From: Microcaldota archaeon | Lineage (GTDB): Archaea; Micrarchaeota; Micrarchaeia; Micrarchaeales; CABMGC01 | DNA length: 41,771 nucleotides | NCBI GenBank assembly: GCA_021810455.1 | Contig: JAJZIU010000004.1 | Location: 1-41,771, forward strand | Reading direction: 5' to 3' | Program-made: the position numbers and the translations under genes | In this document: piece after piece, positions 1 to 41,771 of the stretch | How the letters are laid out: the number at the start of each line of letters is the position of its first letter | How positions within the stretch are numbered: position 1 is the first letter of the stretch | Notes under the pieces: model-generated | Told to the model about the DNA's origin: nothing | The model's database searches: none | The model's input: the letters and a program-made list of their open reading frames with translations, nothing else

Positions 1-1235
1 TGGAACTGACAAGAGCCTATAAATTCAGAATCTATCCCGATGCCACAAGGCAGGAGGAGATAGATGAACGTCTAATCCTTGCACAACAATTCTATAACAA
101 GATTCTTGAGAAGTCAACCGAGTCCTATAAAAACGGAAAGACAAAGGTTTCTATGGCTCAATTCAACAAGTTCGTGAAGGAAATAATCCATGGCGACAAG
201 AAGTACTTGAAACTATATTCGCAGACAAGATGCGAGATAGAATTCAGGCTTCTGAAGGCATACCAGAACTTCTTCAGAAGAGTAAAGGAGAAGAAACAGG
301 GAAAGAATCATGAAGTCGGATTCCCAAGATTCAGATCAAGAGACAGATACAAATCAATAACTTATCCACAGGACAATGGTTCCTTCTCAATTCATAAAGG
401 AAGACTCAGAGTTTCAAGGATAGGGACTATGCCAATAGAATTGCACAGACCAATAGAAGGCAAAATCAAGACGCTTTCAATCAAGAAGGATGCTGATAAG
501 TATTATGCAATCTTCACAGCGATAACTGACATCAGGATTCCAGAAGTGGAAAATTCAAATCCAGTAGGAATAGATCTGGGACTAAATTCATTCATCGCAC
601 TTTCTGACGGAACAAAGATAGAGAAGCCGAGGTTCATGCAACAAAGGAGAAGGAGGATTGCCATCTGGCAAAAAAGAGTTGCAAGAAGAGATAGGGGTTC
701 AAAGAGACGGGAGAAGGCAAAGGCAGGTCTCCAAAAGACATACGAACACATAACAAACCAATCAGATGACTATCTGCACAAGTTGTCAAAAACACTGGTA
801 ACCTCAGAATACACCTCATTCGCAGTTGAAGACCTTCAAATTCAGAATATGGTAAAGAACCACCGCCTCGCACAGTCAATACAGAACGCTTCATGGAACA
901 GGTTCATCCAACTGCTCTCATACAAGGCTGAAAGTGCTGGTTTGAGAGTAGAAAAAGTGAATGCAAGAAATACCTCAAAGACATGCAGTAATTGTGGCAA
1001 CATCCAAGATATGCCACTTTCTGAAAGGACATATAACTGCCAGAGATGCGGAATGTCAAAGGACAGGGACATAAACGCATCAATAAATATATTGCATATG
1101 GCAACTACCCTCGGACAGAGGGAAAGTCACGCTCAGGGAGAGGATCGCAAATACATTCCAACTGGGAATGCAAACGGACTCGAAGAACTGAGAACTGATA
1201 AAACACATCCTTTGCAGGATGCAGTGATTGCATGA
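1..1235 (+). CDS. tnpB: TnpB RNA-guided nuclease of an IS605/IS1341-type element (5' end at window edge)
   Basis: TnpB is the RuvC-type nuclease of IS200/IS605 elements, guided by an RNA made from the element's right end. The frame is open from base 3, and the first two bases are TG followed by codons reading ELTRAYKFRIYPD, the usual TnpB N-terminus. The window therefore probably begins at the second base of the ATG, and the protein is essentially complete at about 411 residues. The RuvC acidic residues are present: Asp in VGIDLGLNSF (near base 573), Glu in FAVEDL (828-830) and the last Asp in KDRDINAS (near 1070). A zinc finger reads CSNCG then CQRCG. No TnpA transposase lies in view. The enzyme looks catalytically intact. 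Confidence 0.93.
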   Translation, partial: ELTRAYKFRIYPDATRQEEIDERLILAQQFYNKILEKSTESYKNGKTKVSMAQFNKFVKEIIHGDKKYLKLYSQTRCEIEFRLLKAYQNFFRRVKEKKQGKNHEVGFPRFRSRDRYKSITYPQDNGSFSIHKGRLRVSRIGTMPIELHRPIEGKIKTLSIKKDADKYYAIFTAITDIRIPEVENSNPVGIDLGLNSFIALSDGTKIEKPRFMQQRRRRIAIWQKRVARRDRGSKRREKAKAGLQKTYEHITNQSDDYLHKLSKTLVTSEYTSFAVEDLQIQNMVKNHRLAQSIQNASWNRFIQLLSYKAESAGLRVEKVNARNTSKTCSNCGNIQDMPLSERTYNCQRCGMSKDRDINASINILHMATTLGQRESHAQGEDRKYIPTGNANGLEELRTDKTHPLQDAVIA

Positions 1236-1240
1236 ATGCA

Positions 1241-1277
1241 GAGGAAGCCCATACCGTTTACGGGTGGGAGGATGTCA
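1241..1277 (+). ncRNA. Right end / guide-RNA scaffold 3' end of the first TnpB element
   Basis: Six bases after the tnpB stop comes a hairpin with arms CCCATACCG and CGGGTGGG around TTTA, followed by GGATGTCA. The same arrangement (GGAA, C-rich arm, TTTA loop, G-rich arm, GAT and a TCA-like end) occurs after the second tnpB at 13425-13458 and alone at 32988-33027. In IS605 systems this region is the 3' part of the omega RNA, and the bases after it act as the guide. A guide here would begin near 1278 (CAAACGTACC). The exact end is inferred from the three-way comparison. The transcript probably starts inside the tnpB 3' end. Confidence 0.65.
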
Positions 1278-1355
1278 CAAACGTACCTGGTTTGGCACTG
1301 CCGACATTCCGGCATCAAAACCATGGGATTGCATCTGCGCTAAAATATTCGTGAA

Positions 1356-1475
1356 ACGGATTCATTCGACTGTTCTCATACAAGGCTGAAAGTTTCTGGT
1401 TTGAGAATAAAAAAGCTGATGCAGGAAACGCCTTGAAGACGTGCAGCGATTGCGGCAGTGTCCAGGTTTTGGAAA
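1356..1475 (+). pseudogene. Fragment of a second tnpB gene (C-terminal part)
   Basis: This stretch resembles bases 893-1013 of the preceding tnpB. It reads stop-NGFIRLFSYKAES, then KADAGNALKTCSDCGSVQ, against WNRFIQLLSYKAES and VNARNTSKTCSNCGNIQ in the intact gene. The Trp codon opening the block has become a stop, and similarity ends before the second CxxC pair of the zinc finger. It is a dead remnant of a related copy, not a continuation of the first gene, which ends at 1235 and carries its own complete finger. Confidence 0.8.
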
Positions 1476-1493
1476 CATTCAAATATTTTGACA

Positions 1494-1510
1494 AATATAT
1501 CTATTTAATA
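1494..1510 (+). promoter_or_regulatory. Likely TATA region for the AbiE operon
   Basis: An AT-only run (AATATATCTATTTAATA) lies 16-32 bases before the AbiEi start codon at 1526. It fits an archaeal TATA box driving a leaderless or nearly leaderless transcript. No Shine-Dalgarno sequence precedes the ATG. Confidence 0.45.
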
Positions 1511-1525
1511 CAAAAAGTGTAATAA

Positions 1526-2254
1526 ATGAACAAATTTATCAAAATAGAAAACCTGCCGTTGATTTTCAGATTTGGTGAATTGCTAGATGTCAGCCGTGGA
1601 ACTCTGAGCAGGCGCATGCTCAGCTACGGCATAAGAAAACTTCTCGCAGAAAAGAAACTTTTTAGAGTATCAAAAGGCACTTACTCCAAGACTGCAAACG
1701 TATTCTACATTGCACAGTACATCTACAAGGGGTACATAGGATTATCCTCAGCTCTTTATCTGTACGGATTGAAAACCGAAGTCGAATCGAGTGTGTACGT
1801 ATGCACTTCTCATCCTATGAAAAGCATAAGGGTTTTAGACAAAATACTGATTCCGGTTAACGTATCGGACATGCAGTTCGGCACAGCTTTCGCCACTGTT
1901 GAAGGCGAGGAAGTCCTCCTGTCTTCTTATGCAAAAACAGTTTTTGACATCATCACAAATCCCAAGCATGCTGACTACTTCGATATGTATAGGGCTATCA
2001 ATGCCAAGCCTTTAAGCAAAGAAGACTGGCTCGAGATGCTTTCGTACGCACTCAACACAAAACTTGCCAATGTGAGAAGGGTAGGCTATGTTCTTGAGGG
2101 CTTTGCCCCGGCATGGTTCCTTTCAAGACTGTTGCACATCAGCAACAAAAGCAACGGGATTTCATATTTTTTCAAGCATAAGAGCTTAAATTACAGTTCT
2201 TCATGGAAGATATACGACAGCATCGGCGTGAGGAGATGGGCTAATGCAAGATAA
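1526..2254 (+). CDS. AbiEi-type antitoxin / transcriptional repressor (type IV toxin-antitoxin)
   Basis: This 242-residue protein has the layout of AbiEi. An N-terminal winged helix (about residues 15-55, including GELLDVSRGTLSRRML and LFRVSKGTYS) is followed by the AbiEi body, with IGLSSALYLYGL and a later KTVFDIITNPKHADY. Known AbiEi proteins bind operator repeats at their own promoter and counteract the AbiEii toxin. The next gene starts 11 bases before this one stops, so the two are translationally coupled and in the usual antitoxin-first order. The family call comes from layout and motifs and is strengthened by the clear AbiEii downstream. Confidence 0.8.
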   Translation: MNKFIKIENLPLIFRFGELLDVSRGTLSRRMLSYGIRKLLAEKKLFRVSKGTYSKTANVFYIAQYIYKGYIGLSSALYLYGLKTEVESSVYVCTSHPMKSIRVLDKILIPVNVSDMQFGTAFATVEGEEVLLSSYAKTVFDIITNPKHADYFDMYRAINAKPLSKEDWLEMLSYALNTKLANVRRVGYVLEGFAPAWFLSRLLHISNKSNGISYFFKHKSLNYSSSWKIYDSIGVRRWANAR

Positions 2255-2990
2255 CATCGAACTTAATGAAATCGCATTGAAACTGGGCATGGGTGTAGAC
2301 AAGCTCAGAAAGGACATAGGAACTTATCGTGCAATCAGTGAGATATTTCCAATGCTAGAAACTGAAGAGTGCAAGGTCGGCCTGTTCGGCGGCACTGCCA
2401 TGAACAAACTGTACTACGGCAAAATGCAGAGATTGTCTTATGATCTTGACATCTTTTCCTACTCTTATAAAAAGACTGTAAAACTTCTCGATGAACACGC
2501 AGCCGTGCTGAAATACGAGGGTGCTTTTCCAGGCAGGAAGGCACAATCCTCAAGGATGATGTACAAAGGCATCGAGCTTGACATAGTCTCTGTATCAAAC
2601 ACTGCCGAAGAGCCTAAGAAGATGCAAATGACCGACCTGCTTTATTACTACGGGCAGCTGATGCCACCCGTCACGGTTCCATCCTATAGCCTCGAGTACC
2701 TGCTTGCAGACAAAACAATCACAATGGCGAACAGAAATGAACTGAAGGACATTTACGATACGTGGCTCGGGACCAAGTTCCTTAAGGACAAACACGCATA
2801 CCATTCATACCTTGAGAAGATCTCAAAAGGCCTTGGGATAAAAGACGTGCATTCATATCTCGACAGCCAGATGACTATGATGCTTTCCAATCTCGACTAT
2901 TACGGCAAAAAGCATATAGAGGTCGTTTATCAGCCCAGCCCTGTGCTTATGCTTAGAGACATAACTGCATTCTTGAAAACATGGGCTTGA
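2244..2990 (+). CDS. AbiEii-type nucleotidyltransferase toxin
   Basis: This 248-residue protein belongs to the AbiEii/AbiGii nucleotidyltransferase toxins, which in studied examples transfer nucleotides to tRNA or other targets and arrest growth. The catalytic signature is visible: GLFGGTAMNKLYYG (GGT at residues 49-51) followed by YDLDIFS, with Asp67 and Asp69 as metal ligands. Further on, GIELDIVS may give the third acidic residue, and LLADKTITMANR with KDIYDTW matches the conserved Lys/Arg/Asp segment. The gene overlaps its antitoxin by 11 bases. It appears complete and active. The cellular target cannot be told from sequence. Confidence 0.87.
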   Translation: MQDNIELNEIALKLGMGVDKLRKDIGTYRAISEIFPMLETEECKVGLFGGTAMNKLYYGKMQRLSYDLDIFSYSYKKTVKLLDEHAAVLKYEGAFPGRKAQSSRMMYKGIELDIVSVSNTAEEPKKMQMTDLLYYYGQLMPPVTVPSYSLEYLLADKTITMANRNELKDIYDTWLGTKFLKDKHAYHSYLEKISKGLGIKDVHSYLDSQMTMMLSNLDYYGKKHIEVVYQPSPVLMLRDITAFLKTWA

Positions 2991-3023
2991 ACCACCCGCC
3001 ATTCATAGAAGGAGTTCTATTTT

Positions 3024-3875
3024 TCACTGAACTGGGCCACCAAACATGCTTCTCCTCTGTTTTGCCTTCTTTATGCTTCCATTAACCATGTCCATGGTTA
3101 TGCCTTCAGGTAGCTTCCCCCCATTCATGGCATCATAAAGCACAAGCTTGTAAACATTCATCAGGGTGTAGCCCAGCATCATCCCATAAGCCATCAGCAT
3201 TACTCCGAGTACGGCAATCACTATTCCAAGAACAACAGATGCAAAGACTGACATTATGCCTATGAATATGACTCCGACACCGGCAAGCACGAACAGGAGG
3301 GAGTACAAATCAGTGTATGCAAGCCCTCCGAAAGTCTTCCCAAAATTGTTTATTATGAACTGGGTGCTACTCTTAAGCGTTGCAACAGGACCCGTTTTCT
3401 TCTCTATTATTACGGGTATTGCGAATGTAGTAGCTATGGATATCGCAATAGATGTTGCCAATCCAAAGATAACCGAGCCTATAAGCCCCAATCTTTGTTC
3501 TATCACCCTTATTATCATCGTGATTATCGATTCGAACAAAGCCCATTCTAATATCTGCACCTTGTACTCATAGGTTTTTGAAAAAGCATCGCCAATGCTC
3601 ATTCTCTTGTTTCCAGAATTTCCCTTAAAAGCTATGAGCATAGCCACAAGTATGTAAGCAGATGTGAAGTAAACTACAACATAATAAACAGGAAGCATGA
3701 TGTAAAACGCGTTAGAGTTCATGTGCGAAAGGAAGAACGTGAGGAATATGGCCACGGTTTCAAGCAGTATCACAATGCCTGACATTATGGGAAATAAAAG
3801 AAGCTTCCTATCGTTGAATACCAGCTTCCTCACAGCAGAACCCATGCGCCATCCCGCCTTGACATTCTCGAACAT
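3024..3875 (-). CDS. Multi-pass membrane protein, DUF6159-like
   Basis: From the ATG at 3875 the product is about 283 residues, beginning MFENVKAGWRMG and continuing with roughly five or six hydrophobic segments (LLLFPIMSGIVILLE, VVVYFTSAYILVAMLIAF, SVIFGLATSIAISIA, LLFVLAGVGVIFIGI, VVLGIVIAVLGVMLMAYG). The layout matches uncharacterised archaeal DUF6159 membrane proteins; function is unknown. The frame can be extended to a TTG at 3962, but an AT-rich TATA-like box sits immediately before that TTG, so transcription would start inside the extension. The ATG at 3875 is therefore preferred. The short basic C-terminus (IKKAKQRRSMFGG) should be cytoplasmic. Confidence 0.7.
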   Translation of the reverse strand: MFENVKAGWRMGSAVRKLVFNDRKLLLFPIMSGIVILLETVAIFLTFFLSHMNSNAFYIMLPVYYVVVYFTSAYILVAMLIAFKGNSGNKRMSIGDAFSKTYEYKVQILEWALFESIITMIIRVIEQRLGLIGSVIFGLATSIAISIATTFAIPVIIEKKTGPVATLKSSTQFIINNFGKTFGGLAYTDLYSLLFVLAGVGVIFIGIMSVFASVVLGIVIAVLGVMLMAYGMMLGYTLMNVYKLVLYDAMNGGKLPEGITMDMVNGSIKKAKQRRSMFGGPVQ

Positions 3876-3962
3876 AAGATTACCCGTTATATCTTGCTTA
3901 TACTGGTTAATATTCGTTTTGGAATGTTTCTTTAGTTTTTTGCTACCGCGCTTTTTTAGCAA

Positions 3963-3980
3963 GCTTTAAATATTTTAAAT
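3963..3980 (-). promoter_or_regulatory. TATA box for the DUF6159-like gene
   Basis: Read on the minus strand, TTATTTAAAATATTTAAAGC is a strong TATA-like run. A start about 25 bases downstream falls near 3940, leaving a leader of about 65 bases before the ATG at 3875. This is the main reason for rejecting the TTG start at 3962. Confidence 0.5.
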
Positions 3981-4098
3981 AAGCTTACATACTCAAGGCG
4001 ATACGGAAAAAGAAAATCCTAACCTCTAGATGAAACGAAAATGGATTTCACAATCCTTGGAGAAACACTAATACTCAAATATAAGAGGAGGTGAAAAA

Positions 4099-4281
4099 AT
4101 GGAAAAAACGAACGGACTTCTTGGAAGATATCCATACAGAGGCGCAGCGTCGCAGAGAGCTGTTGACTTTCAGGTGCGCCTGTATGAGATCAGGCAACAG
4201 AACGCAATCAGGGAATTGAAGAGAAGTGAAGTAAAAGAAGAAGCAAAGAGGCTCGGAATTCAGGAAATTCTGAGAAAGTGA
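4099..4281 (+). CDS. Small uncharacterised basic protein (60 residues)
   Basis: I do not recognise this family. The ATG is preceded by GGAGGTG (4085-4091), one of the best Shine-Dalgarno matches in the window, and by a TATA-like AAATATAA about 20 bases further up, so the frame is probably translated. The product has an N-terminal GRYPYRGAASQRAVDF and a charged helical tail (QNAIRELKRSEVKEEAKRLG). There is no membrane segment or cysteine. It stands alone, just upstream of a graveyard of transposase and reductase fragments on the other strand. Confidence 0.6.
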   Translation: MEKTNGLLGRYPYRGAASQRAVDFQVRLYEIRQQNAIRELKRSEVKEEAKRLGIQEILRK

Positions 4282-4379
4282 AGGGGGATCTGTTTTTCAC
4301 ATGCGCGTAAAGACAAACAATCTGTAACGCGGGAACATGTGACAAAACAGTGGGCGAATTTATTGCACTAATCAAGGAA

Positions 4380-4700
4380 CTATCTAAGTCACATTTACGC
4401 TTCCATGCAGTGATGTAGTCTTCGTATTCTAGCATCATCGACAGTTTTGCAAAGCTCCTTGCTATTCCCTCTAATCCATGGCAATCAATAAATTGATGCC
4501 ATACTGCCTGCCATTTCATGAATGGCTCTGGAAAACGGAATGGTGCGCCTACTTTCCCCACATTCATCTCCTCAAATTCCTTTTCCCAGTTATTCACGAA
4601 TCCAAAATCGAGGTAAATCTCGCCTCTGATTATGTACATCTCATTTGTTTCTGCCTAGTTCCTGCTGTCTTTGCACTTCCTCTTGCCCCATCTACCTCCC
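4380..4700 (-). pseudogene. N-terminal remnant of an IS5/IS4-type DDE transposase
   Basis: On the minus strand the reading begins GKRKCKDSRN, hits a TAG at 4657-4655, then continues in the same frame as AETNEMYIIRGEIYLDF, FVNNWEKEFEEMNVGKVG and WQAVWHQFIDCHGLEGIAR up to about ITAWKR. This is the usual N-terminal region of archaeal IS5-like transposases (RGEIYLDF, MNxGKVGAPF, GLEGIAR). The catalytic DDE half is missing, and the nonsense codon sits where a Tyr is usual. It is a different family member from the element at 6070-7112. The frame stays open past the homologous part to 4208, but that tail is not transposase-like. Confidence 0.7.
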
Positions 4701-5020
4701 TACATCTGCGTAAATGCCGTATCTAGATTCTGGATGAGCTTGTTATAACGTGATTTACCCAATTTACCTTGAAAACGCATTCAGAATCATGTCTTTAGCA
4801 ATCTCTCATCTCCAATTCGTGCAATTTTAGGCGATTTCTCCATTAAATATGGAGATAGAAATCATCATCTGCGCTGATAAAACTCGAAATGGCGGATTTG
4901 GCTAGATCATTTTGTTAGTACGAAGTGGAGAAGTTAAGTTTGTAATTTATAATGAATGTGATAATTTTTTATAATTTTCAACATAGACATTATTTTCTTC
5001 CTCCAACCTTGGAGAAGAAA
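4701..5020. other. Gene-free AT-rich stretch
   Basis: I see no supportable gene, RNA or ordered repeat here. The stretch has short frames only and no start with a promoter or ribosome-binding site. It separates the transposase remnant from the reductase remnant and is probably decaying spacer. Confidence 0.5.
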
Positions 5021-5516
5021 CTATTTTACTAAAATCCCTTCGCGGGAACCTTCTCTGTAAACGGTTATCCCTCTGCATCCAGATTCCCAAGCCTGATAAT
5101 ACAAATCAGATATGCGCTTTATATTTATATCTTCTGGCAAATTGATCGTAGAAGATATTGCGCCATCTATGTGTTTTTGAATGATACCTTGCATTTTAAT
5201 CCTAAATTCCGGTTTTATACTTATTTCTTCCAGTAGAAAACATTATTCTGCCACCATGAATAAACTTGAAATCTGTTAGAAGCCATTCAAAATTTCTTTG
5301 CCATTTTTCTTTTTCTATTTCACATTCTGCAATTTTTGTAGAAATCCTTCTCCACATTTCTGAAGGTAATCTGTCTAAAAGCTCTCCATTTCCGTCTTTT
5401 AATGCATATTTTTCGCAAAATACTCTAGCACGAAACTCATTATGATTAAAGAAATCAAGAGTTTCCCTAGGTAAGAAAAGTTTGTTCGTGGGAGATTTTT
5501 GTAAAAGCTTATTCGT
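5021..5516 (-). pseudogene. nrdJ: Collapsed class II (B12-dependent) ribonucleotide reductase gene
   Basis: Two pieces of an adenosylcobalamin-dependent reductase are joined head to tail. The first, in frame with the upstream Nudix stop codon, reads LFLPRETLDFFNHNEF, RARVFCEKYALKDGNGE, LPSEMWRRISTKIAE and FKFIHGGRIMFSTGRN, the N-terminal region of NrdJ. Around 5225 the frame changes and the text jumps to the C-terminal region: KMQGIIQKHIDGAISSTINL, KRISDLYYQAWESGCRG and ITVYREGSREGIL, then TAG at 5023-5021. The whole radical and substrate core is missing. Intact enzymes run to many hundreds of residues; about 160 codons remain. Both termini are well preserved, so the deletion may be recent. 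Confidence 0.85.
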
Positions 5517-6011
5517 TTAAGTAGTGCAATTACCGCCTTTCCAAAAATTGCCTAAAATCTCTACCATTTCTTTAGTAGGGTTTATTCTGTGGAAATCTTC
5601 TTGTGTAACCCATTTGTAATCATCATGTTCTGTACTAAGATGTATTACTAATGGACTTCTTACTGTAACAGTAAAATTAAATTGTCTAGTTTTTCCACCG
5701 TTTTCAGAAGAATAATCAAATGATCCAACATATCCAATTACATTTTTTACAGATAAACCTGTCTCTTCTTTAATTTCTCTTTTTATGCAGTCTACTAATG
5801 TTTCGCCCTCTTCTATACCTCCTCCGGGAATTTCATATATTCCACCTAGAAAATCATTTTTCTCTCTTCTGAAAAGTAATACTTTTTTGCCTTTCGATAT
5901 AACTGCACCAACACTGAAACGATTTATGCCATCTGATGTCGCTGCCTTTAAAAGCTTCATATAGAAATTTTCTCCGGATACCTGTTCAGTTTTACCATTT
6001 TTTGTTCCCAC
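5517..6011 (-). CDS. Nudix hydrolase
   Basis: The Nudix box is complete: GGGIEEGETLVDCIKREIKE followed by ETGL (G-x5-E-x7-RE-x2-EE-x-G). Such enzymes cleave nucleoside diphosphates linked to another group; the substrate cannot be told here. The product is 164 residues from a GTG at 6011, or 147 from the ATG at 5960 (MKLLKAATSDG). The core fold (NRFSVGAVISKGKKVLLFRR) begins after both, so either start gives a full domain. Its TAA is followed without a frame change by the reductase remnant. The 5' end lies about 60 bases from the left end of the IS element at 6070, so its native promoter may have been displaced. Confidence 0.85.
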   Translation of the reverse strand: MGTKNGKTEQVSGENFYMKLLKAATSDGINRFSVGAVISKGKKVLLFRREKNDFLGGIYEIPGGGIEEGETLVDCIKREIKEETGLSVKNVIGYVGSFDYSSENGGKTRQFNFTVTVRSPLVIHLSTEHDDYKWVTQEDFHRINPTKEMVEILGNFWKGGNCTT

Positions 6012-6069
6012 ATTTACACCAATTAAAGCAGTTCTTGATAGTTATCCACAACCTTTTTGAAAGCTTCGA

Positions 6070-6082
6070 TAGGGACTTGACA
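6070..6082 (+). repeat. Left terminal inverted repeat of the IS5-like element
   Basis: TAGGGACTTGACA, an exact reverse complement of 7100-7112. Identity stops at both the inner and outer edge, so the repeat is 13 bp. Confidence 0.9.
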
Positions 6083-6203
6083 AATTAAGAATCTTTCCGT
6101 TCAATAGACTCTGGGGGGTTTTCTCTTCTCTTTTTGTCGTCTGAAAGCAGTGAGTGTGGGGTCTCCTGTTGACGTTGGTCGTCCTTGCCAGGAGATCGAT
6201 ACA

Positions 6204-7063
6204 ATGAACATTGGTGAGATAAAAGATAAAATAGTAGAGGTTTGTGCGGCAGCACGGGTGGTCGTGCAGCACTTTGGGCATACGAAGAAGTTTGCAAAGC
6301 ACGTAGTTGCTCTTGTAATAAAACAGGAGAAGAACTTACGAGATTATCAACTCATAGAGTTCTTAGAAAAAGATCCATTGGAAAGATATTGGGTTATAAA
6401 ATGAGGATCGATCCGTCGACTTTTTCAAAAGTGCGTGAAAGGGCATATCCTAGAATCTTTCAGGAAATCTATAACTGGATAATTCAGGATAGATTTAAGG
6501 GAAAGCAAATCAAATTGGTTGCGCAGGACAGTTCGGAGATACCTGCCCGCTCAAAATTCGACAAGGATGCTAGATGGGGACACAGAACGCCATCAAAAAG
6601 GGAACAGGAGGATGCAAATGGCAATGCCAACGACATGTTCTTTGGTTACAAATTGCATGCAATTGCAGACGCGGAGAATGAACTTCCAATAGGTTTCTTC
6701 ATCGCTCCTGGAAATAGGCACGATTCCGTGTTCTTTCACGGATTGCTGAATGAAGTCAAAAACAGGTTCAGGATTGCATTCAGCACAAAGTTCCTTGCGG
6801 ATTCAGGATACGATGCCACACACATATACAAAGAACTGCATTATGAGAACATAAAGGCGGTAATTGCGACAAATGGAAGGGGCCATAGGGAGTCTGAAAC
6901 ACCAAAAGATCCAGAATACGGGAAAAGATGGTCAATCGAAAGGATTTTCTCAAGGCTGAAGGGCATGTTTGGTCTTGGAAACAACCGGTTTATTGGAATG
7001 AAAAAGGTGTCAATCCACATCTATTCGTGCCTGATTGCATACCTCATGCCTTATCCGAAGTGA
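6204..7063 (+). pseudogene. DDE transposase of the IS5-like element, split by a frameshift
   Basis: Translation from the ATG at 6204 (preceded by AGGAG at 6190-6194) gives MNIGEIKDKIVEVCAAARVV through LIEFLEKDPLERYWVIK and stops at 6402-6404. The homologous text continues in the -1 frame as GYKMRIDPSTFSKVRERAYP and runs to 7063. The catalytic core is intact there: LVAQDSSEIPAR (first Asp), KLHAIADAENELPIGF, FLADSGYDA (second Asp) and the YxxR..E region RWSIERIFSRLKGMFGL. No canonical slippery heptamer is present at the junction, so a disabling mutation is more likely than programmed frameshifting, though the latter occurs in IS elements. Confidence 0.8.
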
Positions 7064-7099
7064 TAACCATGGGGATTGACGATGGTGGTTGTATGTAAA

Positions 7100-7112
7100 T
7101 GTCAAGTCCCTA
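7100..7112 (-). repeat. Right terminal inverted repeat of the IS5-like element
   Basis: TGTCAAGTCCCTA, the exact reverse complement of 6070-6082. It marks the right boundary of the insertion sequence. Confidence 0.9.
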
Positions 7113-7130
7113 AAATTAAAATAAAAGGTA

Positions 7131-7142
7131 GCTTTATATATC
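7131..7142 (+). promoter_or_regulatory. TATA box for the PKD-like surface protein gene
   Basis: GCTTTATATATC lies 20 bases outside the IS element. A start near 7160 would give a leader of about 110 bases before the ATG at 7272, unusually long for this window, where most starts lie about 25 bases from the TATA box. Confidence 0.4.
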
Positions 7143-7271
7143 TGGTTATAATCACTACTTACCACGGTTTTGGAGGGAAAAGGTCTTTTTACTGTTGGTA
7201 TCCCCACCATATCCCATTGCCTTGACCCTCCAAACCTTTTCGCTTAATTATTGACTCAAGAGGATCATCCA

Positions 7272-8471
7272 ATGCTTCAAAGAACAGCTGCCTTTGTCGT
7301 ATTTCTAATGTTTTTTTTGAACGGCATAAATGCAACACAGGGCAATACTGGAATATTCGCTTCATCAAATGTGCTAGACTCGGGACAGTCTGTTATCATC
7401 ACGGCAAACGCGAGTTTGGGATCTGTAGCAGCAACTATCCATTGTTACCAACCTGATTATTACTATTGCAAACTAGATTCGGGTTCGTACACATTCCAAA
7501 CAAGCCATGCGTACAACTCAATGCTCGATTGTGACAGGGGCAGTCTTTACGTGTACACGTGTCTGTACACATATGGGTACGGTGGTTCCAGCAGCTACTC
7601 GTATGAATGGTTTGTTAACGGGAAAAAAGTGAGCACTAACGATACTCTTGTGCTGAATAGAAGTAATACTGTAGTCGGCAAGAATAACATAGCAGTTAAG
7701 ATAAGCTCCCCTACTGGAAAAACCCAGTCGTTCTCCACTGTGGTAAACTCCAATCCATCTCCAAAAACAGCTTTAAATCCGGGCACGGCTTACATAAAAC
7801 AGGGAGAAAGCGTAGCTTTCTCCAACACTTCCGGAGGCGGATCAGGCCCATACAATTATTTCTATTCTGTTGCACCTCTGACTGGTTACACGAGGTATGG
7901 GAACCTATTCACATTTACAAAACCAGGAGATTACATAATAACTCTCAATGTGATAGACGCTCAGGGAGAGTACACGCAATCTGTTGCTTATGTTTATGTA
8001 TCAGCTACTCCCGCTTCGTCATCTCAAAATACAACCTCTTCAAATAACGGATCATCACACGCTCAAAACAACTCTGGCGGAAACACAGGATCGGTTTTCA
8101 ACTACACTTACCCTACTGGAAACGTATCGGAAAACTATGCATTAGCTACGTACAATTCAAGTGTATCTTCATTATGCGTATCATCAAATCCGTACAAATC
8201 CAATACATTGGAATACACTCTCTGCTCAGTGGCAAATACCATAAGGGAATTGATAGTGGTGACTGCACTGTTCATGTTTATATTCGGGGCCATGCTTTAT
8301 GCTGTGTCACACTTTCTTCCTTCGGCAGGAAACCTGAAGGGAAGCTCGCAGGCATGGGCGATAGGCATGATGATCGGAGGCATAATAGGCATAATTCTCA
8401 TAGCAGTAGCACCATTCATAGTTAATACGTTTGCAAATGCAGGAGGACTGAATCCCGTGCCTTGCTGCTAA
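7272..8471 (+). CDS. Secreted or surface protein with a PKD-like domain and C-terminal membrane segments
   Basis: The ATG at 7272 (eight bases after GAGGA) starts a clear signal peptide (AAFVVFLMFFLNGINA). A frame extension to TTG 7251 would spoil it. A Cys/Tyr-rich region follows, then a PKD-like beta domain (GTAYIKQGESVAFSN to DAQGEYTQSVAYVYV, roughly residues 165-245), a Ser/Asn-rich linker with many N-x-S/T sites, and two hydrophobic segments near the C-terminus (LIVVTALFMFIFGAMLYAV and MIGGIIGIILIAVAPFIV). The product is about 399 residues and should face outward, tethered to the membrane. It ends NPVPCC. Role unknown; adhesion or envelope structure is a fair guess. Confidence 0.75.
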   Translation: MLQRTAAFVVFLMFFLNGINATQGNTGIFASSNVLDSGQSVIITANASLGSVAATIHCYQPDYYYCKLDSGSYTFQTSHAYNSMLDCDRGSLYVYTCLYTYGYGGSSSYSYEWFVNGKKVSTNDTLVLNRSNTVVGKNNIAVKISSPTGKTQSFSTVVNSNPSPKTALNPGTAYIKQGESVAFSNTSGGGSGPYNYFYSVAPLTGYTRYGNLFTFTKPGDYIITLNVIDAQGEYTQSVAYVYVSATPASSSQNTTSSNNGSSHAQNNSGGNTGSVFNYTYPTGNVSENYALATYNSSVSSLCVSSNPYKSNTLEYTLCSVANTIRELIVVTALFMFIFGAMLYAVSHFLPSAGNLKGSSQAWAIGMMIGGIIGIILIAVAPFIVNTFANAGGLNPVPCC

Positions 8472-8480
8472 CGAAAATTA

Positions 8481-9806
8481 TCACTCTGATCTCAAAGCTT
8501 TTATCGGATCTATGGTTGAAGCTTTCCATGCTGGGTACATGCTCGAAAGCACGCTAACCACTATTGATATCAGTATGGCAATTATTATCACTACTGGGCT
8601 TACCTGCGGGCTTATCGATATAGATGAAGAACCAGAAGAAGCAGGATTACTGGTTCTTTGAGGAGATCCTGTCCCTACGGCAACAAACTGCGAGCCCCTA
8701 CCCGCGCTTCCACCACCCGATCCGAATGCACTTTGTCCTGCGCTGGGACTGGCGCTCTGGTGTGAGCTTCCGCCGAGCAGGGCAGGCAAAGCGTACGCGC
8801 CTCCTATTCCAACGCTGACTCCAACTATTCCCCCTATCAATCCTATCAGAACCGCTTCGGAAAGGAAAAGAAGCATCACGTCGTTTCTCCTGAATCCTAT
8901 AGATTTGAGTATTCCTATTTCATGAGTACGCTCATTCACCGATATCATCATTATGCTCAGTATGCTTATCCCTGCAACAAGAAGCGAAATGCCTGCTATC
9001 GCACTCAACAGTATCGCCAGAGAACCCGTAATGGAAGCTACCGTGCTTGCTATTTCCTGAACCGATATTACTCTTGCACTGTTTCCGTATATGTTTGAAA
9101 GCAGCGTGTCCAGTGCTCCTACCGTGCTCGCGTTTGTTGCCTTAACAATTAGCATGCTGTACGAGTATTTGCCCAGCACGCTTTCAGCAACTGACATGGG
9201 CACAAAAACGGAACTGTCTGGAGAAACGAAAGAAGCAGACCCGTACTTGTTTAATATTCCTACCGGTATCAATGTCAGGCTCTTGCTCCCACTCTGGCTA
9301 TGCACTGTCAGGTACATAGGCTGATTCAAGCTAACGGAAGGCGAGGTTTGCGTAGTGGTTGGAAATGCGACATCATAACCTACAAGCGCATATGGAACTG
9401 AAGTATCGTTGTAAACACTTCCGGAGTAAAGATCTACGCTTCCAAGGGTTCCTGCTATGCTGTAGTTGTTAACTCCGTAAACCGTGATAGTTGTCTGTGT
9501 TCCGGCTTCGGAAAGATTAGCACTGAAAGATACAACTGGTGTAACGTTTGCAACATACGGCAATGATTCTATTTCTGCAACGTCAACATCGGTTAATATG
9601 TGGGACCCAAATCCTGCTACGTAAAGCGTGGTTGGCCCTGTTGCTTCCAATGAGTGCGCTATGCTTGCAGATATTCCTGAGACCAGGGAAATGAGGGCAA
9701 CTATTGCAGCTATGCCTATCATTATGCTGAGAACCGTAAGCATGGTTCTGAACTTCCTCTCGGCTATCCCCTTCACTCCAAGAGCGAAAATGTCTCTTAA
9801 CTTCAT
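8481..9806 (-). CDS. ABC transporter permease, FtsX/MacB family
   Basis: This 441-residue permease has the MacB layout. Transmembrane helix 1 (MLTVLSIMIGIAAIVALISL) is followed by an extracytoplasmic domain of about 200 residues, then a membrane pair (SITGSLAILLSAIAGISLLV onward), the cytoplasmic loop NERTHEIGILKSIG, a third helix (AVLIGLIGGIVGVSVGIGGA) and a final one (VVIIIAILISIVVSVLS), ending in YPAWKASTIDPIKALR. Both the ERTHEIGILKSIG and DPIKALR motifs are family hallmarks. Between the last two helices is a Gly/Ser/Gln-rich insert of about 60 residues. Its ATG directly follows the stop of the preceding gene with no gap, so it is the third gene of an operon. Confidence 0.9.
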   Translation of the reverse strand: MKLRDIFALGVKGIAERKFRTMLTVLSIMIGIAAIVALISLVSGISASIAHSLEATGPTTLYVAGFGSHILTDVDVAEIESLPYVANVTPVVSFSANLSEAGTQTTITVYGVNNYSIAGTLGSVDLYSGSVYNDTSVPYALVGYDVAFPTTTQTSPSVSLNQPMYLTVHSQSGSKSLTLIPVGILNKYGSASFVSPDSSVFVPMSVAESVLGKYSYSMLIVKATNASTVGALDTLLSNIYGNSARVISVQEIASTVASITGSLAILLSAIAGISLLVAGISILSIMMISVNERTHEIGILKSIGFRRNDVMLLFLSEAVLIGLIGGIVGVSVGIGGAYALPALLGGSSHQSASPSAGQSAFGSGGGSAGRGSQFVAVGTGSPQRTSNPASSGSSSISISPQVSPVVIIIAILISIVVSVLSSMYPAWKASTIDPIKALRSE

Positions 9807-11456
9807 TTATTTTCGCACCTTCTGCTTGCCCTTAACCCGCCTATAAACGTAATACGAAGCACCAACAATCAGCACTATAACAAGTATATCGATTACTGGA
9901 TGTCCGGAAGATTTTTTTCTTACTGTCAATTCTCCAGATCCTTGGTACGCGTTTGCTCCAGCCCCGCTTGATGCCAAACTAATGTTTCTGGTTCCTATCC
10001 TTACGTGAAACTCGAAACTGGCGTTAAGTTTCTGATTCAGATTATTAAGATAGGAAACGCTTACTGGTATTATATAAGTTCCTGCCTTGGCACTCGGAGA
10101 AGCTATGAAACTGAGGGTGTATGCAGTTGGCGTGTCTATAGGTATGCTTCCTATGAACGATGTGTTCTGCCCAACTATGCTTATTCCTTGCGGAGGATAA
10201 GCGGTTACGCTGGCTGCATCTGCCGACTCTGATCCGAGATTATCAAGTGTCGATGTTATTGTAAATATGCTTCCCTGAACTGGCGCAGATGGCAATACTG
10301 TAGAACTCACCTGCGTGAGGTTTATTGCACCAGGGGTAAGGAAGGTTATTGTTCTAGATATGCTTTGTGACTCCTGATTCATAACGTATGTTACTGATGC
10401 ATCCATCGTGTCTACTGTGGAACTGGATGAAGCCTGCGAATAGAGTGTAACTGGGAAACTGAGGCTAGAACCGGCATTTATCTCTGGTATTACGATGTAA
10501 TTGTTTTTTCCAAGAACGTCCAATGGGGACTGCGGAGTCAAAAGCACAGAAACGTTGTATATGGGATAAATTCCGTTATTCTGTATGACTATGCTTTTGT
10601 TTTGAATTTCTCCTGAAACAAGAGTCACATTGGAAGGATACGCGTAAACGTTTTGGCTTGCTGGCACTATGTACATGCCAAGCTCCCTGTTGTTCGTAGT
10701 GTTGTGTCCGTAAGAATCTATGTAATGTGAATCAACTGACAGTACAACCGGTTCTCCATTGCTGCTTTGCTGCACATAAAGAAGAACACTCACGTTTTTA
10801 CTTTGTCCAGGACTTAGGGAATCAATTGTTTTGGGCTGCCCTATCACACTAACGCCTGAAGATGACACTACATAATTGTATATGTCGGATGCCTGTCCCG
10901 TTCCGTTGTTGGACAACTTCAGTGTGACGTTGTTTAAACCAGGGAACAATCCGTAACTGCTTGGTGTGTATGTTATGTTTGGAGATCCATGCATGGGTAT
11001 TTCTATATTAAGTGTTTGGCTTTCCCTTACCGTGCTATTGCTGCTGTTGTAGTACATGTACAGATAATAATTCTCTGATGTCTGAGCACCAGCCGATGCG
11101 TTCTGGGCTATATTCAAATAAAACACCATGTTGAATATGGATGAAGGTGAAACCTGCTGTACGTACTGTGTTGCATACTGTGATCCGTTAAAGTTTGATA
11201 AATCCCCATAAACCTGTAATTGCCCCTCAAGATTGTTTATAGTGCATGCCGTATTTCCTGAAGTGGTTCCGTAACTTTCAAGACTCACTGTCAATGGAAC
11301 GTCCATGCTTCCGGGACCTGCCGAAACGAAGCCTGTGGAGTTTCCCCATGCAACATTGAGCACCTTGAAACTGGTGCCGGTAGAGCATGCGCTAACAATC
11401 CCAATTCCCATCAACACAAACAGCATGCCAAGTATAGTGTATTTTACGATTTTCAT
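9807..11456 (-). CDS. Secreted, membrane-anchored repeat protein of the ABC operon (COG1361/CARDB-like)
   Basis: The ATG at 11456 overlaps the TGA of the ATPase gene as ATGA, which fixes this start and shows translational coupling. The product is about 549 residues: a signal peptide (YTILGMLFVLMGIGIVSA), several beta-rich repeats of the NEW3/CARDB type (ITYTPSSYGLFPGLNNVTLK, LDNLGSESADAASVTAY and similar), many glycosylation sequons, a Gly/Ser linker and a C-terminal helix (VIDILVIVLIVGASYYVY) with a basic tail. Such proteins often sit beside MacB-type ABC systems in archaea and may couple the transporter to the envelope. That role is inferred. Confidence 0.8.
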   Translation of the reverse strand: MKIVKYTILGMLFVLMGIGIVSACSTGTSFKVLNVAWGNSTGFVSAGPGSMDVPLTVSLESYGTTSGNTACTINNLEGQLQVYGDLSNFNGSQYATQYVQQVSPSSIFNMVFYLNIAQNASAGAQTSENYYLYMYYNSSNSTVRESQTLNIEIPMHGSPNITYTPSSYGLFPGLNNVTLKLSNNGTGQASDIYNYVVSSSGVSVIGQPKTIDSLSPGQSKNVSVLLYVQQSSNGEPVVLSVDSHYIDSYGHNTTNNRELGMYIVPASQNVYAYPSNVTLVSGEIQNKSIVIQNNGIYPIYNVSVLLTPQSPLDVLGKNNYIVIPEINAGSSLSFPVTLYSQASSSSTVDTMDASVTYVMNQESQSISRTITFLTPGAINLTQVSSTVLPSAPVQGSIFTITSTLDNLGSESADAASVTAYPPQGISIVGQNTSFIGSIPIDTPTAYTLSFIASPSAKAGTYIIPVSVSYLNNLNQKLNASFEFHVRIGTRNISLASSGAGANAYQGSGELTVRKKSSGHPVIDILVIVLIVGASYYVYRRVKGKQKVRK

Positions 11457-12160
11457 TTTCTCACTCTTATCTCTTTTTCCACAAGTCCATCTCTCATGTA
11501 CACGCATCTGTCCGAAAGTTTCGCAAGATCCGGATCGTGCGTTACCATAAGTATTGTAGTATCATTTTCCTTGCTCATCCTCGCGAGAAGGTTTATCACT
11601 TCGTCTGATGTTTTCGAGTCCAGATTTCCTGTAGGTTCGTCAGCAAGGAGTATGTGTGGTTTATTCACCAGGGCACGCACTATGGCGACTCGTTGCTGTT
11701 CACCTCCGCTAAGCTCCGTAGGCTTCTTTCCCAGTTTCCCGCTCAAGCCGACCTCCTCGAGCAGAAGCGTAGCTAATTTCCTGTGTTCATCATCAGAATT
11801 GCCATTGACCATAAGCGGAAGCATTACGTTCTCTATAACATTAAGATACGGAACAAGGTTATATGATTGGAATATGAATCCTATCTTTTCGTTTCTCAGT
11901 ACTGAAAGTTGTCCATCATTCATTTCAGAAGTGTCAACTCCTTCTATAAGCACCTTGCCGCTTGTGGGTGTATCCAGCGTACCTATCACATCAAGCAAAG
12001 TTGTCTTCCCGCTTCCTGACGGCCCAAGCACTGTTACAAACTCCCCTCTTGCAATTTCCAATGAAATGTCCTTTATGGCTATGTATTCCATCTCCTTAGA
12101 CCTGTAAACCTTTCTGACGTGATTTACGTTTATCACAGACTCTTTGCTTTTTTGTTTCAT
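11453..12160 (-). CDS. ABC transporter ATP-binding protein, MacB/LolD type
   Basis: Walker A is GPSGSGKTT, the Q-loop region reads IGFIFQSYNLVPYLNV, the signature is LSGGEQQRVAIVRAL, Walker B is ILLADEPTGNLD and the switch His is in MVTHDP. The TGNLD Walker B extension is typical of the MacB/LolD/FtsE group, matching the FtsX permease two genes on. The ATG at 12160 (MKQKSKESVINV) is preferred; an in-frame ATG at 12187 would add nine residues inside the hairpin of the neighbouring TnpB element. About 235 residues. First gene of the ATPase, repeat protein, permease operon. Confidence 0.93.
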   Translation of the reverse strand: MKQKSKESVINVNHVRKVYRSKEMEYIAIKDISLEIARGEFVTVLGPSGSGKTTLLDVIGTLDTPTSGKVLIEGVDTSEMNDGQLSVLRNEKIGFIFQSYNLVPYLNVIENVMLPLMVNGNSDDEHRKLATLLLEEVGLSGKLGKKPTELSGGEQQRVAIVRALVNKPHILLADEPTGNLDSKTSDEVINLLARMSKENDTTILMVTHDPDLAKLSDRCVYMRDGLVEKEIRVRK

Positions 12161-12182
12161 TAACTCATCTCGGCTCGGAAAC

Positions 12183-12200
12183 CACATTCTTTAGAATGTG
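12183..12200. repeat. Left-end hairpin of the second TnpB element
   Basis: An 8-bp perfect inverted repeat, CACATTCT and AGAATGTG, separated by TT. IS605-family ends carry subterminal hairpins recognised by TnpA. It also sits in the 5' leader region of the ABC operon on the other strand, so it may affect that operon's transcript. Confidence 0.55.
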
Positions 12201-12214
12201 AGGGAGAGCCTTAG

Positions 12215-12226
12215 TATTATATATAT
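12215..12226 (-). promoter_or_regulatory. Possible TATA box of the ABC operon
   Basis: On the minus strand ATATATATAATA precedes the preferred ATPase start (12160) by about 55 bases. If used, the operon is transcribed from inside the TnpB element. The same AT-rich block lies just upstream of tnpB on the plus strand. Confidence 0.35.
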
Positions 12227-12236
12227 TGCTGACTAT

Positions 12237-13454
12237 ATGCTCTTGGTTGAGAGAGTGAAAAGAGCTATTCTTTTGCAGATTAATCCTACCACCAAGAAGG
12301 ATAAGGTGTTGAATCAGGTTGTTCAGACTGCAACTTCCGAGTTCAATCGCCTTTGGGATGAGAGGAATTTCTGCCCAAAATTCATGGACTTCCATAAAAA
12401 AGTATATGTGCCGACTAAAGAGAGGACTGGGTTCAATTCCCAGATAATTTGCGATATTGAGCGAAGTGTCTGGAAGAGCAAAGAAAAGTCCAAGGGGATA
12501 ACTCTCAAATTCAATGTTCCTCGCAATTGTAAGACATTCGATAAAAGCATGTCTTTTGTGAAGTTTTCTATTTTTTCTAAGAATCCTATTGCCATCCCTA
12601 TTGTAAAGAATAGGAATTACCAAAGATATTCCGACCTTCTCAAGACAGGATGGAGTTGCAAGACTTATGGGCTGACTTCTGATTTGCAGATTGTCGCCTA
12701 TCTTTCCAAAGAGGAAACTAAGCTGCCACAGAGGAAGAATGTTCTTGGGATTGACATTAACAGCAAATGCCTTGCGATTACTGTCCTTTCTCCTGATGGG
12801 AAGGTTCTGCATCAGAACTATCTCGGACTTGACATGTGGACAAGGCGAAAACGATTCATGGAAAGAAGGTCGAAAATGCAGTCCTCTTTTAATCTCCCCA
12901 GACTGAGAAAAATCAAGATTGATGAATATAATTTCGTTGCAAACCACATTGGAGAGATTGTAAGGGACATAACCAACCTCGCTCTTAAGTATGATGCTGA
13001 CATTGCGATTGAGAATCTGAAGAGGTTCAGCAAGAAGAGCAAGAAATTCAATCGTGAGGTTATGCGTATTCCTTTCCTCAAGATTAAACAGATTCTCCTT
13101 TCCAGATGCTTTGATAAAGGAATCACCATTGATGTTGTAGATGCTTGGCATACGTCCAAGTTCTGTTCCCACTGCGGTGCTGTTGGGGAGGGACACAGTA
13201 GTAAGAATTATGCCCTGTTCATCTGCAAGAAGTGCGGAGTTGTCGTGAACTCCGACAGAAATGCAAGCAAGAATATTGCTATAAAATCCCTGTTGGGGCG
13301 AGAAGACTCTCTCAACCAGAAACTTCTCAGTGTTCCCAATGGGCAGGGTCTCGTAAATGCCCCTTTGCTGTTCGATGAAGTTGGTTTGCCCAACGTTGCT
13401 GTGCAACACGCTTATCAACCTGATGGAAAGCCACCCAATTTATTGGGTGGATGA
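12237..13454 (+). CDS. tnpB: TnpB RNA-guided nuclease, second copy
   Basis: From the ATG at 12237 (MLLVERVKRAILLQINPT) the product is about 405 residues. A GTG at 12198 would extend it into the left-end hairpin and is less likely. RuvC residues are all present: Asp in VLGIDINSKCLAI, Glu in IAIENLKRFS and Asp in VNSDRNASKN. The zinc finger reads CSHCG then CKKCG. It differs strongly from the TnpB at 1-1235 and belongs to a separate lineage. The last codons (LLGG) lie inside the right-end hairpin, as expected where the guide RNA overlaps the gene's 3' end. Confidence 0.92.
   Translation: MLLVERVKRAILLQINPTTKKDKVLNQVVQTATSEFNRLWDERNFCPKFMDFHKKVYVPTKERTGFNSQIICDIERSVWKSKEKSKGITLKFNVPRNCKTFDKSMSFVKFSIFSKNPIAIPIVKNRNYQRYSDLLKTGWSCKTYGLTSDLQIVAYLSKEETKLPQRKNVLGIDINSKCLAITVLSPDGKVLHQNYLGLDMWTRRKRFMERRSKMQSSFNLPRLRKIKIDEYNFVANHIGEIVRDITNLALKYDADIAIENLKRFSKKSKKFNREVMRIPFLKIKQILLSRCFDKGITIDVVDAWHTSKFCSHCGAVGEGHSSKNYALFICKKCGVVVNSDRNASKNIAIKSLLGREDSLNQKLLSVPNGQGLVNAPLLFDEVGLPNVAVQHAYQPDGKPPNLLGG
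13431..13450 (+). ncRNA. Right-end hairpin / guide-RNA scaffold of the second TnpB element
   Basis: CCACCCAA (13431-13438) and TTGGGTGG (13443-13450) pair perfectly around TTTA, preceded by GGAAAG and followed by ATGATTTACT. The layout matches 1241-1277 and 32988-33027. A guide would begin near 13459, inside the 3' end of the neighbouring regulator gene. The full RNA is probably longer and starts within tnpB. Confidence 0.6.
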
Positions 13455-13455
13455 T

Positions 13456-14931
13456 TTACTTCTGATTCACTCTAATGTTTATTACTCCACGGTTTGTCAT
13501 TACCAAAGCTGTGTATGTGTTATTATTCTGAACACCAAAAAGTTTCAGATATCCTGTATATGATAAATTCGCTGTCTTTCCCGATCCAAGCGCAAAGCCA
13601 TCGCTGCTAGGGTCTATATTTATCGGAACCTTTCCTAACAATGTACCGTTTTCGTAAACCTCAAAATTAGTATAAAACGTCTGGTTTTGTATGAACTGAT
13701 AACCTATACTATCCACTCCGTATATTCGTATCTCATTAACTGGCGTATCTGGCTTTATTATAATCATGTGAAATCCTGCTCTACCGGCACCTGCATTCAG
13801 GTAGAAAGCAGATGCGTTTATTGTTATGTTGGAGCTATCCTGCCTGTATACTCCTGTCGTGTTTTTTACAATCTCTACAGAATTGCCTGTATCAGCAACA
13901 AATGGCTCTTTTGTATCCCCACGCAATATCACATCATAAACTGTCAGGTTTTCTACACCATAATTGTGAAGCATCATGTCCAACTGTGTGACATTACCTC
14001 GTTCGTACATGGTTGCATTTGCACTGATTGGAACATTCTCAGAGTAAAAAACGAGTCTGTCAGTGCTGGGAAATCTCATGTACATTATCCTATAATCTGG
14101 TTCATGTGCCTTGTATCCTTGCGGAGCTCTATTGCCTTCGAATAAGGGATTCCTTCCAACCATGGCGCTAAGAGAAGGAAGCATCACAAATCTCGTAGTA
14201 TTATTTTCATAATAAGGTATCACAACAGGATAAAAGTCAAGAAGAACTCCTGAAGATAAATTAACCTTGTTTTTGATGTTCAATGTTGCATACGCCTGCC
14301 TATCTGACAACATTACTGGAAATGTTACGTTGTTTATTGTTATGCTTGCCGATGTTATATTGAATCTTGCAGCATTTATCGATGAACCCGGTTTTATACC
14401 GAGCTCGGCTATTATCTGGCTAGTATTAATTATACTCATTAGATTTATTCTACCACTCGTATTGATTGATATCCATTGCTGAGCTCCATCGTTGTATGTC
14501 TGAACACTTACTGAAGAGTAGTTTATGTATAATGATTGGGTACCTACCGGCACCTGCGGAGGATCTGTCATGCTTACTGGTATGTAAATGTTACTTACAC
14601 TTTTTGTGTAAAAGAAAACAAAAGATCCTAAAACAAAAATCAAAACAAAAACGGGCAATATGACTTTATACCGGTTTTTAACAAGATTCTCATAAATCCC
14701 AATCTGTGCACCATCTCTTGAATCTTCTTTACCAACAACCGCATAATACTTCCATTTTTTAATGTGTGGATTTTCTTTCTGAACTATGACTCCTGAATCC
14801 TCCAAATCGTGTATGTGCTTGCTTACTGTTGATGGTCTAAGATCCAGTTCTTTGCATATCTCACTGAGGTTGTTCGTGCCTTTTGATATAAGATCCACAA
14901 TCACCTGTTTTGTACTACCGTGTTTGCTCAT
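13456..14931 (-). CDS. Membrane-anchored winged-helix regulator with a large external domain
   Basis: Residues 1-65 form an ArsR/MarR-like winged helix: TKQVIVDLISKGTNNLSEIC, LDLRPSTVSKHIHDLEDSGV and the wing VQKENPHIKKWKYYAV. A single membrane helix follows (VILPVFVLIFVLGSFVFFY, about 90-110), then about 380 residues of beta-rich, Asn-glycosylation-rich sequence outside the cell. This is a one-component sensor layout: external domain, one helix, DNA-binding head. It lies upstream of the ABC operon on the same strand and probably once directly preceded it; the TnpB element now separates them. The regulated target is inferred. Confidence 0.75.
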   Translation of the reverse strand: MSKHGSTKQVIVDLISKGTNNLSEICKELDLRPSTVSKHIHDLEDSGVIVQKENPHIKKWKYYAVVGKEDSRDGAQIGIYENLVKNRYKVILPVFVLIFVLGSFVFFYTKSVSNIYIPVSMTDPPQVPVGTQSLYINYSSVSVQTYNDGAQQWISINTSGRINLMSIINTSQIIAELGIKPGSSINAARFNITSASITINNVTFPVMLSDRQAYATLNIKNKVNLSSGVLLDFYPVVIPYYENNTTRFVMLPSLSAMVGRNPLFEGNRAPQGYKAHEPDYRIMYMRFPSTDRLVFYSENVPISANATMYERGNVTQLDMMLHNYGVENLTVYDVILRGDTKEPFVADTGNSVEIVKNTTGVYRQDSSNITINASAFYLNAGAGRAGFHMIIIKPDTPVNEIRIYGVDSIGYQFIQNQTFYTNFEVYENGTLLGKVPINIDPSSDGFALGSGKTANLSYTGYLKLFGVQNNNTYTALVMTNRGVINIRVNQK

Positions 14932-15044
14932 AAACTACGCCAGGCATTAGTAATATACATTTAGTATCGATACTTTTAAATCCATGCGTATGTTTCGTTT
15001 TTTGTTTCGTTTTTACTAATGACAACCAATATAATAATTTATCC

Positions 15045-15058
15045 GGAGATATTTCTCC
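15045..15058 (+). promoter_or_regulatory. Hairpin covering the only GGAG before the HAD gene start
   Basis: GGAGA-TATT-TCTCC is a perfect 5-bp stem ending right at the ATG (15059). A TATA-like ATAATAATTTA lies at about 15030-15040. If transcription starts at the usual distance the message is nearly leaderless and the hairpin is a DNA-level palindrome (operator); with a longer leader it could mask the ribosome-binding site. Confidence 0.4.
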
Positions 15059-15679
15059 ATGGTCAGTGTAATCATATTTGACTATGATGATACGTTGGTA
15101 AATTCGAGTAAAGCTCTTTACAAGATCGAAGTCAGAGTTATAAAATCAATGAGTCTCAAAGTTCCTTCAGAAAAGGAGTACTTCTCTCTTTGGGGATTAC
15201 CACATTCATCAATGATAAAATCCATGTTCCCTAACATAAGTATCAACGAATATATGAAACGATACAGTGACATTTACAATCCGGATTCCATAAAACCTTT
15301 CAAATGCACTCTGAATGTCGTGAATTCACTGTCTAAGAAGTACAGACTTGCTGTGCTATCTTCAAAATCTATGTATTTTCTAAAACAACATCTTGAACAC
15401 ACTAAACTGTACGAGTACATGGATTATGTACATGCTGAAGATTCGAGCGTTTACAAGAAACCTGATCCGCGTGTTTTCGATGATATAATAGCACATTTTG
15501 ACTGCCAACCTTCAGACATGCTTTATGTTGGAGATCAGTTGGGCGATTTCAAAGCAGCATCTGGAGCAGGATTAGACTTCGTGGCTGTAACTACCGGTGT
15601 GAATTCACGTTCACAATTCAATTCGATAGGATGTAAAAACGTAATAGGATCTCTCGCATCTCTTTACACGATTGTATAA
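15059..15679 (+). CDS. HAD-superfamily hydrolase, phosphoglycolate-phosphatase-like
   Basis: All HAD motifs can be read in the 206-residue product: motif I FDYDDTLVNS with the nucleophile Asp, motif II LAVLSSKS, motif III Lys in YKKPDPRVF, and motif IV MLYVGDQLGDFKAASGAG. The helical cap between motifs I and II places it in subfamily I, with phosphoglycolate and similar phosphatases. The substrate cannot be fixed. It is divergent from the membrane regulator, with about 130 bases between them. Confidence 0.88.
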   Translation: MVSVIIFDYDDTLVNSSKALYKIEVRVIKSMSLKVPSEKEYFSLWGLPHSSMIKSMFPNISINEYMKRYSDIYNPDSIKPFKCTLNVVNSLSKKYRLAVLSSKSMYFLKQHLEHTKLYEYMDYVHAEDSSVYKKPDPRVFDDIIAHFDCQPSDMLYVGDQLGDFKAASGAGLDFVAVTTGVNSRSQFNSIGCKNVIGSLASLYTIV

Positions 15680-15739
15680 AATTTGTGATCAGATCACATC
15701 CTGATACTTCTAAATATCTTACATTCTCTAATTCATTTA

Positions 15740-16519
15740 ATGCAAAGTTTTTCAAAATTGATTCTGTTCATTGTATCTTTACTACTAGTCACATTCATTG
15801 TACAGACAAATAACCTTTTTGGGCAAAATGAAATTCCGGCTGCGAACTTTTACACATCAAATACAACCTCATTAAATACATCTTGTCCATTGGTTTCTAT
15901 TCCACAAGAAAACAAAATTTACATACTGATAAATGGTAACCAGAACACTACTGAAATATGCTCAAAAAAACCATACAGCACATACATAATTAACTATCCT
16001 TCAATGGGTGCTTATCTAAACATCAGCACGTATTCATCATGCTGTTTTGAAATCTCAGCTACAAATGTGACAAACAATCTGACTTCTATTTCTAGTTCAA
16101 TAAATGGCACGTTTCCAATCAAAGCACTCAACATCACATTGACTGGTGGACCTGTTTCTGCAAATGTTACTGTGTTTTATCCATGCGGTCTTGCTTCTAC
16201 GGGCGTAGTTCCTTATCATCTACAAGGCACTTGGGAAAAAACCAATGGGTTTTCCATAAACACTACATCCTGTACAATCTCGTTTCCTTTAGGCAAAAAC
16301 TCAACCTTCGGAATATTCAATACAACGGCTAAAAAACCATTGATAATCATACCTCGCTTCATAAGCAATTTGCCTTCTTATATTAAAATTGCAATATACG
16401 GAATATTTCTCGGAATAATAATTGCTCTTGTAATCGCCTTATGCCTCACGATGATCAAATTAATGAAAAAAAGGATGTACGCAAAGACCCATCAACAAAG
16501 AAAAAAACACAATCGCTGA
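15740..16519 (+). CDS. Secreted single-pass membrane protein, heavily N-glycosylated type
   Basis: I do not recognise the family. There is an N-terminal hydrophobic segment (LILFIVSLLLVTFIVQ), an external region of about 190 residues rich in Asn-x-Ser/Thr and Cys (including SSCCFEISATNVTNN), and a C-terminal membrane helix (IYGIFLGIIIALVIALCL) with a strongly basic tail. A TATA-like CTAAATATC lies about 25 bases before the ATG, so the message is probably leaderless. The following Nudix gene begins four bases after the stop, suggesting co-transcription. Confidence 0.65.
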   Translation: MQSFSKLILFIVSLLLVTFIVQTNNLFGQNEIPAANFYTSNTTSLNTSCPLVSIPQENKIYILINGNQNTTEICSKKPYSTYIINYPSMGAYLNISTYSSCCFEISATNVTNNLTSISSSINGTFPIKALNITLTGGPVSANVTVFYPCGLASTGVVPYHLQGTWEKTNGFSINTTSCTISFPLGKNSTFGIFNTTAKKPLIIIPRFISNLPSYIKIAIYGIFLGIIIALVIALCLTMIKLMKKRMYAKTHQQRKKHNR

Positions 16520-16523
16520 TCTA

Positions 16524-17066
16524 ATGATCGCAAAAAGATTACGCACTAAAAACGCATTCGAAAGTGCAGACGGAAAATTTGTAGTAACCGAAGCAAACGA
16601 CTCTGTTTGTGGTAAAAACATCCAATCCCGGTTTGTAAACGAAAACAACTGCGTGATAATAATACCAGTAATGGATAACGGCAATGTACTGCTAGAAAAA
16701 CAGTATAGATCTTCAATGCTTAATACAAATGAAAAAGGATGGCTTCTAGAGCTTCCCGGAGGACATATGGAAAAAGGAGAAGGCATTTCAAAATCGGCAA
16801 GACGGGAACTTGAAGAGGAAACTGGTTACTCTGCAAAACAGATCAAGGTTCTGTACATCAGAGCAATGGCACCGCACGTAACCAACGCTATGGAGTGGGT
16901 GTGTCTTGCACGTGGACTGTCAAAAACAAAACAAAGCCTTGATTCAGACGAGATAATAACTCTTGTTGAGATAAAGAAATCTGAAATACCTAGGGCAATA
17001 AAATCAGGAAGGATAAAAGACACTCTTACAAGGGAAGCCCTGCTTTACTATCTCTATTTTTTGTAG
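16524..17066 (+). CDS. Nudix hydrolase, ADP-ribose pyrophosphatase-like
   Basis: The Nudix box reads GGHMEKGEGISKSARRELEE then ETGY, in a 180-residue protein with the longer N-terminal strand region (FVNENNCVIIIPVMDNGNVL, LEKQYRSS) and LLELPGG typical of the NudF/ADP-ribose group. ADP-ribose or a sugar nucleotide is the likely substrate. The gene follows the secreted protein by four bases. Its 3' end overlaps the convergent epimerase gene by 13 bases. Confidence 0.85.
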   Translation: MIAKRLRTKNAFESADGKFVVTEANDSVCGKNIQSRFVNENNCVIIIPVMDNGNVLLEKQYRSSMLNTNEKGWLLELPGGHMEKGEGISKSARRELEEETGYSAKQIKVLYIRAMAPHVTNAMEWVCLARGLSKTKQSLDSDEIITLVEIKKSEIPRAIKSGRIKDTLTREALLYYLYFL

Positions 17067-18001
17067 ATTTTTTCCCAGTAGTCTATAGTTGCTTTAAGCC
17101 CTTCTTCCAGATTGTACTTTGGTTCCCAATTCAATAAGTCTTTCGCCTTGGTATTGTCTCCAATAAGGACTTTTGCATCAAGAGGTCTTGGGGGTGTAGC
17201 TCTCCAAACTATCTCTCCTTTGAATCCAGTAAGTTTTGCTATCAGTTCGGCTGTTTCTTTTGTTGTGTACCCCTTACCCGTACAAAGCTGTATCTCTTGT
17301 CCTATCGCCTTCTTGTTGCCAAGTGCTTTAAGATAACCTTGAACGTGGTCATCTACATAAACCCAGTCTCTTACCGTATCCGGATCTCCAAGATAAACCT
17401 TGTCCTGCTTGAGCATCTGAGTTATTGTCCTCTCAATGAAGAAATGGGAATTATCGACTCTTCCATAAGTGTTGAAAGGTCTGAGCGTTGTGTAGGGGAA
17501 GCCATAAGCCATGTGCATATATCTAAGGTAAAGATCTCCTGCCACCTTTGCAACTGCATACGGGCTGTTAGGCTTAAGTTCATAATCTTCAACTATCTTT
17601 TTGTCTGTTGTCAACAGACTCATCCCGTACTCTTCACTGGTACCAGCCATCAAGAACTGCTTGAAGTGTGGAACATCTCTGTAGCAAGCCTCTGCAAGGT
17701 TTACTGTACCTAAATAATTCGCTTCACTAACTTCTATGTAATGATCATAACTGAAACTCACTGCGCTCACTGCTGCAGTGTGTATGCAGTATTCCGGCTG
17801 TACCTCCTTTACAACATGCCTTACGGCGGGATAGTCTGTAAGATTGGCATAATGTCTTACGACACTTTGAGGAGCATCAAGCGAGTATCTTCCTGTCACG
17901 TATCTCTCAAGCGTATGCACCTCATAGCCCTTCTCAACAAGCTTTTTAACTAATATTTTTCCTACGAATCCAGTGGCTCCAGTAAGCAGTACCTTTTCCA
18001 T
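17054..18001 (-). CDS. NAD-dependent sugar-nucleotide epimerase/dehydratase
   Basis: This extended short-chain dehydrogenase has the dinucleotide motif GATGFVG near the N-terminus, the catalytic Tyr-x3-Lys in SPYAVAKVAG, TSEEYG as the Ser/Thr partner, and LRPFNTYGRVD and RDWVYVDDHVQGY typical of GDP-mannose 4,6-dehydratase and UDP-glucose 4-epimerase relatives. The ATG at 18001 (MEKVLLTGATG) is preferred over 18022 because a TATA box at 18021-18030 would place the transcript start near 18000. About 315 residues. It probably makes a sugar nucleotide for surface glycans. The exact reaction is undecided. Confidence 0.88.
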   Translation of the reverse strand: MEKVLLTGATGFVGKILVKKLVEKGYEVHTLERYVTGRYSLDAPQSVVRHYANLTDYPAVRHVVKEVQPEYCIHTAAVSAVSFSYDHYIEVSEANYLGTVNLAEACYRDVPHFKQFLMAGTSEEYGMSLLTTDKKIVEDYELKPNSPYAVAKVAGDLYLRYMHMAYGFPYTTLRPFNTYGRVDNSHFFIERTITQMLKQDKVYLGDPDTVRDWVYVDDHVQGYLKALGNKKAIGQEIQLCTGKGYTTKETAELIAKLTGFKGEIVWRATPPRPLDAKVLIGDNTKAKDLLNWEPKYNLEEGLKATIDYWEKIYKK

Positions 18002-18020
18002 TGTATCAATTATACATCTC

Positions 18021-18030
18021 ATATAAATTT
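18021..18030 (-). promoter_or_regulatory. TATA box of the epimerase gene
   Basis: Minus-strand AAATTTATAT lies about 25 bases before the ATG at 18001, which predicts a leaderless message and decides the start codon. Confidence 0.55.
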
Positions 18031-18135
18031 AATAAATGGGTAGGGCGTATAACAAGATATAATGGCGTTGCCATTTACCTTCTAGCAATGAAACTATTCG
18101 TTTGAACCTCCGGTTTCATATAGGAAGATAAAACG

Positions 18136-18210
18136 TTGCTTAAAGAGCTGAAAGGATACAGTGAATACTCTAAAAAAGTACGATACAGGCTCCTTCCAGA
18201 TATTTGGTGA
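18136..18210 (+). pseudogene. Possible C-terminal scrap of a lost gene
   Basis: From a TTG, the text LLKELKGYSEYSKKVRYRLL then PDIW and a stop looks protein-like (charged helix ending in an aromatic) rather than random, but upstream codons in this frame are stops. The surrounding 18031-18212 gap also contains a small hairpin, AATGGC-GTT-GCCATT (about 18061-18075). I cannot name the parent gene. Confidence 0.25.
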
Positions 18211-18212
18211 AA

Positions 18213-21047
18213 TCAGGTTCCCACTACCTGCTTCAGCTTTACGCTCCTTGATTTGCCCGATATCTCTCTTTTTAGTGATTCAAACTCTTTTATCATCGGG
18301 TTTCTGTCCCTTATTAGTCCTCTTTTTTCAAGTTCCTTAAGTGTAACGAGCCTAGTGGCGCTAACTATTGGATATCTGTGTTCATCATCGAATATCAGAG
18401 ATGTCATTGTAAATCCTCTTAAAGAATCAGAAACTCCTATTCCTATGCTTTCTGCATAAGAGTTTATTCCCTGGAGGCATGGGCTTACCAATTGAAATCC
18501 ATTGTCAACTATGCTTTTTCTGAACACATGCGCATCTCCTGCAAATGTGGTTGCCTGTATTCCCGCCTTGTCTATCTGATTGTATGGATCCTTGCTTGGT
18601 TTATGTATCATGAAGAACGGTTTTCCATCTATCAAGTACATACCATGCCCATAATCTCCTCCTGGAGCCCTGACAACTTTATCCTCTCCTATTATTGCAG
18701 ATATAAGCATGCCTAACTTTATCGATTCATCCATACTTCTGTCTTCGTGCGTCTTGTTAACGTGGTTTCCAGATACTGTAACCACCATTCCGGCATTTCT
18801 TAATAATGGTTTTATTATGTTTATTAGCTTCTCAGCCTGAATGTCTGGATTTGGTATTGCCTGTCTTTCGTACATCAGTGCCCTGTACTCTTCCATGTAC
18901 GTCTCAAATTCTACGGAGTTCCTGTTCAATCCTTTTCTTGTTAGAAATCTTTCAAAGAATTCAACGTTAGATTGATTGTTTTCAATGTTCACTTCGTACT
19001 TGTGATTCCTGAGATTGCCTTCTATATTGTCTCCCAGGAGAAGGAGATTAAAAGGTCTAAACGCTTTGAATCCTGAAACATAACCTACCACACTATCAAG
19101 TATGCGGGTTGCTGGTTCTCCCATTCCCGGACTTCCTATGTGCGTATCTGTCAGAACAACGAAGTGCATCTTTCTTAAGTTGTACTCCCTGTTTATTGCC
19201 TGTCTTACTATGTTATCTGCAAATTCCTTTATTTTCGGGTTTTTTGTATCTCCACATTTCGATACCGCTCTGAGCAATTCCGGTACTGCATTTTGATCAG
19301 AAGGATTTATTCCGTGCATGAGCAGCATAACATTCAAGAGTCTGTTATTCAATTCCGAAGGCAGTTTGGAAACAACTTGTGCCCTCTCTTTGTCATCTAT
19401 GTTCCTCTCAGTTATCCCCAAAGGCTTGATATTTTTAATACGGGATATCAAAATCCCCGCCTGTCTCTGGGCTTCCTTCTCTGCGGATATCTGCAGATAT
19501 TCGGAGGTCATAAACTCGGTTTGGAATGCGCCTCCATTGTATGTTATCTTGTAGAATCCTGATGTTATAGGCATTGATCCAAATGCGCTTAGAAATGGGG
19601 TTTTGTGTCCTGTGTTCCATGCTTTTGACACCATTTCCCTATCTACAAACGTAGGAAGCACCACACTGTAAACATAGTTCGAGCTTCTGTTTCTCCATGG
19701 AAATGCTTCCTCTCCAGCCTTATAACTGTGTCCACTTATGATCATGTCTACTGGTATTTCTGAAGTGTTTATCACGTGCTGTATCGCTTTGGAATAATCT
19801 TTGCGCACAGATTTAGAATAACTCACCGGATCATACGTGACCATTACTCGCATGTTATTTACGTTGAGCACTGACAGCCTGTCAGATACTATATTCAATC
19901 TCGCACTCCTACCGAAAACATCACGTATGGTCGCATAAGCTTCCATCATTGAAAGTTCCTGAGCAATGGTGCTCAAGGATTTAGTACCTGGCATCATATT
20001 GACAAATCTGAATATGCTTGCACCGCTTCCAGTTTCCATCTGCTCTTTTCCAACAGTCCTTGATACACTGTCAACGTTTTCATAGCCCAACTTTGTCATC
20101 ATCTTTGCCAATGTTTTTACTTTTTCTACAAGTTCCTCTATTTTTTCATTATCCTGCTTCTTGCTGCTTCTTGCTGCATCTAAATTTTTGTTAGCCTTTG
20201 CAAACTCGTCCCTAAGCGCTTCGAGTGTTTCATTCCTTCTATCACTTCCCATGCTTTCTAAGTAAATTTTTAAGAACAGTTCATCATTGGAGTAGGCCTT
20301 GAATTTTGATATTATATCATTCACTGGCATGGCTCCGTTTTCTTCAAACCATAGTTTTATGAGCTCTACGTATTTTTCGCCTATTTTTCTATAATCGTCC
20401 ACCTCATTCTGATGTGCACGCACCTTATCTCTTATTCTTTCTATCCTTGCCTCAAGATTTTTTTTCTTCTCATCACTTTCAATATTTTTCATCCTTCTCT
20501 CATAGTGGTCCAACGTATTCGTCGTGCTTTTTATTATCTCCTCTTCAGATTCGACCCTGTCTGATACTTTATAAAATAGCTCAAACAGTCTTTCGGGTTT
20601 CCTGTTGTAAATGTAAACTAAAAGATCGTACTTAACTGTCATGTTGTCTCTATCACTGTTTCCCATCACGTACGTCATACCATTCCTGTCTCCTGATCTC
20701 TCAACAAGGTTGGCTATCCTACTCATGTGTGGCTTCATAGATACGCTCGCGCTGCCTATGTCACTCACGTACTCTCCGAGCATGAGGCTTTCCGCCCTTC
20801 CGCCTCTCGTTATGTAATTCGGTATTTTTGGAAGTAGCTCTCCATTAAATATTATGTGGTCAGGAGCATTTCCTCTCTGTATGCTTTTTCGTAGTTCTCT
20901 GTAAAGTCCGACCATGTTGTTTCTGCTAAAGTACGTTGTGCCTCCGCCAAGCTCTCCAACCGCCCATATTGTTGCACCCCCTTCAACCTCTGTTTTTTCA
21001 TCATTTAACCTCCCGTAACTGGCCCCATACTCAAATTGTCCCGCCAT
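18213..21047 (-). CDS. Large protein with a degenerate and an intact metallophosphoesterase domain
   Basis: This is a 944-residue protein. The C-terminal third has the calcineurin-like metal motifs in order: VVLTDTHIGSPG (Asp634, His636), LLLLGDNIEGN (near 667), VTVSGNHVNKTHED (near 757), FFMIHKPSKD and FAGDAHVFR (near 836). The N-terminal part repeats the scheme weakly: WAVGELGGG (29-36), IIFNGELLP (66-72), VMGNSDRDN (127-135) and MIISGHSYK (about 435), with the first Asp and last His replaced. Between the halves of the first domain is a charged, coiled-coil-like stretch (about 150-320). No membrane segment. Substrate unknown; a DNA or RNA nuclease or phosphatase is possible. A TATA-like box lies near 21078-21089. 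Confidence 0.75.
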   Translation of the reverse strand: MAGQFEYGASYGRLNDEKTEVEGGATIWAVGELGGGTTYFSRNNMVGLYRELRKSIQRGNAPDHIIFNGELLPKIPNYITRGGRAESLMLGEYVSDIGSASVSMKPHMSRIANLVERSGDRNGMTYVMGNSDRDNMTVKYDLLVYIYNRKPERLFELFYKVSDRVESEEEIIKSTTNTLDHYERRMKNIESDEKKKNLEARIERIRDKVRAHQNEVDDYRKIGEKYVELIKLWFEENGAMPVNDIISKFKAYSNDELFLKIYLESMGSDRRNETLEALRDEFAKANKNLDAARSSKKQDNEKIEELVEKVKTLAKMMTKLGYENVDSVSRTVGKEQMETGSGASIFRFVNMMPGTKSLSTIAQELSMMEAYATIRDVFGRSARLNIVSDRLSVLNVNNMRVMVTYDPVSYSKSVRKDYSKAIQHVINTSEIPVDMIISGHSYKAGEEAFPWRNRSSNYVYSVVLPTFVDREMVSKAWNTGHKTPFLSAFGSMPITSGFYKITYNGGAFQTEFMTSEYLQISAEKEAQRQAGILISRIKNIKPLGITERNIDDKERAQVVSKLPSELNNRLLNVMLLMHGINPSDQNAVPELLRAVSKCGDTKNPKIKEFADNIVRQAINREYNLRKMHFVVLTDTHIGSPGMGEPATRILDSVVGYVSGFKAFRPFNLLLLGDNIEGNLRNHKYEVNIENNQSNVEFFERFLTRKGLNRNSVEFETYMEEYRALMYERQAIPNPDIQAEKLINIIKPLLRNAGMVVTVSGNHVNKTHEDRSMDESIKLGMLISAIIGEDKVVRAPGGDYGHGMYLIDGKPFFMIHKPSKDPYNQIDKAGIQATTFAGDAHVFRKSIVDNGFQLVSPCLQGINSYAESIGIGVSDSLRGFTMTSLIFDDEHRYPIVSATRLVTLKELEKRGLIRDRNPMIKEFESLKREISGKSRSVKLKQVVGT

Positions 21048-21212
21048 AATGAATCCCCGATTGTTGAACTATGGTAACTTTATTTAAACTTTGCATAATT
21101 GTAAATCAGGAATAGTGTAATTTAGAAAGTATTAAATTAATTATAATCCAAATTGTGTTTGCACATGTCTGGCTTCAGTCGTCAATCGATTTCAGCCTTT
21201 TTCTTAAACTAA
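21048..21212. other. Intergenic spacer with the MPE gene promoter
   Basis: This AT-rich spacer between two minus-strand genes contains the TATA-like TTTAAATAAAG read on the minus strand about 35 bases before the ATG at 21047. I see no further gene or strong hairpin. Confidence 0.4.
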
Positions 21213-22460
21213 TTATCCAAACATGTTGACCTTGGAAACCTTTCTTGGTTTTGGAAGAAGCAATCCCATCAATGCAGATATTATTGCTACAGCAAGAAGA
21301 ATTTCAAAAATCAATGGCAAATTGGAATAGCTACTTCTTATCACAAGACCTACGATGAGGGGTCCTATCGCCTGCCCGCTCGTGCCCCCCAAATTCCAAA
21401 CCAGCGCATTGCTGCTCGTTGTTGCGCCTCTCGGAACATAATCTGATATCATTGACATGAATATCGGAAATCCACTGAAGTTTACAAATCCGAATAATAA
21501 CAGGGAAGTTAAGGATTCAAAACCTGTAGTTTCTAGATACATAAACATGAAAACTGCCGATATTATTGTACTTGCAACTAGTATCATTCTTTTGTCGTGA
21601 TTCTCAACAAGCTTGCCAAATACAAGCTGTCCAAATATGCCTCCAGAGAACATCAATGTTAATATTGTTCCCAAAGACAAACTCGCGCCAATACCTCTTT
21701 CAAATGATATGTATTCTGGTATCCAGGATATTATCCCAAAAAATGCCAGAGATCTTACGAGGAATATGATCGCAAGAAGAATTATCCCAAAATTTATGGT
21801 CTTACCTTGTACACCTTGTCTCTGTTTCATTTGGCTGTTTGTCTCTTTTATTTTTTCAAAACTCCCATCGGCCTTTCTGAGCCCAAAAAGTATTGTGATG
21901 GAAAACACTATTCCAATGGCTCCGAAAAGTATGATCGCATCAGCATGCGACTGAAACATAAGTGCTATTATAAAGAAAAGCGCAGGATAAAGCGCCCTAC
22001 CGATCCCTCCTGCAGATCCATTAATCCCTAGATATCTTCCAAGCTTGTCCTTTCCGTAGTACTTCTGTAATATGGATGAACCTGTAGGATGGTAAAACGA
22101 TGCACCAAATCCTGTAATTATTGAAGATAACAACATGAAAAATGGAATATAAAAATTGCCCATCGCAATCGAAAACAAAAGCAATCCTAACGAAAGAGCA
22201 AATATACCCATTGACATTCCTTCAGCATGGAGATTTCTTTTGTCTATCAATGAACCCAGGATGTTTGCGCTTATTGCCATTGATGCATAAAACAAAACCA
22301 GCGATGCAGTGATAAGCTCTGTACCAACGTGGTAGTTAACTGCAAGCAAATCTATTATGACAGGTACAAAAAACACAGTGCCATCATTTGCAAAATGGCC
22401 TAGCGAAGTAAATAGTAACGCACTCTTCGCACTATCAACATTCTTGTTTGTCTTTTGCAT
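21213..22460 (-). CDS. Major facilitator superfamily transporter, Fsr-like
   Basis: This 415-residue polytopic protein has about twelve hydrophobic segments. The N-terminal LLFTSLGHFANDGTVFFVPV and the loop ITGFGASFYHPTGSSIL resemble the fosmidomycin-resistance (Fsr) branch of the MFS, where a His-Pro-rich GxxHP motif is typical. The inter-half loop (KADGSFEKIKETNSQMKQ) is cytoplasmic. The substrate cannot be deduced; efflux of a small organic compound or sugar transport are both possible. It stands alone on the minus strand. Confidence 0.85.
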   Translation of the reverse strand: MQKTNKNVDSAKSALLFTSLGHFANDGTVFFVPVIIDLLAVNYHVGTELITASLVLFYASMAISANILGSLIDKRNLHAEGMSMGIFALSLGLLLFSIAMGNFYIPFFMLLSSIITGFGASFYHPTGSSILQKYYGKDKLGRYLGINGSAGGIGRALYPALFFIIALMFQSHADAIILFGAIGIVFSITILFGLRKADGSFEKIKETNSQMKQRQGVQGKTINFGIILLAIIFLVRSLAFFGIISWIPEYISFERGIGASLSLGTILTLMFSGGIFGQLVFGKLVENHDKRMILVASTIISAVFMFMYLETTGFESLTSLLLFGFVNFSGFPIFMSMISDYVPRGATTSSNALVWNLGGTSGQAIGPLIVGLVIRSSYSNLPLIFEILLAVAIISALMGLLLPKPRKVSKVNMFG

Positions 22461-22573
22461 TAAATATCACTTTCGTATCTCTTAATTGTTTCATAATTTT
22501 CATATATGCATTACATTTACACGTTAGGATTCGGATTCCAATGTAAATGCCCACATTCACACTCTAGAACCAT

Positions 22574-22601
22574 GATTGCCGTAGGTCGGATTTGAACCTA
22601 C
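22574..22601 (-). repeat. Partial copy of the tRNA-Phe 3' end (candidate attachment-site repeat)
   Basis: Bases 22574-22601 match 23210-23237 at 26 of 28 positions; the latter is the 3' end and T-arm of tRNA-Phe. The rest of the tRNA is absent here. The two direct copies bracket the RelBE-like module. This is the arrangement left when an element integrates at a tRNA 3' end, though a decayed tandem tRNA duplicate is also possible. Confidence 0.75.
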
Positions 22602-22611
22602 ATTTCAATCT

Positions 22612-22872
22612 TCAGTCCAATTCGTTATATATGTTCTTCCTGTGACCTACAGTCCTTATTAGTATCCTCTTTGCAGGTTCATCTATGTTTGCAATAACTC
22701 TATAATCACCAACTCTGAGTTTATACTCTGGGCGGCCCTTCAGCTGCCTGAAGAAATTATGCGGACTCACTGCTGCATTTTCAATTTTCTTAAGAATCCT
22801 TTTGGTCACAGTTTTGTCAAACTTCTCCAATTGAATTACTGCCTCAGAAGAATATCCTACAGTGTAGATCAC
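22612..22872 (-). CDS. RelE/ParE-superfamily toxin
   Basis: The 86-residue protein has the RelE fold pattern: a helical hairpin (EAVIQLEKFDKTVTKRILKK), then FRQLKGRPEYKLRVGDYRVI, the usual LKG..YRLRVGDYRV strand, and ILIRTVGHRKNIY at the end with the catalytic-side His/Arg/Tyr. RelE toxins cleave mRNA on the ribosome. The start is one base after the antitoxin stop, in antitoxin-first order, on the minus strand. Confidence 0.88.
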   Translation of the reverse strand: MIYTVGYSSEAVIQLEKFDKTVTKRILKKIENAAVSPHNFFRQLKGRPEYKLRVGDYRVIANIDEPAKRILIRTVGHRKNIYNELD

Positions 22873-22873
22873 A

Positions 22874-23110
22874 TCACAACCCTAACTTTGTACGGACTTC
22901 GGCAGAACTATAAGTGGCACCATGTTTTATGTCAATCATGCTGCGCAAAAGCGAGGCTCTAAACTCTTCAGTGTACTTCCCTTCTTCGTCTCCTTCTGGA
23001 ATCAAACTCATAAGTGCATTTATTATCTCGTCATAAGTGGCTCTCTTATACATTCTCAGTTTGTTAAGCTTCTCTCTGGTGTTTTTTTCCAGTTGGATTG
23101 TTGTATACAT
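22874..23110 (-). CDS. Antitoxin of the RelE-like toxin (ribbon-helix-helix type)
   Basis: This 78-residue protein starts MYTTIQLEKNTREKLNKLRM, a ribbon-helix-helix beginning, followed by RATYDEIINALMSLIPEGDE and an acidic, flexible tail that would wrap the toxin. It is the upstream gene of the pair. A palindromic block lies immediately before its ATG, as expected for autorepression. Confidence 0.82.
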   Translation of the reverse strand: MYTTIQLEKNTREKLNKLRMYKRATYDEIINALMSLIPEGDEEGKYTEEFRASLLRSMIDIKHGATYSSAEVRTKLGL

Positions 23111-23111
23111 A

Positions 23112-23131
23112 TAATCACTATATGATTAGTG
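23112..23131. promoter_or_regulatory. Candidate operator of the RelBE-like module
   Basis: Two overlapping inverted repeats, TAATCA/TGATTA (23112-23117, 23123-23128) and CACTA/TAGTG (23116-23120, 23127-23131), lie directly upstream of the antitoxin ATG at 23110. The AT-rich tract at about 23136-23152 may hold the TATA box. Binding by the antitoxin is inferred. Confidence 0.5.
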
Positions 23132-23212
23132 TATAACTAATATATAATATTTTTGTTCTTGATGTCAATATACATGCAAAAACGCCCCGTAGGATGCGAA
23201 TACTGAATAGAT

Positions 23213-23317
23213 TGCCGCAGGTCGGATTTGAACCGACGACATTCCGGTTCCTGATGCTGAAAGAATCAAAAAGATCCATCTTCAGCCGGACGCTCTCCCG
23301 AACTGAGCTACTGCGGC
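23213..23317 (-). tRNA. tRNA-Phe (GAA) with a 31-base intron after position 37
   Basis: Read on the minus strand, the acceptor arms GCCGCAG and CTGCGGC pair, the D arm is GCTC/GAGC, the anticodon stem TCCGG/CCGGA encloses CUGAAGA with anticodon GAA, and the T arm is GTCGG-TTCAAAT-CCGAC. The discriminator is A. The anticodon stem only closes if bases 23279-23249 are removed, giving an intron after G37, the canonical archaeal site. Exon CTGAA can pair with TTCAG inside the intron, consistent with a bulge-helix-bulge splice site. CCA is not encoded. Mature length is 74 bases. Confidence 0.95.
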
Positions 23318-23338
23318 TTGTTTTATACTCAACCAATT

Positions 23339-23352
23339 GATTAATATAAACC
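23339..23352. promoter_or_regulatory. Shared bidirectional TATA region for tRNA-Phe and the helicase gene
   Basis: GATTAATATAAACC reads as a TATA box in both directions. It is about 28 bases from the tRNA 5' end (23317) on the minus strand and about 30 bases from the helicase ATG (23377) on the plus strand. Confidence 0.5.
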
Positions 23353-23376
23353 TTTTGCGATGTTCTTATTGGTAAC

Positions 23377-24921
23377 ATGCCAGGCTGGAAGGACATAGGA
23401 AACGCTTCTGAATACATAAGGACTGATGGGTTTTCTCCCAGAGAGTATCAATTCAACATAATAAATTCAATAATTGATAATGGCAACACTCTTGTAGTGC
23501 TGCCTACCGGTCTTGGGAAAACTCTTATCGGAGCCGCAATAATAGCAAACGCTCTTTCCAAAGGCAAAAAGGCACTTCTACTGGCTCCGACAAAACCTCT
23601 CGCAGAACAGCACTATTCCACACTATCTTCCATGCTCGTCATTCCCAAAGAAAAAATATTGCTGCTTGTAGGTTCCATATCAAAATCAAAAAGACGGGAA
23701 AATGAACAGCACGCTGATGTTATAATTGCAACTCCTCAAACAGTATCAAACGATCTCAAAGAAGGAAGCCTAACTCTTAACGATTTCGGAGCTGCAATCT
23801 TTGATGAGTGTCACAGAGCAGTTGGAAAGTACGCATACACATACATAGCAAACGAGTGTGCCGTTCTTGACGTTCTAATCGTAGGGTTAACGGCATCGCC
23901 CGGTGGCAAAAAGGAACGCATAAAGGCTTTGGTAGACGCACTCAACATAAAACACATAGAAGCCAGGGTGTCGAGTGATCCTGATGTCAAAAAGTACGTG
24001 ATGCAAAACAATATTCACGTTATTGATGTTGACAAGTCAGAAAGGATAATACAGATATCTAAACTTCTAACTCCTGGAATAGAACACAGCATGACATCAT
24101 TAAAGAAAATGGGTCTGATGAAGTTCAAGAGTTTTGAGAGAATGCCGAAAGGCATGCTCATACAACTTGGAAATGACATAAGCAAAATAGAGGCGCAAAA
24201 CTACAAATTTGCTGCCATATTCAGTTACACAAGGCTGCTAAATCTGATCCACGCCTACGATCTACTTATGACAGAGGGTATATACCCTTTCTCAAAATAT
24301 TTCGATTCTTTGGCTGCGAGGGAAAAGAAAAGCAGAAGTGTCGAAACGCTTTTAGCAGATGCCAACATAGTCAATGCGAGGAAACTTGCTGACGAAGCTC
24401 TAAAACACGGAGAAGAGCATCCGAAGGTCATGGCACTTCTAGATGTAATAAGGCTTTACAAGGACAAGAATGCGATAGTCTTTGCACAATACCGGTCAAC
24501 TGTGAAGATGCTGGTAGAGTACCTGCGTAATAATGGGTTTTCTGCAGAACCATTCGTAGGAAAAAAAGATGGAATAACGCAGGAAATGCAAAAATCAACA
24601 ATAAACAACTTCAGGGAAAAGAAGTTCAACGTTCTTGTAGCTAGTTCGATAGGAGAAGAGGGTCTTGACATACCTAATGTCGATGTTGTTGTTTTCTACG
24701 AACCCATACCAAATGAAATAAGAGACATACAAAGAAGAGGTAGAACGGGACGTTTCAGAACAGGAGAAGTCTACGTACTCATGACAAAAGGCACAAAGGA
24801 TGAAGTTTATCTCTACATATCGAGACAGAGGGAGCGCAAGATGCTCACGCTAATAAAGGACATTAATAAAAAACTTAATTGGCAGAGTAATAATAAACAA
24901 TGGGAGCAGAAAAAGCTCTAG
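23377..24921 (+). CDS. Hef/FANCM-type superfamily 2 helicase (helicase part only)
   Basis: Motifs of the 514-residue protein: FSPREYQFNII (Q region), VLPTGLGKT (43-49), APTKPLAEQH (Ia), DECH (143-146), LTASPGG (III), IVFAQYRSTVKML (IV), ASSIGEEGLDIPNVD (V) and QRRGRTGR (VI). The helical insert between the two RecA domains and the DECH box are those of archaeal Hef, which unwinds and processes stalled forks. Euryarchaeal Hef carries an ERCC4 nuclease and HhH domain after the helicase; this protein ends at KKLNWQSNNKQWEQ, so they are absent. A separate nuclease may partner it. The antiporter gene follows nine bases later. Confidence 0.88.
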   Translation: MPGWKDIGNASEYIRTDGFSPREYQFNIINSIIDNGNTLVVLPTGLGKTLIGAAIIANALSKGKKALLLAPTKPLAEQHYSTLSSMLVIPKEKILLLVGSISKSKRRENEQHADVIIATPQTVSNDLKEGSLTLNDFGAAIFDECHRAVGKYAYTYIANECAVLDVLIVGLTASPGGKKERIKALVDALNIKHIEARVSSDPDVKKYVMQNNIHVIDVDKSERIIQISKLLTPGIEHSMTSLKKMGLMKFKSFERMPKGMLIQLGNDISKIEAQNYKFAAIFSYTRLLNLIHAYDLLMTEGIYPFSKYFDSLAAREKKSRSVETLLADANIVNARKLADEALKHGEEHPKVMALLDVIRLYKDKNAIVFAQYRSTVKMLVEYLRNNGFSAEPFVGKKDGITQEMQKSTINNFREKKFNVLVASSIGEEGLDIPNVDVVVFYEPIPNEIRDIQRRGRTGRFRTGEVYVLMTKGTKDEVYLYISRQRERKMLTLIKDINKKLNWQSNNKQWEQKKL

Positions 24922-24930
24922 GTTTTTTGA

Positions 24931-26196
24931 ATGATTGACGTAACTACTGTATTCCTACTATTCTCCGGAATTGTTTTTATGGGATACATGCTCAATGCTC
25001 TATTCTACCGAATAAAGATACTTATCACGCTTCCGCTACTGATAATAGGCTTGCTGCTAGGCCCTATACTTCACATAGTATACGCACAGGGCAACTCCTT
25101 CATAGTAAGCATTGCTTCTTATGTAAGCGCAATAGCCATAGCGTTCATACTATTCGATGTAGGTATAAACATTAAGATATCTGATATGGAATTCAAGGAC
25201 ACATCAAAGTTTATCTTCTCTTTAGGAATTGTAACGGGATTGATAATAGCTCTCGCCCTTTGGCTAGCCTTCAGATGGAATCTTGCATTCGCACTAATAG
25301 CCGGGTTCGCTGTATCCGGACCAAGCTCTGCCATAGTGCCCACGCTTACTAGATTGTCCAAGGCAAATAACAAACTTAAGACTGCACTACTCTTCGAAGG
25401 CATAGCTACGGATCTGCTCCAGCTTATAGTGCCATTGCTCATGATGGGTTTTATTTCAACACAACACCTTAATCTCGATGTGATACCCGTAAGCCTATTC
25501 GACTTTATCGTAATGTCATCTGTTATTGGGATTGTATCCGCAATATTCTGGACCTTCATGCTAAAAAGTTTCAAGGAACAGAGTGAAGAGTACAGCTGGA
25601 TGCTTACGATAACCCTTGTTTTGGCAACTTACGGTGTTGCTCAAGCGCTTGGATTCAACGGTGCGATAGCAGTTTTCGTTTTCGGACTGAGCTTTGTCAA
25701 CATACCGCGCCTATCCAAAAGAACGGAAAGATATGCGTATGGACTGCAGCCTATATTCTCACACATACAATCGTACCAGAAGGAGATAACATTCTTCATA
25801 AGCACATTCCTTTTTGTTTATGTCGGCCTGCTGTTTACCCCTAACATTTCATTTTCAGGGCTTCTAATAACCGTAATAGTGGCTGCATTGATATCTGCAA
25901 TCATACTTGTGCTTAGGTGGGTATTCGTGCCCATGCTCAAAAATTTCTTTACCAACTCAGAGACTAACCGAAGCGAGGTCGTACTGGCAAAGTTTGATGT
26001 TGCTAGGGGATTGTCACCAATAATAATAGCCATATTAGTGGCGTCAACTCCCTCTTTGGGAGCACCAGCAGGATTCCTCGATGTAATAGTTGCCATAGTC
26101 TTTATAACGAACATAATAGAAACCGGAGGCATGTTTAGGTATGCACAGATAGCAAGCAAGGAGCTACCCCTCAAACAAACCAAACAAAAACAATAG
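24931..26196 (+). CDS. Monovalent cation/proton antiporter, CPA family
   Basis: This 421-residue membrane protein has about twelve hydrophobic segments. Key features are the FDVGINIKISDMEF loop, GFAVSGPSSAIVPTLTRL and LLFEGIATDLLQLIV, the last carrying the Asp expected in the ion-binding helix of NhaP/Kef-type exchangers. It should exchange Na+ or K+ for H+. It lies just downstream of the helicase, a chance operon or shared transcript rather than a functional link. Confidence 0.85.
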   Translation: MIDVTTVFLLFSGIVFMGYMLNALFYRIKILITLPLLIIGLLLGPILHIVYAQGNSFIVSIASYVSAIAIAFILFDVGINIKISDMEFKDTSKFIFSLGIVTGLIIALALWLAFRWNLAFALIAGFAVSGPSSAIVPTLTRLSKANNKLKTALLFEGIATDLLQLIVPLLMMGFISTQHLNLDVIPVSLFDFIVMSSVIGIVSAIFWTFMLKSFKEQSEEYSWMLTITLVLATYGVAQALGFNGAIAVFVFGLSFVNIPRLSKRTERYAYGLQPIFSHIQSYQKEITFFISTFLFVYVGLLFTPNISFSGLLITVIVAALISAIILVLRWVFVPMLKNFFTNSETNRSEVVLAKFDVARGLSPIIIAILVASTPSLGAPAGFLDVIVAIVFITNIIETGGMFRYAQIASKELPLKQTKQKQ

Positions 26197-26206
26197 CTTT
26201 AAATAT
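26193..26206 (+). promoter_or_regulatory. TATA box for the two unknown genes at 26240-27287
   Basis: AGCTTTAAATATCT overlaps the antiporter stop and precedes the ATG at 26240 by about 35 bases. It matches the TATA spacing of other genes in the window. Confidence 0.45.
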
Positions 26207-26239
26207 CTGAAACCAGCGTAAAAGATTACTTGGTGGGGG

Positions 26240-26497
26240 ATGATTGTGGGTGGTGAGAAGCCTAAAGCTCTAGAGCTATTGCTCTATGGTGCAAGGGCAG
26301 ACGCTCGTTTAATAGACGAGCTTGAACAGTACGCTATGGCGTTCCCTGAAAGCAGGGAGGAAACTGTAGTTTATCTGAAAAGCCATGCGGCTAAGCACAG
26401 CAACAGGAAGGTTTCCACAGCAGCGAGGAAGACGATAAGACGGCTGGAGGTTGTCTCCATGCTTGAGATTCTCGCGGGTGACTGCGGAATGAAGTAA
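26240..26497 (+). CDS. Small uncharacterised helical protein (85 residues)
   Basis: I do not recognise this family. The product is predicted all-helical: GEKPKALELLLYGARADARL, LIDELEQYAMAFPESRE and a basic stretch KHSNRKVSTAARKTIRRLE. The next gene starts one base after its stop, so the two form a tight pair. Basic residues in the C-terminal half could bind nucleic acid. The pair's layout resembles a toxin-antitoxin or effector-partner operon, which is speculation. Confidence 0.6.
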   Translation: MIVGGEKPKALELLLYGARADARLIDELEQYAMAFPESREETVVYLKSHAAKHSNRKVSTAARKTIRRLEVVSMLEILAGDCGMK

Positions 26498-26498
26498 A

Positions 26499-27287
26499 AT
26501 GCTTAACATGAACAGGAAAAGTAGTCAACACAATGACCAAAATGCAAAAAGCGCATCGAGTAAACTCAGCGTAGCTCACATATCGAAACTGATTCGTAAA
26601 GGTGAATATTACGATCCCGTTATGCCTCCGAAAAGAAATCCTTTAGGATTGCACGGAACTAGTTCACAGGTTCTTTACACACTTTTTGATACTGGAATAC
26701 TTCCAACCGATAGGGAACGTACAGGTTTCATATACGTGGCTCCAGCCTGGAGTCGGAAGCTAGAAACATGGTACAGCAAATCTGGATTGGATGTTATGAA
26801 GTTCAGCAACTTCAGTAGCTTTTCATCAGCATATTCCAAGGCCGAAGATTATGCCATGATGAATGAGGATTACCGCGGAATGGTATCCATTCTAATAAAT
26901 TCGGGAATAAAGTCCGAGTACGCTAATTCACTAGCTATGCTTATACAGTTCGGCGATGAACCTAAACCAAAATCGATAAGGATTCCAACGTGGCTGCCTG
27001 AAGATCAACGTGCGCTATTCGAAATTGTATACGAACAATTACTTGATATCGCCTACGTAGGAAACAGGTTGTCTGCTATGCATAATACAGAGCCTCGTGG
27101 AGTCATCATCGGCATAAACTCAAAGGTGCTTGACGATTTAAAAATAATTCCAGATCCAGATCTGGCCGACAGTTTGATAATAGAATGTAATTCTGGACTT
27201 GATGCTAAGTACATAGAAGGCATAAAAACACTAAACGTCAACGGCAAAAAATTGATAGAACAATATTTTAATCTGAGAAGGAAATAA
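26499..27287 (+). CDS. Uncharacterised protein, possibly ADP-ribosyltransferase-like
   Basis: The product is 262 residues (a second ATG at 26508 removes three). After a polar N-terminus comes GLHGTSSQVLYTLFDTGILP, then GFIYVAPAWSRKLETWY, AYSKAEDYAMM, RGVIIGINSKVLDDL and LDAKYIEGIK. The order His-Gly-Thr, a Gly-phi-phi-Tyr strand, Ala-x3-Tyr-Ala, and a late Glu after KYI resembles the H-Y-E scheme of PARP/KptA-type transferases. It is a weak, motif-level resemblance. No membrane segments. Cotranscribed with the small basic gene before it. Confidence 0.55.
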   Translation: MLNMNRKSSQHNDQNAKSASSKLSVAHISKLIRKGEYYDPVMPPKRNPLGLHGTSSQVLYTLFDTGILPTDRERTGFIYVAPAWSRKLETWYSKSGLDVMKFSNFSSFSSAYSKAEDYAMMNEDYRGMVSILINSGIKSEYANSLAMLIQFGDEPKPKSIRIPTWLPEDQRALFEIVYEQLLDIAYVGNRLSAMHNTEPRGVIIGINSKVLDDLKIIPDPDLADSLIIECNSGLDAKYIEGIKTLNVNGKKLIEQYFNLRRK

Positions 27288-27289
27288 TC

Positions 27290-28375
27290 TCATAAACTGT
27301 CAAATATTTTTTTGTACGAACCAATTACTTTACCGAACGAGAAGTTCTTTGAGTATGAAAGAGCATTCGAGCCAAATCTTGATCTTTCTTTATCATTGCT
27401 ATACAGTCTAAAGAATTTCTCTGCGAAATCACTTATATCATCGCATCTGTAAACCAAGCCGTTGTAACCTCCCTTTACCATACTCCTCTTTGGTTTGCTG
27501 CTTATTTCAACATTTATCCTATCATTAATGAGCAACGGCAAGCCGCATGCCATTGCTTCTATGAAGTTCCTTCCGAAAGATTCCCACACCGAGCTTGAAA
27601 CAAGGAAACCTGCATTGTTATACGCTTCTACGAGCTTGTTTCCTGTGAGGAAACCTAAAAATCTTATATTAGCTCCCAATCCTAACCCATCCACGAGAAC
27701 CTTATACCTCTCAAGATCTCTCCCCTCTCCAACTATTCTAAGAAGTTCTTCGCCTTCTAGCTCCTCATGCTGCTCTATAACCCTCGCAATTCCTCTTATC
27801 ATGAAACTGAGCCTTTTCTGTCTCTCATCAAGTCTTCCAACACACAGCGCTCCAGTGTAATTCTTACCGATTTTCATAACCTTGAACTCATCGTGTGGTG
27901 CTATCGGTATACACTTTATTTTTATGTTTTCATCAAAATATTTTTTTGCAAGTTTTTCCTGCAGCGGTGATATGGCAACATAGTAATCCAACCATTTTTT
28001 CATAGAGGAGATAAGGGAACTTCTCAGTATCGTTTTAGGCAGTAATTTTCTTGCCCCTGCTGAAGAAAGGTTTGTAAGAACCCCTCCTCTATCCACGTAA
28101 ACAAATCTCGCATTTCCTTTTCTATGGATATGTCTGTATCTATTTACAAATAAAACATCCCTTATGGAATTCAACATTATTATGTCATATTTTCTGTGCA
28201 AGAATTCCATCTTGCTTACTGTTTCGATGTTTTTATCTATTTTAGAAAAATCTCCGAACAGGTCTATCTCGTACCATTTGCTAAGTCTTTTGTACAATTT
28301 GTAAGTATCCTTGGCTGCGCCTCCGATGTTCTTGAATGAACCGGATTCAAGCATAAGTACTTTCTTGTGCGGCAT
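27290..28375 (-). CDS. Glycosyltransferase, family 4 (GT-B fold)
   Basis: This 361-residue protein begins MPHKKVLMLESGSFKNIGGA, the N-terminal GT-B strand and glycine turn. The C-terminal half shows GALCVGRLDERQKRLSFMI, LLRIVGEGRDLERYK, IRFLGFLTGNKLVEAYNNAG and SSSVWESFGRNFIEAMACGL with the E-x7-E motif that binds the nucleotide sugar. It likely adds a sugar to a lipid-linked or surface glycan. It is divergent from the sugar nucleotidyltransferase gene, and the two probably serve the same pathway. The 3' end meets the preceding convergent gene with two bases between. Confidence 0.9.
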   Translation of the reverse strand: MPHKKVLMLESGSFKNIGGAAKDTYKLYKRLSKWYEIDLFGDFSKIDKNIETVSKMEFLHRKYDIIMLNSIRDVLFVNRYRHIHRKGNARFVYVDRGGVLTNLSSAGARKLLPKTILRSSLISSMKKWLDYYVAISPLQEKLAKKYFDENIKIKCIPIAPHDEFKVMKIGKNYTGALCVGRLDERQKRLSFMIRGIARVIEQHEELEGEELLRIVGEGRDLERYKVLVDGLGLGANIRFLGFLTGNKLVEAYNNAGFLVSSSVWESFGRNFIEAMACGLPLLINDRINVEISSKPKRSMVKGGYNGLVYRCDDISDFAEKFFRLYSNDKERSRFGSNALSYSKNFSFGKVIGSYKKIFDSL

Positions 28376-28397
28376 AGATTACTTTTTAATAGCTAGA

Positions 28398-28407
28398 TGT
28401 ATAAATA
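28398..28407 (-). promoter_or_regulatory. TATA box of the glycosyltransferase gene in a divergent promoter
   Basis: Minus-strand GTATTTATAC lies about 25 bases before the ATG at 28375, giving a leaderless message. The divergent gene's TATA candidate is TTTTTAATAG (28383-28392), so the two promoters interleave in 43 bases. Confidence 0.5.
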
Positions 28408-28418
28408 CATTCGATTGA

Positions 28419-29186
28419 ATGGTCAAAACCGTAATAAAAGCAGTCATAACGGCTGCTGGAAAAGGCAGCAGGATGAAGCACATGACTTCAATTATGCCTA
28501 AAGTATTACTCCCATTATTCACAAAGGAAGACGGGTCTCGTACGATGCGACCTATAGTCGATCTTATTTTGGATTCCATACGAGCTGCCGGAATATCCCG
28601 TTTCTGTTTCGTGGTTGGAAAACACAAAAACATACTCATGGACTATCTGTTTGGAAGGGAAAACATAACATTTGTTTTTCAGAACGAACCGAAGGGATTT
28701 GGAGATGCGGTATTAAAAGCTGCTGAGTTTGCCGGACCAGATCCAATCCTAGTCCACGCTGATGACGGCGTGCTGACAGGAGGTTATAAGGAAGCTCTAG
28801 GTCTTTTTTCAGAGAAGAAACCTGCGTGCGTACTTCTTCTAAGAAAAACAGATAATCCCTCTAGATACGGCATAGCGGAGGTTGAAAGTGCCGGCACGTA
28901 CATGAATCATGAAATCTACATGGTAAATGGTGTTGAAGAGAAACCCAAAAAACCAAAATCAAATTTTATGCTATCTGCAGTTTACATATTTTCCCCAGAA
29001 ATCTTCGAAGCGATAAAAACCGTATCATCAGAAGGAGAACTCGAGCTCACGTATGGCATACAAAAACTAATCAATGATGGCAAGAAGGTTTATGGTGTAC
29101 TTCTCGAGAAGGAAAAATGGCTCAACGTTGGCGATACGGAAAGCTACTACAAAGCACTTTCTTACACATATGAATCTAGATCATAA
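28419..29186 (+). CDS. Sugar-1-phosphate nucleotidyltransferase (GalU/RfbA-like)
   Basis: The nucleotide-binding signature ITAAGKGSRMKHMTSIMPKV follows an N-terminal strand, and further family features are FVFQNEPKGFGDAVLKA, ILVHADDGVLTGGYKEAL, PSRYGIAEVE with VNGVEEKPKKP, and LNVGDTESYYKAL. The layout is closest to UTP-glucose-1-phosphate uridylyltransferase. It would make an activated sugar such as UDP-glucose for the adjacent glycosyltransferase. The length of 255 residues is complete for the family. Its 3' end is one base from the convergent isomerase gene. Confidence 0.88.
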   Translation: MVKTVIKAVITAAGKGSRMKHMTSIMPKVLLPLFTKEDGSRTMRPIVDLILDSIRAAGISRFCFVVGKHKNILMDYLFGRENITFVFQNEPKGFGDAVLKAAEFAGPDPILVHADDGVLTGGYKEALGLFSEKKPACVLLLRKTDNPSRYGIAEVESAGTYMNHEIYMVNGVEEKPKKPKSNFMLSAVYIFSPEIFEAIKTVSSEGELELTYGIQKLINDGKKVYGVLLEKEKWLNVGDTESYYKALSYTYESRS

Positions 29187-29187
29187 A

Positions 29188-29928
29188 TCAGATTAGCTTC
29201 AGGAGGCTAGGCCTATTGAGATATTCAAAACTATCAGGAGAGTCAAGAAACGAGTCGTATATGCATCTTTCCCTATCAGTGAATTCTGCAAGTTCGCTTT
29301 TTTTAACTTCTTCAAAAGACACCGCACTGTACAGTTCGTTATTCGCTATAGAACCGTCAGTCATTACGTATACGGCACCTCCATGCATATCTGCTATCGG
29401 TTTGTACTCTGATTTGAAATGCGCATTTACAAGATTTCCCATGAGCAATGGCCCATTTCCTGTATTTATCGTTATGTGTCCATAGTTTGGCGGTACAAGA
29501 ACCTTATCTCCACCGTTGACATGAACTAGCTTCACATCAAATCCTTTACCAAGTCTTTTCTGCAACAATAATACTCCTTTTCCCTCAATAAACTCGTACA
29601 GTTCCGGATAAGAAAGTCCATCTTCCGCTATTGGATGATAATGTCCTACTGTCTTGTTGAACTCTTTTCCCAAATTATACTTCTGTATCAATGTCACATC
29701 ATATCTCATGCTGTGCTTTTCAAAAAGTTCCTTGTTTTTTTCAACTCCTACTGCCCTGTACATAAAATACGTTTCATCATTTCTATCCGAATCATTTATT
29801 ATTTCAGGGTTTACCAGCACATCCTTCATTTCATAAAGCTTCCTTGATGTAGGTTTAACTTCGTTCCCATCTTCATAAAGCGAATGTCCCTCCAACTCCA
29901 ATCTCATACTTTCAGAATAAATTCTCAT
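29188..29928 (-). CDS. pgi: Glucose-6-phosphate isomerase, archaeal cupin type
   Basis: This enzyme interconverts glucose-6-phosphate and fructose-6-phosphate with a metal in a cupin barrel. The metal-binding motif GHYHP (His96, His98), the acidic residue in SYPELYEFIEGKG (Glu109 or Glu112) and PPNYGHITIN (His151) match the Pyrococcus-type enzyme. The ATG at 29928 (MRIYSESM) is chosen over a TTG one codon upstream, and a TATA-like AATTAAATAG lies about 30 bases before it. The length of 246 residues includes an N-terminal extension of about 50 over the shortest family members. It supplies hexose phosphate to the sugar-nucleotide genes beside it. Confidence 0.9.
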   Translation of the reverse strand: MRIYSESMRLELEGHSLYEDGNEVKPTSRKLYEMKDVLVNPEIINDSDRNDETYFMYRAVGVEKNKELFEKHSMRYDVTLIQKYNLGKEFNKTVGHYHPIAEDGLSYPELYEFIEGKGVLLLQKRLGKGFDVKLVHVNGGDKVLVPPNYGHITINTGNGPLLMGNLVNAHFKSEYKPIADMHGGAVYVMTDGSIANNELYSAVSFEEVKKSELAEFTDRERCIYDSFLDSPDSFEYLNRPSLLKLI

Positions 29929-30047
29929 CAAATCGAATATTCAGCTCATGTATTCTATTTAATTGTTTTCATTCCATAGATTCGAAAAAGCAAAATAAAA
30001 GCCAGAGTTTAAAATTATTGTTAACTAATACTTATCCTGGTGGAAAA

Positions 30048-31109
30048 ATGACTACAAATAAGACTATAGTTTCGAAAGGTTATGCAGTTCATAATGCTGG
30101 AGAAAAATTGTCTCCGTTCGCATTTAATAGACGCGCAGTTGGCGCATCTGACGTACTTATCGACATAAAGTATTGCGGAGTTTGCCATTCTGATATACAC
30201 GCTGCAAAGAGTGAATGGCATGGATCATCCTTTCCAATGGTTCCTGGACACGAAATAGTCGGTATTGTAAAAGAGGTTGGAAGTTTAGTCAAAAACCTCA
30301 AAGTCGGAGACCGTGTTGGTGTTGGCACTGTTGTTGGCTCGTGTGGAAAATGTGACTCATGCATGTCAGGAGATCAGCAATTTTGCAATGAAGCTACATG
30401 GACTTACAATTCTACTGAAAAACAAATAGGCGGAACAACTTATGGTGGATATTCTAACAACATAGTTGTAGATGAAAGATTCGCATTAAAACTTGATCCA
30501 AAAATTGACATGGCATCTACTGCTCCTCTACTATGCGCCGGAATAACTACGTACTCTCCGATGAAAAGATGGAAAGTCGGGCCTGGACAAAAGGTTGGAG
30601 TTGTGGGTCTTGGCGGGCTTGGCCACATGGCCGTAAAATTTGCCCATTCTATGGGTGCTAAGGTTGTTGTTTTCACAACTTCAGACTCAAAAGTCAAAGA
30701 TGCACTAAGACTCGGTGCAGATGAGGTGGTTCTTTCCAACGATAAGAAAAGTATGGAAAAGCAAGCAAACAGTTTTGATTTTATAATAGATACGGTTTCG
30801 GCTCAGCACGATATAGATTCTATGTTGTCAATGCTTAAAAGAGACAGAGTGATGGTTCTTGTTGGCCTGCCAAACAAACCCCATCAGATAAATGCACAAA
30901 CGTTGATACATGGGAGAAGGATTCTTTCTGGTTCGATAGTTGGTGGTGTTGAAGAAACACAGGAGATGCTTGACTATTCCGCAAAACATGGGATAAAAAG
31001 CGATATAGAACTAATTCCGATACAAAAAATAAACGAGGCGTACGAAAGAGTTTTGAAATCCGATGTTAAATATAGATTCGTAATAAATATGGAATCACTA
31101 AACAAGTGA
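30048..31109 (+). CDS. Zinc-dependent alcohol dehydrogenase, cinnamyl/YahK type
   Basis: The catalytic zinc ligands lie in KYCGVCHSD (Cys43) and PGHEIVG (His68, Glu69), with a later Cys (LCAGITTY). The structural zinc set is Cys99, Cys102, Cys105 and Cys113 in SCGKCDSCMSGDQQFC. The Rossmann motif is GLGGLGHMAVKFA, and the loop VFTTSDSK without an acidic residue suggests NADPH. It probably reduces aldehydes. The ATG at 30048 follows GGTGG by four bases, so a TTG start at 30018 is not needed. The protein has 353 residues. Confidence 0.92.
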   Translation: MTTNKTIVSKGYAVHNAGEKLSPFAFNRRAVGASDVLIDIKYCGVCHSDIHAAKSEWHGSSFPMVPGHEIVGIVKEVGSLVKNLKVGDRVGVGTVVGSCGKCDSCMSGDQQFCNEATWTYNSTEKQIGGTTYGGYSNNIVVDERFALKLDPKIDMASTAPLLCAGITTYSPMKRWKVGPGQKVGVVGLGGLGHMAVKFAHSMGAKVVVFTTSDSKVKDALRLGADEVVLSNDKKSMEKQANSFDFIIDTVSAQHDIDSMLSMLKRDRVMVLVGLPNKPHQINAQTLIHGRRILSGSIVGGVEETQEMLDYSAKHGIKSDIELIPIQKINEAYERVLKSDVKYRFVINMESLNK

Positions 31110-31123
31110 CTGAAGTCACTTGT
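31102..31123. terminator. Perfect palindrome shared by two convergent stop codons
   Basis: ACAAGTGACT-GA-AGTCACTTGT is a 10-bp perfect inverted repeat. It contains the TGA of the dehydrogenase (31107-31109) and, on the other strand, the TGA of the isochorismatase-fold gene (31118-31116), followed by TTTT on the plus side. A bidirectional transcript end is the simplest reading. Confidence 0.55.
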
Positions 31124-31697
31124 TTTGCAGACTTTCTATGATTTCTTCTGTAGTAGCTCTTATTCCCATGCGCGGAAATATGAATTCCAAAGTATTCTCG
31201 TGTTCCTTAACGTTCATCGCAGCCATTGCATCTGTTGCAAAGATCTGATTATAGTTATGATGGAATGCATCTCTTGCTGTAGATTCTACTCCTATGTTTG
31301 TTGATATGCCACAAAGCACAATCGTATCTATGTGTCTTCTTCTGAGTTGCAAATCAAGGTCCGTACCATAAAACGCACTCCAGCTATGCTTCAATATTAC
31401 GTGATCATTATCTGTTATACTGAGTTCTGGAACTATATCCATCCAGTCGTTTGGCATGTTTGACATGTGCATACTACTCTCAGAATTGACAGAAGGCATA
31501 TCCTTTCCGTCTCGTGATCCTACGTGTACCGCTACTATGAATGAGCCCTTTCTTCGCATTTCAGACACGAGTCTAGATGCGTTTTTTACTACCTGTTCTC
31601 CACTAAATGGCTCGAGAATCCTCCCTTTAGCAATCCCTTTCTGAAGGTCTATTATAACAAGAGCGGTTCTCTCGGGATTAATGCTTATTTTAATCAT
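31116..31697 (-). CDS. Isochorismatase-fold hydrolase lacking the usual catalytic cysteine
   Basis: The 193-residue product has the family's Asp in ALVIIDLQKG (Asp17) and Lys in ILKHSWSAF (Lys103). The nucleophile position, normally Cys in a TNxCVESTARDA-like motif, reads STNIGVESTARDA, so it is Gly136. A Cys does lie seven residues earlier (LCGIS). Related proteins with this Gly exist, so it may be a distinct subgroup; hydrolase activity should not be assumed. The ATG at 31697 is preferred over a TTG at 31754, whose added residues (NLAEIDLGFCFQLCS) are unlike the family. Confidence 0.8.
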   Translation of the reverse strand: MIKISINPERTALVIIDLQKGIAKGRILEPFSGEQVVKNASRLVSEMRRKGSFIVAVHVGSRDGKDMPSVNSESSMHMSNMPNDWMDIVPELSITDNDHVILKHSWSAFYGTDLDLQLRRRHIDTIVLCGISTNIGVESTARDAFHHNYNQIFATDAMAAMNVKEHENTLEFIFPRMGIRATTEEIIESLQNK

Positions 31698-31768
31698 TAC
31701 ATCACAAGAACATAATTGGAAACAAAAGCCTAAATCTATTTCTGCAAGATTCAAATGTCAGTGCTTCA

Positions 31769-32554
31769 TTATAAGTTTCTACTCTTAGGTTTCTTTCTAG
31801 ATACTATGTCTTGATCTCTGTCCAGAACATCCGTCAACATTCCTGCGGCTATTGTTATGGGATTTATTACATTGTCTATGTCGAGATCTGCAAGATGCTC
31901 CTGTGATTCTCCACTGTATGCTACTACTGATGTCTTCACATCCTTAGCCAATTTCTTTATAACAAGCACTACGTAAACCGTTTCCGAACTGTCCTTCAGA
32001 TCTACTACTATATCCGTTGCTCTGCTGAGCTCAAACTTTTCCATCTCTGCCTTTATTGTGTAATCGGCAAGGTATGCGGGATAACCCTTTGCCTTCAGTG
32101 TATCTACTGTGGGTTTGTCTCCTGTAACTATTATAAAGTTCCTCTTCTGTTCCTTTAGTTTTTGCGCAACTACCTGATTCGTAGCATCATAGCCTATCAG
32201 AACAATGTGCTTCTTAAGTCTCTTTTTGTCAAGTGTCGATAAACCCGTATATATTTTTTCTATTCTAGAACTCAGAAACTCACCAGAAAGCATCGTGACA
32301 GCACTAAGGAATATACTGAGACCAGAAATTATTAAAACTATTACAAAAATCCTTCCAAGCTCTGTAACTGGTGTTATATCCCCATAACCCACTGTGGATA
32401 TCGTCACCACTGTGAAGTAAAGTGCTTCATTAAGCGAATCCACTTTAACATTGAAGTTGCTGCTTTTGCCTAGTTCGTAAGTGCCAAAAGTACCGTACGC
32501 TAATACGATCATTATCGCCAAAGCGTACAGGTACACTCTCTTATCTATACGCAT
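31769..32554 (-). CDS. Two-helix potassium channel with an RCK (TrkA-N) domain
   Basis: The layout is that of MthK. Helix 1 (YLYALAIMIVLAYGTFG) is followed by a pore loop with the filter TVGYGD (residues 54-59), helix 2 (IFVIVLIISGLSIFLSAV) and a cytosolic Rossmann-like RCK domain (HIVLIGYDATNQVVAQKL, FIIVTGDKP). The C-terminal TrkA-C lobe is missing or very short (261 residues against about 336 in MthK). It conducts K+ and is probably gated by a ligand in the RCK domain. The DUF4870-like gene upstream is 23 bases away on the same strand. Confidence 0.9.
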   Translation of the reverse strand: MRIDKRVYLYALAIMIVLAYGTFGTYELGKSSNFNVKVDSLNEALYFTVVTISTVGYGDITPVTELGRIFVIVLIISGLSIFLSAVTMLSGEFLSSRIEKIYTGLSTLDKKRLKKHIVLIGYDATNQVVAQKLKEQKRNFIIVTGDKPTVDTLKAKGYPAYLADYTIKAEMEKFELSRATDIVVDLKDSSETVYVVLVIKKLAKDVKTSVVAYSGESQEHLADLDIDNVINPITIAAGMLTDVLDRDQDIVSRKKPKSRNL

Positions 32555-32577
32555 TTATGATCTCCTTCACTGTGACA

Positions 32578-32892
32578 TCATGCGTATTTTTCAGAATATC
32601 CTCCTATTATCGGAAGGCTAACATCATTTCCATTGTACGCCATTGCACCTGTCACCATTCCTGCAAGCCATAGCAAGAACGCGAGTACCCAACCTATTAC
32701 AGGTATGAAACTTAGAACCGTTATGGCTATGCCGAGCATTGTTGCCTGAAGTGCATGGAATCTCAGTCTTTTGTCTGAAGGTTTGCTTACCATAAAAATC
32801 AGTACTCCTGTCAGCCAAGTCAACAGGTAAGCAATTACAAACTTTTTGTCCTTTCCCTTTTTCAAGTTTTTCCGTGATTCTTTTACTGCCAT
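32578..32892 (-). CDS. Small membrane protein, DUF4870/Tic20-like
   Basis: The 104-residue protein has a basic N-terminus, three hydrophobic segments and the motif KRLRFHALQATMLGIAI, the FHAxQ pattern of DUF4870 proteins. Function unknown. It precedes the potassium channel by 23 bases and is probably cotranscribed with it. Confidence 0.75.
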   Translation of the reverse strand: MAVKESRKNLKKGKDKKFVIAYLLTWLTGVLIFMVSKPSDKRLRFHALQATMLGIAITVLSFIPVIGWVLAFLLWLAGMVTGAMAYNGNDVSLPIIGGYSEKYA

Positions 32893-32945
32893 AATATCAG
32901 ATAATATTCATTGTGCATCACTTATAAAGGTTTGTAAAATTCTGG

Positions 32946-33027
32946 CTTTGTTGATTGGGTGTTCTCTGATAAACTTTTAACAAAGTGAGCTGGAAATCCC
33001 ACATCGTTTACTGGTGGGATGATGTCA
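32946..33027 (+). ncRNA. Orphan TnpB-type right end / guide-RNA-like structure
   Basis: GGAAATCCCAC, TTTA, GTGGG and GATGATGTCA (32991-33027) match the right end after the first tnpB almost base for base in the conserved parts, with a CCCAC/GTGGG stem. Upstream, CTTTGTT (32946-32952) pairs with AACAAAG (32979-32985). No tnpB frame lies nearby. It is either the last trace of a lost IS605-family element or a stand-alone guide RNA that a TnpB in the genome could use. A guide would start near 33028 (CTATAAGCAAGAG). Confidence 0.55.
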
Positions 33028-33073
33028 CTATAAGCAAGAGCTTACAACAGCATAAGCGATTATCTGCGCTTAT

Positions 33074-33484
33074 TTACAGCGAACCAACAATCGAAACAAG
33101 TTCTTTTGTCTTAAGGATTCTAATTCTCTTCTGTGAACCAAAATCATTGTCGTTGCTCCATATTACCGTGTCCTCATGCAATGCACATGCAATATACAGC
33201 CAATCCTTTGGGTCTGCAATCAGATTAGCAGCTGCATTCAAGAAAGGTTTAAGGTCTTTGTCTGGCACAAACGTTACCTGGGCAAATACCTTCTGAATCA
33301 TGAGTAATAGTTCCTCGTCGTTCATCCCTGACTTTTCCTTGATCTCTATGATGTGGGTTGCCAGTTCATCCTTAAGAAATTCTGGGGTAAAAAGTGTAAG
33401 TGTAGGATTGAGAACCAGGCGCCTGGTAGCAGAATCCTTTATCAGGCAGGCAAACAGTATATTCGCATCAACTGTTACTCTCAT
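33074..33484 (-). CDS. vapC: PIN-domain ribonuclease toxin (VapC-like)
   Basis: The PIN acidic residues are in place: Asp6 in VTVDANILFACL, Glu in LKDELATHI, Asp in IADPKDWLYIACAL and Asp in IWSNDNDFG. VapC toxins are endoribonucleases that usually cut tRNA or rRNA. The ATG at 33484 is used; a TTG one codon earlier is unlikely. It overlaps the antitoxin gene by 17 bases, in antitoxin-first order. Confidence 0.9.
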   Translation of the reverse strand: MRVTVDANILFACLIKDSATRRLVLNPTLTLFTPEFLKDELATHIIEIKEKSGMNDEELLLMIQKVFAQVTFVPDKDLKPFLNAAANLIADPKDWLYIACALHEDTVIWSNDNDFGSQKRIRILKTKELVSIVGSL

Positions 33485-33710
33485 CAAGAAGCGCCTCTGC
33501 GTGTTTTGCCATGCTCTTCGATACCTTCTTTTCTATGAGCTTCCAGTCCTTTATGGTAAACTTGCTCTTTTCCGCTAATTTTTCCAACTCTTTGAAATCG
33601 GCAAGCTTCTGCTCTATTATGTTTCTTACGGCACTTGACCATTTAATCGACGGATGTTTTTCCATATCCCTCCTAAGTTCTTCACTTACGACTAAAGTAA
33701 TATTTGGCAT
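33468..33710 (-). CDS. vapB: VapB-like antitoxin
   Basis: This 80-residue protein has an N-terminal strand ITLVVSEELRRDMEKHP and a helix PSIKWSSAVRNIIEQKLADF, a ribbon-helix-helix start, followed by a charged C-terminal tail (KDWKLIEKKVSKSMAKHAEA) suited to binding the PIN toxin. A perfect palindrome just upstream supports autoregulation. Confidence 0.82.
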   Translation of the reverse strand: MPNITLVVSEELRRDMEKHPSIKWSSAVRNIIEQKLADFKELEKLAEKSKFTIKDWKLIEKKVSKSMAKHAEALLDESNS

Positions 33711-33715
33711 ATTAT

Positions 33716-33732
33716 CACATAATTATTATGTG
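33716..33732. promoter_or_regulatory. Palindromic operator of vapBC
   Basis: CACATAAT-T-ATTATGTG is a perfect 17-bp palindrome that ends six bases before the vapB ATG (33710). The TATA candidate GTATTAAATATG lies behind it near 33741-33752 on the minus strand, so a bound repressor would sit between TATA box and gene. Confidence 0.6.
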
Positions 33733-33806
33733 AATAGACATATTTAATACTTTCTATAGATTTGGTGTTTAAGACTTTTACCAACAAATACCAATTCGCT
33801 ATTTTG

Positions 33807-33894
33807 TAAGTCACACTCAGCGGAAGATGGACTTCATGGACTCGGCATCACTGCATCCTTTCGTGCAGTCCCATCCGTTAGCTTTTATATGCTG
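33807..33894 (+). repeat. Upstream copy of a duplicated promoter segment
   Basis: The core 33864-33894 matches 34620-34650 at 30 of 31 bases and includes the TATA box AGCTTTTATATGCTG. AAGTCACACTCAGC (33807-33820) also recurs, with one base missing, near 34590. In this copy the TATA box points at the 3' end of the RelE-like gene on the other strand, so it drives no recognisable gene. Confidence 0.75.
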
Positions 33895-33907
33895 TTGCTA
33901 TACGCAG

Positions 33908-34273
33908 CTATCTGCCTCTATATCCTATGAGTCTATTATAAGTTGGATGATCGAGTATATATAGAATAAAACTTACAATCTCGACTTCGTTTGTCCTGAT
34001 CGTGTAGAGCATCCTCCAGTAGTGTGTCAGCTCTACCCTGAAGAGATTATCGACATCAAGCGTCTTAGGGATGAGACCCTTCGGAATATTCTGCCCATAT
34101 GCTGGATTATACTTCAATATCGCTACCTTCTTGTCTATCGATTTCAATAGCTGCATTTCCTCCGAGTTCGCCTTTCCCTTCTTCCTCTGCTCTTCAACAA
34201 CTCTAGACAGCGCTTCGTACTCTTTTTTGGCCTGATCCTTAAGAATGACTCTTATGGATCTTGAAGGCTTCAT
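33908..34273 (-). CDS. RelE-superfamily toxin, archaeal long form
   Basis: The 121-residue protein opens with SRSIRVILKDQAKKEYEAL and ends NLFRVELTHYWRMLYTIRTN, IVSFILYILDHPTYNRLIGY, the YRLxY-type strand and terminal His/Tyr segment of RelE-like toxins. A charged helical insert (VVEEQRKKGKANSEEMQLLK) makes it longer than the RelE at 22612. Its ATG overlaps the stop of the upstream partner as ATGA. Confidence 0.8.
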   Translation of the reverse strand: MKPSRSIRVILKDQAKKEYEALSRVVEEQRKKGKANSEEMQLLKSIDKKVAILKYNPAYGQNIPKGLIPKTLDVDNLFRVELTHYWRMLYTIRTNEVEIVSFILYILDHPTYNRLIGYRGR

Positions 34274-34539
34274 AGTTCCAGTCCTCCTTTCTTCAGTTTC
34301 TCCATCATATCCTTCGGAGTGTATGTCCAGACAACCCCCTTTGTGGTTATCAGTATCTTGCCACTTGCCTGCAGGTAATCCAGTATTCTCATAAGGGTTT
34401 GGTGCATCACCTTGCGGGGCAACCTGCGTTTAAGCTCGGCTATCTTGATAACCTCTTTTGCAGCCTGCAGCGTATGCTCTACCATTAGTACAGTATCCAA
34501 TGTTGGCGAGTGCATTATTTGTGTTTGCATTTGTTTCAT
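34270..34539 (-). CDS. Winged-helix-like antitoxin partner
   Basis: The 89-residue protein has the helical text VEHTLQAAKEVIKIAELKRR, RKVMHQTLMRILDYLQASGK and the wing ILITTKGVVWTYTP, a small winged-helix pattern. Being upstream of, and coupled by ATGA to, a RelE-like toxin, it is the likely antitoxin and repressor. Its ATG follows an AT-rich palindrome. Confidence 0.72.
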   Translation of the reverse strand: MKQMQTQIMHSPTLDTVLMVEHTLQAAKEVIKIAELKRRLPRKVMHQTLMRILDYLQASGKILITTKGVVWTYTPKDMMEKLKKGGLEL

Positions 34540-34558
34540 AGTTATTTATGTATTAAAT

Positions 34559-34576
34559 AGATATATAAATATATCT
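34559..34576. promoter_or_regulatory. Inverted repeat over the TATA region of the RelE-like pair
   Basis: AGATATA-TAAA-TATATCT (arms 34559-34565 and 34570-34576) lies 20-37 bases before the antitoxin ATG (34539). It combines a TATA box with a 7-bp palindrome, as expected for an autorepressed toxin-antitoxin promoter. Confidence 0.5.
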
Positions 34577-34589
34577 TTTTGAGATATAA

Positions 34590-34650
34590 AGTACACTCAG
34601 CACACTTGCAAGAATATCCTGCAGTCCCATCCGATAGCTTTTATATGCTG
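34590..34650 (+). repeat. Downstream copy of the duplicated promoter segment, driving the YdeI-like gene
   Basis: Partner of 33807-33894. Its TATA box (CTTTTATATGC, near 34638-34648) is about 25 bases before the ATG at 34670, so this copy is the working promoter and the message is leaderless. Confidence 0.75.
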
Positions 34651-34669
34651 CAACTTACAAAACAATACC

Positions 34670-35233
34670 ATGAATAACGTGCTTGCATTCAAGTCTTCCA
34701 GGGATCTTGAAATATGGCTGGAGGGAAACCACGGTAAGAGCGATGGAGTATGGCTTAAGATTTACAAGAAGGGATTTAACTCAAATGCACTCAAGAGCAC
34801 AGAGGTCTTAGGTCCATTGCTTTGCTATGGCTGGATTACTGGACAGGCAAAGAAAGGAACAGATGAATATGCACTTTGGTGGATATGTCCTAGAAGAAAG
34901 AAGAGCATATGGTCAGAAGTAAATAGAAATCATGCAGAAAGGCTGGTTAGGGAAAGGCGAATGAAACCTAGTGGTATGAAGGAGATAGAAGATGCAAAGG
35001 AAGATGGTAGATGGGATCTTGCTTATCCGCCGCAAAGAACCGCTACACTTCCAGAGGACTTTCTGAAAAAGGTAAATAGAAATAAGAAAGCGAGAGAATT
35101 CCTTAAGACGCTAAACAGGGCCAATACCTATGCAATAATATTCAGGCTCCGTAATACAAAAGATGAGAAAAAGAGATCCGAAAAGATCGATAAGATTATT
35201 GAGATGCTTGAAAAGGGAAAAACATTTCATTGA
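34670..35233 (+). CDS. YdeI/OmpD-associated family protein
   Basis: The 187-residue protein matches the YdeI family: SRDLEIWLEGNHGKSDGVWL, KIYKKG, LLCYGWITGQAKKG, WWICPRRKKSIWSEVNRNH and a C-terminal helical region with LPEDFLKKVNRNKKAREFL. The family is common in bacteria and only loosely tied to stress and antimicrobial-peptide resistance; biochemistry is unknown. Beside toxin-antitoxin modules it is plausibly acquired. No membrane segment or signal peptide. Confidence 0.85.
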   Translation: MNNVLAFKSSRDLEIWLEGNHGKSDGVWLKIYKKGFNSNALKSTEVLGPLLCYGWITGQAKKGTDEYALWWICPRRKKSIWSEVNRNHAERLVRERRMKPSGMKEIEDAKEDGRWDLAYPPQRTATLPEDFLKKVNRNKKAREFLKTLNRANTYAIIFRLRNTKDEKKRSEKIDKIIEMLEKGKTFH

Positions 35234-35249
35234 AATAGCAGGAAGTCCA

Positions 35250-35278
35250 TCGCACCTGGGTATATAAACCAGGTGCGA
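35250..35278. promoter_or_regulatory. Perfect 10-bp inverted repeat around a TATA-like core
   Basis: TCGCACCTGG and CCAGGTGCGA flank GTATATAAA. It lies 17 bases after the YdeI-like stop codon and could be a terminator hairpin, but the loop is a good TATA box, so it may be an operator-covered promoter. No gene follows on the plus strand before the tRNA region. Confidence 0.5.
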
Positions 35279-35306
35279 ATCACATTCTCCGACGTAACTG
35301 TCGTTT

Positions 35307-35323
35307 TTGTCGACGACAAAACA
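35307..35323. terminator. Palindrome downstream of tRNA-Ala
   Basis: On the minus strand, TTTTGTCG-T-CGACAAAA follows the tRNA 3' end by about seven bases. It is a T-flanked hairpin suited to ending or processing the tRNA transcript. Confidence 0.45.
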
Positions 35324-35329
35324 GCAGGA

Positions 35330-35428
35330 TGGACTCGGCGGGATTCGAACCCGCAACCATCCGCATTTTAGGCAAATTATGTTTGTTTTGCTTGCAAAGC
35401 GGGCGCTCTACCGTTGAGCCACGAGCCC
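35330..35428 (-). tRNA. tRNA-Ala (UGC) with a 27-base intron after position 37
   Basis: On the minus strand, GGGCTCG pairs with CGAGTCC, including the G3-U70 wobble that identifies alanine tRNA. The D arm is GCTC/GAGC, the anticodon loop TTTGCAT has anticodon UGC, and the T arm is GCGGG-TTCGAAT-CCCGC. The discriminator is A and CCA is not encoded. Bases 35392-35366 interrupt the anticodon loop after A37; within this intron GCAAA pairs with TTTGC. Mature length is 72 bases. Confidence 0.95.
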
Positions 35429-35473
35429 ATATGTACGAACCCAATTCGTGTAACAAATAGGTTGGCTGGAAAG

Positions 35474-35484
35474 ATTTATAAAAC
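35474..35484. promoter_or_regulatory. TATA box shared by the candidate small RNA and tRNA-Ala
   Basis: ATTTATAAAAC reads as a TATA box on both strands. On the plus strand it predicts a start near 35505. On the minus strand it lies about 50 bases before the tRNA 5' end, leaving a short leader with an ACGAA/TTCGT hairpin. Confidence 0.45.
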
Positions 35485-35505
35485 CGTGGGAAGATATAGT
35501 AACTA

Positions 35506-35578
35506 CGGGTTCTACATAGGAAGGGTATAACTGGTCGCCTTGCCAGCGCGCAATGTTGCGCTGGCCTCTTCCTTTTTG
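35506..35578 (+). ncRNA. Candidate structured small RNA upstream of radA
   Basis: About 73 bases lie between a TATA box (35475-35482) and a T-run (35573-35577). AGGAAG (35518-35523) pairs with CTTCCT (35568-35573), closing around a strong GCCAGCGC/GCGCTGGC hairpin (35542-35549, 35558-35565). CTGG (35531-35534) could instead pair with CCAG (35543-35546), an alternative to the main stem. No coding frame fits. I do not recognise the family, and no C/D or H/ACA boxes are evident. radA has its own TATA candidate (ATTATATAC, about 35603-35611), so this looks like a separate transcript. Confidence 0.5.
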
Positions 35579-35639
35579 CATGTTTTTTGCGTATTACTTC
35601 TAATTATATACTTTTCCCTACCAAATACTATATGGTTAC

Positions 35640-36599
35640 ATGGCAAAAGAAGCAAAAGAAAAGAACATAAAGGAATTGGAGGATCTTCCAGGAATTGGAC
35701 CGACTACAGCTGAAAAACTGCGAGAGTCTGGGTACGATACTCTTGAGAAGATTGCCGTGGCATCCCCTCATGATCTATCCGAACTAACGGGAATGAGTGT
35801 TGACAATGCTAAAAAGGCTGTTGATGCAGCAAAACAGGCAACAACCGTTGTGTATTCAACCGGTTCTGAAATTTATGATCAACGAAAATTGATAGGAAGG
35901 ATAACTACTGGATCTAAAGACCTCAACGAGCTCTTGGGTGGCGGTCTCGAAATAAAAGCAATAACTGAAGCTTATGGTAAATTTGCATCTGGAAAAACCC
36001 AACTTGGATTTCAACTCTCTGTAAATGTGCAACTACCAAGAGACAAAGGCGGGCTTGAAGGAGCCGTCTTGTTCATTGACACAGAAGGCACTTTTAGGCC
36101 AGAAAGGATAGAAACCATCGCAACTGCGGCTGGACTGGACCCTAAACTCGCACTTGATAACATGCTAGTCGTAAGAGCCGAAACTACGGAACAACAAATA
36201 CTTACCATAGAGCGTGCTGATAAGGTAATACAGGAAAAGAACGTTAAATTAATAATAATAGATTCAATGATGGCACTTTTCAGGTCAGAGTTTCTTGGCA
36301 GAGGCGCTTTAGGTGAAAGGCAACAGAAACTGAATTCACACATACACAAACTTCAGAACCTCGCAGATACTCACGGCCTTGCGGTGTACATAACCAACCA
36401 GGTCATGGACAATCCCGGAATACTATTCGGAGATCCAACAACACCTGTTGGTGGTAACATAATGGCCCACGCTGCAACTACCCGGTTGTATATGAGAAAA
36501 AGTAAAGAAGACAAAAGGATAGTGCGACTTGTGGATTCACCGAGCATGCCTGAAGGCGAGGCAGTTATAAAAATAACTCCAAACGGCATAAGGGATTGA
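35640..36599 (+). CDS. radA: DNA repair and recombination protein RadA
   Basis: RadA is the archaeal RecA/Rad51 recombinase that forms filaments on single-stranded DNA for strand exchange. The 319 residues show an N-terminal helix-hairpin-helix domain (LEDLPGIGPTTAEKLRESGY, 14-33), the polymerisation region around GSEIYDQRKLIGRITTG, Walker A GKFASGKT (113-120), Walker B LIIIDSMMALFR, and L2-region text GILFGDPTTPVGGNIMAHAA. Length is normal for the family. The Walker A variant (YGKFASGKTQ rather than the commoner GEFGSGKTQ) keeps all consensus positions. dphB follows by three bases, so the two are cotranscribed. Confidence 0.97.
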   Translation: MAKEAKEKNIKELEDLPGIGPTTAEKLRESGYDTLEKIAVASPHDLSELTGMSVDNAKKAVDAAKQATTVVYSTGSEIYDQRKLIGRITTGSKDLNELLGGGLEIKAITEAYGKFASGKTQLGFQLSVNVQLPRDKGGLEGAVLFIDTEGTFRPERIETIATAAGLDPKLALDNMLVVRAETTEQQILTIERADKVIQEKNVKLIIIDSMMALFRSEFLGRGALGERQQKLNSHIHKLQNLADTHGLAVYITNQVMDNPGILFGDPTTPVGGNIMAHAATTRLYMRKSKEDKRIVRLVDSPSMPEGEAVIKITPNGIRD

Positions 36600-36602
36600 A
36601 AA

Positions 36603-37376
36603 ATGCTTTTTCTTGTAGGATTGGGCCTTGAGAATAAAGACATTTCTGCTAGAGCCTTGGAAGTTCTTCAAACATGCGATTCGATACTGATAGACACTTA
36701 CACGGCTCCGATATTTCCTGAATATATTAGCTATATAGAAGAAAAGACAAAAAGAAAACTTATTACTGCGGATAGGCATATGCTTGAAGAAAATGTAAAA
36801 GAAACAATAAAAGATGCGAAAACTAAGGACATTGCAATACTAATACCGGGGGATCCATTGGTAGCAACAACACATCACATAATACTCGACTCTGCGAAAT
36901 CCTTGAAAATAGCTTATCATGTGTATCATTCATCTTCGATATTCTCCGCGGCGATAGGCGAAAGTAGATTGGACATATATAAATTCGGAAGAATAACCAC
37001 TATACCTTTCTGGAGTGAGAAGTACAAACCCGTATCCTTCATAGATGTGATAAAGATAAATCTTGACAATGATGAACACACCCTACTTCTTGTAGATGTC
37101 AATCCTAAAACAAACAGCACTATGGATTTGAAAACTGCGTTAGACCTGCTCCTAAAAGCAGAAAATGAGAGAAAACACAAAATCATAACCGAGTCAACCG
37201 AGATTTTTGTGTTGGGAGATATAGGGATGAAAACGCAACTAATATTATTCTCAGATATCGAGTCATTGTTAAAAAACGATTATTTCAATGGAAAGAAAAT
37301 ATCTATCATAATTCCCGGAAAATTGACATTTGCAGAGGACGAAGCAACCCGATTGTTCAGGATTTCCAATACTTGA
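36603..37376 (+). CDS. dphB: Diphthine synthase
   Basis: DphB methylates the modified histidine of elongation factor 2 in diphthamide synthesis, using S-adenosylmethionine. The 257-residue protein opens with MLFLVGLGLENKDISARAL and has ILIDTYTAPIF, IAILIPGDPLVATTHHIIL, VYHSSSIFSAAIGESRLDIY and RITTIPFWSEKYKPVSF, the standard text of the family. It follows radA by three bases. Its last 20 bases overlap the end of the convergent flippase-like gene. Confidence 0.95.
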   Translation: MLFLVGLGLENKDISARALEVLQTCDSILIDTYTAPIFPEYISYIEEKTKRKLITADRHMLEENVKETIKDAKTKDIAILIPGDPLVATTHHIILDSAKSLKIAYHVYHSSSIFSAAIGESRLDIYKFGRITTIPFWSEKYKPVSFIDVIKINLDNDEHTLLLVDVNPKTNSTMDLKTALDLLLKAENERKHKIITESTEIFVLGDIGMKTQLILFSDIESLLKNDYFNGKKISIIIPGKLTFAEDEATRLFRISNT

Positions 37377-38421
37377 ATGTATAAGTAAGCGCAGCACTTC
37401 CGAATCCTTGTACAAACCAAATGCTTATTATTCTATAAAATATTGTAACGACAGACGCGAGTCCAAGCGCCGTTGCGCTTGTTATGTCATACGATGCTGG
37501 CAAGCTTTGAAAGAATAACGTCAATGATGTTGCCATTGCTACGTCAGTAACTCCCAAAGCTCCCGGAACTCCAGTAACCATTCCCAAAAGCAAAGTAAAG
37601 TAGAATATAAACAATACTGCGGGCAGATACATCAATCCTATATGTACTCCAAAACTCAATATGACTAAATAGAGCGCAAGGCCGTTTGTAAACATTGCCG
37701 GTATGGTGAATACCATAGAATACGCGTAAACATCAACTCCCATCCGTTTGTGATTTTTAAAGTATAATCTTGCAGCTCTAAAAAAACCCTTGAGCCTTTT
37801 TACCCTTCTGAGCTTCCCCTGTACGATGTTGAATAACGTACTGCTGTAAAAGAAAACAAATGGTATGAGCAGAAGTACTATCAGTATGGCAGTTATTACA
37901 TAGTATCCTTTTACCAATACTGTTGCTATTGTCAGCATGACCACAAAACCTAGAAAATCAGTAAATATGTCCACTACTATGGCTGGGAACGTCGCCGAAA
38001 ATTTAGCTCCAGTCAATTTGTTTATTGTATAAGCTACGATACTTCTCCCCCATCTACCTGGTGTTATGTCCATCGAATACATAGACAGATATATGGCAAG
38101 ATTCTTTCTTCTGTTTATTTTTATTCCCAACCTTTTCATGTACATTTCCCACTTAGGGAACCTTATCATGTATCCGAGGAACAGGACAAGTGTTGCAGCT
38201 ATGTAGTACAATGGTTCTATGCTGTGGAATGCCCTGATAAAGTTCCCTACCCCGCTTTTAACAACTGCAAAAGCGGCTATCGCTATAAAAATTATAAAAC
38301 TAATTCCGAGCAGTAGCATTATCGCATGCCTTACTGTCCTTACTCTTTTTTCGTAATCCGCAGCGCTTCTTATCTTCTGCGTGCTTTCTATGTCATAAAA
38401 TTGCGTTTCATTCTTCTGCAT
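37357..38421 (-). CDS. Flippase-like membrane protein (UPF0104 / LPG-synthase TM family)
   Basis: About 354 residues with roughly eight hydrophobic segments. Family-type text includes LGYMIRFPKWEMYMKRLGI, YLSMYSMDITPGRWGRSIVA and LLLGMVTGVPGALGVTDVAM, the last two matching the conserved polar loops of the AglD/MprF-type membrane domain. Relatives translocate lipids or lipid-linked sugars. The ATG at 38421 lies four bases after the TYW1 stop; a TTG at 38442 would overlap that gene and is less likely. Cotranscribed with TYW1. Confidence 0.8.
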   Translation of the reverse strand: MQKNETQFYDIESTQKIRSAADYEKRVRTVRHAIMLLLGISFIIFIAIAAFAVVKSGVGNFIRAFHSIEPLYYIAATLVLFLGYMIRFPKWEMYMKRLGIKINRRKNLAIYLSMYSMDITPGRWGRSIVAYTINKLTGAKFSATFPAIVVDIFTDFLGFVVMLTIATVLVKGYYVITAILIVLLLIPFVFFYSSTLFNIVQGKLRRVKRLKGFFRAARLYFKNHKRMGVDVYAYSMVFTIPAMFTNGLALYLVILSFGVHIGLMYLPAVLFIFYFTLLLGMVTGVPGALGVTDVAMATSLTLFFQSLPASYDITSATALGLASVVTIFYRIISIWFVQGFGSAALTYTFKYWKS

Positions 38422-38425
38422 CGGA

Positions 38426-39451
38426 TCATTTCTCAAATTCAATGACTCTATTTTCCATCACACTTTCATCCGAGCATAATAAGGCTACATGGCTGCTTTC
38501 ATGATAATCTGCATTTATGTACCCTGATTCTTTTGCTAGTTCTTTTGAGAAGTTGATTATGTCTTCCTTGCTAGGCATCTGGTTATAAGACAGCCCCCTA
38601 CTTTCATTTCTTGCTCCTCCAACATATGCAAATCCTTTGACCTCAACATAATGTGGTTTTCCTATCCTGATTAATTCTGCATAACCTCTTGCATCCTCTA
38701 AGTTTGCTCCCTTTACCAGGGTAAGTCTGAATACACGTCTTGTATTCATACCTGAGAATATCTCCAGAAAAGAAATGAAGTTCTCCCACTTTGCACTCAA
38801 CGTTTTAGGTCTTGTCATCTTTTCATAAAGTTCTTTGTTAGGTGCTTGTATTGAGACATAGAGCTGCGTAGGCATTACCCTCAGCTCCTTGAGTGCATTT
38901 ACCATAGTACCGTTTGTTACAACGAATGTGCTTATACCTCTCTTATGGAAAGCAGACAAAAGCTCATTCATTTTTGGATAGAATAAAGGTTCTCCTGTAA
39001 GGCTCAGCGCAACATGTGCTGGATCTCTAGATTCGTTCCATCTTTCCATGTTTACGTCTTTATTTCCTTTGTATCCACTCACTATCTTTTTGTGTTCTTC
39101 AACCAATCCTTCAACTATCGCATCTGGATCGTCCCAATTCTTAACCGCATTAAGCTCGTTCCATTTGAATCCCATCTCCTCGGGTATTATTCTCCAGCAG
39201 AATGAACATGCAAGATTGCATCCTATAGCTGGTGTTGCCTGTATGCATCTCCAGCTCCTGATACCATAAAATTGATGCTTATAGCAGGAATCGCCGTTCT
39301 TCAAACTGCTTGATGTGTATCCACATATTTTTGTTGCAGAATGCCTCCCAACAAAATGATAACCCTGATTTCTCATTGTTTCTGCAAGTTCCTCTGGCAT
39401 GTGCGGATTATCATCCAGTTTTTCCTTCTGAATCGTAAGCTCTTCTTCCAT
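38426..39451 (-). CDS. taw1: S-adenosylmethionine-dependent tRNA 4-demethylwyosine synthase TYW1
   Basis: This radical SAM enzyme builds the tricyclic wyosine base on G37 of tRNA-Phe, using pyruvate. The radical SAM cysteines are in CNLACSFCW (Cys78, Cys82, Cys85). Three more, Cys43, Cys56 and Cys69, are spaced 13 and 13 apart, matching the second iron-sulfur cluster site of archaeal TYW1. Further family text: ALSLTGEPLFYPKMNELL, LYVSIQAPNKELYEKMTRP and VEVKGFAYVGGARNESRGLS. The 341-residue length is normal. Its substrate tRNA is encoded at 23213-23317. It is divergent from the splicing endonuclease gene. Confidence 0.96.
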   Translation of the reverse strand: MEEELTIQKEKLDDNPHMPEELAETMRNQGYHFVGRHSATKICGYTSSSLKNGDSCYKHQFYGIRSWRCIQATPAIGCNLACSFCWRIIPEEMGFKWNELNAVKNWDDPDAIVEGLVEEHKKIVSGYKGNKDVNMERWNESRDPAHVALSLTGEPLFYPKMNELLSAFHKRGISTFVVTNGTMVNALKELRVMPTQLYVSIQAPNKELYEKMTRPKTLSAKWENFISFLEIFSGMNTRRVFRLTLVKGANLEDARGYAELIRIGKPHYVEVKGFAYVGGARNESRGLSYNQMPSKEDIINFSKELAKESGYINADYHESSHVALLCSDESVMENRVIEFEK

Positions 39452-39501
39452 GAACGCACCAAGCTATTATTAATAATCTATTATTATATAGATTTGGTCA
39501 A
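39452..39501. promoter_or_regulatory. Divergent promoter between TYW1 and the splicing endonuclease
   Basis: Fifty bases separate the two ATGs. TATTATATAG (39481-39490) is the plus-strand TATA candidate for the endonuclease, close to its ATG. AT-rich text near 39465-39480 should serve TYW1. The short distance implies interleaved promoters and probable joint control. Confidence 0.4.
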
Positions 39502-40656
39502 ATGGAGATAAACTACGTTTCAAAGAACAGAATAAATGTAACTGATCAGTCTAGCCGAGACATTCTTGCAAGAGGCCATTTCGGTACGGATGAAAAAGGA
39601 ACGCTGAAACTTGAGATAGAAGAAGCTCTTTATCTAATGGATTTGAGAAACGCAGTGTGCAGATCAAAAGACAAAGAGATATCATTCAACGAACTTTCTT
39701 CAAAGTTTTGGAAGTCGGAAAAGTTCATGGCTAGGTACTTTACTTACAGAGACTGGAGAGACCGCGGTTTAATCATAAAAAACACCGATATAAATTACAC
39801 CGAACCTAACAAAACTCCCATCAAACAATATCCCGGCTCAAACATCTCTCTTCCTAAGTTTACTCTAAACGGGATATTCTTCAAAACAGATCTGATATCC
39901 ATTGTTGATGATAAAGAAAAAGGAAAAGAACTATACGATAAACTTTGGTTTGGCCAATACGGCTCTTACAAGGCATCAGAAAGAGGACAATTAAACAAAC
40001 TTGACATATACGAGACCATATTTTTATCTGAAAAAGGCATTCTCAATATACAGAACATTTCAATAAAGGATCTTGTCACTTACGCATCTTCAAGAAGAAA
40101 AGACTTTCAAAAATTATACGAAGTCTACAGGGATTGGCGTGAGAAAGGCTTCGTAATAAAAACCGGTTTCAAGTTCGGTACGCATTTCAGGGTGTACTTC
40201 CCAGGAGCAAAACCTAGTCAGAACGATGGAAAGGAATGGACACACTCAAAGCACGTAATACATGTATTCCCAAAAGAATCACGATTGTTAATATCCGAAT
40301 GGGCCAGAGCAATAAGAGTTGCACACTCTGTTAGAAAAACGTTTATACTGGCAGTTCCTGGAAGTTCTAGTACAAAAAAAGCCGATATCGATTTCATACT
40401 TTATCATAGGAGGGGGGGAGAAGCTGAGAATCCTACAAAAGATCCACCAAGATATGCTATGCTTTCTCTAAGCGAAGAAGAATACATAGGTGGCAAGGAC
40501 CTCGCAGCTGCTATAAGACAAGCAAAATCCAGTAAATTGGAGCTAATACTGGCAATAGCCGATAGGGAAACTTCTGTAACTTATTACAAAGTGCTTCAGA
40601 TACAATTACCTGGAAGCAAAGAAGAGTATTATGAAATAGATTGGTTTCAACCTTGA
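39502..40656 (+). CDS. endA: tRNA-splicing endonuclease, three-unit single-chain (epsilon-2-like) type
   Basis: EndA cuts introns from tRNA at bulge-helix-bulge sites. The catalytic triad fits Tyr232 (FGTHFRVYFPG), His248 (WTHSKHVIHV) and Lys279 (RVAHSVRKTFIL). The N-terminal domain is duplicated: YRDWRDRGLIIK (82-93) and YRDWREKGFVIK (209-220) are the same helix-strand unit. A C-terminal interface segment (YYKVLQIQLPGS) follows. The 384-residue length and this arrangement match the epsilon-2 enzymes described from ARMAN archaea, which accept non-canonical intron sites. Both tRNA genes in the window have introns needing it. Confidence 0.85.
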   Translation: MEINYVSKNRINVTDQSSRDILARGHFGTDEKGTLKLEIEEALYLMDLRNAVCRSKDKEISFNELSSKFWKSEKFMARYFTYRDWRDRGLIIKNTDINYTEPNKTPIKQYPGSNISLPKFTLNGIFFKTDLISIVDDKEKGKELYDKLWFGQYGSYKASERGQLNKLDIYETIFLSEKGILNIQNISIKDLVTYASSRRKDFQKLYEVYRDWREKGFVIKTGFKFGTHFRVYFPGAKPSQNDGKEWTHSKHVIHVFPKESRLLISEWARAIRVAHSVRKTFILAVPGSSSTKKADIDFILYHRRGGEAENPTKDPPRYAMLSLSEEEYIGGKDLAAAIRQAKSSKLELILAIADRETSVTYYKVLQIQLPGSKEEYYEIDWFQP

Positions 40657-40734
40657 TGTTCAAATCACAAACTTACAGAAATAAAAATTATAACCTACTT
40701 TAAAACTTAGTTCTATTTCAACTTCAAAAAACAA

Positions 40735-40748
40735 AAGATTTAAATATG
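40735..40748 (+). promoter_or_regulatory. TATA box of the pilin-like adhesin gene
   Basis: AAGATTTAAATATG lies about 35 bases before the ATG pair at 40778/40784. Spacing suits a short-leader transcript. Confidence 0.45.
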
Positions 40749-40777
40749 GATGGTGAGTCCTATGTACGGCTTTGTAT

Positions 40778-41771
40778 ATGATTATGAAGTTTCAATCAGC
40801 TGTAGAGTTCCTTACAACTTATGGTTGGGCAATATTAGTCATAGCTGTGGTAATCTCTTTTCTATATTTCTTTATTCTTGCACCATCCAATCTAGTTCCA
40901 ACCCAATGTACAACAAGCAGCGAGTTGAACTGTCAGGATATGGTTTTTGGTGCAAATCAATTGATTTCAAAAACCGTATTTTTCCTCACAAACGCTCAGA
41001 GCTATCCAATTGAAAATCCTTCTGTATTTGTAAATGTCAGCGGTGTTGGTGTTGGAACTGGCACATGCTCTCCGAACTATGTACTGCCAGGCGGAGCTAT
41101 AATATGCAACGTAACATTTACCAAGCCTTTACGTTATGGATCACTCATAGACGGCAAGATATCTCTTAGTGGGAACGTATGTACAAATCTCGCTACTCCA
41201 GGATGCGTAAGTTCTATTCCACAAACATATCAGGGCAACTTTAATACCCATGTCGTGCCAATACTAAGTCAGACTGGACTAAACGTAACAATAATTTCCC
41301 AAGGGCCATTCCTTGCTGATGGCAATTTGTACAAAATAACTGCAAAGGTAAAACTTCTTGGCTATCCACTACCTGGTGCAACAGTAAACTTTACTACTAA
41401 TGGCAAGTGTGGCACGATTTCACAACAATACATGACCACTGACAGCAATGGCAATGCAACAACATATTTATCCAGTGAGTCACAATGCAGTGGCTCATTA
41501 AATGCAACGTTCGGGGGCCATACCAATACCACCAATGTTACATTCCTGAAACCAGTGTATGCAACGTTCAGCATGAATCAGCCAAACACAGGTTATGCTG
41601 TGGTTACTGTTGGTGGAGTCCCATTCTCCAATCTACCTATAACTGTCGCATTCGCACCTAATTCAATAGCGTCATACTCTTTCCAATCAATAGTGCAAGA
41701 CACAGCAAGTGAAAGATACGCATTTTCTTCAGTTGTGGACAACTGCAATGGAGGAGATGTTCAGTCAGGAA
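40778..41771 (+). CDS. Type IV pilin-like surface adhesin with Ig-like domains (runs off the right edge)
   Basis: The frame is open from 40778 (ATG ATT ATG; 40784 is the other start) to the window end, at least 331 residues. The N-terminus, FQSAVEFLTTYGWAILVIAV, is the archaeal pilin-type signal and helix seen in many DPANN surface proteins (GQSAIEYLTTYGWAI). Cys-containing beta domains follow, including a Big_1/invasin-like unit: GYPLPGATVNFTTNGKCGTI, MTTDSNGNATTYLSSESQCS and LNATFGGHTNTT. Numerous Asn-x-Ser/Thr sites suggest glycosylation. It should be anchored by the pilin helix and project outward. A host-contact role is inferred only. Confidence 0.85.
   Translation, partial: MIMKFQSAVEFLTTYGWAILVIAVVISFLYFFILAPSNLVPTQCTTSSELNCQDMVFGANQLISKTVFFLTNAQSYPIENPSVFVNVSGVGVGTGTCSPNYVLPGGAIICNVTFTKPLRYGSLIDGKISLSGNVCTNLATPGCVSSIPQTYQGNFNTHVVPILSQTGLNVTIISQGPFLADGNLYKITAKVKLLGYPLPGATVNFTTNGKCGTISQQYMTTDSNGNATTYLSSESQCSGSLNATFGGHTNTTNVTFLKPVYATFSMNQPNTGYAVVTVGGVPFSNLPITVAFAPNSIASYSFQSIVQDTASERYAFSSVVDNCNGGDVQSG

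Follow-up and report, generated by a model that had tools for sequence, protein, structure and literature searches.

A single archaeal gene encodes two metallophosphoesterase (MPE) units in one chain: a C-terminal unit with a conserved active site and an N-terminal unit whose site has evidently decayed. The gene lies in the window analysed here, a stretch of 41,771 nucleotides from a Microcaldota archaeon, and its 944-residue product belongs to a family with 48 or more members. This tandem of a live and a dead unit is well supported. By prediction and comparison, we established the order of the fold elements, the homology of the two halves, the conservation of one active site and loss of the other, and the distribution of the family. 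The explanation of function that we rate best, with middling confidence, is a phosphodiesterase (PDE) of the DP1/Mre11 type, likely a nuclease, equipped with a decayed second unit and a helical arm.

The gene is a single long open reading frame of 944 codons plus stop with an ATG start. It occupies positions 18213-21047, as a preliminary description of this DNA had reported, and runs on the minus strand; stop codons occur throughout the plus strand of the same interval. Its predicted parts, with the evidence that delimits each, are listed below.

18213..21047, minus strand: whole gene, 944 codons plus stop (open reading frame and full-length homologues)
20598..20978, minus strand: first part of the N-terminal pseudo-MPE, residues 24-150, strands b1-b3 (model, conservation, profile match to the C-domain)
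within 20598..20978, minus strand: degenerate motifs of this first part, G31-E32..G34, G69-E70 and G129-N130-S131-D132
19914..20660, minus strand: helical insert inside the pseudo-MPE, residues 130-378 (models and conservation)
within 19914..20660, minus strand: long helices of the insert, residues 152-187, 192-236, 268-294, 300-319 and 356-378
19494..19913, minus strand: second part of the pseudo-MPE, residues 379-518 (model, Foldseek, conservation)
within 19494..19913, minus strand: Y405, degenerate equivalent of H815, and G439-H440-S441-Y442, equivalent of GH-x-H
19182..19493, minus strand: helical linker, residues 519-622, with near-invariant P563-S564-E565 (model and conservation)
18333..19181, minus strand: C-terminal active-type MPE domain, residues 623-905 (about 622-905) (model, Foldseek, conservation, profiles)
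19140..19148, minus strand: motif I, D634-T-H636 (translation and conservation)
19029..19034, minus strand: motif II, G672-D673 (translation and conservation)
18762..18770, minus strand: motif III, G760-N761-H762 (translation and conservation)
18603..18605, minus strand: motif IV, H815 (translation and conservation)
18528..18539, minus strand: motif V, G837-D838-A839-H840, which reads GHxH in 35/48 homologues (translation and conservation)

AlphaFold2 modelling of the 944-residue protein (pLDDT 79, pTM 0.78) predicts the C-terminal domain as a double beta-sandwich with flanking helices, and Foldseek matches it to Mre11, DP1 and purple acid phosphatase. Its elements (E, strand; H, helix) are E624-632, H646-659, E666-671, H734-751, E752-758, H774-786, E791-794, E801-806, E809-814, H821-828, E833-836, E843-847, E850-854, E878-887 and E895-902. 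The N-terminal half repeats this order, broken by a helical insert of about 250 residues past the third strand: E25-30, H42-57, E64-68, H97-117 and E123-127 lead up to the insert, and E384-387, E392-396, E399-404, H419-428, E435-441, E444-450, E458-466 and, further on, E496-503 and E508-514 lie beyond it. Residues 1-548 modelled separately (pLDDT 76, pTM 0.73) gave an MPE-type order that agrees with the full-length model. Structure prediction of the halves thus bears out an N-terminal fold that is not unrelated to MPE and the insert that the preliminary description had placed there. It had also described the units as fused through charged helices; a helical linker does join them (residues 519-622), but the main helical mass sits inside the N-terminal pseudo-MPE, past its third strand.

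Conservation across 48 homologues marks the C-terminal unit as the live one. Its DxH, GD, GNH, H and GHxH motifs are present in order, and D634, H762, H815 and H840 are found in 48/48 sequences, H636 and D673 in 47/48 and N761 in 45/48. The DxH, GD, GNH and GxAH-type motifs read earlier from this protein alone are therefore real and near-invariant, and the numbering of Asp634 and His636 was correct. Position 838 is His in 35/48 and Asp in 13/48, the window protein among the latter; in this quarter of the family, Asp838 would swap one metal-ligand His for another metal-binding residue. Q737 and E774 are invariant. The ligand set corresponds in order to that of P. abyssi DP1 (D360, H362, D404, N450, H497, H560 and H562, with catalytic H451; PMC10721889).

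Profile comparisons place the C-terminal domain nearest to DP1. When its profile, with inserts removed, was aligned by HHalign with MPE proteins of the host lineage, DP1 ranked best (95.7%, E 8.5e-9), Mre11-like proteins second (89.7%, E 1.8e-6) and small MPEs third (81.8%, E 1.1e-5). Pfam Metallophos matches 15/30 family members (best 2e-11), and PHROG 7339, 'DNA repair exonuclease', the best-matched PHROG, matches 10/30 (best 3.2e-11), so the domain itself belongs, as an ordinary member, to the known MPE superfamily. The SbcD-like phrog_100 matches one member. The earlier statement that no known family fits thus holds for the whole architecture but not for the C-terminal domain. Foldseek searches with the whole model returned MjMre11 (4tug, E 4e-4) as the top PDB match, together with PolD DP1 (9f2a, 6hms) and purple acid phosphatases that score almost equally; in a viral library, matches were to uncharacterised phage proteins (3e-7), 'DNA polymerase II small subunit', DNA repair exonucleases and SbcD.

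Two points count against the nuclease reading. Phosphatases, nucleotidases and pyrophosphatases are built on the MPE fold too, and the similarity to DP1 and Mre11 is confined to the common PDE fold, with neither a DP1 OB domain nor, among the neighbours read, a Rad50-like ATPase linked to it. The C-terminal domain might accordingly be a phosphatase, nucleotidase or cyclic-(oligo)nucleotide phosphodiesterase in signalling or metabolism, with a regulatory N-terminal half. The superfamily holds many such enzymes, and purple acid phosphatases and LpxH are among the Foldseek matches. We consider this doubtful, given that the profile ranking favours DP1 and Mre11, that the best PHROG is a phage DNA-repair exonuclease family, and that no signalling domain or gene is linked to the protein. 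The same ranking, with PHROG 7339, supports the preliminary suggestion of a nuclease-like rather than a generic active domain.

The N-terminal half shares the MPE fold with the C-terminal half, as judged from the order of elements, from HHalign scores against controls and from weak Foldseek matches. Aligning the two halves by HHalign with 48 sequences and inserts removed gave a probability of 63.6, E 6.7e-5 and a score of 38.7 over 145 collinear columns, in keeping with the earlier observation that the N-terminal half follows the order of the C-terminal one; 30 column-permuted profiles scored at most 16.7 and a reversed profile 20.5. The match is clear only with 48 sequences and inserts removed (with 30 sequences, E 0.007 and probability 6%). 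Foldseek with the N-terminal half alone found LpxH best (E 0.0086, probability 0.98), then purple acid phosphatases, Mre11, POLD2 (Pol delta B-subunit) and Dbr1, with helical bundles also matching the insert. These matches to the predicted model are supportive rather than decisive because none is better than E 0.001. Against DP1, Mre11 and small MPE profiles, HHalign detected no similarity for the N-terminal half (probability at most 3%). Among the profiles tested, the C-terminal half therefore appears to be its closest relative, which suggests, without proving, that the two halves arose by internal duplication.

Metal ligands are degenerate in the N-terminal half across all 48 sequences. The first Asp position is Glu32 in the window protein and acidic in 37/48; the equivalent of H636 is His in 5/48, and that of H815 (405) in 9/48. 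The N761 equivalent (130) is mostly E, K or D, the H762 equivalent (131) is His in 0/48, and His is absent from the eight commonest residues at the H840 equivalent (442). The preliminary description had the first Asp and last His replaced; both are altered (Glu32 and 442), but the equivalents of H636, N761, H762 and H815 are lost as well. Its view of one live and one dead MPE unit agrees with ligands kept in one half and lost in the other. Because active-site positions are lost family-wide, the N-terminal half is best described as a pseudo-MPE, not one decayed copy.

Other positions in this half are strongly conserved, including R110 (48/48), D132 (46/48), N135 (45/48) and the near-invariant P73 and P76, and K311 in the insert is K or R in 48/48. 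Since R110, D132, N135 and K311 are conserved despite the lost site, the dead unit appears to have been kept for a purpose. The same near-invariant polar residues could instead belong to an active site of another kind, metal-independent or re-built, in which case the N-terminal half would not be a pseudo-enzyme. This strikes us as improbable; we recognised no known catalytic constellation among them, and R110 and D132 may equally be structural or substrate-binding.

Homologues were found in 29/98 related genomes. A second, profile-based search of 301 genomes of the phylum, in which added members were extracted as full-length open reading frames, brought the family to at least 48 proteins of 840-1095 aa from 47/301 Micrarchaeota genomes, with one fragment besides. 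The protein is thus no singleton, and none of the close homologues that we found has been assigned a function. Identity to the window protein is 19-61% in a 30-sequence alignment. Named records among the matches are all 'Candidatus Micrarchaeota' MAGs, and two members (G129 and G195) lie outside the order. The gene is usually single-copy, with two copies in G012. Its presence is patchy within genera: it is missing in a genus-mate of the window genome (G001, 77% complete) and in four genus-mates of G058 (G024, G037, G044 and G051). A gene missing from a draft genome may simply lie in a gap; among genomes more than 90% complete, 22/96 have a match and the patchy pattern repeats.

The family tree has two deep subfamilies, each with both main taxonomic families, which fits an old gene with many losses and possibly some transfer besides. 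Vertical descent is argued for in the nearest pair, the window protein and its G058 relative, because their identity (~62%) is close to that of the neighbouring core gene Hef (also ~62%) and both loci share the same ABC-transporter/HTH neighbourhood. A viral or mobile origin is not supported, as we found no homologue in viral contigs, phages or plasmids (IMG/VR, INPHARED and PLSDB). Within the genomes and collections searched, the live–dead tandem was seen in some Micrarchaeota only; the scan of genome contigs used patterns of the window subfamily, which distant members in other phyla may escape.

Searches of Pfam, NCBIfam and PHROGs with the window protein returned no MPE model, and the weak matches fell nearly all in the coiled-coil region. 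A PDB sequence search gave no meaningful relative, and the architecture was not found described in open-licence PMC papers. PADLOC and PHROG matches to JetC, MkoC and tape-measure proteins were discounted as coiled-coil similarity. Across Pfam, NCBIfam, PHROGs, PADLOC, PDB and open-licence papers, the family is apparently undescribed.

Neighbouring genes vary from genus to genus. Comparison of empty sites within genera found flanking synteny not kept (G001, G024 and G037; G083, G090 and G094). No conserved operon partner emerged family-wide; the closest candidate is a gene for a ~200-aa protein, here called EPHG, which comes next downstream, in the same orientation, in five genomes from two genera (G077, G078, G240, G241 and G088). 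It is not beside most members, the window gene included. Its motifs, E...PDF...EPHG, were read by eye and suggest a PD-(D/E)XK-like protein; neither a Pfam match above cut-off nor a PADLOC match was found. Of 296 Micrarchaeota genomes searched, 53 carry the EPHG family, for the most part at a distance from the MPE gene (loci of the family include L042 10258-10854, L044 10851-11444 and L045 7123-7746). In two related genomes, an open reading frame for a ~295-aa protein with a HESAH (HExxH-like) motif and no Pfam match lies directly downstream of the MPE gene (L035 11146-12045; L036 6921-7799), followed by a second uncharacterised reading frame.

A defence module against viruses or mobile elements, in which the effector would be an MPE nuclease equipped with a long helical arm and in some genomes with a PD-(D/E)XK-like partner, would suit the patchiness even within genera, the fast divergence and changing loci, and the nuclease-like partner gene in five genomes. 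Weak PADLOC matches of the helical region to SMC-like defence proteins point the same way. We think this unlikely: the PADLOC matches lie in the coiled-coil region only, none over the catalytic part, and are such as coiled coils produce by chance; we recognised no known defence gene or island next to it; and the similar divergence of the nearest pair and its Hef genes (62% each) fits vertical descent with loss.

The MPE gene lies convergent to, and beside, herA-nfo repair genes in four genomes from the two deep subfamilies (G005, G006, G015 and G020). Such adjacency is rare, and it is a weak hint of a HerA link because herA-nfo is a core pair, present regardless of the MPE gene. Genes for endonuclease IV (nfo) and a HerA-type ATPase form a conserved pair across the window's taxonomic family, for example at G005:C28:4168-6678 (L033). 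An accessory factor in replication or repair, acting as an alternative or helper proofreading or processing nuclease with PolD or HerA machinery, would draw on this always convergent adjacency and on DP1 being the closest host paralogue of the C-terminal domain. It too has a low probability in our estimate, for the host has DP1 and Mre11-like genes of its own, the protein is missing from many relatives, and convergent genes are not co-transcribed.

Comparison with known systems sets the architecture apart. DP1, the small, proofreading exonuclease subunit of archaeal PolD, has the same PDE fold class, ligand order and SDxHxGS-type first motif. Unlike DP1, the window protein has no OB domain (no Pfam OB match; in its place the model has another PDE-like unit plus helices), is about twice as long, carries a further, degenerate PDE unit interrupted by a helical insert, and lacks a DP2-linked context; it is not the DP1 orthologue, as the same genome has a separate 505-aa DP1-like protein. 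Mre11/SbcD has the PDE nuclease fold and ligands in common, and the two PDE units of its dimer are reminiscent of the tandem. In the window protein, however, both units are in one chain, one of them is dead, and the helical arm belongs to the dead unit. A distinct Mre11-like gene is present in the host, and clustering and reading the neighbours in 30 neighbourhoods found no family-wide partner that would be a candidate Rad50/SbcC. In B-subunits of eukaryotic B-family polymerases, such as POLD2, an inactivated PDE domain is kept as a scaffold (PMC4996933). POLD2, weakly listed by Foldseek for the N-terminal half, is a separate polymerase subunit, not fused to a live PDE domain. The phage MPE proteins of PHROG 7339 resemble the family at the level of profile and profile name alone; no tandem turned up in the collections of phages, plasmids and viruses.

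On the favoured reading of a DP1/Mre11-type nuclease, the C-terminal domain would be a two-metal phosphodiesterase akin to DP1 and Mre11, acting on DNA or RNA. Its conserved ligands suggest phosphodiester hydrolysis with two metals held by D634, H636, D673, N761, H815, residue 838 and H840, and with H762 as the catalytic His; profile ranking and context point to a nuclease over a phosphatase. The N-terminal domain, which probably arose long ago as a copy of the C-terminal domain, would have lost its metal site family-wide and gained the helical insert. By analogy with Mre11 dimers and polymerase B-subunits, we infer that the dead unit pairs with the live one within the chain, as the subunits of an Mre11 dimer do, and that it may, with the helical arm, position or limit the substrate as a scaffold or clamp. 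A bolder version, which we regard as speculative and doubtful, is a new nucleic-acid-processing machine: a DP1/Mre11-type nuclease with its own dead dimer partner and a DNA-gripping arm, sometimes joined by a PD-(D/E)XK partner, in defence or genome processing of Micrarchaeota.

In eukaryotic replicative polymerases, PDE domains that have decayed are known to serve as scaffolds in separate subunits. The same decay appears to have befallen one of two PDE units within a single archaeal protein. If the protein is a nuclease, it would offer a compact system for studying the contribution of a dead PDE unit to a live one, and a function would be assigned to a ~900-residue family kept by about one-sixth of Micrarchaeota genomes despite their size of ~0.8 Mb.

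The window holds further features. Two tRNA genes on the minus strand, at 23213-23317 and 35330-35428, are found by Rfam and missed by ARAGORN; their length of ~100 bases suggests introns, and a match in G024 to the gene at 23213-23317 splits into two exon-like pieces. A Hef-like protein of 514 aa (23377-24921, plus strand) seems to be without the nuclease part because, of the 781 positions in the NCBIfam Hef model, it matches the first ~520 only; its relatives are similar in length. At the window's edge, an open reading frame at 3-1235 (plus strand) begins 'MLTRAYKFRIYPD' and has a relative in G001; we take it to resemble TnpB proteins of the IS605 type.
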